Part shown: positions 1 to 64,000 of the stretch, piece by piece
Numbering within the stretch: the first letter of the stretch is position 1
Layout: the number at the start of each line of letters is the position of its first letter
Assembly (NCBI GenBank): GCA_017544165.1
Contig: JAFYER010000009.1
Coordinates: 1-64,000, forward strand
DNA from: Bacilli bacterium
Lineage (GTDB): Bacteria; Bacillota_I; Bacilli_A; RF39; UBA660
Length of the DNA stretch: 64,000 nt
Reading direction: 5' to 3'
Position numbers and translations under genes: made by a program
Notes under the pieces: model-generated
Told to the model about the DNA's origin: nothing
The model's database searches: none
The model's input: only the letters and a program-made list of their open reading frames with translations

Positions 1-72
1 ATATCTATAAAGATAAATAACACTTGTTGTGTCCTTACTATTACAATAAGGACAAGTCATTCTTGCTCCCAT
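1..72 (-). CDS. zinc-ribbon protein, N-terminus only (runs off left edge)
   Basis: Only the first 24 codons lie in the window. Translation from the ATG at 72 gives MGARMTCPYC followed by NSKDTTSVIY; a second possible start is the ATG at 60 (MTCPYC). The CPYC pair looks like the first half of a zinc ribbon. Upstream, AGAAAGGTG precedes the first ATG and GGGAGC precedes the second. NrdR begins in a similar way but has a different following sequence, so I do not name it. The rest lies outside the window. Confidence 0.45.
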   Translation of the reverse strand, partial: MGARMTCPYCNSKDTTSVIYLYRY

Positions 73-145
73 ATTTATTACACCTTTCTTGGAATCTTAT
101 AACCTTTGCTAATTTTCTCGCACCACAGGTAATAGCGGTGTTATA

Positions 146-316
146 ATGGGTGAATTTCTAGTAAGTCAAAAAGGAATTGGTTATTTGATTATCTATGGAA
201 CCCAAGTATTTAATTTAAATCTTGTTATGTCAGGAATCATTATATTACTATTGATATCTTATATATTATATAAATTTGTTATTATTTTAGAAAAAAGACT
301 AACTCAATCTAAGTAG
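146..316 (+). pseudogene. C-terminal fragment of an ABC transporter permease (SsuC/NMT1-type)
   Basis: The 56 codons read GEFLVSQKGIGYLI, then QVFNLNLVMSGII, a hydrophobic helix and EKRL. This is the usual C-terminal end of the permease subunit of nitrate/sulfonate/taurine/thiamine-precursor importers, including the EFL..KGIGYLI loop and last membrane helix. In frame upstream there is a TAA about 17 codons before the ATG, and no room for the other four or five helices. I read it as the decayed remnant of a permease gene; it is probably not functional. A terminator overlaps its end. Confidence 0.6.
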
Positions 317-324
317 TCTTTTTT
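291..324 (+). terminator. intrinsic terminator after permease fragment
   Basis: AAAGACTA (294-301) pairs with TAGTCTTT (314-321) and runs into a T tract. It overlaps the last codons of the permease remnant. Confidence 0.6.
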
Positions 325-408
325 GTCTATTGAAAACTTGTTAAACAGCTTAAAAATAGGTATAATATAAATATAGTCGCGCATCAGATTTTGGAAGGTG
401 AATTTAAT

Positions 409-1995
409 TTGAAAAAAAATGGATTTATGGAAGGTGCCATTATTGCTACCCTAGCCATCATTATTTCAAAAATAATGGGAGTTTTATATGTTATCCCCTT
501 TTATCGTATAATTGGTGAACAAGGTGGAGCTTTATATGGATATGCCTATAATATATATAATACTTTCTTAGTAATCTCTTCTGCGGGTATTCCCCTTGCA
601 ATAAGCAAACTTACTTCAGAATATGATACCAAAAAAGAATATGATAAAAAAATTGCTATGTACAACATTGCTAAAAAGGCTATTTTAATTTTTTCTGTTT
701 GTTCTTTTTTAGTATGTTTTCTCTTTGCTAAACCACTTGCCCATTTAATAATTGGTGAAATGACTGGTGGAAACTCAATTAGTGACGTTGCTTTTGTTAT
801 TAGATGTGTTTCATTTGCACTACTTATTATTCCTCTTTTAAGTATTTCAAGAGGTTATCTTCAAGGACATAAATATATTGCACCATCATCATTTTCACAA
901 GTTATTGAACAAATAACTAGAATTATTGTTATTATTTTAGGTAGTTTTATTGCATTAAGATATTTACATTTACCTCTTTATATTGCGGTTGGCATATCTG
1001 TATTTGCGGCATGTATCGGTGGACTTGCTGGTTATGCTTATCTTTTCTTCAAAATGCGCAAAATAAATACAAAACAGGAAAAGCCTATAAATCAAAGTGA
1101 AAGAAAAGAAATTATTAAAAAAATTATTGCCTATTGTGTGCCATTTATTATTATAAATATTGCTAGTAACCTCTATAATACGACAGACATAATATTATTG
1201 ATTCGGGGATTATATAAAATAGGTTATGAAGCAACTACAATTGAAACTATTACATCTATTTACACAACTTGGTGTAATAAATTAGTTATGATTGTCAAAT
1301 CAATAGCTTCGGGATTAACTATTAGTTTAATTCCATCAATTGTTAGTAGCTATGTAAATAAAGAAAAAGAAAAAGTCAATAAATATATGAATAAATCATT
1401 CAAAGTTTTATTGATAATTATTTTACCTATCGTCATTTTTATCAGCTTATTTGCTAATGAAGTTTGGTCAGTTTTTTATGCACAAAGCACATATGGTCCT
1501 ATCATTTTAAAAATGCAGATCTTTTTAGCGGTTTTTGAAAGTTCATACCTTTTAATATGTACAGCTATTCAAGGAATAAATAAAACTAAATTGGTTTATA
1601 CTTCTGTTATTACAGGATTAACCATTAATTTAGCATTAGACTTACCTTTTATTTTCTTATTTAATAAAATTGGTTTATATCCATATTATGGAGCTATTGC
1701 CGCTAGTATAATAGGCTATTCAATATCTTTAATAATTCCACTTGTGATTCTATACAAAAAAGAAAGATATAATTTTTGGGGTGTTTTAATTAATCTACCT
1801 AAAACTATTTTATCTTTAGTATTCTTATATATTATTTGTTTATTATACAAAAATTTTATGCCATATCATTATAGTTTTATTTATAATATTATGTATATAG
1901 GAATCATTGGGGTTATATATGTTGGTATTTATTATTTAATTAATGCAAAAGCAATTAATACATTGTTAGAACTTAACAAAAGGAGAAAAAAATGA
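409..1995 (+). CDS. murJ: MurJ/SpoVB-type lipid II flippase (MOP superfamily)
   Basis: This is an integral membrane protein of about 528 residues with around 14 hydrophobic segments. The N-terminus (FMEGAIIATLAIIISKIMG, then GGALYGYAYNIY) is typical of the YtgP/MurJ-SpoVB polysaccharide-flippase family. The family role is to flip lipid-linked wall precursors across the membrane. I place the start at TTG 409 because GGAAGGTG lies 8 nt upstream of it; a TTG at 391 is in frame but has no SD. The TGA stop overlaps the ATG of the next gene (ATGA). It heads an operon with two FemX-like interpeptide-bridge enzymes, which supports a wall role. Choosing MurJ over a SpoVB paralogue is inference. Confidence 0.75.
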   Translation: MKKNGFMEGAIIATLAIIISKIMGVLYVIPFYRIIGEQGGALYGYAYNIYNTFLVISSAGIPLAISKLTSEYDTKKEYDKKIAMYNIAKKAILIFSVCSFLVCFLFAKPLAHLIIGEMTGGNSISDVAFVIRCVSFALLIIPLLSISRGYLQGHKYIAPSSFSQVIEQITRIIVIILGSFIALRYLHLPLYIAVGISVFAACIGGLAGYAYLFFKMRKINTKQEKPINQSERKEIIKKIIAYCVPFIIINIASNLYNTTDIILLIRGLYKIGYEATTIETITSIYTTWCNKLVMIVKSIASGLTISLIPSIVSSYVNKEKEKVNKYMNKSFKVLLIIILPIVIFISLFANEVWSVFYAQSTYGPIILKMQIFLAVFESSYLLICTAIQGINKTKLVYTSVITGLTINLALDLPFIFLFNKIGLYPYYGAIAASIIGYSISLIIPLVILYKKERYNFWGVLINLPKTILSLVFLYIICLLYKNFMPYHYSFIYNIMYIGIIGVIYVGIYYLINAKAINTLLELNKRRKK

Positions 1996-3236
1996 AATTT
2001 GAAATAATAACAGAAAAAGAATATCATGATTATTGGGAAAAACATCCTTTAAAAGATTTTTTATCTTCACCAGTTATTGGCAAGTCTAAAGAAGGAACAA
2101 ATTGGCAAGTATCATATGCCTGTGTAAAAGAAAAAAATAAGATAATTGCTGCTTGTATGCTTTTATCTTATAAAAGAAAACTCAATAAATCAGAGTTTTA
2201 TAGCCCGCGTGGATTACTTGTTGACTATGAAAATGATAAATTATTGAACTTTTTTATCAGCAGTTTAAAAGATTACATTAAGAAAAATGGCGGATATGAA
2301 TTAAAAATAGAGCCAAATGTTTATTATAAACAAAGAGACATTAATGGTGATATAGTCGAAGGTGGCATAGATAATACTCACATTCGGCAAAAACTATTTG
2401 ATTTAGGTTTTAAACTAACACCCCAAAAGGACTGCAAGCAAATAATATGGATGTTTTCTTTAAATACAAAAGGAAAAACAAAGGATGACATTTTAAATGA
2501 AATGAAACCAACAACACGAAATATTATCCGTAAAACTGAAAAAATTGGAATTACTATTAGAGAGCTAAAGTATGATGAACTAGATACCTTTTACAAAATT
2601 TTAATTGAGACCGGTGCTAGACGTAATTTTAAAATAAGGGAATTAAGTTACTATCAAAAGATGTATAAATTGTTGCATGACACAAATGAAGTTAAGTTTT
2701 TAATAACAGAAATCAATATTAAAGATTATTTAGAAAAACTTCGTAATGAAAACAAAGATAGTTTGAATAAAATTGAAAACATGAAAGATAATCCCCATAA
2801 TGCTGGTAAAATAAAAGAACTGACGGCTATAATCGGAGCAAATGACAAGCGAATTAAAACTGTGAATGAAATATATGAAAAAACGGGCAAAGACATTTTG
2901 ACATTATCTGGTTCAATGTTTATTATGATAAAACCGCAAGTTGTTTATTTATCAAGTGGCAATTATGAAGAATATATGTTCTTTAATTCCCAATATTTAA
3001 TACAATGGGAAATGATTAAATATGCAATCGATAATGGCTTTGACAAATATAATTTCTACGGAATACCTGCTGATATCAATACAAAGCCTAAAAATTATGG
3101 ACTATATGAATTTAAAAAAGGGTTTAATGGTTATGTCGAAGAATTACTTGGAGAATTCACCTTGCCTATTACATACCATTATTATTTATTTAAAGCAATT
3201 GACAAATTAAAAAGTATTTTGAAAGGGAAATCATAA
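1992..3236 (+). CDS. FemABX-family peptidyltransferase (interpeptide bridge), copy 1
   Basis: This is a 414-aa FemX/FemA/FemB-type aminoacyltransferase. Such enzymes use aminoacyl-tRNA to add bridge residues to the peptidoglycan stem peptide on lipid II. Visible hallmarks are the two GNAT-like halves, an SPRG segment in the first half, a C-terminal YNFYGIP motif followed by YGLYEFKKGF, and an inserted antiparallel coiled-coil arm at about residues 245-305 rich in K, E and N. It overlaps murJ by 4 nt and is followed directly by a second copy. A good SD (AGGAG) sits in the end of murJ. The amino acid added cannot be told from sequence. Confidence 0.88.
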   Translation: MKFEIITEKEYHDYWEKHPLKDFLSSPVIGKSKEGTNWQVSYACVKEKNKIIAACMLLSYKRKLNKSEFYSPRGLLVDYENDKLLNFFISSLKDYIKKNGGYELKIEPNVYYKQRDINGDIVEGGIDNTHIRQKLFDLGFKLTPQKDCKQIIWMFSLNTKGKTKDDILNEMKPTTRNIIRKTEKIGITIRELKYDELDTFYKILIETGARRNFKIRELSYYQKMYKLLHDTNEVKFLITEINIKDYLEKLRNENKDSLNKIENMKDNPHNAGKIKELTAIIGANDKRIKTVNEIYEKTGKDILTLSGSMFIMIKPQVVYLSSGNYEEYMFFNSQYLIQWEMIKYAIDNGFDKYNFYGIPADINTKPKNYGLYEFKKGFNGYVEELLGEFTLPITYHYYLFKAIDKLKSILKGKS

Positions 3237-4486
3237 TGCACATTGTTGATAATATATCCAAAGAAGAATATCAAAATTTTTTTGAAAAATGTCCATATAA
3301 TCATTTTTTACAAAGTTATGAGTGGGGAGAAGTTGCCAAAGAAAGAAAACAAACCCCTATTTATCTTGCCTTAGTGGATGACAATAATAAAATACATGCT
3401 GCTTGTTTAGCAATGAGAAAACATGTTCCAATTATTAATAAGTATTATTATTATTCGCCGCGAGGTATTCTTATCGATTATAATAACCACGAATTACTCG
3501 AAGAATTTACAATCTGCTTGAAAGATTATCTTAAGAAAAATAATGCTATATATTTTAAAATTGATCCTGCACTTATTTACGAAGATATTGACACTGAAGG
3601 TAAACCGATAATAAATGATAATAATAATTATGAATTATATAATTATTTATTAAAATTAGGTTATAAACATCATGGATTTAATAAATTATTTGAAAACAAT
3701 CAACCGAGATATACATTTAGAATTGATACAATGCAACCATTTGAAACGATTGAAAGCAACATGAATAAATCATTTTTAAAAACCGTTAAAAGAAGCGAGT
3801 ATTATGATTTAGAAATAACAAACGATTATAATAATGATACGTTTTATGAATTAATGCAAAATGTTGCTAATAAAGATAGTTTCACAAGTAATTCAAAAAA
3901 AATGTATGAATTATTTGATAGTTGTTTTAGCAAAGAAAAGCATGTCGAATATATAACAATTAAAATATATCCTGATAAAATACTAGAAAAAAGTCAAAAT
4001 GAATTAAATAATATTCAGGAAGGTATTAAAAATGGATCTATTAATAATAAAAGAATGGCTGATACAAATAATTTAATCGCAAGGTATCAAAAAGACATTG
4101 ATACATTTACACCATATAAAGACAAATATCCAGATGGTATTGTTTCACTCATTCTTATTTGTCCTAAAACAAGTAACAGTATGTGGACTTTATATATTGG
4201 TAATAATGAACTTGCAACCTACACTTTTGCCGTTAATAGAGCTTACTTTGAAGCAATTAAAAGAGCTCATGAATTAAAATTAAATTTTCTAGATTTATTT
4301 GGAACAGTTGGCGATCCTAATACGACCAAAGACAATTATGCTGGAATTCATGAATATAAAAGAAAAATGGGTGGCACCTATACCGAATTTATTGGTGAAT
4401 TTGATTTAATAATTAACAAATTTTGGTATAAGGTACTACCTACTATAATTAATTTATATCGTAAAATAAAAAAATCTCATAAATAA
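3236..4486 (+). CDS. FemABX-family peptidyltransferase (interpeptide bridge), copy 2
   Basis: This 416-aa paralogue of the preceding gene starts at that gene's last base (TAATG). The features match: FLQSYEWGEVAKERKQ near the N-terminus, SPRGILIDY in the first half, a helical arm at about residues 245-300, and DLFGTVGDPN with GIHEYKRKMGG near the C-terminus. Two FemX-like enzymes in tandem suggest a bridge of at least two residues added stepwise, or two specificities; this is inference from the family. It is the last gene of the operon and is followed at once by a bidirectional terminator. Confidence 0.88.
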   Translation: MHIVDNISKEEYQNFFEKCPYNHFLQSYEWGEVAKERKQTPIYLALVDDNNKIHAACLAMRKHVPIINKYYYYSPRGILIDYNNHELLEEFTICLKDYLKKNNAIYFKIDPALIYEDIDTEGKPIINDNNNYELYNYLLKLGYKHHGFNKLFENNQPRYTFRIDTMQPFETIESNMNKSFLKTVKRSEYYDLEITNDYNNDTFYELMQNVANKDSFTSNSKKMYELFDSCFSKEKHVEYITIKIYPDKILEKSQNELNNIQEGIKNGSINNKRMADTNNLIARYQKDIDTFTPYKDKYPDGIVSLILICPKTSNSMWTLYIGNNELATYTFAVNRAYFEAIKRAHELKLNFLDLFGTVGDPNTTKDNYAGIHEYKRKMGGTYTEFIGEFDLIINKFWYKVLPTIINLYRKIKKSHK

Positions 4487-4499
4487 ATGAGATTTTTTA
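4468..4499. terminator. bidirectional intrinsic terminator
   Basis: AAAATCTCAT (4471-4480) pairs with ATGAGATTTT (4487-4496), with T-rich flanks on both strands. It separates the convergent femX operon and the gene ending at 4497. Confidence 0.75.
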
Positions 4500-5483
4500 T
4501 ATTCTATTAAATTTTACTTTTTTCTTTGAACTTGTATAAAGAATAATGGCACCTAATGCCATAAATGCAGCGCCTATTGCAGGGAAAAACATTCCTGTAT
4601 TAACTGGTTTTTTGTCATTAGTTGTTGTATCTTTTGTTGTAACTTTAATTACCTCACTTGAAACAGCACCATCTTCACTTGTAGCCTTATAATAATAAGT
4701 AACTCCACTTGCAAGATTCTCATCCTTCAAACCAACTTCTCCAGAACAATTAACAAGAACATTAGATATTTTTTCATATGTGCCATCTTCAGATTTAGAG
4801 CGATAAACGTAGCATTCACGAACATAGTTTTCATCAACTTCGGTAGTAAATTCCATTTTAGGAAATAAGACTATAGAGTTTTCTAAAATATCAGAAGCCG
4901 TAATTGTTATTTTAGAAATTACAGGTTCTTCTGGTTCCTTATATCCATATTTTGCAACTAATGCATCGATTTTATCAGTATTAAGTGATATTTTAAAATA
5001 TCTTATATAATCACCTGATATATGCGAATTTTCATCATGAAATTCATATTCTTCAGTTTCGGCAGCAATCCCATAATCATTATATAATGTACTCATATCT
5101 ACATTATCATCGATATTTAATTCATAGTCTTCATAACCACTTAAATTTAAAATTGATTGTAAAACTCCCCCTATAACAAGCAGCGTGCCGAAACTACTAT
5201 CAGCAGTTTCTATTGCTATTAGCGTATCTCTATCCTCATACTCAATATAATCATCTGTATATTTAAAAGATAAGTATTTTTCTGTACCATTATATATATC
5301 TAATTTATTATTTTCAGAATCAATCGTTGTCGTTAAACTCATTCCATATTCGTTTAATGAATTCTCGATAAAATCGTCAAATTCTTCCTTTACCTCGCTA
5401 ATTGTTAATGTTTTGGCATATACATTACTTTCCCAAAAAGAAAACAATAATAAGCCTATCAATAGATAACAAATTCTTTTCAT
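4497..5483 (-). CDS. exported, membrane/wall-anchored protein with Fn3-like domain
   Basis: This is a 328-aa secreted protein with an N-terminal signal peptide (KRICYLLIGLLLFSFWESN). A beta-rich region at about residues 185-290 ends in GVTYYYKATSEDG, the pattern of a fibronectin-III-like fold. The C-terminus has PVNTG, a hydrophobic helix and a basic tail (SSKKKVKFNRI). That arrangement copies a sortase signal with a non-canonical pentapeptide; it may be sorted by a divergent sortase or simply stay as a membrane anchor. No sortase is in the window. SD AGGAG lies upstream of the ATG. Function unknown. Confidence 0.7.
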   Translation of the reverse strand: MKRICYLLIGLLLFSFWESNVYAKTLTISEVKEEFDDFIENSLNEYGMSLTTTIDSENNKLDIYNGTEKYLSFKYTDDYIEYEDRDTLIAIETADSSFGTLLVIGGVLQSILNLSGYEDYELNIDDNVDMSTLYNDYGIAAETEEYEFHDENSHISGDYIRYFKISLNTDKIDALVAKYGYKEPEEPVISKITITASDILENSIVLFPKMEFTTEVDENYVRECYVYRSKSEDGTYEKISNVLVNCSGEVGLKDENLASGVTYYYKATSEDGAVSSEVIKVTTKDTTTNDKKPVNTGMFFPAIGAAFMALGAIILYTSSKKKVKFNRI

Positions 5484-5548
5484 ATACTACCACTCCTATT
5501 ATATATTTAAAGAATACCATATGATTTAAAAAAATACAATTAACAACA

Positions 5549-5578
5549 AAAAAATCTCATAAACAATATGAGATTTCC
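5549..5578 (-). terminator. intrinsic terminator of secE-nusG
   Basis: On the minus strand AAATCTCATA and TATGAGATTT pair around a short loop and are followed by TTTTTTTG, immediately after the nusG stop. Confidence 0.75.
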
Positions 5579-5581
5579 TAA

Positions 5582-6127
5582 CTATATTTTACTAACTTGA
5601 TATGTTTCAACATCTACTGAGGTTTCTTGACCAAATAAATCAATAATAATTGTTAAACGGTTATTTTCAAGATCAATTTGATCAACTTTACCACTCATGC
5701 CGTTAAATGGCCCATCAATAATATTAACATTATCGCCAACAGCAAGTTCAGATTCAATATTGACACGACTCATACCCATATTAGCAAGAATCTTATCAAT
5801 TTCTTGGGGAAGTAATGGAGTTGGTTTAGCTCCTTTTCCGGAAGAACCGATAAATCCTGTAACGCCAGGTGTATTACGAACAATATACCATGCTTCATCA
5901 GTCATAATCATTTCCACAAGGACATAACCTGGAAACATTTTTTTAACTTTTTCTTTTTTAACACCATCTTTTACTTCAACTTCAGTTGTTTCAGGAATAA
6001 TTACCCTAAAGATATAATCTTGCATACCCATAGATTCAGTACGCATCTCAAGTTTTTCTTTAACATTTAATTCATGTCCAGAATAGGTATTAACAACATA
6101 CCATAGTTTTTCACCATCATTATACAT
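5582..6127 (-). CDS. nusG: transcription elongation/antitermination factor NusG
   Basis: NusG binds RNA polymerase and tunes pausing, termination and antitermination. The NGN domain begins KLWYVVNTYSGHE and contains MFPGYVLVEM and RNTPGVTGFIG. The C-terminal KOW domain has VGDNVNIIDGPFNGMSGKV. I choose the ATG at 6127 rather than the TTG at 6151: it lies one base after the secE stop and has AAAGGATGG upstream in the end of secE. About 181 aa, normal for the family. It is co-transcribed with secE, the usual bacterial arrangement. Confidence 0.96.
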   Translation of the reverse strand: MYNDGEKLWYVVNTYSGHELNVKEKLEMRTESMGMQDYIFRVIIPETTEVEVKDGVKKEKVKKMFPGYVLVEMIMTDEAWYIVRNTPGVTGFIGSSGKGAKPTPLLPQEIDKILANMGMSRVNIESELAVGDNVNIIDGPFNGMSGKVDQIDLENNRLTIIIDLFGQETSVDVETYQVSKI

Positions 6128-6128
6128 A

Positions 6129-6344
6129 TTAGACAAACCATCCTTTAACAATAGATAATAGAAGATTTAATAGTAAGAAGAATGCTACTACAACTACAAT
6201 AAGTACAATTGTTGCTATTGTATTTTTTAATACTTCTCTCCATGTTGGCCATTTAACTAGCTTTAACTCTTTACCAACGCTTTTTAAATAGCCCTCTTTT
6301 TTGACTTTGTTAGTTTCTTTTTTCTTTTTTGAAGTCTTTGCCAT
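6129..6344 (-). CDS. secE: preprotein translocase subunit SecE
   Basis: SecE is the small clamp subunit of the SecYEG channel. The 71-aa protein has a lysine-rich cytoplasmic N-terminus, the conserved amphipathic stretch ELKLVKWPTWREVLKNT and one C-terminal membrane helix. The ATG at 6344 is chosen because GGGAGG lies just upstream and the product starts MAKTSKKKK; the longer in-frame extension to 6368 lacks an SD. rpmG, often next to secE, is not present here. Confidence 0.95.
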   Translation of the reverse strand: MAKTSKKKKETNKVKKEGYLKSVGKELKLVKWPTWREVLKNTIATIVLIVVVVAFFLLLNLLLSIVKGWFV

Positions 6345-6356
6345 TGTTCCTCCCAA

Positions 6357-6414
6357 ATAAAAAAACACCTTTTGTGTTCACTAATAATGTACTATATTAC
6401 TGATGAATAGTCAA
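6357..6414 (-). promoter_or_regulatory. secE-nusG promoter with possible leader hairpin
   Basis: Read on the minus strand, TTGACT (6409-6414) and TACATT (6386-6391) are separated by 17 bp, a good sigma-A promoter. In the short leader AACAC/GTGTT can form a small stem followed by a T run just before the SD. That could be a weak attenuator or chance; the stem is only 5 bp. Confidence 0.5.
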
Positions 6415-6433
6415 GTATTTTATGCCTAAAAAG

Positions 6434-6462
6434 TAGACAAAAGCATATGATTATGCTATAAT
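6434..6462 (+). promoter_or_regulatory. rnjA promoter
   Basis: TAGACA (6434-6439), 17 bp, TATAAT (6457-6462) with TG one base upstream (extended -10). It is followed by a 40-nt leader and a GAAGGA ribosome site. Confidence 0.65.
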
Positions 6463-6503
6463 TACAAGTAGTTTAAAAAACTTTATAAAGAAAGAAGGAA
6501 ATT

Positions 6504-8177
6504 ATGAAAACTGAATTAGGCGAAACGTCTATTATTGCTTTAGGTGGCCTTGGTGAAGTTGGAAAAAATATGTATGTTATTACTCATGAAGATGAGATTT
6601 TAATAATCGATGCTGGTGTGCTATTTCCCGAGGATGATTTACTTGGAATTGATTACGTAATTCAAGATATCACCTATCTAAAACAAAATGAAAATAAAAT
6701 TAAAGCACTTATTATAACGCATGGACATGAAGATCATATCGGAGGTATACCATTTTTACTACAAGGAGTTAAAATACCTAAGATTTATGCTCCGAAAATT
6801 GCAGCTGATTTAATTGAAAAGAAATTAACCGAAAAAAATATGCCTTATGATAATATGGAAATAATTAATAGTGATTTAGTATTAGAATATAAACATTTTA
6901 AAGTTGAATTTGTTAATACTACCCATTCTATTCCGGATAGCTTTGCTATTGCTATTCACACACCAAATGGTACTATTTTTGAAACTGGTGACTTTAAATT
7001 TGATTTAACCCCAATTGGACCAATGGCAGATATTCATAAAATGGCTGAACTAGGAAGTAAGGGCGTTAAAGTTCTTTTAAGTGATTCAACAAATGCCCTT
7101 TCTGAAGGTTACTCAAAAAGTGAATCCTCAGTTGATGGGACTTTAAATGACATTATATCTCGTCATCACGGTAGAGTTATTATTGCAACATTTGCATCAA
7201 ATATTTATCGTATCAAACATATTGTTGAAACTTGCAAGCAATACAATCGTAAAATTGTTGTTTTTGGAAGAAGCATGGAAAATGCAATTGAACTAGCTTT
7301 AAACAATAATTTAATTGATGATAAAAGTCAATTTATTGATGCATATCAAGCAAAAAATTTAAAAAGAAATGAAGTTTGTATTCTTTGTACAGGTACTCAA
7401 GGCGAGCCACTTGCTGCCCTATCAAGAATAGCAAATGGTGTCCATAAACAAATATCACTATTAAATGACGATTTAGTTATTTTCTCCTCAAGTGCTATTC
7501 CAGGTAATGCTAATAGCATTAATAAAATTATCAATCAATTATATTTAAAAGGCGTTCGTGTATTTACTAATACTGAATTTAGTGATATCCATACATCTGG
7601 TCATGCCAAAGAAGAAGAATTAAAATGGATGCTAAGAATTATTAAGCCGGAATATTTTATGCCAATGCATGGTGAATATCGAATGCTTAAAAAACATGGG
7701 GATATTGCGAAAGCATGTGGTGTTGATGAGAATAATATTATCATTGCTGATAATGGCGATGTCATAACCTTAAAAGATGGCAAAGTATTTAAAAATGGAA
7801 CTGTTCAAGCTGGCGATATCTATGTCGATGGTTCAAGAATTGGTGATGTCGGTTCCGTTGTTATTAAAGATCGCAAACTAATGAGCCATGATGGTATACT
7901 TGTAGCAATACTCAATATTAATACTTTAACAAGAAAACTACTTATTAAACCAAATGTTACTGCAAGAGGCTTTGTAATGGTTAATGAAAATCAGGAACTC
8001 ATGAATAAAATCGAAAATAAAATAGCAGATATCGTAAATGATAATTTATCTAAATCAATTTATAGTTATACCGATTTAAAAAATCAAATTATTTTTGAAC
8101 TTTTACCATTTATTAATGAACTAACAGGTCGAAGACCAATTATATTGCCAGTTATTATGGAAGTTAATCAATCTTAA
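6504..8177 (+). CDS. rnjA: ribonuclease J
   Basis: This is a 557-aa metallo-beta-lactamase/beta-CASP ribonuclease with 5'-3' exo- and endonuclease activity, part of the mRNA decay machinery of Gram-positives. The metal site HGHEDH is at residues 73-78, followed by the ETGDFKFD and DSTNA motifs, the beta-CASP region and the late HTSGHA and MPMHGEYR motifs. Length and motif order match RNase J1/J2. RNase Y, the partner endonuclease, is encoded about 1.6 kb away on the other strand. J1 versus J2 cannot be separated here. Confidence 0.95.
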   Translation: MKTELGETSIIALGGLGEVGKNMYVITHEDEILIIDAGVLFPEDDLLGIDYVIQDITYLKQNENKIKALIITHGHEDHIGGIPFLLQGVKIPKIYAPKIAADLIEKKLTEKNMPYDNMEIINSDLVLEYKHFKVEFVNTTHSIPDSFAIAIHTPNGTIFETGDFKFDLTPIGPMADIHKMAELGSKGVKVLLSDSTNALSEGYSKSESSVDGTLNDIISRHHGRVIIATFASNIYRIKHIVETCKQYNRKIVVFGRSMENAIELALNNNLIDDKSQFIDAYQAKNLKRNEVCILCTGTQGEPLAALSRIANGVHKQISLLNDDLVIFSSSAIPGNANSINKIINQLYLKGVRVFTNTEFSDIHTSGHAKEEELKWMLRIIKPEYFMPMHGEYRMLKKHGDIAKACGVDENNIIIADNGDVITLKDGKVFKNGTVQAGDIYVDGSRIGDVGSVVIKDRKLMSHDGILVAILNINTLTRKLLIKPNVTARGFVMVNENQELMNKIENKIADIVNDNLSKSIYSYTDLKNQIIFELLPFINELTGRRPIILPVIMEVNQS

Positions 8178-8193
8178 CTTCCTTTTTTATGCA

Positions 8194-8222
8194 TAAAAAA
8201 AGTAGACTTATACATCTACTTT
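8194..8222 (-). terminator. intrinsic terminator of DUF3137-lemA
   Basis: AAAGTAGA/TCTACTTT with an 8-nt loop and a T7 run on the minus strand. It includes the lemA stop codon and lies in the convergent gap with rnjA. Confidence 0.75.
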
Positions 8223-8750
8223 CACATACTCTTTTTGCTTTTCAGTTGCTTTAAAAAACTCTTTAGCTTTCATCTTGCTAGCTTTAGCCACTATATTTGA
8301 AGGAAATAGCATTACTAAATCATTAAAAAGTGTCACATTAGAGTTATATAGTCTTCTTGAAGCTTGTAAATGTTCTTCAACATCAATAATTGCTTTTTGC
8401 AAAACCATAAAATTATCACTTGCTTTTAAATCAGGATAATTCTCCACAAGAACATTAATCTTTTGCATATTATTGTCCATTTTTTGATTTTCTGTTATCT
8501 TTTCTGATAAAGTCATTTCTTTACGTAGTTTTACTACCTCAAAAAAGGTTTCTTTTTCATGTTTGACATAGCCTTTTACAACCTCAATCATCTTTGTTAA
8601 AACTTCATGACGTTTTGTCAAAGCAATATCAATTCCTGATAGTGATTCATCAACTTTAATAGTCATTTTCTTAAGTTTATTTGAGGTAGAAATCCACCAT
8701 ATAAGTATAATTAATACTACTCCAATTATAATATATACCAAGTATTCCAT
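8208..8750 (-). CDS. lemA: LemA family protein
   Basis: The protein has one N-terminal membrane helix (YLVYIIIGVVLIILIWW) and a helical-bundle body typical of LemA, with a C-terminal region containing LQASRRLYNSNVTLFND and FPSNIVA. LemA proteins have no settled biochemical role and sit at the membrane. The ATG at 8750 (MEYLVYIII) has GGAG 8 nt upstream; the longer in-frame start at 8777 would overlap the upstream gene. It is paired with a DUF3137 protein, a very common arrangement. Confidence 0.88.
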   Translation of the reverse strand: MEYLVYIIIGVVLIILIWWISTSNKLKKMTIKVDESLSGIDIALTKRHEVLTKMIEVVKGYVKHEKETFFEVVKLRKEMTLSEKITENQKMDNNMQKINVLVENYPDLKASDNFMVLQKAIIDVEEHLQASRRLYNSNVTLFNDLVMLFPSNIVAKASKMKAKEFFKATEKQKEYVKVDV

Positions 8751-8751
8751 A

Positions 8752-9687
8752 TTAGTTCTCCTTTTTGAATAAATCATTATCTAAATTAAATTCATCTACA
8801 AAGTCAGTAATTAATTTAATATCTTTTATAATATTATCTTTAATTTCTTTTTCATTAATTGGTTTAAATACATTATATTCAAAGGAATCTTTACCATTAT
8901 CAATAGCAATATGTAATCTATTATCTAAAAAGCCAAGCATAATATTAGCATTTAATTGCTTATATAATGTTTTTATTTTATCAATAAAATGTGGTGTCAA
9001 TAAGTAAAAAGCATCATGTTCCATACTCGTATAAACTTTAAATAGTTTATTAAACTCTGCATCTTCCATTTTAACCGTTGAATACTTTTTTCCCCATGGA
9101 AATAAATGAGAATAAAAATTTTTACTAACAACTTGAACATTTGCTTTAAATATTTTATTAAAATCAAAAATCATATATCTTCCAGTAAAAATAGGTATCC
9201 ATTCAACTTCAGTATCACCATCCGAATCCGTTGTTACTCTTTTTTCCTCAATAAAAAGATCAGATTGTTCAAAATTAATTCCCTTATATTTTCCAGAAAT
9301 ATAATCATTTGATGAAAAACTATCACCCGTATCAAGCATGCTATATTGATCAATAATCGTTTTAGAAAAGCCTTCATCCATATTATATTCAAGATCATCA
9401 AATGTGCTTTTCAAAGCGTCATTGACGAAAAGTTTTTTAAATCCTTCGTTAAACTTAGCAATATCTTTCCCATTTACACACATTTTAATAATAAATGATA
9501 TAAGAATGATAGATATTGTTTCAATTATTAACGCTAATACAAATGCATTATTAATAAATCCATATTTACTCTTAATAAAAATGGTTAAAACAATGACAAA
9601 ACATAATACGATAGAAGTAATAATATTACACTTTTTATTTTTTCGTATAATTTCTTTTTGAATTTCTTTTAATTGCCCAATAGTCAC
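8752..9687 (-). CDS. DUF3137 family membrane protein
   Basis: This 311-aa protein has two hydrophobic segments at about residues 22-42 and 48-68 and a soluble remainder containing a DSDGDTEVEWIPIFTGRYMIFDF-like stretch. The pattern and its position directly upstream of lemA fit the DUF3137 family. The start is GTG 9687 with GGTGATG upstream. Function unknown; the conserved pairing with LemA suggests they act together at the membrane. Confidence 0.75.
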   Translation of the reverse strand: MTIGQLKEIQKEIIRKNKKCNIITSIVLCFVIVLTIFIKSKYGFINNAFVLALIIETISIILISFIIKMCVNGKDIAKFNEGFKKLFVNDALKSTFDDLEYNMDEGFSKTIIDQYSMLDTGDSFSSNDYISGKYKGINFEQSDLFIEEKRVTTDSDGDTEVEWIPIFTGRYMIFDFNKIFKANVQVVSKNFYSHLFPWGKKYSTVKMEDAEFNKLFKVYTSMEHDAFYLLTPHFIDKIKTLYKQLNANIMLGFLDNRLHIAIDNGKDSFEYNVFKPINEKEIKDNIIKDIKLITDFVDEFNLDNDLFKKEN

Positions 9688-9741
9688 TTATTACATCACC
9701 ACTATCTAAATTTATTTTAACATATTATTGATAACTGTAAA

Positions 9742-9768
9742 AGAAAAAAGAAGCATTATTTTGCTTCT
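9742..9768 (-). terminator. intrinsic terminator of rny
   Basis: GAAGCA/TGCTTC stem with 6-nt loop followed by TTTTTTC on the minus strand, overlapping the rny stop codon. Confidence 0.75.
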
Positions 9769-11309
9769 TCTTGAGCTCTTGTTTCTCTAATAACAGTTAT
9801 TTTAATTGTACCAGGATATTGCATTTCTTTTTCGATTTTTTCTTTCATATCCCTTGCAATTTTGTAACTTTGAGCATCGTCAATCATATCAGGTTTAACC
9901 ATAACACGTACTTCACGGCCAGCTTGCATTGCATATGTTTTTTCAACACCCTCATAAGAATTACCAATTTCCTCAAGTTGTTCTAGTCTTTTAATATAGT
10001 TTTCTAATGAATCGTTTCTTGCTCCAGGTCTTGCTGCACTAAGGGTATCGGCAATAGCTACTAAAACAGCAATAACTGTCTTTGGTTCGCTATCTCCATG
10101 GTGTGAGGCAATAGCATCTAAAACTGTTGAATTTTCGTGATATTTTTTAGCAAAATCATAGCCTATTTCAACATGACTTCCTTCAACTTCAAAATCGATT
10201 GCTTTACCAATATCATGAAGAAGACCCGCTCTTTTAGCAAGTGATACATTTTCGCCTAGCTCAGCAGCCATAAGTCCACATAAATTAGCAACTTCGATTG
10301 AGTGTTTTAGAGCATTTTGGCCATAACTTGTTCGATAATTAAGCTTACCAATCAAAGTTAAAATCTCTGGATCAATTTTAGTAAGTCCTAAATCATTAAC
10401 TGTTTTATTACCAAGTTCTGTTATTTTATTGTTGATATCCTTAACAGTTTTATCGTAAACTTCTTCGATACGTGCCGGATGGATTCTTCCGTCTTTAATA
10501 AGGGTATCAAGTGTAATTTTAGCTATTTCTCTTCGAAGTGGATCAAAAGATGATATAACAATTGCCTCTGGGGTATCATCAATAATTAAATCAACACCCG
10601 TAATTGATTCAATTGTTCTAATATTTCGTCCCTCTCTACCAATTAAACGACCTTTCATGTCATCATTTGGTAAATCAATAGTGCTTACGGTTTGAAGTCC
10701 AACAACATCATCTGAGTATCTTTCCATTGCACTAACAATTAATTGTTTTGCTTTTTCTCCTGCTTCAAGTTTGGCTTTGGCCATCTCATCTTGAATATAC
10801 TCAGCAATTTCTTTGCTCATGTCCTCTTCGACACGACTCATGATTAAAGATTTGGCTTTATCTTTACTAAAGCCTGATATCTTTTCTAGTTGCTCCATTT
10901 CGCTTTTTAAAAGCGCATCCATTTTTTCCTCTTTTTCTTGGATTGCTTGAGTTCTAGATAATAAACTTTGTTCTTTTTCATCTAAAGATGCATCTCTTTT
11001 TTGAAGCATTTCTTCTCTTTTATCGAGATTATTCTCACGGCTAATTAAACGATCTTCATTTTGTTTAAGTTCTGCCTTTTTTTCTTTTATTTCAGCATCT
11101 GTTTGTTGCTTTAAACGAAAAGACTCTTCTTTTAATTCAAGAAGTGAATCTCTTTTTTGTTTATCTGCTTCCTTCTTAGCATCTTCAATTAGTTTATTAG
11201 CTTTATTGACACGTTTTTTATTAATAATTGTAAATATTACAAATACTATAATGGCGCCAACGATTAGTCCAATAATAAGAGTTAAAATGGACATTTTTGT
11301 AAATTCCAT
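9756..11309 (-). CDS. rny: ribonuclease Y
   Basis: RNase Y is the membrane-anchored endoribonuclease that starts mRNA decay in Gram-positives. The 517-aa product has an N-terminal membrane helix (LTLIIGLIVGAIIVFVIFTII), a long charged coiled coil to about residue 200, a KH domain with GRLIGREGRNIRTIE, and an HD domain with LLHDIGKAID and ASHHGD. Order and length match the family exactly. SD AGAGAGGA precedes the ATG. Confidence 0.97.
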   Translation of the reverse strand: MEFTKMSILTLIIGLIVGAIIVFVIFTIINKKRVNKANKLIEDAKKEADKQKRDSLLELKEESFRLKQQTDAEIKEKKAELKQNEDRLISRENNLDKREEMLQKRDASLDEKEQSLLSRTQAIQEKEEKMDALLKSEMEQLEKISGFSKDKAKSLIMSRVEEDMSKEIAEYIQDEMAKAKLEAGEKAKQLIVSAMERYSDDVVGLQTVSTIDLPNDDMKGRLIGREGRNIRTIESITGVDLIIDDTPEAIVISSFDPLRREIAKITLDTLIKDGRIHPARIEEVYDKTVKDINNKITELGNKTVNDLGLTKIDPEILTLIGKLNYRTSYGQNALKHSIEVANLCGLMAAELGENVSLAKRAGLLHDIGKAIDFEVEGSHVEIGYDFAKKYHENSTVLDAIASHHGDSEPKTVIAVLVAIADTLSAARPGARNDSLENYIKRLEQLEEIGNSYEGVEKTYAMQAGREVRVMVKPDMIDDAQSYKIARDMKEKIEKEMQYPGTIKITVIRETRAQEEAK

Positions 11310-11394
11310 TTTAATCCTCTCTTTCTAATTTAGTAATTTGTATAAACAAACTCCTATAATTAATTATATATTTTTTTAGAGAATAAGGCAAGAA

Positions 11395-11414
11395 CAAAAA
11401 AAGCCCATAGGGCT
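11395..11414 (-). terminator. intrinsic terminator
   Basis: AGCCC (11402-11406)/GGGCT (11410-11414) with a 3-nt loop, then seven T on the minus strand. It closes the gene ending at 11415. Confidence 0.7.
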
Positions 11415-12452
11415 CTACTGACGTAATACTCTTTGAAAAACATCGCGTCTTTCTTCAATTGTATCAACAATTTTATCATATTCAGCTTCATCGAGCATAA
11501 CAGGCATCATGCTACCATGAAATTTTTCAAGTATACGTTTATACTCATCATCATATGCAAGTCTTTCAGCAATTGGAAGTAATTCCGGAAAATCGCTCAA
11601 TAATTCATATAAATTCGGATCATAGCCATCATAAATGTCTTGGTACTCTTTTGCTTCATCTTGACTTTTAAATAATAGTTCAGAATTATATGGAAAAAGT
11701 GGCATCCAAACATCACCTTTTTCGTGAACAAATTGATGTTTATGGTCGATACCCAAAATACGTTCATTATCATAGACAACACTTGGTTCCAAGCCAACAA
11801 TTTTAGGAATAGAATCTTCCACTACTACCGCATCGGTGGTCTTAAATGATTTAACAATAAACTCGGGGTTTAACCTTTGTTTATAACCAATCCCTTTTAG
11901 TTTGGGAATTTGAAAACTAATATTGTTGTGATTACGGTCGACTTGTAAAGTAAAAGCATCTGCAATAAATAATTTAATAAGAAAATCTTTTATTTTAGTA
12001 TAATCGTCACTTGCTAATAAATCTTTAAAAAAGCTTAATAATGTTTTAAGTGAATAACCTCCATAAGCAACTAATGATGATATTTCCGGATTTTCAAGCT
12101 CACTTACTAAATAATAATTATTTGTATTAACTTGGAAGTTATTTGAGATTAACCCAATTTTTCTTTCCTCTTCTTTAGGCTTTTTAATGGAATCTTTTGT
12201 ACGCATATGAACAACATCAAATTTAATTGTATCAAGTCCCACTATATCTCTTGCAAATTCACTAAAAAATAGCTCACTAAAAAGTCTTAAATCATTTCTT
12301 GATTTAAAATAAACTAATCGACCATTATTTAGCTTATACCATGTTGGCTTTTCTCTTAAATAAGCCTCATTGATATTTACCAAGGTGCGTAGTTTTTCAA
12401 TTGGCACTATACTTTCATGATAATGCTTAATTAAAGCCTCATTAAATTGCAT
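11415..12452 (-). CDS. hypothetical protein, possible HipA-like kinase relative
   Basis: 345 aa, soluble, no signal peptide. I do not recognise a named family. The segment LFIADAFTLQVDRNHNNISF (about residues 169-188) resembles the catalytic loop of HipA/CtkA-type kinases, where a D-R/H-x-x-N pattern follows a helix ending in DAF or DAL. I could not find a convincing Gly-rich ATP loop, so this is a weak hint only. SD GGGGGA precedes the ATG. It is a single-gene unit with its own terminator. Confidence 0.55.
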   Translation of the reverse strand: MQFNEALIKHYHESIVPIEKLRTLVNINEAYLREKPTWYKLNNGRLVYFKSRNDLRLFSELFFSEFARDIVGLDTIKFDVVHMRTKDSIKKPKEEERKIGLISNNFQVNTNNYYLVSELENPEISSLVAYGGYSLKTLLSFFKDLLASDDYTKIKDFLIKLFIADAFTLQVDRNHNNISFQIPKLKGIGYKQRLNPEFIVKSFKTTDAVVVEDSIPKIVGLEPSVVYDNERILGIDHKHQFVHEKGDVWMPLFPYNSELLFKSQDEAKEYQDIYDGYDPNLYELLSDFPELLPIAERLAYDDEYKRILEKFHGSMMPVMLDEAEYDKIVDTIEERRDVFQRVLRQ

Positions 12453-12516
12453 ACTAGTCCCCCGTTTTTTCGAGACTGTATACTATCACATTTACACATT
12501 TTTGTCAATTTTGGCA

Positions 12517-12542
12517 TAAAAAAATGGCTATTAAGCCACTTT
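12517..12542 (-). terminator. intrinsic terminator
   Basis: TGGCT/AGCCA stem with TAAT-type loop and T7 on the minus strand, just after the XRE gene stop. Confidence 0.7.
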
Positions 12543-13235
12543 TTAGCAATTATCTTCAATACTTATAGGAATTTTATAAGTTGTTATTTGTTCATTTTTA
12601 TAAGCTGCTACCTCAAGATATAAAGAACTATCATCATATTTATGACAAACCGAACTATAATTATTTACATTTATACTAACACTCTCAAGATAATCTTTGA
12701 TAGTTATTAAATCTTTTTCTTCACAGGCTGTAATAAGACTTGTTATATTATCTGAGGATTCATAAAGTTTACATATTACTTTGTCATATACTTCATTATT
12801 TTCTTTACCACAATAACTTACTTTATGAATATTTATATAGGTATTTGTTTTCTTTTTATTATAAGCCATACTGCCCTCAAGATTAAAACTATCACAAGTA
12901 GTACTTATTAATTTAAATTCAAAATCGTCATGATGATAAAAATGAATACAAATCGAAACGATAAACACTAAAACAATTAGAGATATAATTATTATCCATT
13001 TTTTATTTAAACTTTTTGTAATATCTTTCTTTTCACCAGTAAGAAGTTCATCTAAAGAAATATTAAATTTTTTGCTAATTTCGGTCATAATGGCAACATC
13101 AGGAACATTTTTACCATTTTCCCATTTAGAAACAGCTTGATAAGTCACACCAAAAAGATTGGCAAACTCTTCTTGCGTAAGGTTATTATCTTTTCTAATC
13201 TTTTTAATGATATTTCCAACTTTTTCTTGATCCAT
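12543..13235 (-). CDS. XRE-family HTH regulator with membrane anchor and external domain
   Basis: The N-terminal helix-turn-helix (LTQEEFANLFGVTYQAVSKWENG) is a textbook Cro/C1-type DNA-binding domain. Near residue 85 a membrane helix follows (WIIIISLIVLVFIVSICIH), then about 125 residues predicted outside the cell with several cysteines. This suggests a one-component membrane-bound regulator sensing the envelope; target and signal are unknown. I prefer the ATG at 13235 (MDQEKVG) over the GTG at 13244. It is divergent from the polyprenyl synthase gene and shares an 85-bp promoter region with it. Confidence 0.8.
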   Translation of the reverse strand: MDQEKVGNIIKKIRKDNNLTQEEFANLFGVTYQAVSKWENGKNVPDVAIMTEISKKFNISLDELLTGEKKDITKSLNKKWIIIISLIVLVFIVSICIHFYHHDDFEFKLISTTCDSFNLEGSMAYNKKKTNTYINIHKVSYCGKENNEVYDKVICKLYESSDNITSLITACEEKDLITIKDYLESVSINVNNYSSVCHKYDDSSLYLEVAAYKNEQITTYKIPISIEDNC

Positions 13236-13288
13236 ACTTACCACTTAATAAATTATATCATTTATTAAAAAAAATAAAAATTTATTTA

Positions 13289-13297
13289 TGCTATAAT
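13289..13297 (+). promoter_or_regulatory. extended -10 promoter of polyprenyl synthase gene
   Basis: TGcTATAAT at 13289-13297, followed by GAAAGGA and the ATG at 13321. No clear -35, as expected for an extended -10. Confidence 0.55.
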
Positions 13298-13320
13298 TAA
13301 ATAAATATGAAAGGAAAAAT

Positions 13321-14367
13321 ATGAATAAATTTATAGATTTTTATCAAATAGTAAAACCCAAAATAAAAAAAGAAATATTGAATTTCAACAATGATATTGA
13401 AAAAGAAAAAAACTCCATAATTAAAGATAATATCGAAGCCTTTTGTTTATTAAATGAATCAGGTAAAATGGTTCGTGGTACACTTGCTGTTCTCGGCTAC
13501 TATTTTTTTAACGATGATTTTACATATGCATTACCTCTAGCTTGCGCTTATGAAGTATTTGAAACATCAATTTTAGTTCATGATGATATCATTGATAATG
13601 ATCTTTTAAGGAGAAACCAAAAAACAATTACAGCCTATAATAATGATAAATATGGTAAGTTTAAAAACAATCATCTAGCAGAATCTATTGCTATTTGTAT
13701 GGGCGATTATGGAATACATAAAGCTAATGATATAATCATTAATCACTATGGCAATGATAAAAACTTTAGTAAATTATTCAAAACTTATAACGATATTGTA
13801 ATAGATACGATTCGTGGCGAGCTTATTGACGTGATAACTCCATTCGAAGAAAAACACAATCTTTTTAAAGAAGATGTTGAAAAGAACGTTATGGATATTT
13901 ATACATTAAAAACAGCTTGGTATTCAATCGTAGGGCCCATTATTTTAGGAATGATTTTAGCAAATAGTAAAGATAATATGCTAAATGAAATAATAGACTT
14001 TGCATTACCACTTGGTATAGCTTTTCAAATTCAAGATGATTTACTTGGGATATATGCAGAATCTCAAACAATTGGTAAAAAAGCGGGTAATGATATCAGA
14101 GAGTTTAAACAAACTCTTTTATATGCCTACACCAAAAACACTTCATATTACAAAGAATTGCTAAAAGAATATGGCAATGAGAATTATGATTTAGATAAAG
14201 TTAGAGATATTTTTACACAATGTGGTGCTAAAGATTATTGTCTTAAAAAAATGGACGAATTATATAATGAAAGTATAAGCAAACTAAACAATATCAAATG
14301 GCTTGATGATATCCATAAAGAAATACTACTCGATTTAATTGAATATTTAAAAAATAGAGAAAAATAA
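13321..14367 (+). CDS. polyprenyl (isoprenyl) diphosphate synthase
   Basis: This 348-aa trans-prenyltransferase condenses IPP with allylic diphosphates. The first Asp-rich motif is in ILVHDDIIDNDLLRR and the second in FQIQDDLLGIY; GKMVRG near the N-terminus binds IPP. Product length is set by residues before the first motif and cannot be predicted with confidence here. It is monocistronic, with its own promoter and a bidirectional terminator. Confidence 0.88.
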   Translation: MNKFIDFYQIVKPKIKKEILNFNNDIEKEKNSIIKDNIEAFCLLNESGKMVRGTLAVLGYYFFNDDFTYALPLACAYEVFETSILVHDDIIDNDLLRRNQKTITAYNNDKYGKFKNNHLAESIAICMGDYGIHKANDIIINHYGNDKNFSKLFKTYNDIVIDTIRGELIDVITPFEEKHNLFKEDVEKNVMDIYTLKTAWYSIVGPIILGMILANSKDNMLNEIIDFALPLGIAFQIQDDLLGIYAESQTIGKKAGNDIREFKQTLLYAYTKNTSYYKELLKEYGNENYDLDKVRDIFTQCGAKDYCLKKMDELYNESISKLNNIKWLDDIHKEILLDLIEYLKNREK

Positions 14368-14392
14368 AAAACAGTAATTAATTACTGTTTTT
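14365..14392. terminator. bidirectional intrinsic terminator
   Basis: AAAAACAGTAATT/AATTACTGTTTTT perfect stem between convergent genes. Confidence 0.75.
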
Positions 14393-15478
14393 TTAACCGC
14401 AAACATCAATATTAACATCAATCGATTTTAGAAATGTGTCTAAAGGCTCGTAAATATCAAGTCGATATTCTTTACCATCGCCATCAATTAATATATGAGC
14501 GCTATCACTATCAACCAGGTAGTTGGAGATATTTTCATTCAAAATTAAATCAAGGTTATAATTATAAGTTCCCTTTTTAATCGTAACTAAAGAATCGTTT
14601 TCGTCACGAATTGCCGCAAATAGTTCATATGTATTATCATTATAAACCTCTAATGATGGTGATAAGCATTTAAGATTTGTTGATTTTAAGGAGAAAACTA
14701 ATTCCTTCTTATTATTATTGCCATCTAATTTAAAGATAATTTCATTTAATTTATTAATAGATTCTTCATTGTATATTTCTTTTTCTTCATCGTTATGAAT
14801 AATAGAAAATGGACATAAATTATCTTCACTGGAATCTTCCTTATATAAAAGTGTATTTAAAGAATTTTTTATATTATTTGCAGATTCTTTGTCAATCTCT
14901 TTAGTGTAAATTAACCTATCTTTATAATCATATCCTTCGTATGCTCTATAATAACTTTCATATTTTTCTACTTTATTCTTAGAAAAATCAAACACATAAT
15001 AAGAGCTTTCATGTGAGCCACCATCATTAAGCATTGTTTTACACCACATATCAGTCACTAATTTATAAATTTCATCATTATTAACATTTATTAAAGATTC
15101 ATCATTATGGATAATTGCCTCGATAATATTTTTTTGTTTTAATGTCAATTCATCTTTATTTAAACTAACACTTTTCTCTTTTTTAGATTGAAATAATTCA
15201 TTAATAAAATCATTTACAACTTTTATATTATCTTTTGAAAAATTAATGTTGATAATATGTTTAATTGGTTCACATGGAGCATTTATACATTTTATTTGTT
15301 CATCATAATATAAAACTATATTATCTTTTTTTTGATATATCTTATATGTATTATCAATTTCAATAAGGTAATCATAATTATGTTCGATAAACTTTAAACT
15401 TGTTTGGCTAAATATTATTAGTAATATTGCAAGGATAGCGATTATACTAAAACAAATAATTAAATATTTCTTATTCAT
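14393..15478 (-). CDS. hypothetical membrane-anchored extracytoplasmic protein
   Basis: 361 aa. One N-terminal hydrophobic helix (LIICFSIIAILAILLIIFS) with no lipobox, then a polar, Asn/Lys/Asp-rich domain predicted outside the cell with several cysteines. No family recognised. SD AAGGAGAG precedes the ATG. It lies 12 nt downstream of the SWIM-domain gene and is probably the last gene of that three-gene transcript. Confidence 0.6.
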   Translation of the reverse strand: MNKKYLIICFSIIAILAILLIIFSQTSLKFIEHNYDYLIEIDNTYKIYQKKDNIVLYYDEQIKCINAPCEPIKHIININFSKDNIKVVNDFINELFQSKKEKSVSLNKDELTLKQKNIIEAIIHNDESLINVNNDEIYKLVTDMWCKTMLNDGGSHESSYYVFDFSKNKVEKYESYYRAYEGYDYKDRLIYTKEIDKESANNIKNSLNTLLYKEDSSEDNLCPFSIIHNDEEKEIYNEESINKLNEIIFKLDGNNNKKELVFSLKSTNLKCLSPSLEVYNDNTYELFAAIRDENDSLVTIKKGTYNYNLDLILNENISNYLVDSDSAHILIDGDGKEYRLDIYEPLDTFLKSIDVNIDVCG

Positions 15479-15490
15479 AAACTCTCCTTT

Positions 15491-16120
15491 TTAAAACTCA
15501 TCCTCGTAGTAGTAATCCTCTTCCTCAAGATCATCTGGATCCCTATCAAATTGCCATGGCTCCCACTCACCACTTTTGACAAGTTCTTTTTCTTCTTCAT
15601 CTAGACCATAAGTTTCCATTTCTTCTTCAAGGTTTTCTCTTCTTTTTTCAGCATCTGTTTTATTATTACCAAATGCCTCATTAAAAGTATTTAACGCACC
15701 AACTATTTTTTTACCGGCATCTAATAAACCTTTCTTTTGAGAATTTGTTTTCACAAGCTCATCCTCCGCTTCTTCGACTGGCTTTGTGTAATATAGCATT
15801 TCCTCAGTAGTATATTTTTGCTCCTTTTTTTCTATACCAAACTCACTAAAAATGAAAGCATATAAGTGTTTACAATTTACACCTTTAGCAAATAATGGAC
15901 AAGTGCAATGCATTTGGGTAATATCACCTTCATCATATTTATAGGACACTTCATAATCCTGACTACCATGAACAATACCAAAGTAGAAATCATCATCCCA
16001 ACTAACAAATTCAACCCGTCCTTCTTTGAAATAATTATATCCTTTCCACTTACTACTTTCGGGAAAATAATCATCAAAATCACACTCAGGAATCACTATA
16101 GTTTTCATATTTCTACTCAC
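15491..16120 (-). CDS. SWIM zinc-finger protein
   Basis: 209 aa. The segment MHCTCPLFAKGVNCKHLYAFIF (about residues 70-91) gives the CxCx(n)CxH metal ligands of a SWIM domain, usually a DNA- or protein-binding zinc module. The C-terminus is very acidic (DPDDLEEEDYYYEDEF). SWIM proteins of this size have no fixed function. It starts either at GTG 16120, overlapping the upstream gene, or at ATG 16108 (MKTIVIPE); both have weak SDs, consistent with translational coupling. Confidence 0.75.
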   Translation of the reverse strand: MSRNMKTIVIPECDFDDYFPESSKWKGYNYFKEGRVEFVSWDDDFYFGIVHGSQDYEVSYKYDEGDITQMHCTCPLFAKGVNCKHLYAFIFSEFGIEKKEQKYTTEEMLYYTKPVEEAEDELVKTNSQKKGLLDAGKKIVGALNTFNEAFGNNKTDAEKRRENLEEEMETYGLDEEEKELVKSGEWEPWQFDRDPDDLEEEDYYYEDEF

Positions 16121-16910
16121 ATTTCCATTTTTTCATTACCCTTTTTATTAATACTGCTACCAAAAAAATAACATTAAAAGCTATAAAATACAATAAAAGC
16201 ATCATTATAGGGTTTAAAAATTGTAAACCAAGAAAAGTAAATTTACTAGCAACATTTTCAAAAAAAGGAATACTTCCTAGATTTCGATACATCATAAAAT
16301 CTAAATTATAAATAAAATCAATAGGTATTACAATTAATGAAAATAAACAATGAAATAAAAAGCCTTTTAAAACTAGTTTATAGTTTAATTCAACATAATT
16401 AGTAACAATTAACAAGCATCCTAAGAAAACCATTAAGAAATGCCATATCATTGAATAAAATGCTCCGAACGAAAAGAATGGATAATAATTTAAAGCATTA
16501 AGTAGTACCATTGTAGCAATACCCCCAACTATTCCACCAGTACAAATCCAGCTTTCTGATAAAGACTTTAGCTTTTCCTTAGAAAAGCCCGCTAAAAGAG
16601 AGGCAAACATAACCATTGAGCAAGAATCTAAAGGAAGTAAATATGTATTAAAAGAACCAGACATTTTAATATCATATATTGATTCCCATGTTGTTTTAGC
16701 AATATAAAAAAATATCATAAATAAGCTAATCCATCTAATTACATTAAGCACTCTATCTTTTTTTGTTTTTCTTAAAACAATTAATAAAACAATTAGCAAT
16801 ATAATAGATATGATCAAATATAAATACTGAGCTATGCTACCAAAATCTTGACCAGTATAGCCTACTATATTGTACTTATAATCAAAGAAATTATAATTAC
16901 CGCGAAACAT
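16113..16910 (-). CDS. YwaF/TMEM164-like integral membrane protein
   Basis: 265 aa with about seven hydrophobic segments and very little soluble sequence. The spacing of helices, the LLPLDSCSMVMF stretch and the late helices resemble the bacterial YwaF family. Function unknown. SD AAGGTG precedes the ATG. It heads a transcript with the SWIM protein and the exported hypothetical protein. Confidence 0.6.
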   Translation of the reverse strand: MFRGNYNFFDYKYNIVGYTGQDFGSIAQYLYLIISIILLIVLLIVLRKTKKDRVLNVIRWISLFMIFFYIAKTTWESIYDIKMSGSFNTYLLPLDSCSMVMFASLLAGFSKEKLKSLSESWICTGGIVGGIATMVLLNALNYYPFFSFGAFYSMIWHFLMVFLGCLLIVTNYVELNYKLVLKGFLFHCLFSLIVIPIDFIYNLDFMMYRNLGSIPFFENVASKFTFLGLQFLNPIMMLLLYFIAFNVIFLVAVLIKRVMKKWKCE

Positions 16911-17075
16911 CTTATCACCTTTTATATTATAACATATACACTAGATAAACGTGAATGCTCTCTTCAGGTGGCATCCATGTATACCTTTTATATATTTTTA
17001 CATATCATTATAAACCCTTATAAATAAAGGACTTGATGAAAATTAAAAAATTAGCCGCAAAACTAATTTTCAAAC
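16911..17075. other. non-coding flank left of the island
   Basis: No gene. It contains the 12-mer AATGCTCTCTTC (16954-16965), which recurs inverted at 30653-30664, and an AGGTGGCAT half-site (16966-16974) inverted relative to the attachment repeat. Confidence 0.5.
17045..17070 (-). terminator. possible terminator downstream of recombinase remnant
   Basis: AAAATTAG (17046-17053)/CTAATTTT (17062-17069), followed on the minus strand by TTAATTTTC. Confidence 0.45.
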
Positions 17076-17098
17076 TTTTGCCACCTAAATGCCACCTA
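17076..17098. repeat. attachment-site-like direct repeat, left copy
   Basis: 23 bp identical to 30540-30562. Internally it is two tandem copies of GCCACCTAA separated by AT. It starts 4 nt beyond the stop of the recombinase remnant. Confidence 0.7.
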
Positions 17099-17101
17099 AA
17101 A

Positions 17102-17263
17102 TTATTCATCTAATTTATCAATGGTATTAACTATATCATCAAGTTTGTTTCTATACATATGCGAATATGTATTTAATGTTTCATCAATCTTTGTATGTCC
17201 TAAATACTTAGCAACCATAACTATAACTCTTTCCCCTATATCATCTTTTCCTTTGTATTTCAT
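17102..17263 (-). pseudogene. C-terminal remnant of a tyrosine recombinase/integrase
   Basis: 53 codons. The core VAKYLGHTKIDETLNTYSHM is the last part of phage/ICE integrases: LGH supplies the late catalytic histidine and TYSH the nucleophilic tyrosine. The catalytic Arg, Lys and HxxR boxes and the DNA-binding arm are missing, so it cannot recombine DNA alone. Oddly, its ATG at 17263 has an ideal AAGGAGG ribosome site 5 nt upstream, so the peptide may be translated. It sits against the left 23-bp repeat. Confidence 0.75.
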
Positions 17264-17521
17264 ATTTACCTCCTTGCTAATTATTTAAACATTTAATAAT
17301 TAATTAACAAGAAGTCTAACGATAATAATCAAAATACCAATTTAAATCATTTTTAACACACTTTTATTATTCTAGATATAAACACTCAAAGATTTATATA
17401 AAAACCAAAATAAACAAGATTTAAACCCAAAGAAAAAGATTGCTAACAGCAATCCTATTATAAATATAACTGTTATCTATTTTTCAATTTTTCATAGCTT
17501 TGTTTTAATTCGCTGATTCTG
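17264..17521. other. non-coding stretch between recombinase remnant and ssp operon
   Basis: AT-rich, no gene supported. It contains the operon terminator at 17431-17459. Confidence 0.5.
17431..17459 (-). terminator. intrinsic terminator of the ssp operon
   Basis: GATTGC (17438-17443)/GCAATC (17449-17454) with a 5-nt loop, followed on the minus strand by TTTTTCTTT. Confidence 0.7.
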
Positions 17522-17557
17522 AGGCAGAAGAAAAAGACAGAAGTTTTTCTTCTGCCT
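17522..17557 (-). repeat. perfect 14-bp inverted repeat after last ssp gene
   Basis: Arms 17522-17535 and 17544-17557 are perfectly complementary with an 8-nt loop, beginning 4 nt after the stop of the last operon gene. There is no T run, so it is more likely a 3'-end stabilising hairpin than a terminator; the terminator lies about 70 bp further on. Confidence 0.65.
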
Positions 17558-17561
17558 ATTA

Positions 17562-18098
17562 TTAATTTTCAAATAATTTATTTAAGTCTAAATCAATATT
17601 TTCCTTTTCCATTCTATCATTACATTCTGAAATAAATGAATACATATTTGACATATAATCATCTATAGATGTGGCATTATCTAATAGTTTTTCTTTTAGT
17701 ACACTTATTCCACCAAGAATATACTTTTCATAAATCTTTTCACATTCCTCTTTTTCAGGAGTTCCATCTGCATATCTAAAAGCACGATTAATTCTCTCAT
17801 CTAAATCAATTTTTGACTTATCATGTAATAACATTATTAAAGAATAATTAAAAATCAAAATATCTTTATTAGTACTTAGCTGTTGAAAATTTATTTTTTT
17901 ATTTTCATCGTTGTCAGGATTATTTATATCTCTATCTTCTAAACGATTATATAAATAGCCAACAATTGGAGCAATAAATAATACGTCAATGTTTCTTTGA
18001 AAAATAGAGAAATTCTTAGAACCATCTATAACTGATGTTAATTTACTTACACATTCACCATGTTTACCAATAAAATTATAATCTGTTTTATTAAACAT
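17562..18098 (-). CDS. last gene of Ssp island; candidate restriction-module protein (178 aa)
   Basis: 178 aa, soluble, helical, with charged middle and C-terminal parts; no recognised domain or nuclease motif. It shares the TAATG junction with the upstream SMC-like ATPase gene and has a good SD (GGAGG), so it is translated with it. By position it is the last of four genes following the modification genes and may be the small subunit of the restriction complex. That assignment is inference. Confidence 0.6.
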   Translation of the reverse strand: MFNKTDYNFIGKHGECVSKLTSVIDGSKNFSIFQRNIDVLFIAPIVGYLYNRLEDRDINNPDNDENKKINFQQLSTNKDILIFNYSLIMLLHDKSKIDLDERINRAFRYADGTPEKEECEKIYEKYILGGISVLKEKLLDNATSIDDYMSNMYSFISECNDRMEKENIDLDLNKLFEN

Positions 18099-20128
18099 TA
18101 TTTATCGCCTCCTCTACTTATCACACTATCTAAAGGAACTTCAGGCGTTCTCAACGATAAGTTATATTCAATTCCAACTTTATCATTTAAATATTTTTGA
18201 GCTATTTCACCATCTGGTTTATCCTTAATAAAGATAATAACTTGTCTTGCAATTCCAGGAATTACATCACAAATGTTTTTAATACGTTTTTGATCAAATG
18301 ATGATAGTGGTGCATCCATAACCAATGGATATTCTCCATTGGTTGGAGCGTCTATACTGTCTTTTTTAGCTGTTTTTTCTCTTGCCATCTTAATAACACC
18401 AACAATAAAAGCAAATATAACTGAATAACTTTTTGCAGTATTGCTATCAATACTAGATGTTTCATTTTCTAATTCATCTACATATGTCTTTATTCTATAG
18501 TTATTATCTATAGAAATAGTTACACCGCCATCATATATTGATTCAAACAATGTATTAATTTCCTGTTCAAGCTTATTACGAACCTCGTTCTCACGATATT
18601 CATAGGAATCTTTAATCATTTCATATGCAGCTTTAGCATATTTTCTTTGAATTTCAAAAGAATCATTTTTCTTTTCTTGTAATTCTAGCTTTGTTAAATC
18701 ACTATTAATTTTACTATTATCTTTTTCTCTTAAAGATATATCTGATTTTAACTCAATCAATTCGTTTTCGCTAAGTCTTAATGCTTTCTCATATTCTGTT
18801 TGATTATTCTTAATATCTACAATTTCAATATTCTTATTCTTCATTATATTAGTATTATATTCTGCAATAGTATGTTCTTTTTCATCAACTTGATTATCAA
18901 TCGTTCGAATTGTACTAATATTATCTTTCATATTCTCAAAAAAGTTTTCACTACTTCTTAGACTATTCTTAGCCGCTTGTTTAAAGAAATTTATTTGTGT
19001 TCCTAATGATTGTGGTGGTATAAATTTTAATAATTCTTCCAAATGCTTAACCGCATCACTATTATTATCAGATAAATCTGCACCGCAAATACAAGTACCT
19101 CTTTTTCTTAAAAAATCTATAGTTGATTTTCTAATATCAGGAATTCCATTATCCAAATCACCGCTACTAGATAAATCCTCGACCGCTTCCTTAATCATTT
19201 TCTTTGAAAGGAATTTATAAGTTATAGATGAGAACGCAAAAGTAAAATTTGAAATGTTTTTTTGCTTCATATCCTTTAAATGTGATAAATCTTTTTCAAG
19301 AACATTTAACCTTTGTTGTTGTTCTTCTATATCTTTAAAGTTAATTAATTTTTCTTTACATTCATCAATAGATCTTTTATAAAACGCAATTTGATCTTCT
19401 AATTCAGCTATACGAACTTTGTTTTTTTCAATTTTTTCATTGTTATTATAAAATCTTCTTCTTAGTTCTTTTGCTTCTTGGCTTCCATTATCATCTATTT
19501 GAGAATTATATCTTCCTATTACACTTGCACTTAATGAAGGATTAAGATGATCTAAAGCCTGACTTAAGGCATCAAGTCCCAAAATATTTTGGACAGCTTC
19601 TTTAAAGTCACTTGCTTTACTTCCACTTAAAACTTGCTTTGACATGTCATTAATTCTTTCACCATCAAAGAAGAAATACTTTGATAAATCCTCTGGTAAT
19701 ATGCTATTAATAATTGAAGTGCTTTCAGCATATTCATGATATTTTGTTTGTCCATAACTATCTTTTTCAGAAACAGAAAATTTTGGACTTTCAGCTTTCA
19801 TATTGCCAAGAGAATCTTTTTTATATACTTGAGATCTAGTTATAGTATAGTCAATATCATTATGTTCAATCTCTAAAGAAACAGATACAGTTTGCATATC
19901 ATTTGCAATCATATCCTTTTCAACTAATGTATTTAATAAGCTTTTATTTATAAATCCATCAGTTTTTCCATACAAAACCCACTGAAATGCTTGTGCTAAA
20001 GTAGTTTTACCAGCACCATTTTCTGCAAGTACTAATGTGACATTTTTATCTTCTGATGTTGAAAAAATCATTTCATGATGACCTTTAAATGGTCTAAAAT
20101 TATCAAGAGTTATCTTTTTTAATTGCAT
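18098..20128 (-). CDS. DndD/Rad50-like SMC-type ATPase of the Ssp island
   Basis: 676 aa. The Walker A AENGAGKTT is at residues 35-43, followed by a long coiled coil (about 200-340 and 380-520). A zinc-hook-like CICG is in the middle (about residue 344), and Walker B/D-loop YPLVMDAPLSSFDQ lies near residue 600. This is the layout of DndD and small Rad50/SMC ATPases, and the length is close to DndD. In phosphorothioation loci such ATPases occur in modification (DndD) or in restriction. Here the dedicated ATPase SspC is also present, so a restriction role with the adjacent helicase is the more likely reading. It overlaps the upstream 65-aa gene. Confidence 0.85.
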   Translation of the reverse strand: MQLKKITLDNFRPFKGHHEMIFSTSEDKNVTLVLAENGAGKTTLAQAFQWVLYGKTDGFINKSLLNTLVEKDMIANDMQTVSVSLEIEHNDIDYTITRSQVYKKDSLGNMKAESPKFSVSEKDSYGQTKYHEYAESTSIINSILPEDLSKYFFFDGERINDMSKQVLSGSKASDFKEAVQNILGLDALSQALDHLNPSLSASVIGRYNSQIDDNGSQEAKELRRRFYNNNEKIEKNKVRIAELEDQIAFYKRSIDECKEKLINFKDIEEQQQRLNVLEKDLSHLKDMKQKNISNFTFAFSSITYKFLSKKMIKEAVEDLSSSGDLDNGIPDIRKSTIDFLRKRGTCICGADLSDNNSDAVKHLEELLKFIPPQSLGTQINFFKQAAKNSLRSSENFFENMKDNISTIRTIDNQVDEKEHTIAEYNTNIMKNKNIEIVDIKNNQTEYEKALRLSENELIELKSDISLREKDNSKINSDLTKLELQEKKNDSFEIQRKYAKAAYEMIKDSYEYRENEVRNKLEQEINTLFESIYDGGVTISIDNNYRIKTYVDELENETSSIDSNTAKSYSVIFAFIVGVIKMAREKTAKKDSIDAPTNGEYPLVMDAPLSSFDQKRIKNICDVIPGIARQVIIFIKDKPDGEIAQKYLNDKVGIEYNLSLRTPEVPLDSVISRGGDK

Positions 20129-20316
20129 TGTAATTCCTCCTCAATAATTTTCATTATCTTTTTCTTTACTTCATCAGAATTGGTATGGTTATTAACCGCA
20201 TCTTTTTCTAAAGTTAAAATTCTCTTAACAATTAACTTTAATTTTTCATTATCAATTGGATTTTCATCAGCTGGAACTTGTTCAACATTAGTATCTTCCA
20301 TATTATCATTATTCAT
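20119..20316 (-). CDS. small acidic/helical protein (65 aa) between helicase and SMC ATPase
   Basis: The product begins MNNDNMEDTNVEQVP and has an acidic N-terminal half and a helical, Lys/Glu-rich C-terminal half. It overlaps both neighbours (start inside the end of the helicase gene, end inside the start of the SMC gene), which is strong evidence that it is a real gene. No family recognised. DndE is a small helical protein in Dnd loci, but no DndE signature is visible here. Confidence 0.6.
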   Translation of the reverse strand: MNNDNMEDTNVEQVPADENPIDNEKLKLIVKRILTLEKDAVNNHTNSDEVKKKIMKIIEEELQCN

Positions 20317-22477
20317 ATGATCCGTCCTCCATTTCTATTATATCATCATCGTTATCTAACAAACGATACGTTTCTTTTATTTCCTCAATCATTTTATGTG
20401 ATTCCATAGAATTCATTGCAATTCTTCCAAATTCTGTTAGTCTATTTAATTCGTTTTTAACTAATCTCTTTTCTGAACGAATTTCATCATCAGTAAGACC
20501 AGAGATATCTTCTAACCTTCTAGGCAAAGTAATAAAGTCATATATTTCAGCAAAATCTTTGCCTTCCATTTTTCTTAAAACTCTACCTCTTCGTTGTATA
20601 TATTCTTTTGGATTAGTTGTACTTGCTAAAATAAATGCTGTTTTAATTGCCGGAATATTAACGCCTTCATCAAGACATTTAATAGCTACTAAAGCTTGCA
20701 AACTTTTACCATCAGCAAATTTTTCTTTAATTATCGCTCTTGTCTTAGGATCTTCTCTTGAAGTGAACCTGTGTACCTTCATATCAAACTGATTTCCTAA
20801 CATTCTGGTTATTACGTCAATTTGTTTTATATCTTCACCATTTTCATCCTGTTCATCTACTCTTGCAGAGCCACAATATACAAGTATATAATTATCATCT
20901 TTATATGGTTTAATGTAGTGAGCTAATGTTTCAATTTTGTTATACGCTCCCGCTATTATTCTTGCTCTTGCTCTAACCAACTTTTCTCCATAATCATTTA
21001 ATTTATTTTTACCATTCTTTTTAATAATACATTTTGCAATTTCTCTTGAAATAGCGTGATATTTTTCTAATTCTTCATCGGTTAATGTAACAATTATTGG
21101 ATAGTATCTATACTTAGTTAAAAATTTTCCTTCAATTGCTTCTTCTAAAGTATAAATAATACATTTTTTTTGAAAATAATTGGTTAATGTTTCAGTTCCT
21201 TCTTCATCTCCGTGTCTTTCAAATGTAGCTGAAAGGGCTAATCTGTATTTAAATCTATCATCAAGTGTTCTTAATAATGTTGGTGAACCAAAATTATGTG
21301 CTTCATCAACTATTAATAATACATTGCCTTTTAATTTGGAAATTTCAGCTTGAATTTCTGGACTACTATATGTCGCATTTGTCGATATAAAACAGAAGAA
21401 ATCTTTTACCCCCAGGTTAAAATCTAACACTGCTTTTTTTAATCTTTGTTTAAAATCTTTTTGTGGTGAGCCACCATATCCAATAATTGGCGACATATTA
21501 AATCCAATAATATCTTCAACCCACTGATTCACAAGATGAATCTGCGGACATGCAATAAATACTGATAGTTTTCCATCACATTTTTCGTATAATTTACAAA
21601 TAGAAGCTAGACCAGTGTATGTTTTTCCTGTTCCAGTTGCCATATCATATATTCCAATATAATTATTTTTTGCCCATTCATCAATTGCTCTTTCTTGATA
21701 TGGAAATAATTTTTTCCCAAATGGGATTCTCGGAATATTTGTAGTAAAATTTTCATCTGCCGACATTTTGCTCAATTCTTCTTCTGCATCAATTTGCCAA
21801 TTTACTTTATCCTTTTTATAGGACAATATTTTATCAATAGGTGCAGCTGGGAAATCAAAAACTCTAGCATTCAAATCAACATTATTCCATAATTGGTCAA
21901 AATATTTTTCTTTTCCTTCAACTCTATCTAAATCATCCCATGAAGTAAATACATCAAATGATTCATAATTATCATTAAAGGCTGTTTTTGTTTCATTCAT
22001 AGATCCGGAAAACGCTACAATATTACCTTCTTTGTCATAAAACAGACCTTGTTTTTCATGATACAAGCCTAATTTATATTGATTATTAACTGAATATGCA
22101 ATTTTAATATCTAGTTTCCCCATTGCAATTAAATTTGCAAGCATATTCAATCTTTCTTCTTCATAATAATTTTGTGGTTCTGTTATACCATTTAATAGTG
22201 CCTCTGTTTCTACTTCAACTCTATTTTTATATCCAAGATTAATAGCATTTAGATCATCATCAGAAATAACTGGAGATACAATTAACTGTATTTTCCCATC
22301 ATTTTTTATCAATTCAGAAATACCGTAAGATAATTCAACCAAAGATGAAGAAGAGAAAAAACCAACACTTCTTTTATACAATTTTGATTCTTTAAGTAAA
22401 GGAATATAAAAATTTTTAATTACATTATCACCGGGTGTTCTATAATCTTTTTTCAAATAAACATTTAAGAAACTCAC
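20309..22477 (-). CDS. SF2 helicase with N-terminal phospholipase-D-like domain
   Basis: 722 aa. Residues 1-220 form a PLD-like phosphodiesterase domain with YHEKQGLFYD (H140-E-K142) and FSGSMNET (about 157-164), an HxK...GSxN site. Residues 250-720 are a superfamily-2 helicase: Walker A MATGTGKT (279-286), DEAH box IVDEAHNF (DEAH at 391-394) and motif VI QRRGRVLRK. The start is GTG 22477 with AGGAGG upstream. Such PLD-helicase fusions occur in restriction and defence modules; here it probably translocates on and cuts DNA lacking phosphorothioate. It may correspond to part of the reported SspFGH module, but I cannot assign the letter. Confidence 0.85.
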   Translation of the reverse strand: MSFLNVYLKKDYRTPGDNVIKNFYIPLLKESKLYKRSVGFFSSSSLVELSYGISELIKNDGKIQLIVSPVISDDDLNAINLGYKNRVEVETEALLNGITEPQNYYEEERLNMLANLIAMGKLDIKIAYSVNNQYKLGLYHEKQGLFYDKEGNIVAFSGSMNETKTAFNDNYESFDVFTSWDDLDRVEGKEKYFDQLWNNVDLNARVFDFPAAPIDKILSYKKDKVNWQIDAEEELSKMSADENFTTNIPRIPFGKKLFPYQERAIDEWAKNNYIGIYDMATGTGKTYTGLASICKLYEKCDGKLSVFIACPQIHLVNQWVEDIIGFNMSPIIGYGGSPQKDFKQRLKKAVLDFNLGVKDFFCFISTNATYSSPEIQAEISKLKGNVLLIVDEAHNFGSPTLLRTLDDRFKYRLALSATFERHGDEEGTETLTNYFQKKCIIYTLEEAIEGKFLTKYRYYPIIVTLTDEELEKYHAISREIAKCIIKKNGKNKLNDYGEKLVRARARIIAGAYNKIETLAHYIKPYKDDNYILVYCGSARVDEQDENGEDIKQIDVITRMLGNQFDMKVHRFTSREDPKTRAIIKEKFADGKSLQALVAIKCLDEGVNIPAIKTAFILASTTNPKEYIQRRGRVLRKMEGKDFAEIYDFITLPRRLEDISGLTDDEIRSEKRLVKNELNRLTEFGRIAMNSMESHKMIEEIKETYRLLDNDDDIIEMEDGSYE

Positions 22478-22488
22478 TAATACACCTC

Positions 22489-23619
22489 CTATAGTGTCTT
22501 TAATGCTGATATAAGATAATCTATATCTTCAAAAGTATTGAAATAGTTCAAACTAATTCTTACAGTACCATTATACATCTTTGAACCAATAAAGTCATGA
22601 ACCAGTGGTGCACAGTGAAATCCCGTTCTAACAGCAATATCAAATTCATCATTTAATATTGACCCTACCTCATCAGCACTATATTTATCAATTCCAATAG
22701 AAACCACACCAAATATTTTATTCTCATAATCTTCAGGTAAATATAATTTAACATTGTTTAATTGTTTTAAACTATTAATTAAATAATGTGTAGCATCTAA
22801 TTCTTTTTCATAAACTTTTGTTTTTTGTAACCAATCAATGCTTGCATTCAATCCTGAGATTGCAACAATATTTGGACTACCTGCCTCATACGCCATATGA
22901 CCATTATCTGGCATATTAGGATTCATTGTATCTGAACCGTTTCCACCAAAAATAAATTTATTTAACTCAACTGTATTTTTCTTAACAAATCCGGCAATTC
23001 CAAATGATGCATATAATGATTTATGCCCTGCAAAAACCAAAAAGTCAATGTTACTATTATTTTCTACTTCTACAACTCCAAACGCTTGTGACGAATCAAG
23101 TAAATTAATTGAATTATATTTTTTACCTAATGAGAATATATTTTTGTATGGAAGTATTAAACCTGTAACATTACTTATATGTGATATAAAAATTGCTTTT
23201 GGTCTATTAATTGCAAACATATTCTCCAGCATATTATAATCTGGAATCCACGATTCTGTATTGAAAGGTATCGTTAATACATTTAATTCATATTTGTTTT
23301 TTACAACTTCAAGTGCCCTTATTATTGAATTATGCTCAAATGGTGAAATATAAATATTATCGCCCTTATTATAATTTAATCCTAATATTATATCGTTTAA
23401 TGATTGTGTCGCCGAAGATGTAAAAATAACATCAGCATCTTTCATATTACTTATTTTTCTTATTTTTTCTCTGACATTTTCAATTAATACAGAACCATTA
23501 GCTGCAACTTTATAACTGCCCCTTCCAGTATTAAATGCATTTCTATTTGCTTTATCTAAAGCATCTAAGACTTCATTAGGTTTAGGAAATGTTGTTGCAG
23601 CATTATCTAAATAAATCAT
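22489..23619 (-). CDS. sspA: cysteine desulfurase (SspA-like)
   Basis: 376-aa class V aminotransferase-fold enzyme that takes sulfur from cysteine using PLP. The PLP lysine is in FAGHKSLYASFG (K200) and the active-site cysteine in RTGFHCAPL (C336), the group II (SufS/CsdA-like) pattern. The product begins MIYLDNAATTFPKPN. In this operon it should supply sulfur for DNA backbone phosphorothioation. No iron-sulfur scaffold genes are nearby, which argues against a housekeeping role. SD AAGGTGG precedes the ATG. It lies between sspC and the helicase, an unusual order. Confidence 0.85.
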   Translation of the reverse strand: MIYLDNAATTFPKPNEVLDALDKANRNAFNTGRGSYKVAANGSVLIENVREKIRKISNMKDADVIFTSSATQSLNDIILGLNYNKGDNIYISPFEHNSIIRALEVVKNKYELNVLTIPFNTESWIPDYNMLENMFAINRPKAIFISHISNVTGLILPYKNIFSLGKKYNSINLLDSSQAFGVVEVENNSNIDFLVFAGHKSLYASFGIAGFVKKNTVELNKFIFGGNGSDTMNPNMPDNGHMAYEAGSPNIVAISGLNASIDWLQKTKVYEKELDATHYLINSLKQLNNVKLYLPEDYENKIFGVVSIGIDKYSADEVGSILNDEFDIAVRTGFHCAPLVHDFIGSKMYNGTVRISLNYFNTFEDIDYLISALKTL

Positions 23620-23631
23620 ATTTCACCACCT

Positions 23632-26600
23632 TTACATAAATTTTTTCATTATATTTAGCAGTATATTAACCTTCTCCTCTTCACTTATTGAGCTTCCATA
23701 CTCATCAATTATCTCTTCAATATTGTTTTTCATTGTTTTTCCTAACGCAGAAATATTATCAGAAGATGTTAAATTCTTTTCTATCGTTTTATCATTATTC
23801 ACAACTATAATTCTTTGTGAATTATCTTCCATATTAGTTTTATCATTTAACTTAGCAATTGTACTTTTAAAGTTTGAAATATACTCATCCTTTTGATTTG
23901 CTTGCCAATCTTCTACGTAGAAAGAAGTAAATATTTTTGATAATTTTTCAATGACGTCATGTTCGTCATGTGTGTTAAGATTATCTAAATAATCAATAAA
24001 GTTTCTCGTTTTAATATCATAAATATTATTCTTTATTGATTTATCAAGTTCTTTATTACACTCCATTAATAAAGTGCTTAAACTTCCTTTATATTTAGAA
24101 TTTATTAACTCTTTAGTATCTATTATCAATTTTTCAAGATAATTAGAAATATAGCTATCAAACGAATTTTTCATCACTGTTATTTTTTCAACAATCTCAT
24201 TTTTATTTTTTTCATTAAATATGTTTGGAAGTGCTACAAATAAGAACTCGTTATTGTTTATATCTGGTCTTAATAACTCTGATTTAACTTTTATATACTC
24301 ATCTATTATATTATTTTCAGCATCCGGGATATTCATTTCCCTAATTATTCTAGGTAAACCAAATATCCACTTTTTCATAGAGTCAATTAGTTCAACCACA
24401 TTTAATCTTATATTTGAATTTATATTTTGAACTCCGAATATTTTTTCTAAAGAATTAACATATTCAATTCGATCTACTGTACCTTTTTCAGTTAATATAT
24501 AATAATTATCAGGATTATCATTTATTTTTACTAAGTTAATAGAATTTAATTCTATTTCTCTATTCATATAATAAAAGATAATATTATCAGAATAATCTCT
24601 AATAGCTAATGCAACAAGAACAGGAATTGTCCCAAATCTCATTGAATATGGTTTTGAACAAATTGTTTTATACAAATCTTTAAATGACTTTTTATTATTA
24701 TCAGTTGATTGAATAAACTGTTTTATTATTTCAATAATACTTTTTATTGATTCGGTTTCACTCTTATCAACAATGGCTTTATATATAGTAGCCTCAGCAC
24801 TTGTTTTACTCTTAATTAGATCATAATTGTTTTCTAATATTGATTCTATTACAATTTCTCTAGCTTTTTTAATTGGAGCGGATAAATCATTTTTATTAAT
24901 TAGTTCATTATTAATTATTGGTGTCAGTGAATATACTGATTCACAAATACTAGATAATATAGAACTTAAATTTTTCTTTTTGCTATTTTTTTGATTAAGA
25001 TAAACATATTCTAGTATATTATCATCAGAAAAATAATACTTATAAGCATCTTTTACTGCATTTACTAATTCATTTTTCATTAATTCCAATTCAGACATAA
25101 CATCTTCATCATTATAATTGTTATTAATTAAATAATTAACTGCTTCATACTCTTTTAACAATGATAAGAAATTTTTCTTAAAAGCAAGTTTAGATATTTT
25201 TAATACTGCTCTATCATCACTAATACTTCTGAAATGATTAATTATTTCATCAATGTTTTTAGATGTTCTAATCAAATTTAAGACTATTCCATCTGATGAA
25301 TCCTGATTGTGAAAAATATCAAAGCTACTCATGTTCATTATTTCACTTTCACTAATAAATATATTAGTAAAGTATCGTGTCATTTTATATTCTTCATTAA
25401 ATCTTCTTGGTAAAGAATAAAATCTTCCTATAATTTTATCTAAAACACCTTTCTCATTTATATCAGAGAATTGATTATTAACAAGTTCCTTAATATCAGA
25501 AGTTAATTGCTTACTATACATAGTTGCAAAGTCTAAATCATCAGTTATTTTTTTCTTTCTAAGATAACTTTTTTCAAGTAACTCATCCAATGCTTTATTA
25601 AAACTTTTTTCGCTCATGTCTAGAGACAATCTTACTGTTTCAACATTAGTATTTAATTCATCTAATTCATTTATCATAAAAATAATTGAAACTGATTTAA
25701 TAATTCTTTGAGCGTCTACAGATATATTTTTCCTTAAAATGTTAGTTGCTTTATACCAAATATCTTTAATTTTTGAATCTACAGTACTTTTAAATAATGA
25801 TTCAAAATAATCATAAACTTTATCAATATTAAATAATCCAGTACTATTTGTTTTTACAAAACTTTTCAAACTATTTGAATCATCATCTGTTAAAAATGTA
25901 AATAAAGTTCTTTCATTCTGTGCAATTTTTTCTGATAATTCTATTAAAGAATATGTCGTCACAGGATTTAACGGAAAACACCCTTTAAATAAAATTTGTT
26001 CTATATCAACAGTATTATTAAATATGGTTAAATCTTTTAAAGAAAGATAAGTAGAAGCATTTTTGTTTAAATATTCCTCATAGAAGTCGTCAAAACCTTT
26101 TTGTTTTTCCAATGCATAAGAAACAATTTCATAATTTTGCTCCATGCTTCTGTTAAAATAAATATTTTTAAATCTTCCTTCAACAGTTTTATAAGCATTA
26201 ATTTTGTCTTGATCATCATCATTGACATATTCACTCATACCTTTATGAGTTATACAGCTTAAATAAATTTGCTCACTTTTTCCTGTTCTATTTGCTAGTT
26301 CAGCAAAATCTTGGAGAATTTTCAAATCCTTCATTATAGAATTTGAATCACTAACATCTAAGAACTTGCTAAATTCATCAAAAGCAATAAATATTCCAGT
26401 ATATCCTTTTGAGTCTAATAGATGTGTAATATCTTTAAAATTTTTAATAATATCATTGTTTACTAATGGATTAAAAGATTGACCATGTGTAATACATTCA
26501 TATACATTTTTAAAAACGTCATATGCCTTTTTGTCATATTTTTTTAAACCTTTTTCAAGTTTATCAAATGTTGTATTGCTGTCAGTAAAACATTTTTTTA

Positions 26601-27126
26601 AACTTCCGTTTATTTCAGAATGATTTTGATGCCAATCAATTAGTATATTACGTGCGACATCAAATGACGTATCAATTACAATATCATTTATGCCTACTCT
26701 CTCTAATGCATCATTTATTCCCAGCATAAATGCTTGATTCAAATCGTCATAATTACTATTAATAATAATTGGTAACAATTTCAATTCATTATTTCTAACA
26801 TTAGATAACAAACCAAATAATTCTAAATCTATTTTTTTTATTTTTTCTAATAATTCATTAATAACCTTCTTATCAGATAAATCATAATCGGATAAAAGCA
26901 TTAATAATACAAGTAATAAATGTGACTTTCCTTTTCCGTATGGTCCTATTAGAGATGTAGCTCTATTTTTACCATTTAAAATGCTATTAACATAAAATTT
27001 AATTATTTCACAACCATCTTTTGTAGGAATGTAATTTCTGATTTTATCTATGTTATTTAAATCAAATTGTAAATTAACTGAATATTGAAAATTCTCATTT
27101 ACTTTAATATAGTCATGATATTTCAT
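23632..27126 (-). CDS. sspC: large P-loop ATPase, SspC-like
   Basis: 1164 aa. The P-loop SLIGPYGKGKSHLL is at residues 58-71, preceded by FDLNNIDKIRNYIPTKDG. Then comes a Walker B-like IFIAFDEFSKFLDV and several hundred helical residues. Large ATP-binding proteins of this kind sit next to DUF4007 proteins in Ssp loci, where SspC energises sulfur incorporation. The ATG is 3 nt after the sspB stop, with GGAGG as SD. The C-terminal 600 residues show no domain I recognise. Identification rests on the P-loop plus neighbourhood. Confidence 0.75.
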   Translation of the reverse strand: MKYHDYIKVNENFQYSVNLQFDLNNIDKIRNYIPTKDGCEIIKFYVNSILNGKNRATSLIGPYGKGKSHLLLVLLMLLSDYDLSDKKVINELLEKIKKIDLELFGLLSNVRNNELKLLPIIINSNYDDLNQAFMLGINDALERVGINDIVIDTSFDVARNILIDWHQNHSEINGSLKKCFTDSNTTFDKLEKGLKKYDKKAYDVFKNVYECITHGQSFNPLVNNDIIKNFKDITHLLDSKGYTGIFIAFDEFSKFLDVSDSNSIMKDLKILQDFAELANRTGKSEQIYLSCITHKGMSEYVNDDDQDKINAYKTVEGRFKNIYFNRSMEQNYEIVSYALEKQKGFDDFYEEYLNKNASTYLSLKDLTIFNNTVDIEQILFKGCFPLNPVTTYSLIELSEKIAQNERTLFTFLTDDDSNSLKSFVKTNSTGLFNIDKVYDYFESLFKSTVDSKIKDIWYKATNILRKNISVDAQRIIKSVSIIFMINELDELNTNVETVRLSLDMSEKSFNKALDELLEKSYLRKKKITDDLDFATMYSKQLTSDIKELVNNQFSDINEKGVLDKIIGRFYSLPRRFNEEYKMTRYFTNIFISESEIMNMSSFDIFHNQDSSDGIVLNLIRTSKNIDEIINHFRSISDDRAVLKISKLAFKKNFLSLLKEYEAVNYLINNNYNDEDVMSELELMKNELVNAVKDAYKYYFSDDNILEYVYLNQKNSKKKNLSSILSSICESVYSLTPIINNELINKNDLSAPIKKAREIVIESILENNYDLIKSKTSAEATIYKAIVDKSETESIKSIIEIIKQFIQSTDNNKKSFKDLYKTICSKPYSMRFGTIPVLVALAIRDYSDNIIFYYMNREIELNSINLVKINDNPDNYYILTEKGTVDRIEYVNSLEKIFGVQNINSNIRLNVVELIDSMKKWIFGLPRIIREMNIPDAENNIIDEYIKVKSELLRPDINNNEFLFVALPNIFNEKNKNEIVEKITVMKNSFDSYISNYLEKLIIDTKELINSKYKGSLSTLLMECNKELDKSIKNNIYDIKTRNFIDYLDNLNTHDEHDVIEKLSKIFTSFYVEDWQANQKDEYISNFKSTIAKLNDKTNMEDNSQRIIVVNNDKTIEKNLTSSDNISALGKTMKNNIEEIIDEYGSSISEEEKVNILLNIMKKFM

Positions 27127-27128
27127 AA

Positions 27129-27980
27129 TTACCTCCTATCAAAATATTCACTAAATATATCACTTAATGATAAAACTTTACTCATATAAATCATATTTAA
27201 TCCTGCTGTTCTATTAATTGTAATTAAATCATTTCTTCTCATGTCGTCTAAATAATCATTAAGTAAATTTTTATCTAAATTTAACAATCTTGATGGACTA
27301 TTCTGTACCTTCAATAATTCATCAATGCTAATATATTCCCTTCCATCTAATATTTTTAATATTAAGAAATATACTACCAAGAAATTCAAATTTCTATAAT
27401 TTGGTTTTAATAATTCATAATTATCCTTGCTAATTCTATTTAATAATTCCAAATCCGCTAAAGGACAATTAAAATTGTTTTCAGGATTATCAGTTGAACT
27501 ATCAACTACATATGTTTTAATAATCATGTTAATTTCATCAACTAATATTTTGTCATTATATTCTAATCTTTTTGTCTCTAAAACATTAGAAACAATATTA
27601 AATACTTCTTCCTTTGAAAAGTTTTTGGATAAAATTTTATTAAAGAATAAATTTCCAACATAGAAGTCGTCTTCATTTAACAATAAATTAATGTGAATCA
27701 TCCACCAAGTGAACTCATCTTCCATATATGGATCATATTCTAAAATCAAGTTACCAAACTCAGTTATTTTTATACTATTTTTTTCATCTTTGATTAAATT
27801 AGTAGCATATAACCAATATTTCAAGGATTTAACCATATTAGTACCAATACCTAAGGCATCTGTAGCATCATCCATAGAAAATACTCTACTATTATTTTTT
27901 ACCGCTAATAATCCCTTAGATAGCCAGCCCTCTCTAATTGAAAAGCTTTCATGTCGTTTCATTTTTACCTTATTTATCAT
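27129..27980 (-). CDS. sspB: DUF4007 protein, SspB-like nickase
   Basis: 283 aa. The N-terminus RHESFSIREGWLSKGL and the following LGIGTNMVKSLKYWL are the signature of DUF4007. From the literature on SspABCD systems, SspB carries this domain and nicks DNA so that sulfur can be placed on one strand; that role is transferred here. ATG 27980 (GGTGA upstream) and ATG 27962 (AAGGT upstream) are both possible starts. It lies between sspD and sspC with gaps of 2 nt. Confidence 0.82.
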   Translation of the reverse strand: MINKVKMKRHESFSIREGWLSKGLLAVKNNSRVFSMDDATDALGIGTNMVKSLKYWLYATNLIKDEKNSIKITEFGNLILEYDPYMEDEFTWWMIHINLLLNEDDFYVGNLFFNKILSKNFSKEEVFNIVSNVLETKRLEYNDKILVDEINMIIKTYVVDSSTDNPENNFNCPLADLELLNRISKDNYELLKPNYRNLNFLVVYFLILKILDGREYISIDELLKVQNSPSRLLNLDKNLLNDYLDDMRRNDLITINRTAGLNMIYMSKVLSLSDIFSEYFDRR

Positions 27981-27982
27981 AT

Positions 27983-29719
27983 TTATTCACCGTCACTTTT
28001 CGTCCTTAATACTTTCTTTAAATAACAACCACCTGAAAAATGCGAAACACACTCTAAACATCCAACACATTTTTTTTCGTCAATCAAGTAAGTAATATCA
28101 TTATCATTATTGTTTCTTGCTGAAATAGCATTATGTTTACAAACACTTTCACATGCCCTACATGCTAAACAAGTTTGATACTTTGTTATCTGATATTTAA
28201 TATACATTTCTATATATTTTTGATTTTTTATGTTTTTAGGCATGTTCAAAATTGATATTTTCACAATTTTGTCACCTATTTTTCCTTTAATTTTTAATAT
28301 TGGTTGTTTATTAGCCCTATTTAAGACATATACTTCCCCTAATCTTTTATTTCCTATATTAAAGTCTAAAATACCAAATGGTTTAAAAAGTTCATATAAA
28401 GTAGTTGTAATAGATCTATTTAATTCAAAATTCAATGTATTTTCTTCTAAAACACAAGGTTTAAATGAAATAATTGCATTTTTGCTATAATCTAATCCAT
28501 TTCCCCCTTGACGAGCTTTCCAGCCTCCAGTACTTACATACTCCTCAGGATCTGGTTTTCCAACCTGTTTTGCAAAATCTATAAGAATTTTGTGAAATTC
28601 AGTATATTCTTTATTCATATAAATATGTGATAAAAACTCAGACCAATATCCGTTATTAGGACAGCACCAGCAGCCAACTCTCGAGAATCCTTTTCTATAT
28701 GCTGGATTAAAAGGTATTTTTTTAGACAATATATACAACCACACATCAAAGTCTAACCAATCAATAATAGGAGCAGCAACCTTTTGTTTTGTTATTTTTG
28801 CCCCATTACTTTCTCTATCATATTTTTTTCTTGCTAAAGATTCATTTCTACGCAAGCCTTGGAAAGATAATATTTTAGTTTTATTCTTAAATGTAGCTTC
28901 AATTTTTCTTGTTAAAGATCCTGTTTTAAAAATTGTACAACACCAGCGCATCATTCTACTTGGCGGCCCAACAATCTTACATAAATCATTAAAATTTTGA
29001 TCTTTATTTTTAGCTACTAATAAAGGTGTGGTTGGATAATATTTTTTAAATTCATCCAAATATACTGCTGTTTCAGGATATTCAAGTGTAGTATCCCCAT
29101 AAAGATGAATAACATTTGGAGTTCCCAATGCATTAATCACTAAATCACTAGTTACAGAAGAGTCCTTACCACCAGAAAATGAAACAAACATAGAATCAAA
29201 ATCATAATCAGCTTTAACATCTTTAATAAAATCATGTGCTTCCGTAACTATATTATTTAATCTAATTTCATTTGCTTTAACAAAATTAACAACGAATGGT
29301 TCGTTATAAAATGAATCAATATATTTCAAATTTTGTTTTTCTAATTCTTCTATTTTTTCTCTAATTGAATCAGCGTCTTTTGTTCTAGCTATTTCTTTTA
29401 AAGATAATTTTATTTTTTTTCCATCTACATAATAATTTCCGCCAGAAGTGCACCAAACAGATTTTCTTGCAAAAGATAATGGTTTATCTAAAATTACTTC
29501 AATCAATAATCTCTCTTCAGGAAATACTGGTCTAATATCTGTCCCAATATATTTTCCCTTTTCTCCGCATAATGGGCAAACTTCTTCATATAAAGGCATG
29601 TTGCAGTGATTACAATAAAATATCTCTGACTTACTCACATATGTTCTTTGATTACAAACAGGACAGGTACTTGTATCACAGATAAGATGATTACAGTTTG
29701 AGCATTCATATTTAATCAT
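27983..29719 (-). CDS. sspD: PAPS-reductase-like sulfurtransferase with zinc ribbons and ferredoxin domain, SspD-like
   Basis: About 578 aa in three parts. N-terminus: two zinc ribbons (CSNC...CPVC and CNHC...CPLC). Middle: an ATP-pyrophosphatase/PAPS-reductase fold with the PP-loop FVSFSGGKDSS near residue 187, plus RMMRWCCTIFK and GCWCCPNNG, cysteine-rich as in DndC/SspD. C-terminus: two [4Fe-4S] ferredoxin motifs, CLACRACESVC and CVGCLECVSHFSGGC. It should adenylate DNA phosphate and transfer sulfur. The start overlaps the end of the upstream regulator; I choose ATG 29719 because GGTGG is suitably spaced. ATG 29725 is also possible. Confidence 0.85.
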   Translation of the reverse strand: MIKYECSNCNHLICDTSTCPVCNQRTYVSKSEIFYCNHCNMPLYEEVCPLCGEKGKYIGTDIRPVFPEERLLIEVILDKPLSFARKSVWCTSGGNYYVDGKKIKLSLKEIARTKDADSIREKIEELEKQNLKYIDSFYNEPFVVNFVKANEIRLNNIVTEAHDFIKDVKADYDFDSMFVSFSGGKDSSVTSDLVINALGTPNVIHLYGDTTLEYPETAVYLDEFKKYYPTTPLLVAKNKDQNFNDLCKIVGPPSRMMRWCCTIFKTGSLTRKIEATFKNKTKILSFQGLRRNESLARKKYDRESNGAKITKQKVAAPIIDWLDFDVWLYILSKKIPFNPAYRKGFSRVGCWCCPNNGYWSEFLSHIYMNKEYTEFHKILIDFAKQVGKPDPEEYVSTGGWKARQGGNGLDYSKNAIISFKPCVLEENTLNFELNRSITTTLYELFKPFGILDFNIGNKRLGEVYVLNRANKQPILKIKGKIGDKIVKISILNMPKNIKNQKYIEMYIKYQITKYQTCLACRACESVCKHNAISARNNNDNDITYLIDEKKCVGCLECVSHFSGGCYLKKVLRTKSDGE

Positions 29720-30182
29720 TGCCATCACCACCATCAAGTTCTTTTAAAACACTTAAAACAAAGGCAATATTTTCTTCTTTTTGATTCTTTGATTGTTTCT
29801 TCTGAAAATTAAAAAATCTTCTCAATTTTACAACTTTTCCATTATTTTTTAACGATATAATACTATTTCTCACAGATGTAGATACTCCATTAGTAGATAA
29901 TTTATTATTTAACGAGATTTCAACTGCGGTTTTAGGAACTCCGCTAATTAATCCGTACTTTTCTATTAAAGCTTCTTTTGCATTAGGTTTTAAAATATTT
30001 AAACAATCATCAAACGCCTTAATAAATTCCATATAATTTACAACATCAAAAGAAGGATTAATAATGCACTCATAAATGTTTTCTTCTAAAAATCTAAATA
30101 CATAAGTTAAATTATATTTTCGCAAGCGATTTTCTTCAAATAATGCTTTTAACTTTTCTGCAGTGATTCTTACTTCATTCAC
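29712..30182 (-). CDS. sigma-region-4-like regulator heading the ssp operon
   Basis: 156 aa from GTG 30182, chosen because AGAGGG lies 6 nt upstream; a longer frame to 30275 reads back through the promoter and is unlikely. The segment ALIEKYGLISGVPKTAVEIS, followed by VSTSVRNSIISLKNNGK and VVKLRRFF, copies the layout of sigma-70 region 4: an RYGL-like start, T-x-x-EI first helix, a recognition helix ending in R, and a closing LRRF. No region 2 is present, so it is not a full sigma factor; a sigma-4-type DNA-binding regulator is likely. It overlaps sspD by 8 nt and sits just behind a palindromic operator. Confidence 0.6.
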   Translation of the reverse strand: MNEVRITAEKLKALFEENRLRKYNLTYVFRFLEENIYECIINPSFDVVNYMEFIKAFDDCLNILKPNAKEALIEKYGLISGVPKTAVEISLNNKLSTNGVSTSVRNSIISLKNNGKVVKLRRFFNFQKKQSKNQKEENIAFVLSVLKELDGGDGND

Positions 30183-30210
30183 GCATATCCCTCTTTCTGA
30201 CACTATAAAT

Positions 30211-30219
30211 ATTATATCA
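30211..30219 (-). promoter_or_regulatory. extended -10 promoter of the ssp operon
   Basis: On the minus strand TGaTATAAT. The -35 position holds only TTATTT-like sequence, so the promoter probably relies on the extended -10 or an activator. The expected start is about 20 nt before the GTG codon. Confidence 0.6.
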
Positions 30220-30221
30220 TA

Positions 30222-30267
30222 AAAAACTGGAAAAAATAATTCGATTATATGTTTTTTTCCAGTTTTT
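30222..30267. repeat. perfect 15-bp inverted repeat, likely operator of the ssp operon
   Basis: Arms 30222-30236 (AAAAACTGGAAAAAA) and 30253-30267 are exact reverse complements with a 16-nt spacer. One arm fills the spacer of the promoter just upstream of the extended -10. The arm spacing (about three helical turns centre to centre) suits a dimeric DNA-binding protein. Confidence 0.65.
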
Positions 30268-30539
30268 ATTTTCAATATATTAAAAATTAATTTTTTAGCA
30301 TTGTAAATTTCTATTTTATACTATTTTATAAAGAAAAAATAAAGGTGATAAATATATCACCCTTTCTCACAACAAAAAACATACTTTCTCTTAATAAAAA
30401 CTATCAAGTTAATAGTTTATACCATGAAATATTTTTATACTTTGAAAATATCTTATATAATAATTTATTTTGTCTACTGTTAATAGATTTTACCTATTAG
30501 GTGCAAATAACCGTAGAAAACAATTTATCGCTTATATGA
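30268..30539. other. non-coding right end of the island
   Basis: AT-rich, no gene supported. It holds a GGTGATA/TATCACC hairpin (30344-30361) followed on the minus strand by TTTATTTTTTC, a plausible terminator for transcripts entering from the right. Confidence 0.45.
30331..30361 (-). terminator. possible intrinsic terminator inside the island's right end
   Basis: GGTGATA-AATA-TATCACC stem with a T-rich tail on the minus strand. Confidence 0.45.
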
Positions 30540-30562
30540 TTTGCCACCTAAATGCCACCTAA
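30540..30562. repeat. attachment-site-like direct repeat, right copy
   Basis: Exact copy of 17076-17098, same orientation. Confidence 0.7.
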
Positions 30563-30610
30563 TTCAATTTTTCAAAATAAGCAATGTCTCTCAATCCCTT
30601 TATTTTCAAG

Positions 30611-30644
30611 CACAAAAAATGAGGAAACATATAATCGTTTCCTC
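30611..30644 (-). terminator. intrinsic terminator of the DUF7666-like gene
   Basis: GAGGAAAC (30621-30628)/GTTTCCTC (30637-30644) with 8-nt loop, then ATTTTTTG on the minus strand. Confidence 0.75.
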
Positions 30645-30663
30645 TTCAGGAGGAAGAGAGCAT

Positions 30664-31215
30664 TTAATATTTTATGCCATCTTGTTTACCAATCATTGAT
30701 TTTTGTAATACTCTTGTTCTTTCTATGTAATCTAATTTATAAACATTAATACCTTTGAAATAATATAAGTAAGCTTCAACTGCTTTTTCATGATCATATT
30801 GACTTCTATTACCTTTTAGTATTTGTAAAGCTTCTTCTTCAGTTGGCTTAAATGTTGCAAATAATTTAACAATATCCGAGGATGATGAGTGTGACATTAT
30901 ATCAATTATTTCTTCTCTTGAAAGAAATTTTATTATTTGAATATCACTTACACTATACATACCATAATAAGGTTCTGCCCAAGTTTCGTCTTCACTTAAA
31001 ACATAATCCCCACTTCCAATAACATAGGCGACATCGATATCATTAGGATCAAAATATCTAAATACATCGCTTAAATGAACACACATATGAAAACCATTAC
31101 CATTATTGCCAAAAGAAATAGGTCCATCTATATGATAGTTTTTTCCCTCTTCGAAGAGCATTCCATACCTATTTGTTCTATTTTTATTAAACGCTTTATA
31201 ACCCATTATCTCCAT
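30664..31215 (-). CDS. DUF7666-like protein, phage/accessory type
   Basis: 183 aa. The start MGYKAFNKNRTNRYGMLFEE, then EGKNYHIDG, NGFHMCVHLSDVFRYF, is the pattern of short proteins frequent in prophages and plasmids (YK.F....C..F.Y.VGK.Y, then GFHFC..P.DVF.YY). Function unknown. The ATG at 31215 has GGGGGA 5 nt upstream and a TGtTATAAT extended -10 at 31233-31241. A truncated second copy of its 5' end lies at 32222-32263. Confidence 0.6.
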   Translation of the reverse strand: MEIMGYKAFNKNRTNRYGMLFEEGKNYHIDGPISFGNNGNGFHMCVHLSDVFRYFDPNDIDVAYVIGSGDYVLSEDETWAEPYYGMYSVSDIQIIKFLSREEIIDIMSHSSSSDIVKLFATFKPTEEEALQILKGNRSQYDHEKAVEAYLYYFKGINVYKLDYIERTRVLQKSMIGKQDGIKY

Positions 31216-31232
31216 ATGATTCCCCCATATTA

Positions 31233-31241
31233 ATTATAACA
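31233..31241 (-). promoter_or_regulatory. extended -10 promoter of the DUF7666-like gene
   Basis: TGtTATAAT on the minus strand about 20 nt before the ATG. Confidence 0.5.
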
Positions 31242-31270
31242 TGTTTTTTAGTACAACTTAAAAACAGTAT

Positions 31271-32110
31271 TTAACCTAATGGCCAACCAATAAAAGAAAC
31301 TATTTTTTTATATTTAGTTATGAAATCTTCTATTTCTTTTTTATTAATTATGATAATGTTTTTGTTTTTTTCATATTTACCATATTGATTTATATTTGAA
31401 AAGAAATAAAACTTATTCTTTGTGTAAATATTTTTATAATTTAAATCGCCTATGTTTATAGGGCCTTTTTTAATTTGAACGTATGCTAAGCTTCCATCAT
31501 TTCTTGAAAAAAGTACACACTCTTGAGTCTTTGTTGATTTTTTACAAGTACTAGAATAAATACCATAATTCTTTTTTATCTGTAAGTATAATATTATTAA
31601 TTCTTCTAATTGATCAGGTTTTATATTACTCCACATATCATTAATATTTTTTACTTGATCAACTTTATAATAATTCTTATTTGTTAATTTATTATATAGT
31701 GCTTTAGAAAAATTTGTTGTTACATCTCTGTTTTTTTGGATTTTGCAAATAGTTCCAACATTGAAGGAATCAACAATATCACCATTTACTTTTTCTTCGG
31801 TCCCCACCTCTAATATTTCACATTTTATACCATGCCAAATGTCATAATTATCATGTTCTTTTTGCTCTTCTGGAGACATTTCATTTCTAATATAATCAAC
31901 CTTATTGCCTAATACTCTACACAAATAATAAATGCTACCGCTTCTAGTCCATATTAAATCATCTTTCTTAATTTCAAAATAAGCTTTTAACACTTTTTTG
32001 AAGCTACTACTATTCCAATTAGGTTTGAATGAAATATGTTCATTAACTATTTTATTAATATCATGATTCGAATTACCAATATTATATTTAGTTTCCCAAC
32101 CAATTCCCAA
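31271..32110 (-). CDS. restriction-like protein, 5' end interrupted by a stop codon
   Basis: The open part is 279 aa from a TTG at 32110 that has no SD. The same frame stays open upstream to an in-frame TGA at 32183-32185; eight codons before that is an ATG (32209) with an AGGAG site. The original protein was probably about 312 aa. The N-terminal part (KNILGIGWE, later DLIWTRSGSIYYLCRVLG) resembles the PUA/EVE-like sensor domains of type IV-style restriction enzymes. A later ECVLFSRNDGSLAYVQIKKG could be a decayed PD-(D/E)xK core. Both readings are tentative. Confidence 0.45.
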   Translation of the reverse strand: MGIGWETKYNIGNSNHDINKIVNEHISFKPNWNSSSFKKVLKAYFEIKKDDLIWTRSGSIYYLCRVLGNKVDYIRNEMSPEEQKEHDNYDIWHGIKCEILEVGTEEKVNGDIVDSFNVGTICKIQKNRDVTTNFSKALYNKLTNKNYYKVDQVKNINDMWSNIKPDQLEELIILYLQIKKNYGIYSSTCKKSTKTQECVLFSRNDGSLAYVQIKKGPINIGDLNYKNIYTKNKFYFFSNINQYGKYEKNKNIIIINKKEIEDFITKYKKIVSFIGWPLG

Positions 32111-32209
32111 AATGTTTTTAGATTTGCAATAATTAAACGTTAATACTTGTTTATCTTTACTTTCATGAGTATGAATATTAATTCACCATAATACTATATT
32201 ATCTTTCAT
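32111..32209 (-). pseudogene. original N-terminus of the 31271 gene with nonsense codon
   Basis: From ATG 32209: MKDNIVLW, stop TGA, then INIHTHESKDKQVLTFNYCK leading without a shift into the gene ending at 31271. The TGA could have arisen from TGG by one change. Confidence 0.6.
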
Positions 32210-32221
32210 ATATAAGTTCTC

Positions 32222-32263
32222 CTAACTATTTTTATTAAATGCCTTATAGCCTCTTATCTTTAT
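32222..32263 (-). pseudogene. 5' fragment of a second DUF7666-like gene
   Basis: An SD (AAAGGAG) and 13 codons IKIRGYKAFNKNS, then TAG. They match the start of the 30664-31215 gene (MEIMGYKAFNKN) in protein and DNA; the start codon is now ATA. A TGaTATACT promoter lies just upstream. The remainder of that copy is gone. Confidence 0.65.
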
Positions 32264-32306
32264 GGCATCTCCTTTTAATTAAGTATATCATCTTTTATCT
32301 CCAATT

Positions 32307-32338
32307 AAAAAACATATAGTGTTTTCTATATGTTTTTT
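32307..32338 (-). terminator. intrinsic terminator of the Mrr-like gene
   Basis: A 13-bp perfect stem (AAAAAACATATAG and complement) with 6-nt loop and T run on the minus strand. Confidence 0.75.
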
Positions 32339-32339
32339 C

Positions 32340-32714
32340 TTAATCATAAATTCCTTCTTCGAATTCAGAGCGATCTAGAATTCTAATATTTTTTTCAAGA
32401 GCTTTATCTTTAATCTTTTGTTTGACATAAAAGTTAGTTACTATAATACCATGGGCTACATCTTCTTTTTCCATATCTTTAAACGTTTCTTCGATTTGTT
32501 TTTCAGTAATTTCAGTGTTCAAATATGATTGAACAGTATACTTAACACCATCTTTAGCTACTCTTTGATCATTATCATTTGTTTTATCACTATCTGCAAG
32601 TCTTACATCATCGATAGTGATAGGATTATAATGATGTTTATAAAACATCGTGTTAATATAATTTCTAAATTCCCTTTCATCCATATAATTGTCTACTATT
32701 TTAATTTCTTCCAT
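32340..32714 (-). CDS. small Mrr-like (restriction endonuclease-fold) protein
   Basis: 124 aa. GVKYTVQSYLNTEITEKQIE followed by AHGIIVTNFYVKQKIKDKALE and NIRILDRSEFE follows the C-terminal half of the Mrr_cat fold (kyvvQcKry..., giivTns.ft..A...A, i.LiD...L). The expected QxK is replaced by QSY, so catalytic residues may be lost. It is short for a full Mrr enzyme. SD AAAGGAAG precedes the ATG. It sits in the accessory patch between the ssp island and glmS. Confidence 0.6.
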   Translation of the reverse strand: MEEIKIVDNYMDEREFRNYINTMFYKHHYNPITIDDVRLADSDKTNDNDQRVAKDGVKYTVQSYLNTEITEKQIEETFKDMEKEDVAHGIIVTNFYVKQKIKDKALEKNIRILDRSEFEEGIYD

Positions 32715-32750
32715 AAAAACTTCCTTTACTTTAAATAATTATATCATATA

Positions 32751-34580
32751 TTATTCAACAGTAACTGATTTAGCTAGATTTCTAGGTTTATCAACATCTA
32801 CTCCCCTTGAAACCGCGATATAATAACCAAGAAGTTGAAGTGGTATGACAGTAAGTGATGGATAAAAAAATTTATTTGTCTTAGGAATACTAATTTTATA
32901 ATTAGATACTTTACTAACATCAATATTATCCGGAGAAATTGTTAAAATATAACCTCCTCTTGCCTTAACTTCCGTTAAATTACTTAAAGTTTTTTCATAT
33001 ACAGCTTCTTGAGTTACAACACCGATTACTAAAGTATTATCTTCGATAAGACTAATTGTTCCATGTTTGAGCTCCCCAGCGGCATAAGCTTCACTATGAA
33101 TATAACTAATTTCTTTTAGTTTTAGACTTCCTTCGAGTGATATTGCATAGTCAAGTCCTCTTCCTATATAAAATGCATCTTGAGCACTAGAAAGTTCACT
33201 AGCTATTTTTTGTATACCTTTTAAATCATCATTTAAAATATTATTTACTTTTTCAGGAAGCGACTGCATTTCTTTTAACAAATCAGAATATACTTCTTTA
33301 TCAATTTGTTTTTTAGCACAAGCAAGCTCAATAGCTAATAGATAAGAAACAATCAATTGAGTGCTAAATGCTTTTGTCGTAGCTACAGCTATTTCTGGAC
33401 CTGCTAAAGTATATAAAACATAGTCAGCTTCCCTAGCTATCGAAGAGCCAACTACATTTACAATTGCAAGAGTTTTGATACCTCTGTTTTTAGCTTCCCT
33501 TAGGGCTGCTAAAGAATCAGCTGTCTCACCTGATTGACTGATAATTATGACAAGGTCATTTTCCTTTAATAAAGGATTTTTATATCTAAACTCAGAAGCC
33601 ACATCCACTCTTACAGGGACTCTCGCTAAATCCTCGATAACATAACTTGCACATACACCAACGTGATAAGCCGAACCGCAGGCAACGATATATATTTGCT
33701 CGACATTTTTTAAGATATCCTTTGTTAAATTACATTTAGTAAAATCAATAGAACCATCATTAATATAAGAACTAATAGTCTTTTTTATTACTTCAGGTTG
33801 TTCATGAATTTCTTTAATCATAAAATGCTCATAACCTTCTTTTTCCGCCGAGGTTATATCCCAATCAATTACTTTCAATTCTTTTTCAATTGTATCACCA
33901 TTTAAATCATAAAAAATAATCTCGTCTTTTTTAAGACATGCTGATTCTAGATTATCAATATAGTAAACATTATTTGTATATTTAAGTATTGCCGGTACAT
34001 CAGAAGCTAAATATACACCGTCTTTACCTTTACCAATTATCATTGGGGAATCTTTTCTAGCCACCCATATTTCATCTGGATGATTTTTAAACATAACCGC
34101 TATGGCATATGATCCCCTTACCCTAACCATCGTCCGGTTAATGGCATCACTAGGACCATTTTTATATTTTTTATAATAATAATCAATTAAGTTTGCAAGA
34201 ACTTCAGTATCTGTTTGACTATAAAAGATGTATCCATGTTTCTGTAATTTTTTAATTAACTCTTGATAGTTTTCAATTATACCATTATGAACTAATGTAA
34301 CGCTTTGGTCATTTGATACATGAGGATGTGCATTTGTTTCGCTCGGTTCACCATGGGTAGCCCATCTTGTATGACCTATTCCACATGTACCATTCAATTT
34401 TTTATTTTTTAATTTTTCCTCAAGGTTGATTATTTTTCCTTTTGCTTTATATATTTTAATATCTTTTTCTTGAACGGCAACTCCAGCTGAATCATATCCA
34501 CGATATTCTAGTTTAGAAAGACCATCAAGTAAAATATCTATTGCTTTGTTTTTTCCATTATATCCTACTATTCCACACAT
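32751..34580 (-). CDS. glmS: glutamine--fructose-6-phosphate aminotransferase (isomerizing)
   Basis: GlmS makes glucosamine-6-phosphate from fructose-6-phosphate and glutamine, the first step toward UDP-GlcNAc for the wall. The mature N-terminal cysteine nucleophile is in MCGIVGY, which fixes the start at ATG 34580 (GGAGGAA upstream). Glutaminase motifs GHTRWATHGEP and AHPH are followed by two SIS domains (IVACGSAYHVG, SQSGETADS) and the C-terminal PRNLAKSVTVE. Length about 609 aa, normal. The leader is under 60 nt, so no glmS ribozyme can be present. Confidence 0.97.
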   Translation of the reverse strand: MCGIVGYNGKNKAIDILLDGLSKLEYRGYDSAGVAVQEKDIKIYKAKGKIINLEEKLKNKKLNGTCGIGHTRWATHGEPSETNAHPHVSNDQSVTLVHNGIIENYQELIKKLQKHGYIFYSQTDTEVLANLIDYYYKKYKNGPSDAINRTMVRVRGSYAIAVMFKNHPDEIWVARKDSPMIIGKGKDGVYLASDVPAILKYTNNVYYIDNLESACLKKDEIIFYDLNGDTIEKELKVIDWDITSAEKEGYEHFMIKEIHEQPEVIKKTISSYINDGSIDFTKCNLTKDILKNVEQIYIVACGSAYHVGVCASYVIEDLARVPVRVDVASEFRYKNPLLKENDLVIIISQSGETADSLAALREAKNRGIKTLAIVNVVGSSIAREADYVLYTLAGPEIAVATTKAFSTQLIVSYLLAIELACAKKQIDKEVYSDLLKEMQSLPEKVNNILNDDLKGIQKIASELSSAQDAFYIGRGLDYAISLEGSLKLKEISYIHSEAYAAGELKHGTISLIEDNTLVIGVVTQEAVYEKTLSNLTEVKARGGYILTISPDNIDVSKVSNYKISIPKTNKFFYPSLTVIPLQLLGYYIAVSRGVDVDKPRNLAKSVTVE

Positions 34581-34634
34581 AAGTATTCCTCCATTAAATA
34601 ATATATATAAGTATAACATAGAATAAAAAAAATA

Positions 34635-34660
34635 AAAAAGATGTCTTTACACATCTTTTT
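34635..34660 (-). terminator. intrinsic terminator of the Mur-ligase/hydrolase operon
   Basis: AAAAAGATGT/ACATCTTTTT with T-rich tail on the minus strand, overlapping the end of the hydrolase gene. Confidence 0.75.
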
Positions 34661-35366
34661 CAAAATTATCAATTATTTCAATAATCTTTTCTTTATGAGT
34701 ATTGGCTATGTCATGGCCTCCACCTTCAATAATTGCTATTCTTTTCTTTATATCATTTGATACATTATTTATTACCAAATTAGGATTAACCTGATCATCA
34801 TCCAATCCATATATTATTTTAAGCACATTTGGATTTATCTTTTCTAAATCATCAATTAATTCCTCTCTTACGATATTTTGATAGGAAGCATTTAAAAATT
34901 TTGTTCCATGCATCATATAAGGATTTTTAATAATATGTTTCAAATACCAATCACGTAATACAATTCTTAATTTTTGCATAAATCCCGGTGTTTTAATCAT
35001 ATTCTTTGATTTAGTCTTATTTCTTGTTATAGCCGGTGAAACAAGGATTATCTTTTGATTTTTATCATATAAAAGATGATATTTTAAAGCAACTGCCCCA
35101 CCAAAAGAATAACCTAAAATATAATCAACCTTTAAACTATTATTTTGTAAATAGTTTTTTACATAGTAAGCATAATCCTCCAAATTAAATGGCTTATTTG
35201 GTTCTTTTTCACCACAAAAACCTGGGAAGTTAATTTTATAAACATCATATTCTTTTCCTAAAGCATTTACAAAATCCTTGCGGTTTTCCCAAGCATCTTT
35301 TGAATTTGTCATGCTAGTATAATTTTTCCAATTCCACCCATGTAATAATAATATCTTTTTTTTCAT
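34647..35366 (-). CDS. alpha/beta hydrolase
   Basis: 239 aa. An LLLHGWNW oxyanion-hole region starts the protein, YILGYSFGGAVALKY gives the GxSxG nucleophile elbow, DDDQVNP is the likely acid region and EGGGHDIAN the catalytic histidine. Substrate unknown. Its ATG overlaps the TGA of the Mur-ligase-like gene (ATGA), so the two are translationally coupled; a role in wall precursor or ester metabolism is inference. Confidence 0.82.
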   Translation of the reverse strand: MKKKILLLHGWNWKNYTSMTNSKDAWENRKDFVNALGKEYDVYKINFPGFCGEKEPNKPFNLEDYAYYVKNYLQNNSLKVDYILGYSFGGAVALKYHLLYDKNQKIILVSPAITRNKTKSKNMIKTPGFMQKLRIVLRDWYLKHIIKNPYMMHGTKFLNASYQNIVREELIDDLEKINPNVLKIIYGLDDDQVNPNLVINNVSNDIKKRIAIIEGGGHDIANTHKEKIIEIIDNFEKDV

Positions 35367-36778
35367 TTCTCTTCCTTTATAATAGGATATTTTTCTTTAT
35401 CATAAATATTTAAATTATTTTCATCATAATTATCCCATACCCGAAAATATCCCGAATAATGATATATAATAGTTCCTTTTAAATCTTGCATAAAATCATG
35501 ATTATTTACAACTACTACATTATCACCATCTTTTAATTCCTCTAAATACTCAACATCACCAAATATATATACTTTTTTATACCTATCAAAAAAGTCTTTA
35601 ATGTTAGCTATTCTTAAGGTGTTTTCAGCACTACCAACTTTTCTTAAAACTAAATATTTATTTTGATACATATTATCAGATAATTCTTTAATTCTTTCAT
35701 ATGTTGTTACATCACCATCAAATAAAATCGTTTTACCAAATGCTATCTCTTTTTGGACACGGTTTTCAACAGGAATATACTCTTCCATACCCTTTTTTAT
35801 TTCAACATTTGTTAAACCAAGCTCTTTACCAATTTCGTAAGCAACTGCATATTGCTTTTTAGATAAACTGGAAAGCATAAAAGGTTCAATAACAATTTGA
35901 TTATCAATATTAAAACAATCATTTTCTATTGTTATTTTATCTAAATCAATTCTTTCTAATTGTAGGTTACTATTATTAAGGATAGTTTTGTCATCATATT
36001 TTAAAATATCAGAATCAAGGTGCAATTTATCTAAATAAGGATCACCTTTAATTAAAAAACATTTTTTCGAACACTGCATTATATATGACTTATAAAAACA
36101 TATATCATCTATGGTCTTAAGTTTTTCAATACCTAAGTGCGATGATTCTATATTTAAAATAGCACTTATCTCAGGATTTAATAAACCTGCTAAAATCTTA
36201 ACATGATCGTGGTAATATATGCTATTTTCTAAAACAATATAATCAATTTCATCGTTTAAATTATTGATTATAGTTGATTTTAGAACTAATGGTGTAATTC
36301 TTTTAGAATATATTCTAAATACATTGTACTTTTGCTTCAAGATGGATTCAATTAAACCAACACAAGTAGTCTTTCCAACTGAGCCTGTGACCGCAATCGT
36401 TTTAGCATGAGATTTACTTTTAAAATAGTTAAATAAATCATCGATAGTTTGATTAACGTCTTCGACCATAATATATTTATAATCACAGTTCTTTAATTTA
36501 CTCTTCATTGTTTTATCAACTATAAAAGTATAATTAGGATAATTACACATAAGTTCAAGTAAATTACTCCGCATATCAATATCATTTATATACCAAGCGT
36601 CTAAAGCCTCTTCATGTGTTAAATATAAAACAAAAAACAAAGGATTTGAAAAACTGCTTTCAAGAACACTGGTATTATGAGCAATACGAAAGTAATCAAA
36701 TAAAGTGACACTATCAATATTGTTAGAGCCTATAACATTGGTAATATTTTTTAATTCATCAAAGCTTATTTTATTCAT
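35363..36778 (-). CDS. Mur-ligase family protein (MurF-like)
   Basis: 471 aa. The ATP-binding loop TIAVTGSVGKTTCVGLIESI is in the position of the Mur ligase central domain. ENSIYYHDHVKILAGLLNPE and IESSHLGIEKLKTIDDICF match the central-domain second half, and VENRVQKEIAFGKTILFDGD the start of the C-terminal domain. MurF adds D-Ala-D-Ala to UDP-MurNAc-tripeptide, but the conserved N-terminal uridine-binding part is divergent here, so this may be a paralogue with another substrate. It has its own extended -10 promoter. Confidence 0.75.
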   Translation of the reverse strand: MNKISFDELKNITNVIGSNNIDSVTLFDYFRIAHNTSVLESSFSNPLFFVLYLTHEEALDAWYINDIDMRSNLLELMCNYPNYTFIVDKTMKSKLKNCDYKYIMVEDVNQTIDDLFNYFKSKSHAKTIAVTGSVGKTTCVGLIESILKQKYNVFRIYSKRITPLVLKSTIINNLNDEIDYIVLENSIYYHDHVKILAGLLNPEISAILNIESSHLGIEKLKTIDDICFYKSYIMQCSKKCFLIKGDPYLDKLHLDSDILKYDDKTILNNSNLQLERIDLDKITIENDCFNIDNQIVIEPFMLSSLSKKQYAVAYEIGKELGLTNVEIKKGMEEYIPVENRVQKEIAFGKTILFDGDVTTYERIKELSDNMYQNKYLVLRKVGSAENTLRIANIKDFFDRYKKVYIFGDVEYLEELKDGDNVVVVNNHDFMQDLKGTIIYHYSGYFRVWDNYDENNLNIYDKEKYPIIKEEK

Positions 36779-36795
36779 AAGAAATCACCACAATA

Positions 36796-36804
36796 ATTAT
36801 ATCA
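36796..36804 (-). promoter_or_regulatory. extended -10 promoter of the Mur-ligase/hydrolase operon
   Basis: TGaTATAAT on the minus strand, 18-26 nt before the ATG and downstream of the ncRNA terminator. Confidence 0.55.
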
Positions 36805-36831
36805 TACATATATATAAATAAAAACAAGCAC

Positions 36832-36865
36832 GAAAAAAGATATGCTGCATGTCGAACAACATATC
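36832..36865 (-). terminator. intrinsic terminator of the candidate ncRNA
   Basis: GATATGTTG/CAGCATATC with 9-nt loop and TTTTTTC on the minus strand. Confidence 0.7.
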
Positions 36866-37258
36866 TCCTCTGCGGTTAATTTCTCACTATGAACTTCTCG
36901 ACATTTAATCCATAGCTCTTATCAAGTTTCCGCAAGTGACACTCAGTTAATAGCCTTGATAAACGCAATCATTAATATTTTTAAATATAATTATTTAATT
37001 AATACAATTAAGTAAATAATTAAATATATTATAAATAATTAATTAATAATACTGCATATTTTTTTAATTTTTAAATATTACTATTTAAAAATCTAATAAT
37101 ACTTTTTATATATCATTATATTATTCATATAATAATATATTTTTTTATACTATTATATTTATCATATAATAATATAATTTTAATATTAACTTATTTAACT
37201 TTATTCAAGTTATTTAAATTATATTAATAGTATTATTTATGCATTGCTTACTATTAAC
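36832..37258 (-). ncRNA. candidate structured non-coding RNA (about 425 nt)
   Basis: No ORF. A sigma-A promoter reads in at the right and an intrinsic terminator ends it at the left. The 3' 130 nt fold compactly: stem A 36919-36926/36955-36962 (8 bp), stem B 36887-36891/36911-36915, terminator stem 36839-36847/36857-36865 (one G-U). The loop of stem A (36930-36934) complements 36871-36875, an H-type pseudoknot. The loop of stem B (36898-36904) complements the terminator loop (36849-36855) by 7 bp, a kissing pair. The 5' 270 nt are almost pure A+T with many short inverted repeats. It matches no RNA family I know (not 6S, tmRNA, RNase P, SRP or T-box). The 5' end could instead be near 36995. 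Confidence 0.55.
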
Positions 37259-37265
37259 TGTATTT

Positions 37266-37295
37266 ATTGTACTACATGGCAAATATAAAAGTCAA
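37266..37295 (-). promoter_or_regulatory. sigma-A promoter reading into the candidate ncRNA
   Basis: On the minus strand TTGACT (37290-37295), 18 bp, TACAAT (37266-37271). It points away from the exported-protein gene at 37370 and has no ORF downstream for over 450 bp. Confidence 0.6.
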
Positions 37296-37324
37296 CACTT
37301 TTTTACAAATTTTTTAAATTTTTT

Positions 37325-37358
37325 TCAAAAAAAATGAACTACCCTTAAAGATAGCCCA
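37325..37358 (-). terminator. intrinsic terminator of the 37370-39195 operon
   Basis: GGGCTATC/GGTAGTTC (with G-U pairs) followed by ATTTTTTTT on the minus strand. Confidence 0.6.
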
Positions 37359-37369
37359 TTTTATCGCTA

Positions 37370-38467
37370 TTATTGATCTAGTGTAAAGCCTATATTAAAT
37401 GTAATATTTGCACCAGACGCAGAAGTATCACAGTCAATATCTTGACCCTCAATCCATAAGTATACACGAATTTTTGTAATACCTGCGCTTAATGATAAAC
37501 CAATACTAACTGGTGTTGGAGCAGGAGTCCCTGTATTTGTTGTGAAAGCTGCTGTTGTTCTAGTTAAGTAGTTACCAGTCATCGCTGTAAAATAACTACC
37601 ACTATCATGAGCATTAGTATTTGCCCAAGCAATTTCATTTGAATCAGATATTGCGGCTGATACACCATCCCATGATACCCAATCATTACCAGTACCCTCG
37701 CTTAATGATGTATAATCAGCACCTGAAGTTGATCCATATGTATAATCTTGATAATATTGACGAGCTTGTTCAATACCAAATGCGTTGTGTTGATCGGAGT
37801 TTGGTTCTACTATTAACACACTAGTTCCTCCGGAATATGCAGCCAACGTTGCTGCTGGAGTTGTTGCGGCACCATTACCTTCTACAATGAATCCCATTCT
37901 AACAGCGTTTTGTGCACCTTTATCAGCATTGTTCCCAGTTACTATTGCACCAGACCCAACATTTAAGTATACCGGTCCAGCTTCATCAACTTTTAAGAAA
38001 ATATCAAATGCAATGAAATCGCCAGTAGTAGTTGATTTAGCTTCAGCTGGTGTTGCCGAAGCAGTTAAGCCTAGAACACCATCAGTATTCTTATCATCGA
38101 TAACACCTTTATACATAACAAGCTTTCCACCTGAAACGGCACCCGCTGTTGATACAGGGCTTAAGTTTGTTAATGAAAATTGATTTTGATCGACTAAATC
38201 ATTAACACTATCATTATCCGTATCAAATGCATAACCTGTTGTTATATCGCTATTAGATATTAATGTTTTCCAAGAGTTTGCATCCGTAGATATTTGAATA
38301 CCATTACTGGTAGATACTGTTACGTTAATTGCATCAATTGTAACACTTCTATTAGCGGTAAACCATGCATAGGTTGATGTTGCTAATAAAATAATTGTTA
38401 AGAACAGTAATAACAGCAATGATCCTAATTTTCTTCTCTTCTTTCCATTTTTCTTTCTAGAACTCAT
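37370..38467 (-). CDS. exported protein with SipW-cognate signal (TasA-like)
   Basis: About 365 aa. The basic N-terminus (RKKNGKKRRK), hydrophobic helix and STYAWFTANRSVTID form the SipW-type signal seen in TasA/camelysin relatives. The rest is beta-rich, Ser/Thr/Gly/Asn-rich and has no lysine-rich tail, as expected of a secreted fibre or matrix subunit. Start ATG 38467 (MSSRKK) is chosen because GGAGTG lies 6 nt upstream; the GTG at 38476 is less likely. It follows the 39195-38488 gene by about 20 nt and ends at a terminator. Confidence 0.72.
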   Translation of the reverse strand: MSSRKKNGKKRRKLGSLLLLLFLTIILLATSTYAWFTANRSVTIDAINVTVSTSNGIQISTDANSWKTLISNSDITTGYAFDTDNDSVNDLVDQNQFSLTNLSPVSTAGAVSGGKLVMYKGVIDDKNTDGVLGLTASATPAEAKSTTTGDFIAFDIFLKVDEAGPVYLNVGSGAIVTGNNADKGAQNAVRMGFIVEGNGAATTPAATLAAYSGGTSVLIVEPNSDQHNAFGIEQARQYYQDYTYGSTSGADYTSLSEGTGNDWVSWDGVSAAISDSNEIAWANTNAHDSGSYFTAMTGNYLTRTTAAFTTNTGTPAPTPVSIGLSLSAGITKIRVYLWIEGQDIDCDTSASGANITFNIGFTLDQ

Positions 38468-38487
38468 TTCCTTCACTCCATTTCATT

Positions 38488-39195
38488 CTATCTTGTATTA
38501 ACGTGTTCCTCAGTAACCTTCATATGCATTTTTATTTGGCCACCAATTAATGCATCAATGCAATCAGGGTCATCACCTTCAATCCATATGACTACAGTTA
38601 CTTTGTCAAATTCGCCGGGTGCTAAATTTTTTCTAACTTCTCTTATTACAGTACCATCTTTTTCCTGTAGAAAACCTTCCGTATCCTTTTCAGGTTTTCC
38701 ATCAAGATGATTCACTTTGGCATATATTTTTCGCTCATCGTTAACAATAATCATTACCCGAATTGCCTCATCGACATCTCTAACAACGTCATCTGAATAC
38801 ATTTCATACCAGTAATTAAACACGGTATCGCTTTGATTTTCGACGTAAAATGTATATGCTATATAATTATCTCCATTATGTGACCCTTCCGCCTCTTCAT
38901 CGATATTCTTAGGAATCCAATCTATAGATATATTATCCATGAATTGAAGATTCTCGGCTTTCAATCTTCTTTTAGGCGTTGGATCTTTTTGAGATTCATA
39001 AATAGCCATACCACTTTCTAGTTGTTCATTATCTCTTATGCTTACATAAAAGCTACCATTATTGATTCTAAATTCTAGAACAATATAGATAACAAACAAA
39101 ATCATCAGCAATAATAATACTGATAGTTTAAGCCTTTTGCCAAAGCTTTGCCACCACTTTATCTTCGAGGCAGTTACAATGACATCTTTAGCCAT
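38488..39195 (-). CDS. membrane-anchored extracytoplasmic protein, SipW-locus associated
   Basis: 235 aa. A cytoplasmic basic segment precedes one membrane helix (LSVLLLLMILFVIYIVLEF); the remainder is outside and contains EGSHNGDNYIAYTFYVENQS and FDKVTVVIWIEGDDPDCID. The end, with IWIEGDDPDCIDALIGG, is closely echoed near the C-terminus of the next gene (LWIEGQDIDCDTSASGA), so the two share a domain. No YAWF or YAKY signal is present. It is co-transcribed with the TasA-like gene and may be its anchor or assembly partner. Confidence 0.6.
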   Translation of the reverse strand: MAKDVIVTASKIKWWQSFGKRLKLSVLLLLMILFVIYIVLEFRINNGSFYVSIRDNEQLESGMAIYESQKDPTPKRRLKAENLQFMDNISIDWIPKNIDEEAEGSHNGDNYIAYTFYVENQSDTVFNYWYEMYSDDVVRDVDEAIRVMIIVNDERKIYAKVNHLDGKPEKDTEGFLQEKDGTVIREVRKNLAPGEFDKVTVVIWIEGDDPDCIDALIGGQIKMHMKVTEEHVNTR

Positions 39196-39223
39196 ATAAC
39201 CACTCCCTTCAGAACTTGTGGCT

Positions 39224-39271
39224 ATTATAATGTATACGAACTTACCTTATCATATACACTACCATTATAAT
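39224..39271. promoter_or_regulatory. divergent promoter region with 9-bp inverted repeat
   Basis: ATTATAATG (39224-39232) and CATTATAAT (39263-39271) are exact inverted copies, each containing a TATAAT -10. The minus-strand copy has TGATAA 17 bp upstream and serves the 39195 gene. The plus copy could serve the 39424 gene through a 150-nt leader. Confidence 0.45.
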
Positions 39272-39423
39272 ATAAAGGATTTTATAATGCAACAAAATTC
39301 GACCATTTTTTCCTACAATTATTTATATGTAAAATATGCTGTAAAATTGACAATTATTGGCATTTATTCGATTAGTTACTGTACATTTTATTGTATAATA
39401 AAAGAGAATAAGGAGGAGTCTAT

Positions 39424-40002
39424 ATGAGATACGGCAGAAAAATTGTTGTTTTTGCAGCATTAATCGCATTATTTTATTGTGTCTCAATAATAGAGTCCAC
39501 TTATGCTAAGTATTTAACAACTGCAGTAGGAACTGCAAACATGACATTTGCAAGATGGAATATTTTAGTAAATTCACAAGATGTTATTAATAATTCTAAC
39601 TTCAGTTCTACTATCCAACCAGATTTTACAGGAACTGCTAATATTGCTTCAGGAGTAATTGCTCCGACAGCTCAAGGTTCATTTGATATTGAGCTTGATA
39701 TGACTGAAGTTGACGTTTCCCTAGATTATACTGTATCTGCTGCTCTATCAAGCAGCAATACAGTTACCGATTTAAGAATTCTAAGTTATACAATTGATAA
39801 TGTTACTACTCAATATAATGGTAGTTTTACAAATAGATTGCTTGTAAATGCTGTTAATAGAACAGTTACTATAACATTTAATGTCGAATGGGTTGAAGAT
39901 CTTCAAGATGGTGCGATAATGAATAATGCTGCAGATACAGCAGCAGCCACAAATGGTGTTGCTGCCATCGATGTAAGCGTAAACTTTGTACAAGTAAGAT
40001 AA
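39424..40002 (+). CDS. exported protein with SipW-cognate signal, family of 47214
   Basis: 192 aa. A signal helix ends in STYAKYLTTAVGTANMTFAR, the SipW/TasA pattern; the mature part is beta-rich. GTANMTFARWNILVN and ASGVIAPTAQGSFDIELD align with GTANLDIGSWVIRLN and ANGVIAPGRSGYFEVIID in the 47214-47825 product, so they are paralogues. It is the only gene of the locus on the plus strand, with its own perfect SD (AAGGAGG). It converges on the main operon at a shared terminator. Confidence 0.75.
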   Translation: MRYGRKIVVFAALIALFYCVSIIESTYAKYLTTAVGTANMTFARWNILVNSQDVINNSNFSSTIQPDFTGTANIASGVIAPTAQGSFDIELDMTEVDVSLDYTVSAALSSSNTVTDLRILSYTIDNVTTQYNGSFTNRLLVNAVNRTVTITFNVEWVEDLQDGAIMNNAADTAAATNGVAAIDVSVNFVQVR

Positions 40003-40033
40003 AAAAAATAATGGTCTATTTCCATTATTTTTT
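40002..40033. terminator. bidirectional intrinsic terminator
   Basis: AAAAAATAATGG pairs with CCATTATTTTTT around a 7-nt loop, ending both the plus-strand gene and the ten-gene minus operon. Confidence 0.75.
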
Positions 40034-40689
40034 TATGCGCTTTGATTAACATATACTTTAACTGTTAATGTGATGCCTGGGTCTGTAGGATTTGTACTAT
40101 AGTATGTATAAGCTTCTTTTCCCCAATAAGTATCCGCATCATCATCTCCCGACTCATATGGCCAGTGGACAGTTACCGTAAAATTTGATGTGCTTGTAGC
40201 ATTATTGATAATTTCTGATAATGAAGCGCTTGATAAGGCAAAAGTTATTGTAAAAGGATAGTCGGTTGCTAACTTTGTCTCTAATTGGGCTGATGTTAAA
40301 TCATCTTGCTCTATCTGCTCACCGGCATCTGTCCTTCCCTCCTCGGTTACATAAGTATCGCTAAATATTCTTGCCTCCAAAATTTTATATGTAATATCGG
40401 CCGCAACTTCACTCGCATTTTCTATTGTTAATGTATCTGTATAATCGGTCATTCCTGGATAAACTGATGAGACACTAACACTAAAATAGTCAGATACCGA
40501 TGTTTGACCAGATTGAAATAATACATTCCAAGCTCTTACATGAACATCAATACTAGTTGAAACTTTGCTAGAATATACAAACCAAGCATAAGTATTTCCT
40601 ACAAGTAGTATTATCAAAAACACTATTTGATGAGGTTTTAAAATCTTTTTTAAGTTTTTAAGAATTATCCGTAGCTTTTTCTTCTTCAT
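40033..40689 (-). CDS. exported protein with SipW-cognate signal (TasA-like)
   Basis: About 218 aa. The hydrophobic segment ends in LLVGNTYAWFVYSSKVSTSID, a SipW-type cleavage region, and the mature part begins VHVRAWNVLFQSGQ and contains SVYPGMTDYTDTLTIENASE, the camelysin/TasA-like beta layout. Start ATG 40689 (MKKKKLRI) is chosen because GAGGA is correctly spaced. It overlaps the end of the upstream signal peptidase gene by about 30 nt, so the protease and this substrate are translated together. Last gene of the operon. Confidence 0.7.
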   Translation of the reverse strand: MKKKKLRIILKNLKKILKPHQIVFLIILLVGNTYAWFVYSSKVSTSIDVHVRAWNVLFQSGQTSVSDYFSVSVSSVYPGMTDYTDTLTIENASEVAADITYKILEARIFSDTYVTEEGRTDAGEQIEQDDLTSAQLETKLATDYPFTITFALSSASLSEIINNATSTSNFTVTVHWPYESGDDDADTYWGKEAYTYYSTNPTDPGITLTVKVYVNQSA

Positions 40690-41254
40690 CGCCATCTTCC
40701 TCGTCTTCAAATTGAATTTTTACGATTTGATAAGATGCAAATAAGCCAACTATTGTAAATAAAGCATAATATGAATAAATATTACTCATGAGTCTACCAA
40801 AGTAGCTGAATACTACAGTTTTATAAACAACTTTACCATATATTTGTGAATAAGCTATTTCCGGATCTTCAACTTCATTTGAGGTTCCCTTAGTTACATA
40901 ATAATAATCATTATTATCTTTTCTTATTGAAACGATTTTATGGGTAATTATTAATCCATTTAAATTGCTTTTTTGGCCAATATATGTAACATTATCGCCA
41001 ACTTTTAATTTGGAAGCCTCTTCTTCTTTGATAATGATAATATCCCCGATTGAATATTCATCTTTCATAGATTCAGATGCAACGCTAAATACTCGATAAC
41101 CCATAATTGCTTTGTTATTAAAAAACTTTTGAATTAAAACAACAGCTAAAGCAATTGCTAAAAAAATAGAAAATAAAACTTTTACTATTTTACAAAAAAT
41201 ATATAAAGCTTTATTATTTTCAATCTTTGACTTGATTTCTTTTAATTTTTTCAT
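40658..41254 (-). CDS. sipW: SipW-type signal peptidase I (S26B), copy A
   Basis: 198 aa. An N-terminal membrane helix precedes the catalytic core: FSVASESMKDEYSIGDIIII gives the nucleophile S62, LKVGDNVTYIG the box B region and LIITHKIVSI the catalytic H105, the Ser-His dyad of ER-type (SipW) enzymes rather than Ser-Lys. A second hydrophobic segment sits near the C-terminus, followed by an acidic tail (EDEEDGDEEEK). It overlaps its likely substrate gene. Role: cleavage of TasA-like precursors at the outer face of the membrane. Confidence 0.82.
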   Translation of the reverse strand: MKKLKEIKSKIENNKALYIFCKIVKVLFSIFLAIALAVVLIQKFFNNKAIMGYRVFSVASESMKDEYSIGDIIIIKEEEASKLKVGDNVTYIGQKSNLNGLIITHKIVSIRKDNNDYYYVTKGTSNEVEDPEIAYSQIYGKVVYKTVVFSYFGRLMSNIYSYYALFTIVGLFASYQIVKIQFEDEEDGDEEEKATDNS

Positions 41255-41256
41255 TT

Positions 41257-42387
41257 TTAACTCCTAAAATCAAAGGTAACTATTCTACTAATAGCACTTT
41301 GAATCTTAACATTGATTTTTTGTTGAATCTCCTCAAGTGAAGCTTCCTTTTTATTCCTAATAACAGCTATTCTGTCACCAATAATCTTTTGTAATTCTTC
41401 CATCGGCAAATCAGAGTTAAGTTCAACAATTTTTGTTATCATATTATTCGTTAAATTTTCAACAACTTCCCTATTCTTTTCAGATTTTAATTGCTCCTTA
41501 TTTTCGCCGAGGCTATTAACAATTAAATAGTTAAGTAAGAAAACATCATCAAACATTGCTTTAACTTTAACATTTTCTTTTATTGTGGAACTACTCTTAG
41601 TAGTCTTATTACCATTATCGATATAAGTTTGCAAGAAATCCCATAACTTCATTGCATATTGAAAGTTGGTATTTTTTAAAATTAAGTTTGTTTTCTTAAT
41701 TGGCGGAATTACTCTTGCAACATTGGCTTTATCAAGCATTTTATATACATCAGTTCTTGTTAAATCAGAAATTTGTAATTCAAGTTTATCAATTCTTTGT
41801 TCAACAGACAAATCGTTATTTCTTCCATACTCCGAAGTAACATTTGACCTTGAAGCAAGAGAAACATTAATATCAACTGTTTCAGAACCTACTCTTGAAG
41901 AACCGTGATACTCACTTTTTTTAGTATCCTTAGTAAAAGATTTTGTTACTAAGTCCCTTTTTCGCATAGAAATAAAAAGTTGCATGTTTTTTATAAGAGT
42001 ATATATTAACCTATTTTCATAAGTATTATAGTTTTCATCTTTGTTGATATTTAATATTTTTGAAGGCTTAACATCGCCATTTTTTTCAATTTTTTGTATC
42101 ATACTGGTGTTTCTAGCTAGATGTTTGATACTTTCAACGGTTACTCTTCTTGCTTTTTCAATATTTACTACTTCTTCTTCGTTAATGATAAAACGATTGG
42201 GATTTCGTAAAATATTATCAATATATACAATGGTTTCTTCCATAAGTTCAAGCCACTCAAAATTTGTTTCAAATGACTCAACATTGGTACTAACAGTAAA
42301 CTCTGAACGAACACTATTATTAAAAGAATTGATTTTATTTGTACTAGTCTTGGTATATAAATCTAATACCTTTAATTCGTTATTCAT
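41257..42387 (-). CDS. DUF2357/McrC-like protein paired with the AAA+ ATPase
   Basis: 376 aa, soluble, helical. DENYNTYENRLIYTLIKNM (about residues 116-134) is like the conserved segment of DUF2357 proteins (an ENR motif within a helical core), which are partners of McrB-type ATPases. No C-terminal PD-(D/E)xK motif could be identified, so it may be a nuclease-dead or non-nuclease partner. SD AGGGAG precedes the ATG, 10 nt after the ATPase gene. Its place among secretion genes suggests a non-restriction role; that is inference. Confidence 0.55.
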   Translation of the reverse strand: MNNELKVLDLYTKTSTNKINSFNNSVRSEFTVSTNVESFETNFEWLELMEETIVYIDNILRNPNRFIINEEEVVNIEKARRVTVESIKHLARNTSMIQKIEKNGDVKPSKILNINKDENYNTYENRLIYTLIKNMQLFISMRKRDLVTKSFTKDTKKSEYHGSSRVGSETVDINVSLASRSNVTSEYGRNNDLSVEQRIDKLELQISDLTRTDVYKMLDKANVARVIPPIKKTNLILKNTNFQYAMKLWDFLQTYIDNGNKTTKSSSTIKENVKVKAMFDDVFLLNYLIVNSLGENKEQLKSEKNREVVENLTNNMITKIVELNSDLPMEELQKIIGDRIAVIRNKKEASLEEIQQKINVKIQSAISRIVTFDFRS

Positions 42388-42397
42388 TGTTTACTCC

Positions 42398-43927
42398 CTA
42401 AGACATTTTCTTAAGTCTTAAAAGAGTTTCAATGCATTCGTGCATTTTGTCTTTACCGAATGTTTTATCCAAAAATTCAATAAAACCATCGATTTCATCT
42501 CTTATATAGGAAATATTTAATTGTTCAAATTTTCTTAAAATCTTTTTAGCAATGAAATAATCTACACCATCAATTTCATCGCCGCCGCAGGCTACATAAA
42601 CCGGAACAAACTTTCTCATATGGGCAACAATACGGTTACCAAACGCGATTCTGAAATGTGATATTACATAATCATCCATTTCATTGATTTTATTTAAAGT
42701 ATCTTCCTTAATTGGATTTGCATCCATTGCTTCTTTAAACTTCTTATTTAAATATGTAAAGTTAACATCTTGTGCCTCGGTATCTTCTGGGGTAAATACT
42801 TTACCTTTATCGTTAATATCAATTGGCATAGCCCGGTCATAAACCTTATCAGTTACGGCAAATGTTGAGTCATCGTTATTGATTGTTCCAATATACCAAA
42901 CGTTTTCAGGAATTTTGATTTTACCATTGATAAGTCGTTTAGGATCACTCTTCCAAGAAGATGCAACAACTTCAATAATCCATTCATCTTTATTAGGCAT
43001 TTCAAGAATAGATAACATTTCCGCAAAATAATACTCAACTCTGGAAATGTTCATTTCATCAAGTATTACTGTATAAATATCATCGGTATAACCAGCTTCA
43101 TACAAAACTTTTAAAATATCCGTTTCATTAAATTTCTTAGTAAATTCGTTAAAATATCCGAAAAGCTCAGATCTATCACGCCAAGATGGTTGAACTGAAG
43201 CAACACAAGAATCATGTTTTAAAAACTTTCCCCATGCATAAGCAAGTGAAGTTTTACCTGTTCCAGAAATACCTTGTAGAATAACAAGTTTTGTACTAGC
43301 AAGGGCTGCAACATATAATCTAATCATATCAGTTGTATAATATAATCCTAATTTACTTGCGGCGAAATTTCTAAATAATTCAACAAATTCTGGTAATTCA
43401 AAAGAATTGCCATATTCTTGAATTTTATAATCAGCATAAGCTATATCAACATCATTAAGTTTAGAAAATCTAATATCAGTAGTTTGATCAACTGAAGATT
43501 CTCCCTCTTGCCCTTCAACTTCTTCAGTTTCATTTTCAGTAGGTTTTAATCCTAAATGGGATACTTTCATTGCTAGAATCTCTTCTTTTTCTTGGACTAA
43601 AGAAGCAACTTTATTATTTAAGGTTGATATTTCGGCAAGCATAGATTCTTGCTCTACTAATGTCTTTCTAAAACGAATATATTTTCTCAATAAAAAGATA
43701 ATTAAAAGAACAAATGCCACTATTAAAGCAATAAGTATCGCAGCAGCAATACCAAATAATATCCATTCTCCAATACCAAAATCTGATTTATAATTACCAA
43801 CAATTTTTAAATATTGTTTAATGCCAAACATCTTAGCAATTCCATTAATAATTCCTAAAATAATAGCCTTAATACCAGAGAAAAATTGAGCTAAAAATTC
43901 ATATAAAAATGTAAAAAATGTATTCAT
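42398..43927 (-). CDS. membrane-tethered McrB-like AAA+ ATPase
   Basis: About 509 aa. A hydrophobic N-terminus and a strong membrane helix (WILFGIAAAILIALIVAFVL) are followed by a short coiled coil. The AAA+ module carries Walker A LQGISGTGKTSLAY, Walker B YTVILDEMNISRVE, sensor-like WYIGTINNDDSTF and VYDRAMPIDI with an arginine, i.e. the McrB/dynein-type branch. McrB normally is a soluble GTP/ATP-driven restriction motor; a membrane-anchored form in a signal-peptidase operon is unusual. Start ATG 43927 has GAGGTG upstream. Confidence 0.8.
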   Translation of the reverse strand: MNTFFTFLYEFLAQFFSGIKAIILGIINGIAKMFGIKQYLKIVGNYKSDFGIGEWILFGIAAAILIALIVAFVLLIIFLLRKYIRFRKTLVEQESMLAEISTLNNKVASLVQEKEEILAMKVSHLGLKPTENETEEVEGQEGESSVDQTTDIRFSKLNDVDIAYADYKIQEYGNSFELPEFVELFRNFAASKLGLYYTTDMIRLYVAALASTKLVILQGISGTGKTSLAYAWGKFLKHDSCVASVQPSWRDRSELFGYFNEFTKKFNETDILKVLYEAGYTDDIYTVILDEMNISRVEYYFAEMLSILEMPNKDEWIIEVVASSWKSDPKRLINGKIKIPENVWYIGTINNDDSTFAVTDKVYDRAMPIDINDKGKVFTPEDTEAQDVNFTYLNKKFKEAMDANPIKEDTLNKINEMDDYVISHFRIAFGNRIVAHMRKFVPVYVACGGDEIDGVDYFIAKKILRKFEQLNISYIRDEIDGFIEFLDKTFGKDKMHECIETLLRLKKMS

Positions 43928-43934
43928 ATACACC

Positions 43935-44894
43935 TCATTGACTAATTATTTTTGTATTTATATTATCCTTATTCTCTATTACTATATCATAATATTCATA
44001 TTTTTCATATATAAAAACATAAGAAAATATATCTAATATTTTCAAATTTTCATCGTAAGTTTCATCAAGCACAATAGCAACATTAAATCCATTGTTGATA
44101 AATGTGTTGATTTTATCCTTATTTTTCATATAAGTTGCATAATTAAATCTAAAATGAACTCTAGGTTTAACAACCTTATTATCAAGCACTTTAGTATATT
44201 TATTAATTTTCTTTTCTTTAGCAAATAAAGATTCAGGAAAATCAACAATGTATTGCTCACTAAAATTTAATTCAATTGTATTTTTTAAAATATAACCAGA
44301 AAGCATTAAATATAATAAATATTGCTTGTTTTCCAAAACAGTGCCACTATTATAAGCTTTATCGATAGCCCAATCACTATATATCGGAGATAATTTACAA
44401 TTTTGTTTAATCTCCACTTTTTTAACATTTCTAGCAACTCTTTTTAAATCAATATTAAAATTTTTATCTTCGTAAATTGCAAAGAAATCTTTTCTAGCTT
44501 TAATAAAATCACTGATTGCACTTTTTAATTCTTCTTGTTTCTCACTTGTTAGGTTTATATCATCTCCAATTGTTTTAATAAGTGAATTTAAACTGTCATA
44601 CTCACTGCAATCATCAATATATAAAATGTACCCAAATAAAGTAAAAATCTCTTTTACTTCATTTTCTAGAGCACTTTCTTCATTAATTATTCCTTTTGCA
44701 ACATTTTTAAGTTCAGCATTTAACTTATTAATAAAACTATAACCCCTACTATAAACACTATTATTGTAATATCTTACATCAACGTATTTTTCAATAAAGG
44801 GCATTAATAATTTTTTATCATAACCATTACCTAGAATAATTCGGTAGTAATTTAATAAAAAACTTTCAAAATATTTTATATAATTTTCTATCAT
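43935..44894 (-). CDS. hypothetical cytoplasmic protein of the SipW operon
   Basis: 319 aa, no signal or membrane helix, Lys/Asn/Ile-rich, mostly helical with a mixed C-terminal third (NGFNVAIVLDETYDEN, IFSYVFIYEKYEYYDIVIE). No family recognised. The TGA stop overlaps the region of the AAA+ start and SD AGGAGGA precedes its ATG. Co-transcribed with the ATPase and DUF2357-like gene, it may be a third component of that machine. Confidence 0.65.
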   Translation of the reverse strand: MIENYIKYFESFLLNYYRIILGNGYDKKLLMPFIEKYVDVRYYNNSVYSRGYSFINKLNAELKNVAKGIINEESALENEVKEIFTLFGYILYIDDCSEYDSLNSLIKTIGDDINLTSEKQEELKSAISDFIKARKDFFAIYEDKNFNIDLKRVARNVKKVEIKQNCKLSPIYSDWAIDKAYNSGTVLENKQYLLYLMLSGYILKNTIELNFSEQYIVDFPESLFAKEKKINKYTKVLDNKVVKPRVHFRFNYATYMKNKDKINTFINNGFNVAIVLDETYDENLKILDIFSYVFIYEKYEYYDIVIENKDNINTKIISQ

Positions 44895-44902
44895 AAATCC
44901 TC

Positions 44903-45835
44903 CTATAAAGCATTAAATGTAATTATCGACGGATCATTTTCATGCGGGAACGTATAATTTTGTGAAACATCCAACTTGTAAAATCTAATAACATTACTAC
45001 TCATCGGATCGACATCAAACGTGATTGATGATATATAGGCTACACCATTAACAGTAGTAGTTGTATATGTCGCAGAATTAAGTAAATTGCTCGTTGTGTC
45101 GATAATGACATCTGTTGGATCAAATGTTAATGTTATCCTAGCTGAATAACATTTTGCCTTCTCCGCTGCGCTTAAAGCCATATATTCATCAACTGTAAAA
45201 GAATGATTAAGCTCATAAGTTCCAAAAGCCTCACCAGCAATATAATTATCTCTAGCATTTGTTATTGTCATATTTAAATAAGGTCTATTAATTTCGTCTT
45301 CAATATCATAAGAAATGCCTTGTCTTCCTACAGTTATTACATAATATGCTTTTAATTCTTTGACATATGGAGCTGATGAAGTAGCCGTAACAGTAATTGT
45401 TACAGATTCCCCAGAGTTAAATACCCTTTGAGGTGTAATAATAGCTTCATAACTATCAGTCATTTCATCAGTATAAATAGTTCCTGATACAGTAGTTATT
45501 GTACTAGTAACACCAGTCGGAGTTTGAACAGTTACTGTATAATCAATATCACTAGCACTAACTAAAAGATTATTCTTATGGTTATTTAAAGAAAATTGAA
45601 TTTTAAAATTACTTACACCACTCCAATTATTGGCATGATATGTAATCGCAGGACTAGCAAGCTTATCACTGCTGAAGTAAAAGTCATTCATTTCAATTAA
45701 ATAATCACCAATAAAGTCATGAACATATTTTGAAAAAGTTATTCCCACAGGAATAAGCATTAATAATATAAACATTATTAACAAAAGTTTTATTCTTTTT
45801 CTTATATTAAACTTAAATGCCTTTTTATTTATCAT
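44903..45835 (-). CDS. exported beta-rich protein with SipW-like signal
   Basis: 310 aa. The basic start (KKAFKFNIRKRIK) and hydrophobic helix end in PVGITFSKYVHDFIGDYLIE, a SipW-cognate-type cleavage region (TFSKY for TYAKY). The mature region is Ser/Thr-rich with two or more Ig-like beta modules (VSASDIDYTVTVQTPTGV and SVTITVTATSSAPYVKELKA). Likely an envelope or fibre subunit. SD AGGTG precedes the ATG. Confidence 0.68.
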   Translation of the reverse strand: MINKKAFKFNIRKRIKLLLIMFILLMLIPVGITFSKYVHDFIGDYLIEMNDFYFSSDKLASPAITYHANNWSGVSNFKIQFSLNNHKNNLLVSASDIDYTVTVQTPTGVTSTITTVSGTIYTDEMTDSYEAIITPQRVFNSGESVTITVTATSSAPYVKELKAYYVITVGRQGISYDIEDEINRPYLNMTITNARDNYIAGEAFGTYELNHSFTVDEYMALSAAEKAKCYSARITLTFDPTDVIIDTTSNLLNSATYTTTTVNGVAYISSITFDVDPMSSNVIRFYKLDVSQNYTFPHENDPSIITFNAL

Positions 45836-45871
45836 ACTGCACCTATTGTAATTTTATCAAATTAATAAAAA

Positions 45872-46468
45872 TTAAACAACTTGTTCTGCAGTAATAATTA
45901 CACTTAATAACTCAATTTTTCCTTGATAATCATCAGGAAAATCTTTATACGCTATAGGATATTCAACAACAATTATATAATAGTCTTGTTCATTTGCTGT
46001 GTAATGAAATTGATAATCTTGGGTTGTATTATAATCTTTGTAATAAACATCATCATCAGTTCGATAACTTGATGATGTTATAATATTTGTCGCATTGGCG
46101 CTATAAGGCTCGTTGCGAAGAAGTTTAATATTTATTGGTAAATTAGTAGTCGTTTCTATTGTGACATGATAAGATAAATCAACTTGCGTGCGCATAGTTT
46201 GATTGAAATTTTTAACGTCAACACGAAATCTATATGGTTCTACGGAAGGTTCTAAGCCCTCGAGCGCAATTGAACCACTATAAGATCCTTGCTCAACCAA
46301 AAAAACTGCAATACTTGATTGAATATCCATATTAGCTACTGATTGATATCTTGAATATGAGATATCAACAAGATTTACTATTAAAAGGACACACAAAACC
46401 AAAATTGTTAATTTAAGAGCAATTCCAAATCTTTTTCTATCAAATTTTGCTAGAAACTTTCCTTTCAT
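45872..46468 (-). CDS. exported protein with SipW-like signal
   Basis: 198 aa. The signal helix ends LVDISYSRYQSVANMDIQSS, again the S-Y-x-x-Y SipW pattern, then a beta-rich mature part (GSYSGSIALEGLEPSVEPYRF). Its ATG overlaps the TGA of the signal peptidase gene upstream (ATGA), so protease and precursor are coupled in translation. Confidence 0.68.
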   Translation of the reverse strand: MKGKFLAKFDRKRFGIALKLTILVLCVLLIVNLVDISYSRYQSVANMDIQSSIAVFLVEQGSYSGSIALEGLEPSVEPYRFRVDVKNFNQTMRTQVDLSYHVTIETTTNLPINIKLLRNEPYSANATNIITSSSYRTDDDVYYKDYNTTQDYQFHYTANEQDYYIIVVEYPIAYKDFPDDYQGKIELLSVIITAEQVV

Positions 46469-47196
46469 TGTTTATCCTTATCTAATTTTGACTTAATCTC
46501 TTTTTGAATACTAGCTAAATCTAAACCGATTGTATATTCCAATTCTTTTTTTTCTTCGTCGTTTTTAACGGAAACAACCTTTTCATAAATTGCTTTGAGT
46601 TCATCTTTACTTATCTTATTAATATCAATTTTATCTTTAGATTCTTCTTTTGATACTTTTGTTAATTTTGCTATTTTTGGTAATTTTGATTCTTTTGGTT
46701 CCTTTTTCTCTTTTTTGAATCCTTTATATGAAAAAGCAAAATCGAATAAAATTAGCGTTAGAAAAATCAATATAATAACTTTTGGCGAAGTTAGTATTTT
46801 TTGCCAAATGCCCGCATCAGCATAAACTTTAACTACTTTTCCAAGTACCGCATTTTTATTAATCGCTAAATCATTAGCGTTATTTGCATCACCTTTAGTT
46901 ATAATATTATTGTCATTTATTGTAACAACTCTATGAGTAATATATGAACCATCTTTTTCAAATGTAATAATATCATCAACATCGTATTTAACATTCATTT
47001 GAACAACAATGATATCATTTTGTTTAATTGTTGGTTCCATACTTCCGGTAGCAACATTAAATACAGAATATCCAAACACTTCAAAATAATCTTTTTTACT
47101 AATCATCATTTTTACTTTGGCAAATATCATAATTGCTAAAAGTACAAAGACGCATATAGTTAAAACATTAATAATGATTTCTGCTACCTTTCTCAT
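46465..47196 (-). CDS. sipW: SipW-type signal peptidase I (S26B), copy B
   Basis: 243 aa. The core is a clear SipW: YSVFNVATGSMEPTIKQNDI (nucleophile S52), VDDIITFEKDGSYITHRVV (catalytic H88), then ITKGDANNANDLA and LGKVVKVY. Membrane helices lie at the N-terminus and near residue 140. A Lys/Glu-rich cytoplasmic tail of about 80 residues (KEESKDKIDINKISKDE) is longer than in SipW of bacilli. It is followed with overlap by two exported genes. Confidence 0.9.
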   Translation of the reverse strand: MRKVAEIIINVLTICVFVLLAIMIFAKVKMMISKKDYFEVFGYSVFNVATGSMEPTIKQNDIIVVQMNVKYDVDDIITFEKDGSYITHRVVTINDNNIITKGDANNANDLAINKNAVLGKVVKVYADAGIWQKILTSPKVIILIFLTLILFDFAFSYKGFKKEKKEPKESKLPKIAKLTKVSKEESKDKIDINKISKDELKAIYEKVVSVKNDEEKKELEYTIGLDLASIQKEIKSKLDKDKQ

Positions 47197-47213
47197 ATTT
47201 TTTTACCTCTTTT

Positions 47214-47825
47214 TTATTCTCCTACATATGGTACTATCGTTTCTCCTAAATACTGTACAACCGTAATTTCGGCTGGTATAGTTATATTATTGTTGGGCGT
47301 TAATCCAAGCTCAGTATCATGTTCATCATAAGCACTATTATCAAGCCATTCAACCACAATTCTAAGCGTCGCAACATCCCCATTTTCAATTTCTGATAAA
47401 TCAAGCACACCGGAATATGTACTTTCTCCTGTCCTAATTGCTGAACCATTATTGGTGTCTACATAGTATGTAATATTATCGCCATAATCTTCTTCCATAT
47501 CAAGTGTTATATCATATCTAATAGAAACATCTGATCCATCAGGGTCGATGATAACTTCAAAATAACCTGATCTACCAGGAGCAATTACGCCATTTGCAAT
47601 ATGTGAACTATTACTATATGTAAAATTATTGGCATTAAAACTGATTGTTTCTCCCGATGATATATCGACACTATTTAATCTAATTACCCAACTTCCAATA
47701 TCGAGGTTGGCAGTACCATTAGTAATCGTTTCATAAACTGCATATGTCGATGAGACACAATATATAAGTGCCATCGCAACAACAAATAGTACTATATATA
47801 ATATTATTTTTACTCTAGATTTCAT
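47214..47825 (-). CDS. exported protein with SipW-cognate signal (TasA-like)
   Basis: 203 aa. Signal helix then SSTYAVYETITNGTANLDIG, a SipW-cognate cleavage region. The mature beta-rich region contains ANGVIAPGRSGYFEVIIDPD and ATLRIVVEWLDNS, shared with the 39424-40002 product. Its ATG overlaps the stop of the preceding gene (TAATG). Likely secreted matrix or fibre subunit. Confidence 0.75.
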   Translation of the reverse strand: MKSRVKIILYIVLFVVAMALIYCVSSTYAVYETITNGTANLDIGSWVIRLNSVDISSGETISFNANNFTYSNSSHIANGVIAPGRSGYFEVIIDPDGSDVSIRYDITLDMEEDYGDNITYYVDTNNGSAIRTGESTYSGVLDLSEIENGDVATLRIVVEWLDNSAYDEHDTELGLTPNNNITIPAEITVVQYLGETIVPYVGE

Positions 47826-48385
47826 TAATCATCGTTTTCTTCAGCTTCAGCTAATTCTTTAGCTGATTTCTTCTTTACTTCAACGGCAATAGTATATACT
47901 TCATAAACAAAAGCATAAAGTGTTGGTAATATTATTAAGAACATAAAGCCCCATCTAGATTCTAATAATCCTAGTAAAAGTCCTAATTTTTTAATTCTAA
48001 GTGCGCCATTAGCAAGTCCTAATATATCGCCATATGAAACTTTGTCATCCGCAAAATAGAATGAATCTTCTGCACCATCGGCTCTTTCCGCTCTTTCGAT
48101 GATACTATAGTTTATAAAACTTTTAGTTTCTATATTACCAGCAGAGTAAAATACGCCACTGCCTTCCGTATATTCTTTTTCTAACCCTTTTGTGACGATG
48201 ATAATATCGTGTTTATTAAAACCAAACTCCTCTAAGGAACGATTGTCGACTATAAATAATGATGTATCACCAAATTCACTAATACCATATTCGTTTGACG
48301 AAAGCAAACAAACTGTTGTAAATATAGCAATTATAACCCAAATTCCTATAAGAATTTCCTTAAAAAAGTTTATTATACTCTTCAT
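47825..48385 (-). CDS. degenerate SipW-like signal peptidase paralogue
   Basis: 186 aa with the SipW architecture: N-terminal helix, core, C-terminal helix and charged tail. FIVDNRSLEEFGFNKHDIII aligns with FNVATGSMEPTIKQNDIIVV of copy B, so S50 matches the nucleophile, but the GSM/EPT context is lost. KSFINYSIIE aligns with GSYITHRVVT, placing Tyr93 where the catalytic His should be. It is probably inactive as a peptidase and may bind precursors or regulate the active enzymes. First gene of the ten-gene operon; SD GGTGAT. Confidence 0.6.
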   Translation of the reverse strand: MKSIINFFKEILIGIWVIIAIFTTVCLLSSNEYGISEFGDTSLFIVDNRSLEEFGFNKHDIIIVTKGLEKEYTEGSGVFYSAGNIETKSFINYSIIERAERADGAEDSFYFADDKVSYGDILGLANGALRIKKLGLLLGLLESRWGFMFLIILPTLYAFVYEVYTIAVEVKKKSAKELAEAEENDD

Positions 48386-48430
48386 ACTATCACCAATTTA
48401 TATGATAGCATAAAAAAAAACAATTGTAAA

Positions 48431-48463
48431 ATAAAAGAACTAGTTAAAAATTAGTTCTTTTTC
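48431..48463 (-). terminator. intrinsic terminator of the giant-protein operon
   Basis: AAAGAACTA/TAGTTCTTT stem with T-rich tail on the minus strand, overlapping the end of the DUF4097 gene. Confidence 0.7.
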
Positions 48464-49227
48464 TTTAATTTACCCGTATCTTCATTTAATTTTTTGACAT
48501 TAATTTCGCCAAAGCCGACTTCAATTATTGAATCGCGAAGAATATCTGCTTTTTTAATATTAATATCGCCAAAATCATTATTGATATTGATATATTTTTT
48601 TACATAATCGACATTCATATCAAGCAATGTACTATTTGAAAATAAATTATCTACTTCATCAATTTTTAGTCTTCCCCAAAAACTATAAATATATGCATTT
48701 GCGACTTTTCCAATATTAATACTTCCCCTTCGTGATTTTACTTTTACTACTTTTGCTTCTTTAACACTTATATTTCCAAGTTTACTTGTAATAGCCATCG
48801 TAGTATTTGGAAAGTTTTCAATATTAATATGGCCATGTCTATTACTTATCGTCATATAATCTTTAAAAGTACTTGGAGCAGTTATCTCAATTACATTCAT
48901 TTTGCAAAAAAAGCATCCTTCATAGTTTTCAACTTTCATCGATAATTTCCCATTATATGCTTTTAATTGAATGTTTTTACGATTAGATAATACTTTAACT
49001 TTTATAGTATCTTCATTACCATTTTTTATATTGATAATAGCATTATCGACATCAATATATATTGTATCAATATCTTCATATTTTTCATTATAAAGTTTAG
49101 TGCTACTTTTCTTACCAAAAAACATTTTATTAGTAAAATGAAAAGGTTTATAATTATTAATTATTCCAAGAATAATAAGTATAATTATTATAATTATGGA
49201 AAGTATTATAATTATTCTTTTCTTCAT
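48451..49227 (-). CDS. DUF4097-like membrane-anchored beta-helix protein
   Basis: 258 aa. One N-terminal helix (IIIILSIIIIIILIILGII), then repeated short strands such as INIKNGNEDTIKVKV, HINIENFPNTTMAITSKLGN and RGSINIGKVANAYIY, the pattern of the DUF4097 right-handed beta fold on the cell surface. It starts immediately after the stop of the upstream coiled-coil gene. Function unknown; DUF4097 proteins often accompany envelope-stress regulators. Confidence 0.72.
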   Translation of the reverse strand: MKKRIIIILSIIIIIILIILGIINNYKPFHFTNKMFFGKKSSTKLYNEKYEDIDTIYIDVDNAIINIKNGNEDTIKVKVLSNRKNIQLKAYNGKLSMKVENYEGCFFCKMNVIEITAPSTFKDYMTISNRHGHINIENFPNTTMAITSKLGNISVKEAKVVKVKSRRGSINIGKVANAYIYSFWGRLKIDEVDNLFSNSTLLDMNVDYVKKYININNDFGDINIKKADILRDSIIEVGFGEINVKKLNEDTGKLKKKN

Positions 49228-49228
49228 A

Positions 49229-50701
49229 CTACTTTTCTTTCATTTGATTGACATACATAATAAATTCCAATTCTTCGGTGTTAATTTTATTGTTAATAAT
49301 ATCATAACTTAATATTACATTATCTAAATTTTTTAGATATGAATCAACAGTATCCTCAGTTATTTTATCTTCCCCTATGTTGATGTTGACTAAACGATAA
49401 CGATCACTTATTATCTGTGGAATATTTTTATCTTCTGTAATGCTAATATTATTAATAATATTTAAGTCATTACAATAAACAAATTTAAATAATTCGATGA
49501 TGTTGTTATTAATGTCATTCATTGAAATAATATCATTTTGTTCTTTAAGAAGTTTTACAAAATAATTGAAATTAGCACTTGCTATCATCAAAAGATTATA
49601 ATAGCTTGTATCATTATTAACACTAGTAAAAATTGTATCATTTATTTTTAAATCATCTAACTCGCGATATAATCTATATAATTCAATGATACAATTATTT
49701 CTCATGAGCTTTGTATCACTACTAGAAAATCTAGAATTAATTTTTCGATTTAATTTGAATAATTCCTTTTCTTTTTTTGAAATCTCTTTAAATTTATTAT
49801 TATAAACGCCTTTATATTCTTGTTTATGTTCAAATAACTTTTTTAGATTGTCAATAATGTAAATAAAACGCATTAAATACTTGTATTCAAATAATGAATC
49901 TTTTAATTTTAGTAAATTATAATGATTAGCTTCATCCTCTTTTAAAAATAGTTCAGATGTTATAGATTTAATATTTTTTTCTGATACATCTGTAAGTAAT
50001 ACAGTTTTATTCAAAATAAGTGAGGAAATATATTTAATACTTGTATGATTATATTTATCAATAGCAGTATGATTATCTTTATATTGATTTATTATATCTT
50101 CAAAAGAAGATTTTTTCTTTTTAAAATATCCATCAATCTTCTTCTTATATTTAAAATATAAATATCGAAAATTCAACTCAATTTGATTGATTAAATTAGG
50201 ATTTTCCCAGTATAGCATTTCAAAAACTTGATGAATATCTTCTTTTTTTCCTAATAATGAACCCATATATTTACTAACTACTTCAGTATAATTAAAATCT
50301 TCGATAGTAAGAGTAATACCGACTTTTTCAAAAGAGTCGATTAATGTAAAAATGACTTCATTTGTTTTATCAAGATCTTCCTTATAATAATGACCGATTT
50401 CATAGATATAATAAGGTAAATTCATTCTTTCATAACTATCAAAAAAACTGTTATTGAATTTTAAAGATAATATATCAATTTTTTCATCAATTTTTAAATC
50501 AGTCCCTGTTGTATATTTTTCAACATATTTGTTATATCTAGCATCTAGTTCATCTGTTATTTGTTTTAATTTTTGATTAAAATCCGCAAGTTGTAAATCA
50601 ATGTACTTAATATATTCAGCCTTATTTTTTTTAGTATCAGTAGGAAGAATAGAAAGATTGTTATTAATGGCGTCAATTGATTTTTGAATATCATTTATCA
50701 T
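49229..50701 (-). CDS. cytoplasmic coiled-coil protein, unknown
   Basis: About 490 aa, Lys/Asn/Ile-rich, helical with heptad-like stretches at both ends (INNNLSILPTDTKKNKAEY; KEISKKEKELFKLNRKINSR). No membrane helix and no recognised domain. ATG 50701 is chosen because AAGGTG lies just upstream; it overlaps the 34-codon gene. It lies downstream of the giant surface protein and upstream of DUF4097, so probably serves the same structure. Confidence 0.65.
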   Translation of the reverse strand: MINDIQKSIDAINNNLSILPTDTKKNKAEYIKYIDLQLADFNQKLKQITDELDARYNKYVEKYTTGTDLKIDEKIDILSLKFNNSFFDSYERMNLPYYIYEIGHYYKEDLDKTNEVIFTLIDSFEKVGITLTIEDFNYTEVVSKYMGSLLGKKEDIHQVFEMLYWENPNLINQIELNFRYLYFKYKKKIDGYFKKKKSSFEDIINQYKDNHTAIDKYNHTSIKYISSLILNKTVLLTDVSEKNIKSITSELFLKEDEANHYNLLKLKDSLFEYKYLMRFIYIIDNLKKLFEHKQEYKGVYNNKFKEISKKEKELFKLNRKINSRFSSSDTKLMRNNCIIELYRLYRELDDLKINDTIFTSVNNDTSYYNLLMIASANFNYFVKLLKEQNDIISMNDINNNIIELFKFVYCNDLNIINNISITEDKNIPQIISDRYRLVNINIGEDKITEDTVDSYLKNLDNVILSYDIINNKINTEELEFIMYVNQMKEK

Positions 50702-50795
50702 TTGAAACACCTTCTTTGCTATCCTCTAGTGATTTTATAAATTGTAAAACTTTTTCATATAATTCAATTAATTCTTTATCTGTTAAATCTTTCAT
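50691..50795 (-). CDS. small 34-aa protein
   Basis: ATG 50795 with GGGAG upstream gives MKDLTDKELIELYEKVLQFI then KSLEDSKEGVSNDK and TGA. Its stop overlaps the start of the coiled-coil gene (ATGATAAATGA), which is typical of a real coupled gene. Amphipathic and charged, no family recognised. Confidence 0.55.
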   Translation of the reverse strand: MKDLTDKELIELYEKVLQFIKSLEDSKEGVSNDK

Positions 50796-50807
50796 TTTTC
50801 CTACTCC

Positions 50808-53800
50808 CTACTTAATTATTATATATTTTTCTACAGTTCCTATCAATGAATTATTATCATATAACATAAACTGCATCATGTAAGTTCCCGGTGTTAAATC
50901 ATCATTCATGCTAAGTACTAAGGTTGTCGTTTCTGCAGGGCTGCTTACAATCAAATATTCATTTGCATTAGCGGTTATTTGTAAAGTATTACTTACATAA
51001 TCCGCTAAATCTACTACTGAATAATTTGTTGAACCAACGACCGAATATGATGATCTTCTATACATTTTAAGTCTAATAGATGGATTAGTTAATCCTGAAT
51101 TATAACCTATAGTGTATGTCACATTATTACTATTATTTAATGTATATCCGGTTTCTTTGTAAACAATCATATCTTCATTAGCTACATCGACATCTAGTCC
51201 GTAGATTTCATTTATAATAGATATATTGAAATCAACATAATCGGATGTGTTAAGACCATAATAGATACCATCTGGCGAACCAAATGATTCAACTCTTAAT
51301 ACATAATTACCGGTTGCTAGATTAGATGTTCCCGTTTTAACTTTAACCCATGTTTCGATGTTACCTACCCGTTCAGAAATTTTAATTCTCGTCGTTCCAT
51401 CGATATTTGGTGAATAATCAACACCATCTATTTCATATGTTAAACCAAGTAGTGCAACCCCGGATACAACTTGATTATTTTTAAACAAAGTTAATTTTAA
51501 ACCGACTTTTTGATCGAACATGTGGGTATCATTGATAACAATACCTGCGACTTGTGATTGGGTATAATTAGTTTGTAAATCCATTGTTACTGTTTCACCA
51601 CTATAGATAGTATCGCTACTGATTGTTCCACTAATGTCAATGACCGCGTCAAGTCCATCATAGATATCGTAGTGCATTCCACCTTCTTGAATACCTAAAA
51701 CACTGACCATTGTTTGATCATTGCCATTTTGAAGTTCAAACAAAATATAATTATCAAGTGAATCATCTGCAAATTCCGTATCTTCAAAATCGATAATAAA
51801 AATAAACTCTTCCTGGCAATAACCACCTGTCTGTGAATAATAAAGTGAATTCATCTGGGAATCATTATAATGAACGCCACTATTAAATGCTCCCATTACT
51901 TCAAACATTGACAAATCATAGTTAGCTTCATTATGGAAAGAAATTTGACTTTCCGCCGCAGCCACATCTGCAGCTGTTATAACATGATAATAGTACTTCG
52001 CTTCATTTAAGCTTAAATCAATCATTGTTATTTTTGTATTTTCGGGTAAAGCAATGTTTGATACTAATGCTCTATGATATCCATTACCATAAATACTTTG
52101 TCCTTGTGAAAACAATGAAAAATAGGCACTTATCGAAGACTTAGAAGTTATTTTAGTTGTTGTCGGTGTAAATAAATCATATTTTCTACCTGCTGTTAAA
52201 GCAGCTTCATAATCATTTGTCGCAATTAAAATTCGTGAAATATTAACATTAATTATTAACGTTTCAGGATCTGATGTTAAATCATCTATACGGCTAGTAA
52301 CACTAACTTCTATTTGTATTGTTCCAAGCGAACCAGTTGTTTGTAAGTTTTTAGAATGGTATAAGTAAAATAATAGTGAAGGTACATTTGTACTATTTTC
52401 ACCAATATAATATCTTAAGCCCTGAATTTGTGGGGTTGTCGTATTATAAAATGATGTTTGACCTGCTGTTAACCAACCTGTGTTACTTGTTTCCATTGAA
52501 AGTCCCATAGTTGTATCAACTGTTGATAAATTCGATGAAATCTTTGGAATCGAGTTTTTATTAACTATTTGTACGCCGCTTTCAAGCCCAGTAAAGTCAA
52601 CCCTTGTTATTTCAAAAGTTGTATTTGGCACAGTGTAGTCAATTAATGGAAGCTCAACAGCACCCATTGTTGAATATTTAGATGCAACAAGATTTACTTC
52701 ATAAGTTTGAACGTATTGACCAATAATCCACATATACATTGGAGAATCAGCAGGTGTAGGTTCTATTATTTTAATTGTATTAATACCTTCTTCATCGACA
52801 AAATTGCTATAAAAACCATCAGCCGTAATGTCATGATCATTTTTATGAGCACCTAATACATAAGAACCCGTTGTAAATAACCCGCTATTTAAATCGACAT
52901 GAGCTCCATAAGCATAATCATCATAAATACCTACTACTATTGAATTGTTAGCGCCATATTTAAATAATCCAAAGAATGTCATTCCTTCGACATCACCATA
53001 TGTTGTTAGTGTTTCATTAGCAATATTCAATACTTTATTATTGGCGCCATACATATAGATACGATTATCAGCATCTCTTGTAAATGTACCAAGTTCATCA
53101 TTGATAGTTATTGTAACTGGATCACCATTTGCTTGTAAACTTTTATAACTTCTAAGCTCATTTGCTCCTGTTTCAAGGAATAGTGTCGAATTATTCTTTA
53201 AATCCATTTCATCAATAATTGATAAGGTAAATAATACGTCACTATATTCGTTTGTTCTATCAGTTGCACCACTTAAAGTAAATGCTGAATTATCAATTAC
53301 TAATAGATTAGTTCTTTGAATAGATATATTATGTTTAGGATTTGCAAACGTTCCATAATTTTTAATATTTATTGTACTTGTTCCTGTTGTTGTTGAGGCA
53401 TTACCACTTCCAAAGATTGAGCCCTCAATAATGAAATTATTATAATTTAAGGCATTTATATTAACATATATAGCTTCTGTTACACCGACGAAGTGCCAGT
53501 CATAGTTTTCAGATCCTGAAGCATTTGCTTCACCACCACCAAAGACTGTACCGTGAATTAGAACATTACCCCTAGTTGATTCAGAAGTGGTTGCAACATC
53601 TGCACCAATATTAACACTTGTTCCACCATAAACAACAGAAGTATTAGCTCCACCATAGATATTTCCATAAATGGTTGCTCCCAATATTTTTACATTTGAT
53701 TGAGAAGTATTTAATGTTGAATCTCCGGTAAAGGCCGCATTTCCTCCGCCAAATAGTGAACATTGTGATTTAATAACACAATTGGCAGTTCCAATCGTAG

Positions 53801-56800
53801 TTGTACCACCAACAGTTATATTAGTATTACCTAAAACTGTCGCATTAGATCCGTTACCACCACCATATGCACTACCATTAATTGTTCCGTTATTGATTAT
53901 TACATTAGTATTTCCTGAGGTAGCACCATCGTTACCGCCACCAAAGACATTTCCACTTATTGTTCCACCAAATATTTTTAATGAAGTATTATTATTAACA
54001 GCAGCTTGGTTACCTCCGCCATAAACGCTTCCAGTGATTGTCCCAGAATTAATTGTTACATTGGTTGCTCCAACGGCCGCTAGGTTTCCTCCACCATAAA
54101 CATTAGTTACTGTACTTCCCCCAACAGTTACATTAGTAGTTGATGATATACCACCCTGATTATTACCGCCATAAATATCACCAATTGTTCCACCTAAAGA
54201 GGAAATAGTTGTCGTAGTTACATTACCACTTTGATTTGAACCACCATAAATGTTTGTAACACTCGCTGTTGAAGCACTAGGAATTGATATGCTAGTTGTC
54301 GTAGCCCCAGCTTGATTTCCACCGCCATAAATGGCAGATATTGTATTGGTTGAACCATTAACAGTTACATTAGTTGCTCCAACTGTTGCTAGATTTCCAC
54401 CACCATAGATATTAGTTAAAGTTCCACCATTTATTGTTACATTTGTGGTTGAAGAAACTCCACCGGCATTATTTCCGCCGTAAACGTTAGTTACTGTTCC
54501 ACCTGATATAGTAGTATTAGTCGTAGTTATATTACCACTTTGATTTGAACCGCCATAGATGTTAGTAATACTTGCTGTTGAAGTCGATGGAATAGTGATA
54601 TTTGTTGTTGTAGCTCCTGCTTGATTACCTCCGCCATATACAGCAGGGATTGTATTTGTAGCACCATTAATAATCACATTGGTATCCCCGCCGACATTAC
54701 CAGCATTTCCTCCGCCGAATATAGAACCACTTATTGTTCCACTATTAATTGTCACATTTGTATCATTTGTAATAGCAGCTTGATTACCTCCACCATAGAT
54801 TGTCGTAAAGGTTCCACCATTTATCGTAATATTTGTATCATCACTTACAGCTTCATTTCCTCCACCATAAGTAGTAGTTACTGTTCCACCATTAACAATA
54901 ATATTTGTTTCAACGGTTTTTCCACCGGCATTATTTCCGCCATAAAGATTAGTAACTGTTCCGTGATCAATAGTAACATTAGATTCATTAACATTACCGC
55001 TTTGATTTGAACCACCATATACATTAGTAACAACTATGTTGTTGCTTCCACTTCTTGTGTGTAAATCAATATTTGTTGTAGTAGCACCGGCATTATTTCC
55101 ACCACCATAAATAGCTGTAATAGTTCCGGCGTGATTATATACATCTATATTAGTTGTTGTTGTACTAACTAAGTTACCTCCACCATAAATGGTTCCTATC
55201 GAACCGCCTGTAACTTCAATATTTGTAGTACCACAAGTTCCGCCTTCATTGTTTCCGCCATATACAGTTGTGGCACTACCTGAAGAAATATTGACATTAG
55301 CAGTTGTAACACTACCCGATGTATTAGAACCACCATAAATGGTAGTAGTTGTAGCACCGGAAAGGTAAACATGCGTGTTAGTAACCGAAGATTTATTACC
55401 TCCACCAAAAGCATCAGTTATTGTTCCGCCATTTAAGTGAACTTCATTTTGTTTGGTATGGCTTCCTGCTTGATCGTGGCCGCCAAAAACTTTGCCTATA
55501 GTACCACCATTAACTGTAACGTTAATATTTCCATTTACAACTGGTGTATGCGTATTATCTCCTTGACCACCGCCAAAGACACTATTTGTAATAGTACCTT
55601 TGTTAACCGTAACATTTACATTTCCACGATTTATATCATTAACACTACCAAATGCGCTTCCACCATATACGCTACCATTAATAGTAGGGCCACCATTAGA
55701 ATCACCTATTGTTACATTAACTCCATTTGTTGTGAATGTTCCATCTGTCGCAGGGTCAGGTGGGTCTGCAGGTGCAGCACCTCCTTTACCACCGCCATAG
55801 ACATTACTAGTTATTGTTCCACCAGTAACCGCAACATCAATATTCCCGTAGATAGTTCCATGTCTATTAGATCCACCATAGACATTTCCTATCGTTCCAC
55901 CTGTAATATCTATATCAATTAAACTTGATGTTTGATAATTTGATTTACCAAAATCGGCAGACCTACTTCCACCATAAACGCTTCCGATTGTTCCAGATAA
56001 TACTTCAATTTTAGCCGTTGACGTATTATTATAAACAGTTCCTGTAGAACCATAGTTTCCTCCGCCATATACAGCTGAATTTATTGTTCCACCATTAATA
56101 ATAACATGCGAATTATAAACTGTTCCTTTTTCAGTTGAGGAAGTATCTCCTCCTCCTGCGCCAAATACAGTACCTGATTCAACTCCGTATAATTTGTCAT
56201 TTTGACCACCTATTGTTACATTTCCACCAACATAAACAAGTGTTGATCCTTCCAAAACACCATCATCTGTATATCCAGATTCAAAACTGTTAGAGCCACC
56301 TAAGACGCTATAGCTAACTGTTCCACCCGTGACACATATAATCCGATTGCCTTTTGTAGTTGAGTGTCCTGCACCGCCATATATAGATCTTACAGTTCCG
56401 CCACTCATTCCAATAAATGTTGAATTAGTTGTCTCAGAGCCATTATAACCATAACCACCTACTATAGTGTTTATATTTCCGCCTTCGATCTTAGCGCCAG
56501 TAATGGAGTTAGCGTACGTTGAAGCTCTTGCTCCTATATATAACCCGGCAGTATCATCAGTATTTGGTGTATCGTCATAGTTGTAGCCAAATGTACCACT
56601 TTTAATGATGTTAAAAGACATAAATAAAGATTCGCTACCGGCGGTATTGTTTCCACCTGCATAGCCATCAAGACCGATTTCAAAGAATAATTTCTTGTGA
56701 CTATTATTAACGCGATCATAATCACTGCCAAAAATAGTTGTTTCATTGAATGTATAACTCGTTGTTGAACTACTCATTCTACCACTGTGGTAAGCAAAGT

Positions 56801-59774
56801 AGTTACCACTTTCCACTATTACTCTACATAGTCCAGATGGGCTTGAACCATAAGCTCCACCATATATACCACCAGTTGAAAGATATGAAGCTCCATCCGA
56901 AGGTGTAACATTTCTACCTATCTTAAAATTCTTGGAATTAGCAAATATTGCACCATATGTTTGGTAATTTGTGGCATCATAACCTAAGGCTCTATTTTTA
57001 TTATTATTAGTATTTGTATTATAATTTGGACCATCCATTCTGATGTTTTCAATAACAATATCACCAGGAACTGTCCATCTACCAGTTCCCATGGTAATAG
57101 TTCCACTTGCTGTTGTTCCATTAACCGCAGTCCCCGTTAAAGTATAAGGACGATTTGTAGTAAGATTAGAATAGCTTACCGTACCAGTTATTCTAACTAT
57201 ATTCATATCTCTAGTAACTAGGTAATAGTACTTGTCGCCATCAATTACTTCATTATTAGAATCTTCCTCAATAATGGATATACTATTTCCATTACTCTTA
57301 ATTGTTGCATCATCATAATGAATTAATTTGTATGCTGTAGAACAACTGCTCGTATTTGTACATAAAGATCCAGATGATGTATAATACATTCCAGTTTGTA
57401 GCATTGCTGCGGTCGGATTACTTACTTTGTAATAAAAACCTTGCGTGTCATTACCAGTTGGTATATAGGACTTTTGTCTTTGGACAGTCTCACTATATGA
57501 ATATTGCCCATCAGGATCATCTAATAATTCCATGTAAGTTGTATTGTACGAATTAATTGTAGTCTCTGTATTACTATTAGTTGGTCTAAAATTAGTAATA
57601 AAAGTTACAGAACCGCCATTGTATTTTGAACCGCCAACAATAGCTGAAGTATTAGGATAAAATACATAACAAGTTTGATTCCTACTACATCTAGTTCTAT
57701 AAGAATTGTAATAATAAGTACCACTATTCCTATTAGTTCGATAAAAACTACCAGCAGGCATATAGCCATCTTGGTCATCGCCCCTAGCGTACTGACGGTC
57801 AAACTCCATTTGTGTATAATTTTGTCGCCAAAAATAACTAGCCCTATGTACTATCACTTCAGGAACAGTATAACCAGTAGATACCATCGTCATTGAGCTC
57901 AAATTAGTTATATTATTATACGAAGTTACAACATCTGCTTCATACCAATTAGCATTGAGATGAATTACAACTTCACTGCCCCCATCAATAGGTACTTGCA
58001 TATATCTCGTATAATCGTCAGTGTTAATACTAAAAGTTGAAGATGCACATACACCACTAGTGGTATCAACGTCTTGATTACATACCCAACCATTAAATCC
58101 ATATTCAGTTGAATTAGCATATGGCCTTTTGCTAAACGGATTATCTATTAATTCAATTTTAATGTAATTGTTTCCACCAGCATCAGTGGCAAGAGTTCCA
58201 TTAGATGATCTTTCCAATGGAATGTATTTAAAATATACATATTTATTAGAAGTTTCATTGTTAATCGGGGAGACACTACCAACCAGGTTAGAATTATTAA
58301 GATCAGAGCCATCGTAAATAAGCTCAACTTTTACTAGGTTTTCTGCATCATAATAATGAGTGCTATTTCCACTTGGTAGACTAGTATTTCTAACTTCGGT
58401 ATAATTTAAACCAGTTAAATAATTTAAATCACTAGTTAAATCATTGACGTAAACAGTATTATTAGTTATACCACTATCATGTGCACTAATAGTACTTCTT
58501 TTCATTCCGCTTTTCGGAGCATTAACTATATCTTTAGGCTCAACACCATTATTAACTATTCTAAATTCTCCATTTTCATATTTCCAAACTAAATCACTAT
58601 TTTCATTCAATGATTTAACAACATATTCTAAATCTCTTACACTATTAAAAGTTATTTCGTCTTTTTCAATACTATATTCATAAATATCGTGCTTTTCAGT
58701 ATAATCGAACTCATCAATTAAAACAAGATTACTAGATTCAAACATAATATTATTTAAATTAGTACTACCATTAAATTTATCTATTAAAATATTGGTGCTT
58801 TTAACCTCGCTACTACCAGAAATATTAATATTAGAAATATTATTTAATCCATTATCATTAAGAATAAATAATGATGAATTCAATAAATCTTTATCACCGG
58901 CATATTCGATATTGATATTATTGATATTAATATTTGTAATAGTACTTTCTTCGACATTTCTAAATAAACTCGCATCAACTCGGCGAATTGCAGCTTCTAT
59001 TTCTTCTTCATCTTTTTTATCTTCATTAATATCCTGCTTACTATCAACTTCACTTACTTCATCAGTTTTTTCTTCGATATTTTCGTCAATTCCATCGGTT
59101 TTTTCATTAGAGGGTTCCTCTTTAATTTCTTCATTTTTATCTTCGATGATTTCTTCATTATTTTCTTTGGAAGGTTCTCCATCAGTTATTTCTTCTATAT
59201 CTTTGCTAATTTCTTTTTCATTTTCTTTAATTGGTTCTTCCTTAGTCTCTTCTTCAATTATTTCAGAAACCATTTTGTCGTTAACAGCTATAGTTATATC
59301 TTTAAAATTTATATTTTTAATTTCAGCATTATATAAAGAAGACATCAAACTAAAACTTGCAGTAGCTTCGTTTACATCAGTATAATAATTACTTATTGTA
59401 AAATTTGATATTGTGTATCCACCGCCATTTATAGTTCCGCTAAATTGTTTATTAGGGCTGACAAAAAAGAATTCTTTGCCATTAAGATTGATATTATTAT
59501 TTATTTCATAATTCTTATTAAAATAATCAGGAGATTCATCACCATTTATAAGTTCAAAGAAATAGGCAAGCTCACTACCATTGCTTATAATGTATGGATC
59601 TAAGCTAGTTCCTGTTCCACTACTAAAAGATTTAGCAACAGTTCCATCCCATATAGATGAACTTGTTTTTTCAGAAAAAGTTTTCTTATTAAAATGCACG
59701 AAGAAAACAAGAATGGCAAGCACTCCCATTAATAGTATTAAACGTTTATAATTAGCTTTTAAAAACTTCTTCAT
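50808..59774 (-). CDS. giant 2988-aa surface protein with YGGG beta-repeats
   Basis: The N-terminus has a signal/anchor helix (LILLMGVLAILVFFVHF), then a GLUG-like domain (DPYIISNGSELAYFFELING; FSGTINGGGYTISNFTIS). A Glu/Lys-rich disordered block (about residues 160-275) follows, then mixed beta domains. Residues about 1095-2130 are short repeats of the type TNVTINGGT-x-IYGGGNQA, each likely one coil of a beta-helix. The last 850 residues are beta modules with SipW-locus-like composition. There is no LPxTG end (it stops at YIIIK), so attachment is by the N-terminal helix or by partners. Likely adhesin or matrix scaffold. SD AGGAT, extended -10 at 59796-59804. Confidence 0.85.
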   Translation of the reverse strand: MKKFLKANYKRLILLMGVLAILVFFVHFNKKTFSEKTSSSIWDGTVAKSFSSGTGTSLDPYIISNGSELAYFFELINGDESPDYFNKNYEINNNINLNGKEFFFVSPNKQFSGTINGGGYTISNFTISNYYTDVNEATASFSLMSSLYNAEIKNINFKDITIAVNDKMVSEIIEEETKEEPIKENEKEISKDIEEITDGEPSKENNEEIIEDKNEEIKEEPSNEKTDGIDENIEEKTDEVSEVDSKQDINEDKKDEEEIEAAIRRVDASLFRNVEESTITNININNINIEYAGDKDLLNSSLFILNDNGLNNISNINISGSSEVKSTNILIDKFNGSTNLNNIMFESSNLVLIDEFDYTEKHDIYEYSIEKDEITFNSVRDLEYVVKSLNENSDLVWKYENGEFRIVNNGVEPKDIVNAPKSGMKRSTISAHDSGITNNTVYVNDLTSDLNYLTGLNYTEVRNTSLPSGNSTHYYDAENLVKVELIYDGSDLNNSNLVGSVSPINNETSNKYVYFKYIPLERSSNGTLATDAGGNNYIKIELIDNPFSKRPYANSTEYGFNGWVCNQDVDTTSGVCASSTFSINTDDYTRYMQVPIDGGSEVVIHLNANWYEADVVTSYNNITNLSSMTMVSTGYTVPEVIVHRASYFWRQNYTQMEFDRQYARGDDQDGYMPAGSFYRTNRNSGTYYYNSYRTRCSRNQTCYVFYPNTSAIVGGSKYNGGSVTFITNFRPTNSNTETTINSYNTTYMELLDDPDGQYSYSETVQRQKSYIPTGNDTQGFYYKVSNPTAAMLQTGMYYTSSGSLCTNTSSCSTAYKLIHYDDATIKSNGNSISIIEEDSNNEVIDGDKYYYLVTRDMNIVRITGTVSYSNLTTNRPYTLTGTAVNGTTASGTITMGTGRWTVPGDIVIENIRMDGPNYNTNTNNNKNRALGYDATNYQTYGAIFANSKNFKIGRNVTPSDGASYLSTGGIYGGAYGSSPSGLCRVIVESGNYFAYHSGRMSSSTTSYTFNETTIFGSDYDRVNNSHKKLFFEIGLDGYAGGNNTAGSESLFMSFNIIKSGTFGYNYDDTPNTDDTAGLYIGARASTYANSITGAKIEGGNINTIVGGYGYNGSETTNSTFIGMSGGTVRSIYGGAGHSTTKGNRIICVTGGTVSYSVLGGSNSFESGYTDDGVLEGSTLVYVGGNVTIGGQNDKLYGVESGTVFGAGGGDTSSTEKGTVYNSHVIINGGTINSAVYGGGNYGSTGTVYNNTSTAKIEVLSGTIGSVYGGSRSADFGKSNYQTSSLIDIDITGGTIGNVYGGSNRHGTIYGNIDVAVTGGTITSNVYGGGKGGAAPADPPDPATDGTFTTNGVNVTIGDSNGGPTINGSVYGGSAFGSVNDINRGNVNVTVNKGTITNSVFGGGQGDNTHTPVVNGNINVTVNGGTIGKVFGGHDQAGSHTKQNEVHLNGGTITDAFGGGNKSSVTNTHVYLSGATTTTIYGGSNTSGSVTTANVNISSGSATTVYGGNNEGGTCGTTNIEVTGGSIGTIYGGGNLVSTTTTNIDVYNHAGTITAIYGGGNNAGATTTNIDLHTRSGSNNIVVTNVYGGSNQSGNVNESNVTIDHGTVTNLYGGNNAGGKTVETNIIVNGGTVTTTYGGGNEAVSDDTNITINGGTFTTIYGGGNQAAITNDTNVTINSGTISGSIFGGGNAGNVGGDTNVIINGATNTIPAVYGGGNQAGATTTNITIPSTSTASITNIYGGSNQSGNITTTNTTISGGTVTNVYGGNNAGGVSSTTNVTINGGTLTNIYGGGNLATVGATNVTVNGSTNTISAIYGGGNQAGATTTSISIPSASTASVTNIYGGSNQSGNVTTTTISSLGGTIGDIYGGNNQGGISSTTNVTVGGSTVTNVYGGGNLAAVGATNVTINSGTITGSVYGGGNQAAVNNNTSLKIFGGTISGNVFGGGNDGATSGNTNVIINNGTINGSAYGGGNGSNATVLGNTNITVGGTTTIGTANCVIKSQCSLFGGGNAAFTGDSTLNTSQSNVKILGATIYGNIYGGANTSVVYGGTSVNIGADVATTSESTRGNVLIHGTVFGGGEANASGSENYDWHFVGVTEAIYVNINALNYNNFIIEGSIFGSGNASTTTGTSTINIKNYGTFANPKHNISIQRTNLLVIDNSAFTLSGATDRTNEYSDVLFTLSIIDEMDLKNNSTLFLETGANELRSYKSLQANGDPVTITINDELGTFTRDADNRIYMYGANNKVLNIANETLTTYGDVEGMTFFGLFKYGANNSIVVGIYDDYAYGAHVDLNSGLFTTGSYVLGAHKNDHDITADGFYSNFVDEEGINTIKIIEPTPADSPMYMWIIGQYVQTYEVNLVASKYSTMGAVELPLIDYTVPNTTFEITRVDFTGLESGVQIVNKNSIPKISSNLSTVDTTMGLSMETSNTGWLTAGQTSFYNTTTPQIQGLRYYIGENSTNVPSLLFYLYHSKNLQTTGSLGTIQIEVSVTSRIDDLTSDPETLIINVNISRILIATNDYEAALTAGRKYDLFTPTTTKITSKSSISAYFSLFSQGQSIYGNGYHRALVSNIALPENTKITMIDLSLNEAKYYYHVITAADVAAAESQISFHNEANYDLSMFEVMGAFNSGVHYNDSQMNSLYYSQTGGYCQEEFIFIIDFEDTEFADDSLDNYILFELQNGNDQTMVSVLGIQEGGMHYDIYDGLDAVIDISGTISSDTIYSGETVTMDLQTNYTQSQVAGIVINDTHMFDQKVGLKLTLFKNNQVVSGVALLGLTYEIDGVDYSPNIDGTTRIKISERVGNIETWVKVKTGTSNLATGNYVLRVESFGSPDGIYYGLNTSDYVDFNISIINEIYGLDVDVANEDMIVYKETGYTLNNSNNVTYTIGYNSGLTNPSIRLKMYRRSSYSVVGSTNYSVVDLADYVSNTLQITANANEYLIVSSPAETTTLVLSMNDDLTPGTYMMQFMLYDNNSLIGTVEKYIIIK
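53380..56490 (-). repeat. coding tandem repeats (YGGG units) with 309-bp higher-order period
   Basis: About 20-25-residue units ending in (I/V)YGGGN or (I/V)FGGG repeat dozens of times. Within 54.1-54.95 kb a larger unit of 103 residues (309 bp) recurs: IPSTSTASITNIYGGSNQSG returns as IPSASTASVTNIYGGSNQSG. DNA identity between these larger units is high, suggesting recent duplication. Confidence 0.8.
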
Positions 59775-59795
59775 CTATACTATCCTACGTGTATC

Positions 59796-59804
59796 ATTAT
59801 ATCA
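59796..59804 (-). promoter_or_regulatory. extended -10 promoter of the giant-protein operon
   Basis: TGaTATAAT on the minus strand, about 22 nt before the ATG. Confidence 0.55.
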
Positions 59805-59830
59805 TAGGATTTTCACATTTAAAAGAATAT

Positions 59831-59860
59831 CATAAAAAAACTCAGGTAAAAAACCCAAGC
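59831..59860 (-). terminator. intrinsic terminator of the acyltransferase gene
   Basis: CTTGGGT/ACCTGAG (two G-U) with a T-rich loop and T7 on the minus strand. Confidence 0.65.
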
Positions 59861-59865
59861 CTTTT

Positions 59866-61041
59866 TTAATCTTTTTTAGGAATTATTATTGGCGTAATAA
59901 CATAATCCATCAATAGCATTAATCCTACAGATAATAGTATTGTTACGCCATATGTTACAAGACATGTAGTATGGAGATTTTCAATACCAACAAATTTATG
60001 AAGATATCCTATAATTGGATAATGTAGCATATAAATATATAATGCTAATTTTCCAGGATATTTCCAAATTGGATAATCAAGTAACTGAGTTAAATAATCT
60101 TGATTTAAAAGTACTAAGAAAACAACAATTGCACAAAGCCCATTAATTGTTGCAAATGTAAATGATGTTCCCCATATCATGTGATAAACAACAATTGCAC
60201 TTGCTAATACATTTGCTATTGTCAAAAATACTTTTGAGCCAGTACCAAATTTATGATTATTTAACTTGTCAACCCATACATAGAACACACAACCCATACC
60301 AATACATACTAATGCTTGTAAAAATGCTGTGCTGAAACTACTTTTGCCAATAAATGTATACCACATACCAGATATTCCATTTAGGTGGAAGTATCCATAT
60401 ACAAAGATAAAGCCAATAGGTGCAAGTATACCAATAAACCAATCTTCACATTTTTCAAGTAAGAAATAAATAATATATCCTACGATTAAAAGACATGAGA
60501 TAAACCATAAAGGTCCATTCATTAGCATGTGACTTTCAGGCATAAGTCCATAAACACTATTTCCAATTCCTAAACCAGAAAGAACGCATCCACCCCATTC
60601 CCATAAAGAGTCAACAGCTACTTTTAACCATTGGTTAACAGGAATGTCATTATAAAGATTTGTTAATACCAAGCCAAATACTAAGCAAATCAAGAAAGCA
60701 GGATAAAAAGTTTTAATACGTTTTGCCAAATACTTTCCAGCTTCACTAGATGCAGTTGTTTTTTCTTTATCGCCACGAGCATTTTTATTTTTAACATGCG
60801 TTTTCATTAAGAAAAAGCCGGTAATTAAATAGAAAATAATAATTACATCAAGACTGCCTTTGAACATAACATGAGGTTGTCCATTTATTATTTTAACCCA
60901 TGGAGCTTCATGCCAATATACTGTTGGATATACGATATAAACATGTACTAAAATAAATATCATACAGCTTACAAAACGCCAAAATTCAACAGCATAGTTC
61001 ATCTTTTTTACTGGTTTTACTTCTTTTTTGGTTCTTGCCAT
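59866..61041 (-). CDS. acyltransferase-3 family integral membrane protein
   Basis: 391 aa with about ten membrane helices. NYAVEFWRFVSCMIFILVHV at the start and MLMNGPLWFISCLLIVGYII in the middle are the hallmarks of the acyltransferase-3/OafA-OatA family, which transfers acyl groups to wall or surface polysaccharides. No C-terminal SGNH domain is present, so the acceptor step may need a partner. SD AAGGAG precedes the ATG. Monocistronic with its own terminator; neighbour of the surface locus. Confidence 0.85.
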   Translation of the reverse strand: MARTKKEVKPVKKMNYAVEFWRFVSCMIFILVHVYIVYPTVYWHEAPWVKIINGQPHVMFKGSLDVIIIFYLITGFFLMKTHVKNKNARGDKEKTTASSEAGKYLAKRIKTFYPAFLICLVFGLVLTNLYNDIPVNQWLKVAVDSLWEWGGCVLSGLGIGNSVYGLMPESHMLMNGPLWFISCLLIVGYIIYFLLEKCEDWFIGILAPIGFIFVYGYFHLNGISGMWYTFIGKSSFSTAFLQALVCIGMGCVFYVWVDKLNNHKFGTGSKVFLTIANVLASAIVVYHMIWGTSFTFATINGLCAIVVFLVLLNQDYLTQLLDYPIWKYPGKLALYIYMLHYPIIGYLHKFVGIENLHTTCLVTYGVTILLSVGLMLLMDYVITPIIIPKKD

Positions 61042-61150
61042 ATTACTCCTTTCTAAAATAGTTTCCTATCTTAAAATAATTATATCAAATACTAAAAGCA
61101 AATCAATTATTAATTGACTTATAATAAATTGAAAAAATATATGTAAGTAT

Positions 61151-62584
61151 TTATCTGGAATTTCTCGTTTGTGCTTGAGCCATTTCTAAATAATCATCTG
61201 CCCATTTTTCAAACAAGCCGATATCAATTCTTCCTATAAATTTTAAATTATAATCATTAATATTTCTTGGATCAGCATCAAACATAATTATTTTTTGATC
61301 TTGAGTTACATACCATCTTCCATGGGCGAAAGAATTTCTTATTTTTTCTTTATCATAAACTCTTCCCGCAATTTGGATTTTGTCGTCGTAACAATAATGC
61401 ATTATAACGGCATCTATGTAAGTTATCACAGGAAAAACTTGTATAAATTCACCATCTAACATATTTTTAAAAAAATCTCTAGAATAACTATATCCCCTGA
61501 TGGATAACAAATCATGTAATTCACTATCCATATCATTGTAAGAAGATGGTTTCGCATCTCCATTTAAAACTATTGCTATATGGTTTATTACTTCGCGAAT
61601 GCTTAATGATGGATTTTCAAAATAAGAGCCACATAAAATCACTTGTTGCTCAATATCCTTCTGTTTCATTGCCGCTATTGGAATAACTTTTGCCAAAAAA
61701 TAATACATAATAGCATTTACATCGTCATCAAGTAGATCTCTATAGTTAGTCTTGTATCTTACTATTAAGTCTTTAAGCTTCCTTTTTTGGAATTTGTCCA
61801 AACTATATACTACTGGTTCACTTATTGTTTTAGCAAAAGCATGCATTTCATCACTTCTTGAAAGTAGCTCTTCATTTGTTAATCCTGATGTATTTATAAA
61901 AGCATTAAATCTTTCGATTGTTTCTCGTGGCATTTTTCTTGTAAAATAATAATGAATAAATTTTATCTTATCGAGCTCAGTGTCTAAATCACTAGAAAAA
62001 ATATTAAAATCATCAGGAATATCAAAACTCAAAAACAATTGATTTTGTCTTTTAGAAATTACCATTCTAAAAACTTTTAGCAAATATTCAAAATCAAATT
62101 TAATTTTTACCAATTGAGCGGTTATTCCCTTTTCTATCTCTTTTTTTGTCCTAATATCACGTAATTCTATTTCAAAATTTTTTCCATTTTCAGATATTTT
62201 AAATTTATCAAAATCCGGTGAATCATTATGGTTAAAGGCATTTCTAATTATTTGAATTATTTTTTTGTTAGTTAATCCAGAAGGAGCATTAATAATATTG
62301 CATCCCTCTTCCATTCCCTCTAAATCGTTATTACTTAAAAAATCTTCTCTATTAAGTAAAAAATCCTCAACTATGGAAAAATTCTTAAAAATATTATATG
62401 CAATATAAACTCTTCGCATTCTATCATAATACTCTTTGGAATTATCTTCAAATCTACCGCTTCTTATCATATAATTTTCAAATACTCTACCAATTGAAAT
62501 ACTTGGATTACTCATTAAAATATTTTGAATGTTTGCATAGTCTTTCAAGTATTGAAGCATTTTTTCTTTTGACATTGATACCAT
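61151..62584 (-). CDS. hypothetical protein with two HEPN-like R-x4-H motifs
   Basis: 477 aa, soluble. IIRNAFNHND (R114-H119) and KIRNSFAHGRWYV (R near 414) each follow a helix and fit the RN-x-x-x-H motif of HEPN domains, which are RNA-binding or RNase modules in toxin and abortive-infection proteins. Each motif is followed by a beta stretch (FEIELRDI; KIIMFDAD), as in cellular HEPN proteins. No named family recognised; activity is not shown by the sequence. Start ATG 62584 with GGAAGTG, extended -10 at 62603-62611. Confidence 0.65.
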   Translation of the reverse strand: MVSMSKEKMLQYLKDYANIQNILMSNPSISIGRVFENYMIRSGRFEDNSKEYYDRMRRVYIAYNIFKNFSIVEDFLLNREDFLSNNDLEGMEEGCNIINAPSGLTNKKIIQIIRNAFNHNDSPDFDKFKISENGKNFEIELRDIRTKKEIEKGITAQLVKIKFDFEYLLKVFRMVISKRQNQLFLSFDIPDDFNIFSSDLDTELDKIKFIHYYFTRKMPRETIERFNAFINTSGLTNEELLSRSDEMHAFAKTISEPVVYSLDKFQKRKLKDLIVRYKTNYRDLLDDDVNAIMYYFLAKVIPIAAMKQKDIEQQVILCGSYFENPSLSIREVINHIAIVLNGDAKPSSYNDMDSELHDLLSIRGYSYSRDFFKNMLDGEFIQVFPVITYIDAVIMHYCYDDKIQIAGRVYDKEKIRNSFAHGRWYVTQDQKIIMFDADPRNINDYNLKFIGRIDIGLFEKWADDYLEMAQAQTRNSR

Positions 62585-62602
62585 TATTTCACTTCCAATA
62601 AT

Positions 62603-62611
62603 ATTATAGCA
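62603..62611 (-). promoter_or_regulatory. extended -10 promoter of the HEPN-like gene
   Basis: TGcTATAAT on the minus strand, about 20 nt before the ATG. Confidence 0.55.
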
Positions 62612-62645
62612 TGGAATCGAAATTAAAATATTTAATATCCATTGT

Positions 62646-64000
62646 TTAACATCTATGATTCATGTCTAAAGATTCAGCGGTATTTAAAAAATGTTCATTA
62701 TTTGATGTTTCATTTTTTGTAAAAATTAACTTACGATTTTTAATTTCATATCCAACATTCAATAATTCAGAATAATAATGTTTTAATACTATAGGATCGT
62801 CACTATTAACAAATGTATCTATTGTTCCATCTTGAAACACCATAATAAACCAGTTTAAAGTACATATTGTATACAATTCACTTTTCGATAATAAATCATT
62901 ATAATAGCGAGCCATTTCTTCTTCAGTAGTTACTTTAAACTTAGCATAACGTAATGAAATTAATATTTTTTCAATTTTTCCATATATGGCACTATTAATT
63001 GGGGTACTTTTATTTCTTCTATAAATGGTATTATTTACTTCATGATATCGTGCATCAGGTTCAAATAATCTTATATCATTTATTGATTTGCCATCCTTTA
63101 AAGATAATAAACCTTGATAGTTTTCTATACCATTATAAAATTGATGATTATTATCCAAAATAGGATTGATAATAAATGGTAATGTTTTTTTATTGTAGGG
63201 TATTGTATTATTATTTGATAATCCTATAATACTTGCCACTATTTCATCTTGACCATTATTCATTTGGAGCATTATAAAATTAATTGCTTTTTTAACAGCA
63301 TTATATAGTTTTTCACCTGTGATTTGATTAGGTATTCTTTTACTTAACTCTATTCCTTGTGCAATCAGCACATTACCATTACGCATTAATAAAACCATTC
63401 CAAAATCTTTATATTCTTTTGTAGAAATTGCTAATATGCGCATATGAGGATTACTCAAAAAATTATTAAAAAGCATAAAAGCATCTCCATTTATTCTAAA
63501 ACAATTGCCCGCTCTATAACCCATAACAAGGTTTCTAGCATCGGTTAATGGTAGTAAATCAAAAATATAACCATCTTCACTTGGAATTTTTGTACTAATG
63601 ATAGATGATTTTGTTTTAAACTTTAATTTAGAATTATAAGCTTTTAAATTCTTTTCAATTATTTCAGACTCGCTTTCTGTTATCCCGTATTTATGATAAT
63701 AAGATGAAAGCATATCGTTTAAAACATCTCCACTCAATTCTGGATTCTCCAACTCTGGAGCCAAATATCTCTCTTTTAATAAAATAGATACTTTTGATGG
63801 ATTAAGCTTAGTTCCCAATTTATCTATAAAGCAATTAATAGTATTATAAAAGTAATCAAAATTAATGAATAATTCTAGATTTCTACCCTCTAACATCAAT
63901 CTCATATTATTATTGGGATCTTTTTTACTTCCAAACAAAAAATTGTTAAAAACTTTGTTAATATCATCACTAGCATTTTTTACATTTAGATTATTAAATA
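62646..64000 (-). CDS. hypothetical protein, 5' end beyond the right edge
   Basis: The frame is open from the stop at 62646 to the window edge: before the TTG at 63938 it continues as FNNLNVKNASDDINKVFNNF with no SD at the TTG, so the true start is outside. At least 450 aa. A distinctive middle segment reads NLVMGYRAGNCFRINGDAFM, followed by LRNGNVLIAQGIE-type sequence. I do not recognise the family. No signal peptide or membrane helix is visible in the part present. Confidence 0.6.
   Translation of the reverse strand, partial: FNNLNVKNASDDINKVFNNFLFGSKKDPNNNMRLMLEGRNLELFINFDYFYNTINCFIDKLGTKLNPSKVSILLKERYLAPELENPELSGDVLNDMLSSYYHKYGITESESEIIEKNLKAYNSKLKFKTKSSIISTKIPSEDGYIFDLLPLTDARNLVMGYRAGNCFRINGDAFMLFNNFLSNPHMRILAISTKEYKDFGMVLLMRNGNVLIAQGIELSKRIPNQITGEKLYNAVKKAINFIMLQMNNGQDEIVASIIGLSNNNTIPYNKKTLPFIINPILDNNHQFYNGIENYQGLLSLKDGKSINDIRLFEPDARYHEVNNTIYRRNKSTPINSAIYGKIEKILISLRYAKFKVTTEEEMARYYNDLLSKSELYTICTLNWFIMVFQDGTIDTFVNSDDPIVLKHYYSELLNVGYEIKNRKLIFTKNETSNNEHFLNTAESLDMNHRC

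What the first reader, a model, noticed from the sequence alone, without database searches (positions are those of the whole stretch)
17562..30182. Nine-gene Ssp-type phosphorothioation operon with its own restriction-like module
Seen: one minus-strand operon in the order regulator, PAPS-reductase-like (SspD), DUF4007 (SspB), P-loop ATPase (SspC), cysteine desulfurase (SspA), PLD-helicase, 65-aa protein, DndD-like ATPase, 178-aa protein, with gaps near zero. Known: SspABCD inserts sulfur into one DNA strand and can pair with SspE or SspFGH for restriction. Inferred: the last four genes are a restriction module related to or distinct from SspFGH. No SspE (DUF262/DUF1524) is present. The D-B-C-A order, and a desulfurase inside the operon, are unusual.
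Basis: partly seen in the sequence, partly recalled or inferred. Interest (0 to 1): 0.8.

Follow-up and report, generated by a model that had tools for sequence, protein, structure and literature searches.

The report
Hybrid Ssp–Pbe DNA-sulfur defence operon
A nine-gene bacterial operon that, judging by its sequence, writes sulfur marks into the cell's own DNA (Ssp genes) and attacks DNA lacking the mark with a second kit (PbeABCD) so far reported only beside a different sulfur writer; this pairing is conserved across many Firmicutes and may be the missing partner of many 'orphan' Ssp modules.

Summary
Nine minus-strand genes lie end to end at 17562-30182: a regulator, SspD, SspB (DUF4007), SspC, SspA, PLD-helicase, a 65-aa protein, a DndD-like ATPase and a 178-aa protein. 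The modification half is Ssp, with a BrxP-like SspD. The last four genes are not SspFGH. They are PbeABCD, reported only with DndCDEA in the papers I could read. PADLOC hits PbeA at 3e-240 and PbeC at 6e-109; a PbeB ORF fills 78 of 79 junctions; PbeD has DndE as its top PDB match, though weakly.

The Ssp-Pbe pairing is a stable system. All seven larger core proteins lie together on one strand in 61 other loci, mostly Firmicutes, and D-B-C-A order is the norm there. Seven of nine Bacilli genomes with SspB carry Pbe beside it.

Further results: the Ssp and Pbe blocks co-evolve internally but are swapped as cassettes; a sigma-factor-like gene flanks 32 of the 61 operons, and the window's 'regulator' is a shortened relative; the window copy is bracketed by a 24-nt repeat found nowhere else in its genome, beside an integrase remnant.

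Function is inferred. I rate it a new variant of a known kind.

The parts
29712..30182 (-). Small sigma-70-region-4-like regulator (156 aa, GTG start), first gene of the operon
   Evidence: No Pfam hit. phmmer against 18,081 ORFs of related loci: its 7 best hits are all sigma-like genes beside Ssp-Pbe operons; 43 of 43 iterated hits lie within 700 nt of a core gene; hhalign to that sigma family E 1.6e-4, prob 51
27983..29719 (-). SspD: two zinc ribbons + PAPS-reductase PP-loop sulfurtransferase + C-terminal 2x[4Fe-4S] ferredoxin domain (ORF open from TTG 29737)
   Evidence: PADLOC BrxP 5e-81, SspD 6e-13; PAPS_reduct 7.6e-33, Fer4; SGGKDS 100% conserved and about 24 conserved Cys/His in 58 homologues
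27129..27980 (-). SspB (DUF4007), DNA-binding/nicking subunit of the modification module
   Evidence: PF13182 7.8e-74; solved SspB 6juf/6lb9 7.5e-11
23632..27126 (-). SspC, large P-loop ATPase (BrxC-related)
   Evidence: PADLOC SspC 5.7e-96, BrxC 1.6e-31; Walker A GPYGKGKS and Walker B DE with their key residues invariant
22489..23619 (-). SspA, dedicated cysteine desulfurase (third class-V enzyme of the genome)
   Evidence: TIGR01977 2e-104; PLP Lys200 and catalytic Cys336 100% conserved; two other class-V enzymes elsewhere in the genome
20309..22477 (-). PbeA: HKD (PLD) nuclease fused to SF2 helicase
   Evidence: PADLOC PbeA 3e-240; TIGR04095 dnd_restrict_1 7.9e-149; HxK...D, GSxN, Walker A, DEAH, QRRGR key residues at 95-100% in 84 homologues
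20119..20316 (-). PbeB: 65-aa small protein
   Evidence: Same size and place as the 66-aa PbeB of H. jeotgali (PMC6459918); ORF with a shared core in 78 of 79 PbeA-PbeC junctions
18098..20128 (-). PbeC: DndD-like ABC ATPase with CxC zinc hook
   Evidence: PADLOC PbeC 6e-109; C346-x-C348 invariant in 75 homologues; the only DndD-like match in the genome
17562..18098 (-). PbeD: DndE-like DNA-binding partner of PbeC
   Evidence: TIGR04062 weak 7e-4; AF2 model pLDDT 92.6; top Foldseek PDB match DndE 5wtu, prob 0.66, TMt 0.55, E 0.74
17535..17557 (-). Terminator-like hairpin ending the operon
30540..30563 (-). att-like direct repeat, upstream copy (1 mismatch to the other)
   Evidence: Exactly two copies in the whole genome
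17077..17100 (-). att-like direct repeat, downstream copy TTTAGGTGGCATTTAGGTGGCAAA
17102..17263 (-). C-terminal remnant of a tyrosine recombinase/integrase, beside the downstream repeat
   Evidence: PHROGs integrases E 3.6e-4 and 8.1e-4; phage integrase C-terminus by tblastn, weak; no Pfam hit

Best explanation
This is a phosphorothioation-based restriction-modification defence operon made of an Ssp writer and a Pbe effector. Writer: SspA takes sulfur from cysteine, SspD activates the DNA phosphate and transfers sulfur, SspB binds or nicks the site, and SspC powers the reaction, marking short motifs in host DNA, probably on one strand. Effector: PbeC (CxC ABC ATPase) with PbeD (DndE fold) scans DNA, PbeB is a small adaptor or governor, and the PbeA HKD-nuclease/helicase attacks or blocks DNA without the mark. 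A sigma-like protein probably controls transcription. Shown here: gene content, order, conservation, catalytic motifs, a weak DndE match for PbeD, and cassette exchange between the two halves. Inferred from tested relatives: sulfur chemistry, strand choice, need for the mark, phage defence. Sequence motif, cleavage versus block, and the regulator's role are open.
For: Profile identification of both halves. Active-site residues essentially invariant across 58-84 homologues. All seven larger core proteins together on one strand in 61 other loci; PbeB in 78 of 79 junctions. SspB-anchored sample: 7 of 9 DUF4007 genomes carry PbeA nearby. Ssp-linked PbeA form one large group with no Dnd-linked member inside. 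PbeD model ranks DndE first in the PDB. Pairwise-distance correlation 0.89-0.97 within Ssp, 0.86-0.91 within Pbe, 0.35-0.52 between, and a swap border at SspA/PbeA (L086/L093), as expected of two modules with a mark between them. Experimental precedents: DndCDEA-PbeABCD cut SNJ1 plaquing about 10^4-fold, needed PT, spared PT-modified virus and was not toxic without PT (PMC6459918); SspBCD writes C-PS-CA (PMC8092258).
Against: No phosphorothioate or phage data exist for this organism or, as far as I found, for any Ssp-Pbe pair. Discordant Ssp and Pbe trees could also mean loose association. Xiong 2019 saw no direct cleavage of viral DNA, so PbeA's nuclease role is disputed (PMC6459918, PMC10853773). 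The DndE match of PbeD is weak by E-value (0.74). In the PbeA tree some deep branches are long and their placement unsure.
Confidence: 0.77

Rival explanations
1. Two independent defence modules lie side by side in a defence island: Ssp marks DNA (or acts with another effector) and PbeABCD works alone.
For: Ssp and Pbe trees conflict in about half of supported splits. Pbe occurs without PT genes nearby in lactobacilli plasmids L109/L111. L065 has Pbe beside SspF/SspH. Some loci carry extra DUF262 nucleases.
Against: Fixed order and near-zero spacing in 61 loci; overlapping genes in the window; 7 of 9 SspB genomes have Pbe adjacent; one terminator after PbeD. Tested PbeABCD gave no protection without PT.
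Confidence: 0.12
2. The effector acts by abortive infection: PbeA is a suicidal nuclease held by PbeB and released by phage; PT marks serve mainly to license self DNA.
For: Proposed for CxC-ATPase systems by Rakesh et al. (PMC10853773). PbeB is nearly always present. HKD nuclease motif invariant. No viral DNA cleavage seen by Xiong 2019.
Against: PbeB was essential for defence and PbeA only partly so in the tested system; pbe genes were not toxic without PT.
Confidence: 0.25
3. The modification half is a split type-4 BREX, so the locus is a BREX variant.
For: SspD best PADLOC hit is BrxP (5e-81), with the ferredoxin-type C-terminus of BrxP; SspC also hits BrxC.
Against: No PglZ in the genome and none, nor BrxL, in the operon. 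SspC and SspB score far better as SspC/SspB. Ferredoxin-bearing SspD are known in Ssp systems (PMC12839542).
Confidence: 0.05
4. The operon mainly makes PT as an epigenetic mark, with a decayed or non-defensive Pbe part.
For: PT marks can act in gene regulation (reported for S. enterica TorR, PMC9239176 abstract); a sigma-like gene is linked to the operon.
Against: Nuclease, helicase and ATPase motifs of PbeA/PbeC are intact and near-invariant; the locus has defence-type neighbours (Mrr-like, PDC-S02) and mobile-element borders.
Confidence: 0.04

Closest known systems
DndCDEA-PbeABCD of Haloterrigena jeotgali A29 (Xiong 2019, PMC6459918)
   Same: Same four-gene effector: PLD-helicase, 66/65-aa protein, DndD-like ATPase, DndE-like protein, in the same order
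   Different: There the writer is DndCDEA (G-PS-ATC). Here it is SspD-B-C-A placed upstream; in the PbeA tree no Dnd-linked member falls inside the large Ssp-linked group
SspABCD-SspE (Vibrio cyclitrophicus FF75, E. coli 3234/A, Streptomyces)
   Same: Homologous SspA, SspB (DUF4007), SspC, SspD writer
   Different: No DUF262/DUF1524 SspE anywhere in the genome. SspD is about 580 aa with Zn ribbons and ferredoxin domain against a 277-aa PADLOC SspD profile. Gene order D-B-C-A
SspABCD-SspFGH (Vibrio anguillarum FF-93, PMC8092258)
   Same: Ssp writer plus a multi-gene effector that spares PT-marked DNA
   Different: None of the effector proteins matches SspF, SspG or SspH. SspFGH is toxic without PT, tested Pbe is not
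Type-4 BREX (BrxP-BrxC-PglZ-BrxL)
   Same: BrxP-like PAPS reductase with ferredoxin end, DUF4007, BrxC/SspC ATPase, often a desulfurase
   Different: No PglZ in the genome, no BrxL in the operon; DUF4007 is a separate gene
CxC ABC-ATPase/DndE systems (Rakesh 2024, PMC10853773)
   Same: PbeA-D equal their HKD-SF2 nuclease-helicase, small protein, CxC ATPase and DndE cognate
   Different: In the passages I read they are described with Dnd, cytosine methylases or alone; Ssp coupling and sigma-like genes were not mentioned

Membership tests
PbeABCD effector module | PLD/HKD nuclease fused to SF2 helicase (PbeA) | tested here: met
   PADLOC PbeA 3e-240, TIGR04095 7.9e-149 (496 bits, below its curated cut-off of 600); motifs conserved
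PbeABCD effector module | about 66-aa PbeB gene between PbeA and PbeC | tested here: met
   65 aa at 20119-20316; ORF with shared core in 78 of 79 loci
PbeABCD effector module | DndD-like ABC ATPase with CxC zinc hook (PbeC) | tested here: met
   PADLOC PbeC 6e-109; CIC 346-348 with both Cys invariant in 75
PbeABCD effector module | PbeD, DndE-fold partner | tested here: inconclusive
   PbeD profile of these loci also finds the PbeD of Dnd-Pbe locus L024 (77 bits); AF2 pLDDT 92.6; DndE is the top PDB match but E 0.74
PbeABCD effector module | PT-dependent antiviral activity of all four genes | not testable with these tools
   Needs experiment
SspABCD writer | DUF4007 SspB | tested here: met
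   PF13182 7.8e-74; 6juf 7.5e-11
SspABCD writer | SspC ATPase | tested here: met
   5.7e-96
SspABCD writer | PAPS-reductase-type SspD with PP-loop | tested here: met
   7.6e-33; SGGKDS invariant; longer, BrxP-like architecture
SspABCD writer | Cysteine desulfurase SspA with catalytic Cys | tested here: met
   Cys336, Lys200 invariant
SspABCD writer | Single-strand PT at a short motif in host DNA | not testable with these tools
   Needs LC-MS/MS or PT-seq
SspFGH effector | SspF, SspG, SspH homologues | tested here: not met
   No PADLOC SspF/G/H hit for any operon protein
SspE effector | DUF262/DUF1524 protein | tested here: not met
   No PF03235 match in the genome
Type-4 BREX | PglZ | tested here: not met
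   No PF08665 match in the genome

The most novel reading that the evidence does not exclude
Ssp-PbeABCD is a so far unreported class of phosphorothioate defence and a principal partner of the many sspBCD modules that lack SspE and SspFGH. Its writer and effector are exchangeable because the effector reads the sulfur mark generically, and a dedicated sigma-like protein ties the system to RNA polymerase.
Probability: 0.4. Interest if true: 0.75.

Novelty: new variant of a known kind. Interest (0 to 1): 0.62.

Why it matters
Wang et al. 2021 found that about 84% of 2,678 sspBCD clusters have neither sspE nor sspFGH nearby, so most Ssp writers had no known effector (PMC8092258). Finding PbeABCD welded to Ssp writers in many Firmicutes, including cultured strains such as Faecalibacterium prausnitzii ATCC 27768, Ruminococcus albus 8, Clostridium ragsdalei P11 and Oscillibacter sp. 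1-3, gives a concrete partner that can be cloned and tested. It also shows that PbeABCD is not bound to the Dnd writer, which makes the question 'does Pbe read the sulfur mark or the writer?' directly testable by swapping cassettes. The linked sigma-like gene is a second, apparently unreported component to test.

Tried and rejected
SspFGH as effector: rejected, no profile hit. SspE: rejected, no DUF262 protein in the genome. Type-4 BREX: rejected, no PglZ. A second DndD system: none, PbeC is the only match. Empty-site test for the 13.5-kb bracketed segment: failed, because the nearest sequenced relatives are too distant (the neighbouring glmS is about 50% identical). Flanking repeats in 58 other loci: exact repeats of at least 17 nt in only 3, so a common att site was not found. 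PADLOC and Pfam on the 65-aa, 178-aa and regulator proteins: nothing useful; comparative loci were needed. Krishnan 2020 and Yuan 2024/2026 papers were not held, so prior mention of Ssp-Pbe there cannot be excluded. An SspB-anchored sample outside the window's phylum could not be centred.
Full report
1. The observation. The nine genes are present as described on the minus strand at 17562-30182, separated by 2-12 nt or overlapping, with a terminator-like hairpin just after the last gene. Profile searches confirm DUF4007 (27129-27980), a PAPS reductase (27983), an SspC-type ATPase and a class-V desulfurase. DUF262 is absent from the whole 1.05-Mb, 88%-complete assembly, and two other class-V enzymes are encoded elsewhere, so SspA is a dedicated extra copy.

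2. What the last four genes are. The 722-aa protein is PbeA (PADLOC 3e-240; TIGR04095 7.9e-149), the 676-aa protein is PbeC (6e-109) with the CxC zinc hook invariant in 75 homologues, and the 65-aa ORF sits where the 66-aa PbeB sits in H. jeotgali (PMC6459918). PbeB is a real gene: an ORF of about 50-75 aa with a shared core (consensus ...IixxExxNlKTreksDxqMvkxIkKiIEEEv...) fills 78 of 79 PbeA-PbeC junctions. The 178-aa protein gives only a weak TIGR04062 match, but its AlphaFold2 model (pLDDT 92.6) has DndE (5wtu, 4lrv) as its best PDB match among 350,542 chains, at modest score (prob 0.66, TM 0.55 on the target, E 0.74). This agrees with the assignment of PbeD as a DndE cognate by Rakesh et al. 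(PMC10853773) without proving it. SspFGH is excluded.

3. The writer. Ssp identity is firm for SspB and SspC. SspD is of the longer kind seen in type-4 BREX BrxP: two zinc ribbons, PP-loop domain, and a ferredoxin-like end with eight cysteines, conserved in 58 homologues. A subset of SspD with such a ferredoxin-bearing layout was noted in PMC12839542. PglZ is absent from the genome, so this is not BREX.

4. It is a conserved system. A scan of 84,980 species genomes with a PbeA alignment gave 80 loci. In 55 of them, and in six loci from other searches, SspD, SspB, SspC, SspA, PbeA, PbeC and PbeD lie together on one strand; many of the rest are cut by contig ends. Record titles span Clostridia, Bacilli, Fusobacteria and, as MAGs that may be misbinned, Bacteroides, Methanobrevibacter, Helicobacteraceae, Alphaproteobacteria and Thermoguttaceae. 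A second sample, anchored on SspB instead of PbeA, guards against search bias: of 392 genomes of the window's phylum nine have DUF4007, and seven of these (six without the window) have PbeA close by on the same contig. The other two carry, in or near the same slot, an SF2 helicase, a GHKL ATPase and a PLD or DUF262 protein.

5. Evolution. In a tree of 107 PbeA, Ssp-linked proteins make up one large group of 91 rows with no Dnd-linked member; the six Dnd-linked ones lie outside (some deep branches are long, so placement there is unsure). A Rhizobium plasmid pairs a distant PbeA with an SspABCD-order writer, which suggests a second coupling. Distances among 61 operons correlate at 0.89-0.97 within the Ssp proteins and 0.86-0.91 within PbeA, C and D, but only 0.35-0.52 across, and about half of the well-supported splits conflict between blocks. 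In L086 and L093 the Pbe half aligns at 76% nucleotide identity from the first bases of PbeA, while the Ssp half hardly aligns. The halves therefore behave as two cassettes exchanged at the SspA/PbeA border within a fixed layout. The simplest inference is that they communicate through the DNA mark and not through tight protein contacts. That fits the experiment of Xiong 2019, in which a catalytic DndA mutant abolished Pbe activity although the Dnd assembly was expected to be intact and pbe was still transcribed.

6. A sigma-like component. A sigma-70 region-4-like gene flanks 32 of the 61 operons, and nearly all of the 42 such ORFs among 18,081 in the loci sit beside an Ssp/Pbe operon. Two main forms occur: a protein of about 370 aa with sigma regions 2 and 4 directly after PbeD, and a protein of about 700-860 aa directly before SspD in the window's nearest relatives. 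Dnd-Pbe loci L110 and L126 also have one. The window's first gene is a short relative: its seven best hits among all ORFs are sigma-like genes of these operons, and all 43 iterated hits lie within 700 nt of a core gene. I found no mention of this link in the passages I read.

7. Mobility. A 24-nt sequence occurs exactly twice in the genome, at 17077-17100 and 30540-30563, bracketing the operon. Beside the downstream copy lies the C-terminal piece of a tyrosine recombinase. The operon was probably delivered as an integrating cassette; an empty site could not be checked.

8. Mechanism. Shown: gene content, conservation, motifs, cassette behaviour. Inferred from named precedents: sulfur relay from SspA through SspD to DNA with SspB/SspC; PT-dependent exclusion by PbeABCD. 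Uncertain: the motif, one or two strands, whether PbeA cuts DNA, and whether cells survive. The suicide model of PMC10853773 is kept as the chief mechanistic rival.

9. Known or new. Reports I could read name SspE and SspFGH as partners of SspABCD and DndCDEA as the PT-writing partner of PbeABCD. Ssp-Pbe and the sigma-like gene appear unreported in the open library searched, but two key papers were not held, so priority is not certain. I file it as a new variant of a known kind: a new pairing of two known modules, widespread, with an extra regulator.

Noticed in passing
window 17077-17100 and 30540-30563; 17102-17263: Genome-unique 24-nt direct repeats bracket the operon, with an integrase C-terminal remnant beside one: probable att sites of an integrated 13.5-kb cassette.
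   Followed up: partly
L144 (215-11751) and L145 (3380-14001): Ssp writers without Pbe carry instead an SF2 helicase + GHKL (MutL/Hsp90-like) ATPase + PLD nuclease (L144) or DUF262 protein (L145): a possible further, undescribed effector module.
   Followed up: partly
L103 7971-10001, L037 7454-9646, L045 6582-8792: DUF262 (SspE/GmrSD-like) genes inserted inside Ssp-Pbe operons, so one writer may serve two effectors.
   Followed up: partly
L065 9995-22145 (Peribacillus muralis): PbeABCD lies next to SspF- and SspH-like genes with no Ssp writer detected in the fetched stretch.
   Followed up: no
L110 5864-8944 (Ruegeria plasmid), L126 10405-13065: Dnd-Pbe loci also carry a large sigma-4-like protein directly upstream of PbeA (L110 also shows a weak RNA polymerase alpha-CTD match).
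   Followed up: partly
L112 (MT835506.1), L113 (MT835493.1): Two unverified 'Bacteriophage sp.' scaffolds from human faeces carry complete Ssp-Pbe operons; they may be bacterial DNA or a mobile element. A phage-labelled protein (A0A8S5PV03) is also a strong structural match of PbeD.
   Followed up: no
window 30664-32714: Defence-island neighbours upstream: DUF7666 protein, PADLOC candidate PDC-S02 protein (31271-32110), Mrr-type endonuclease domain protein (32340-32714).
   Followed up: no
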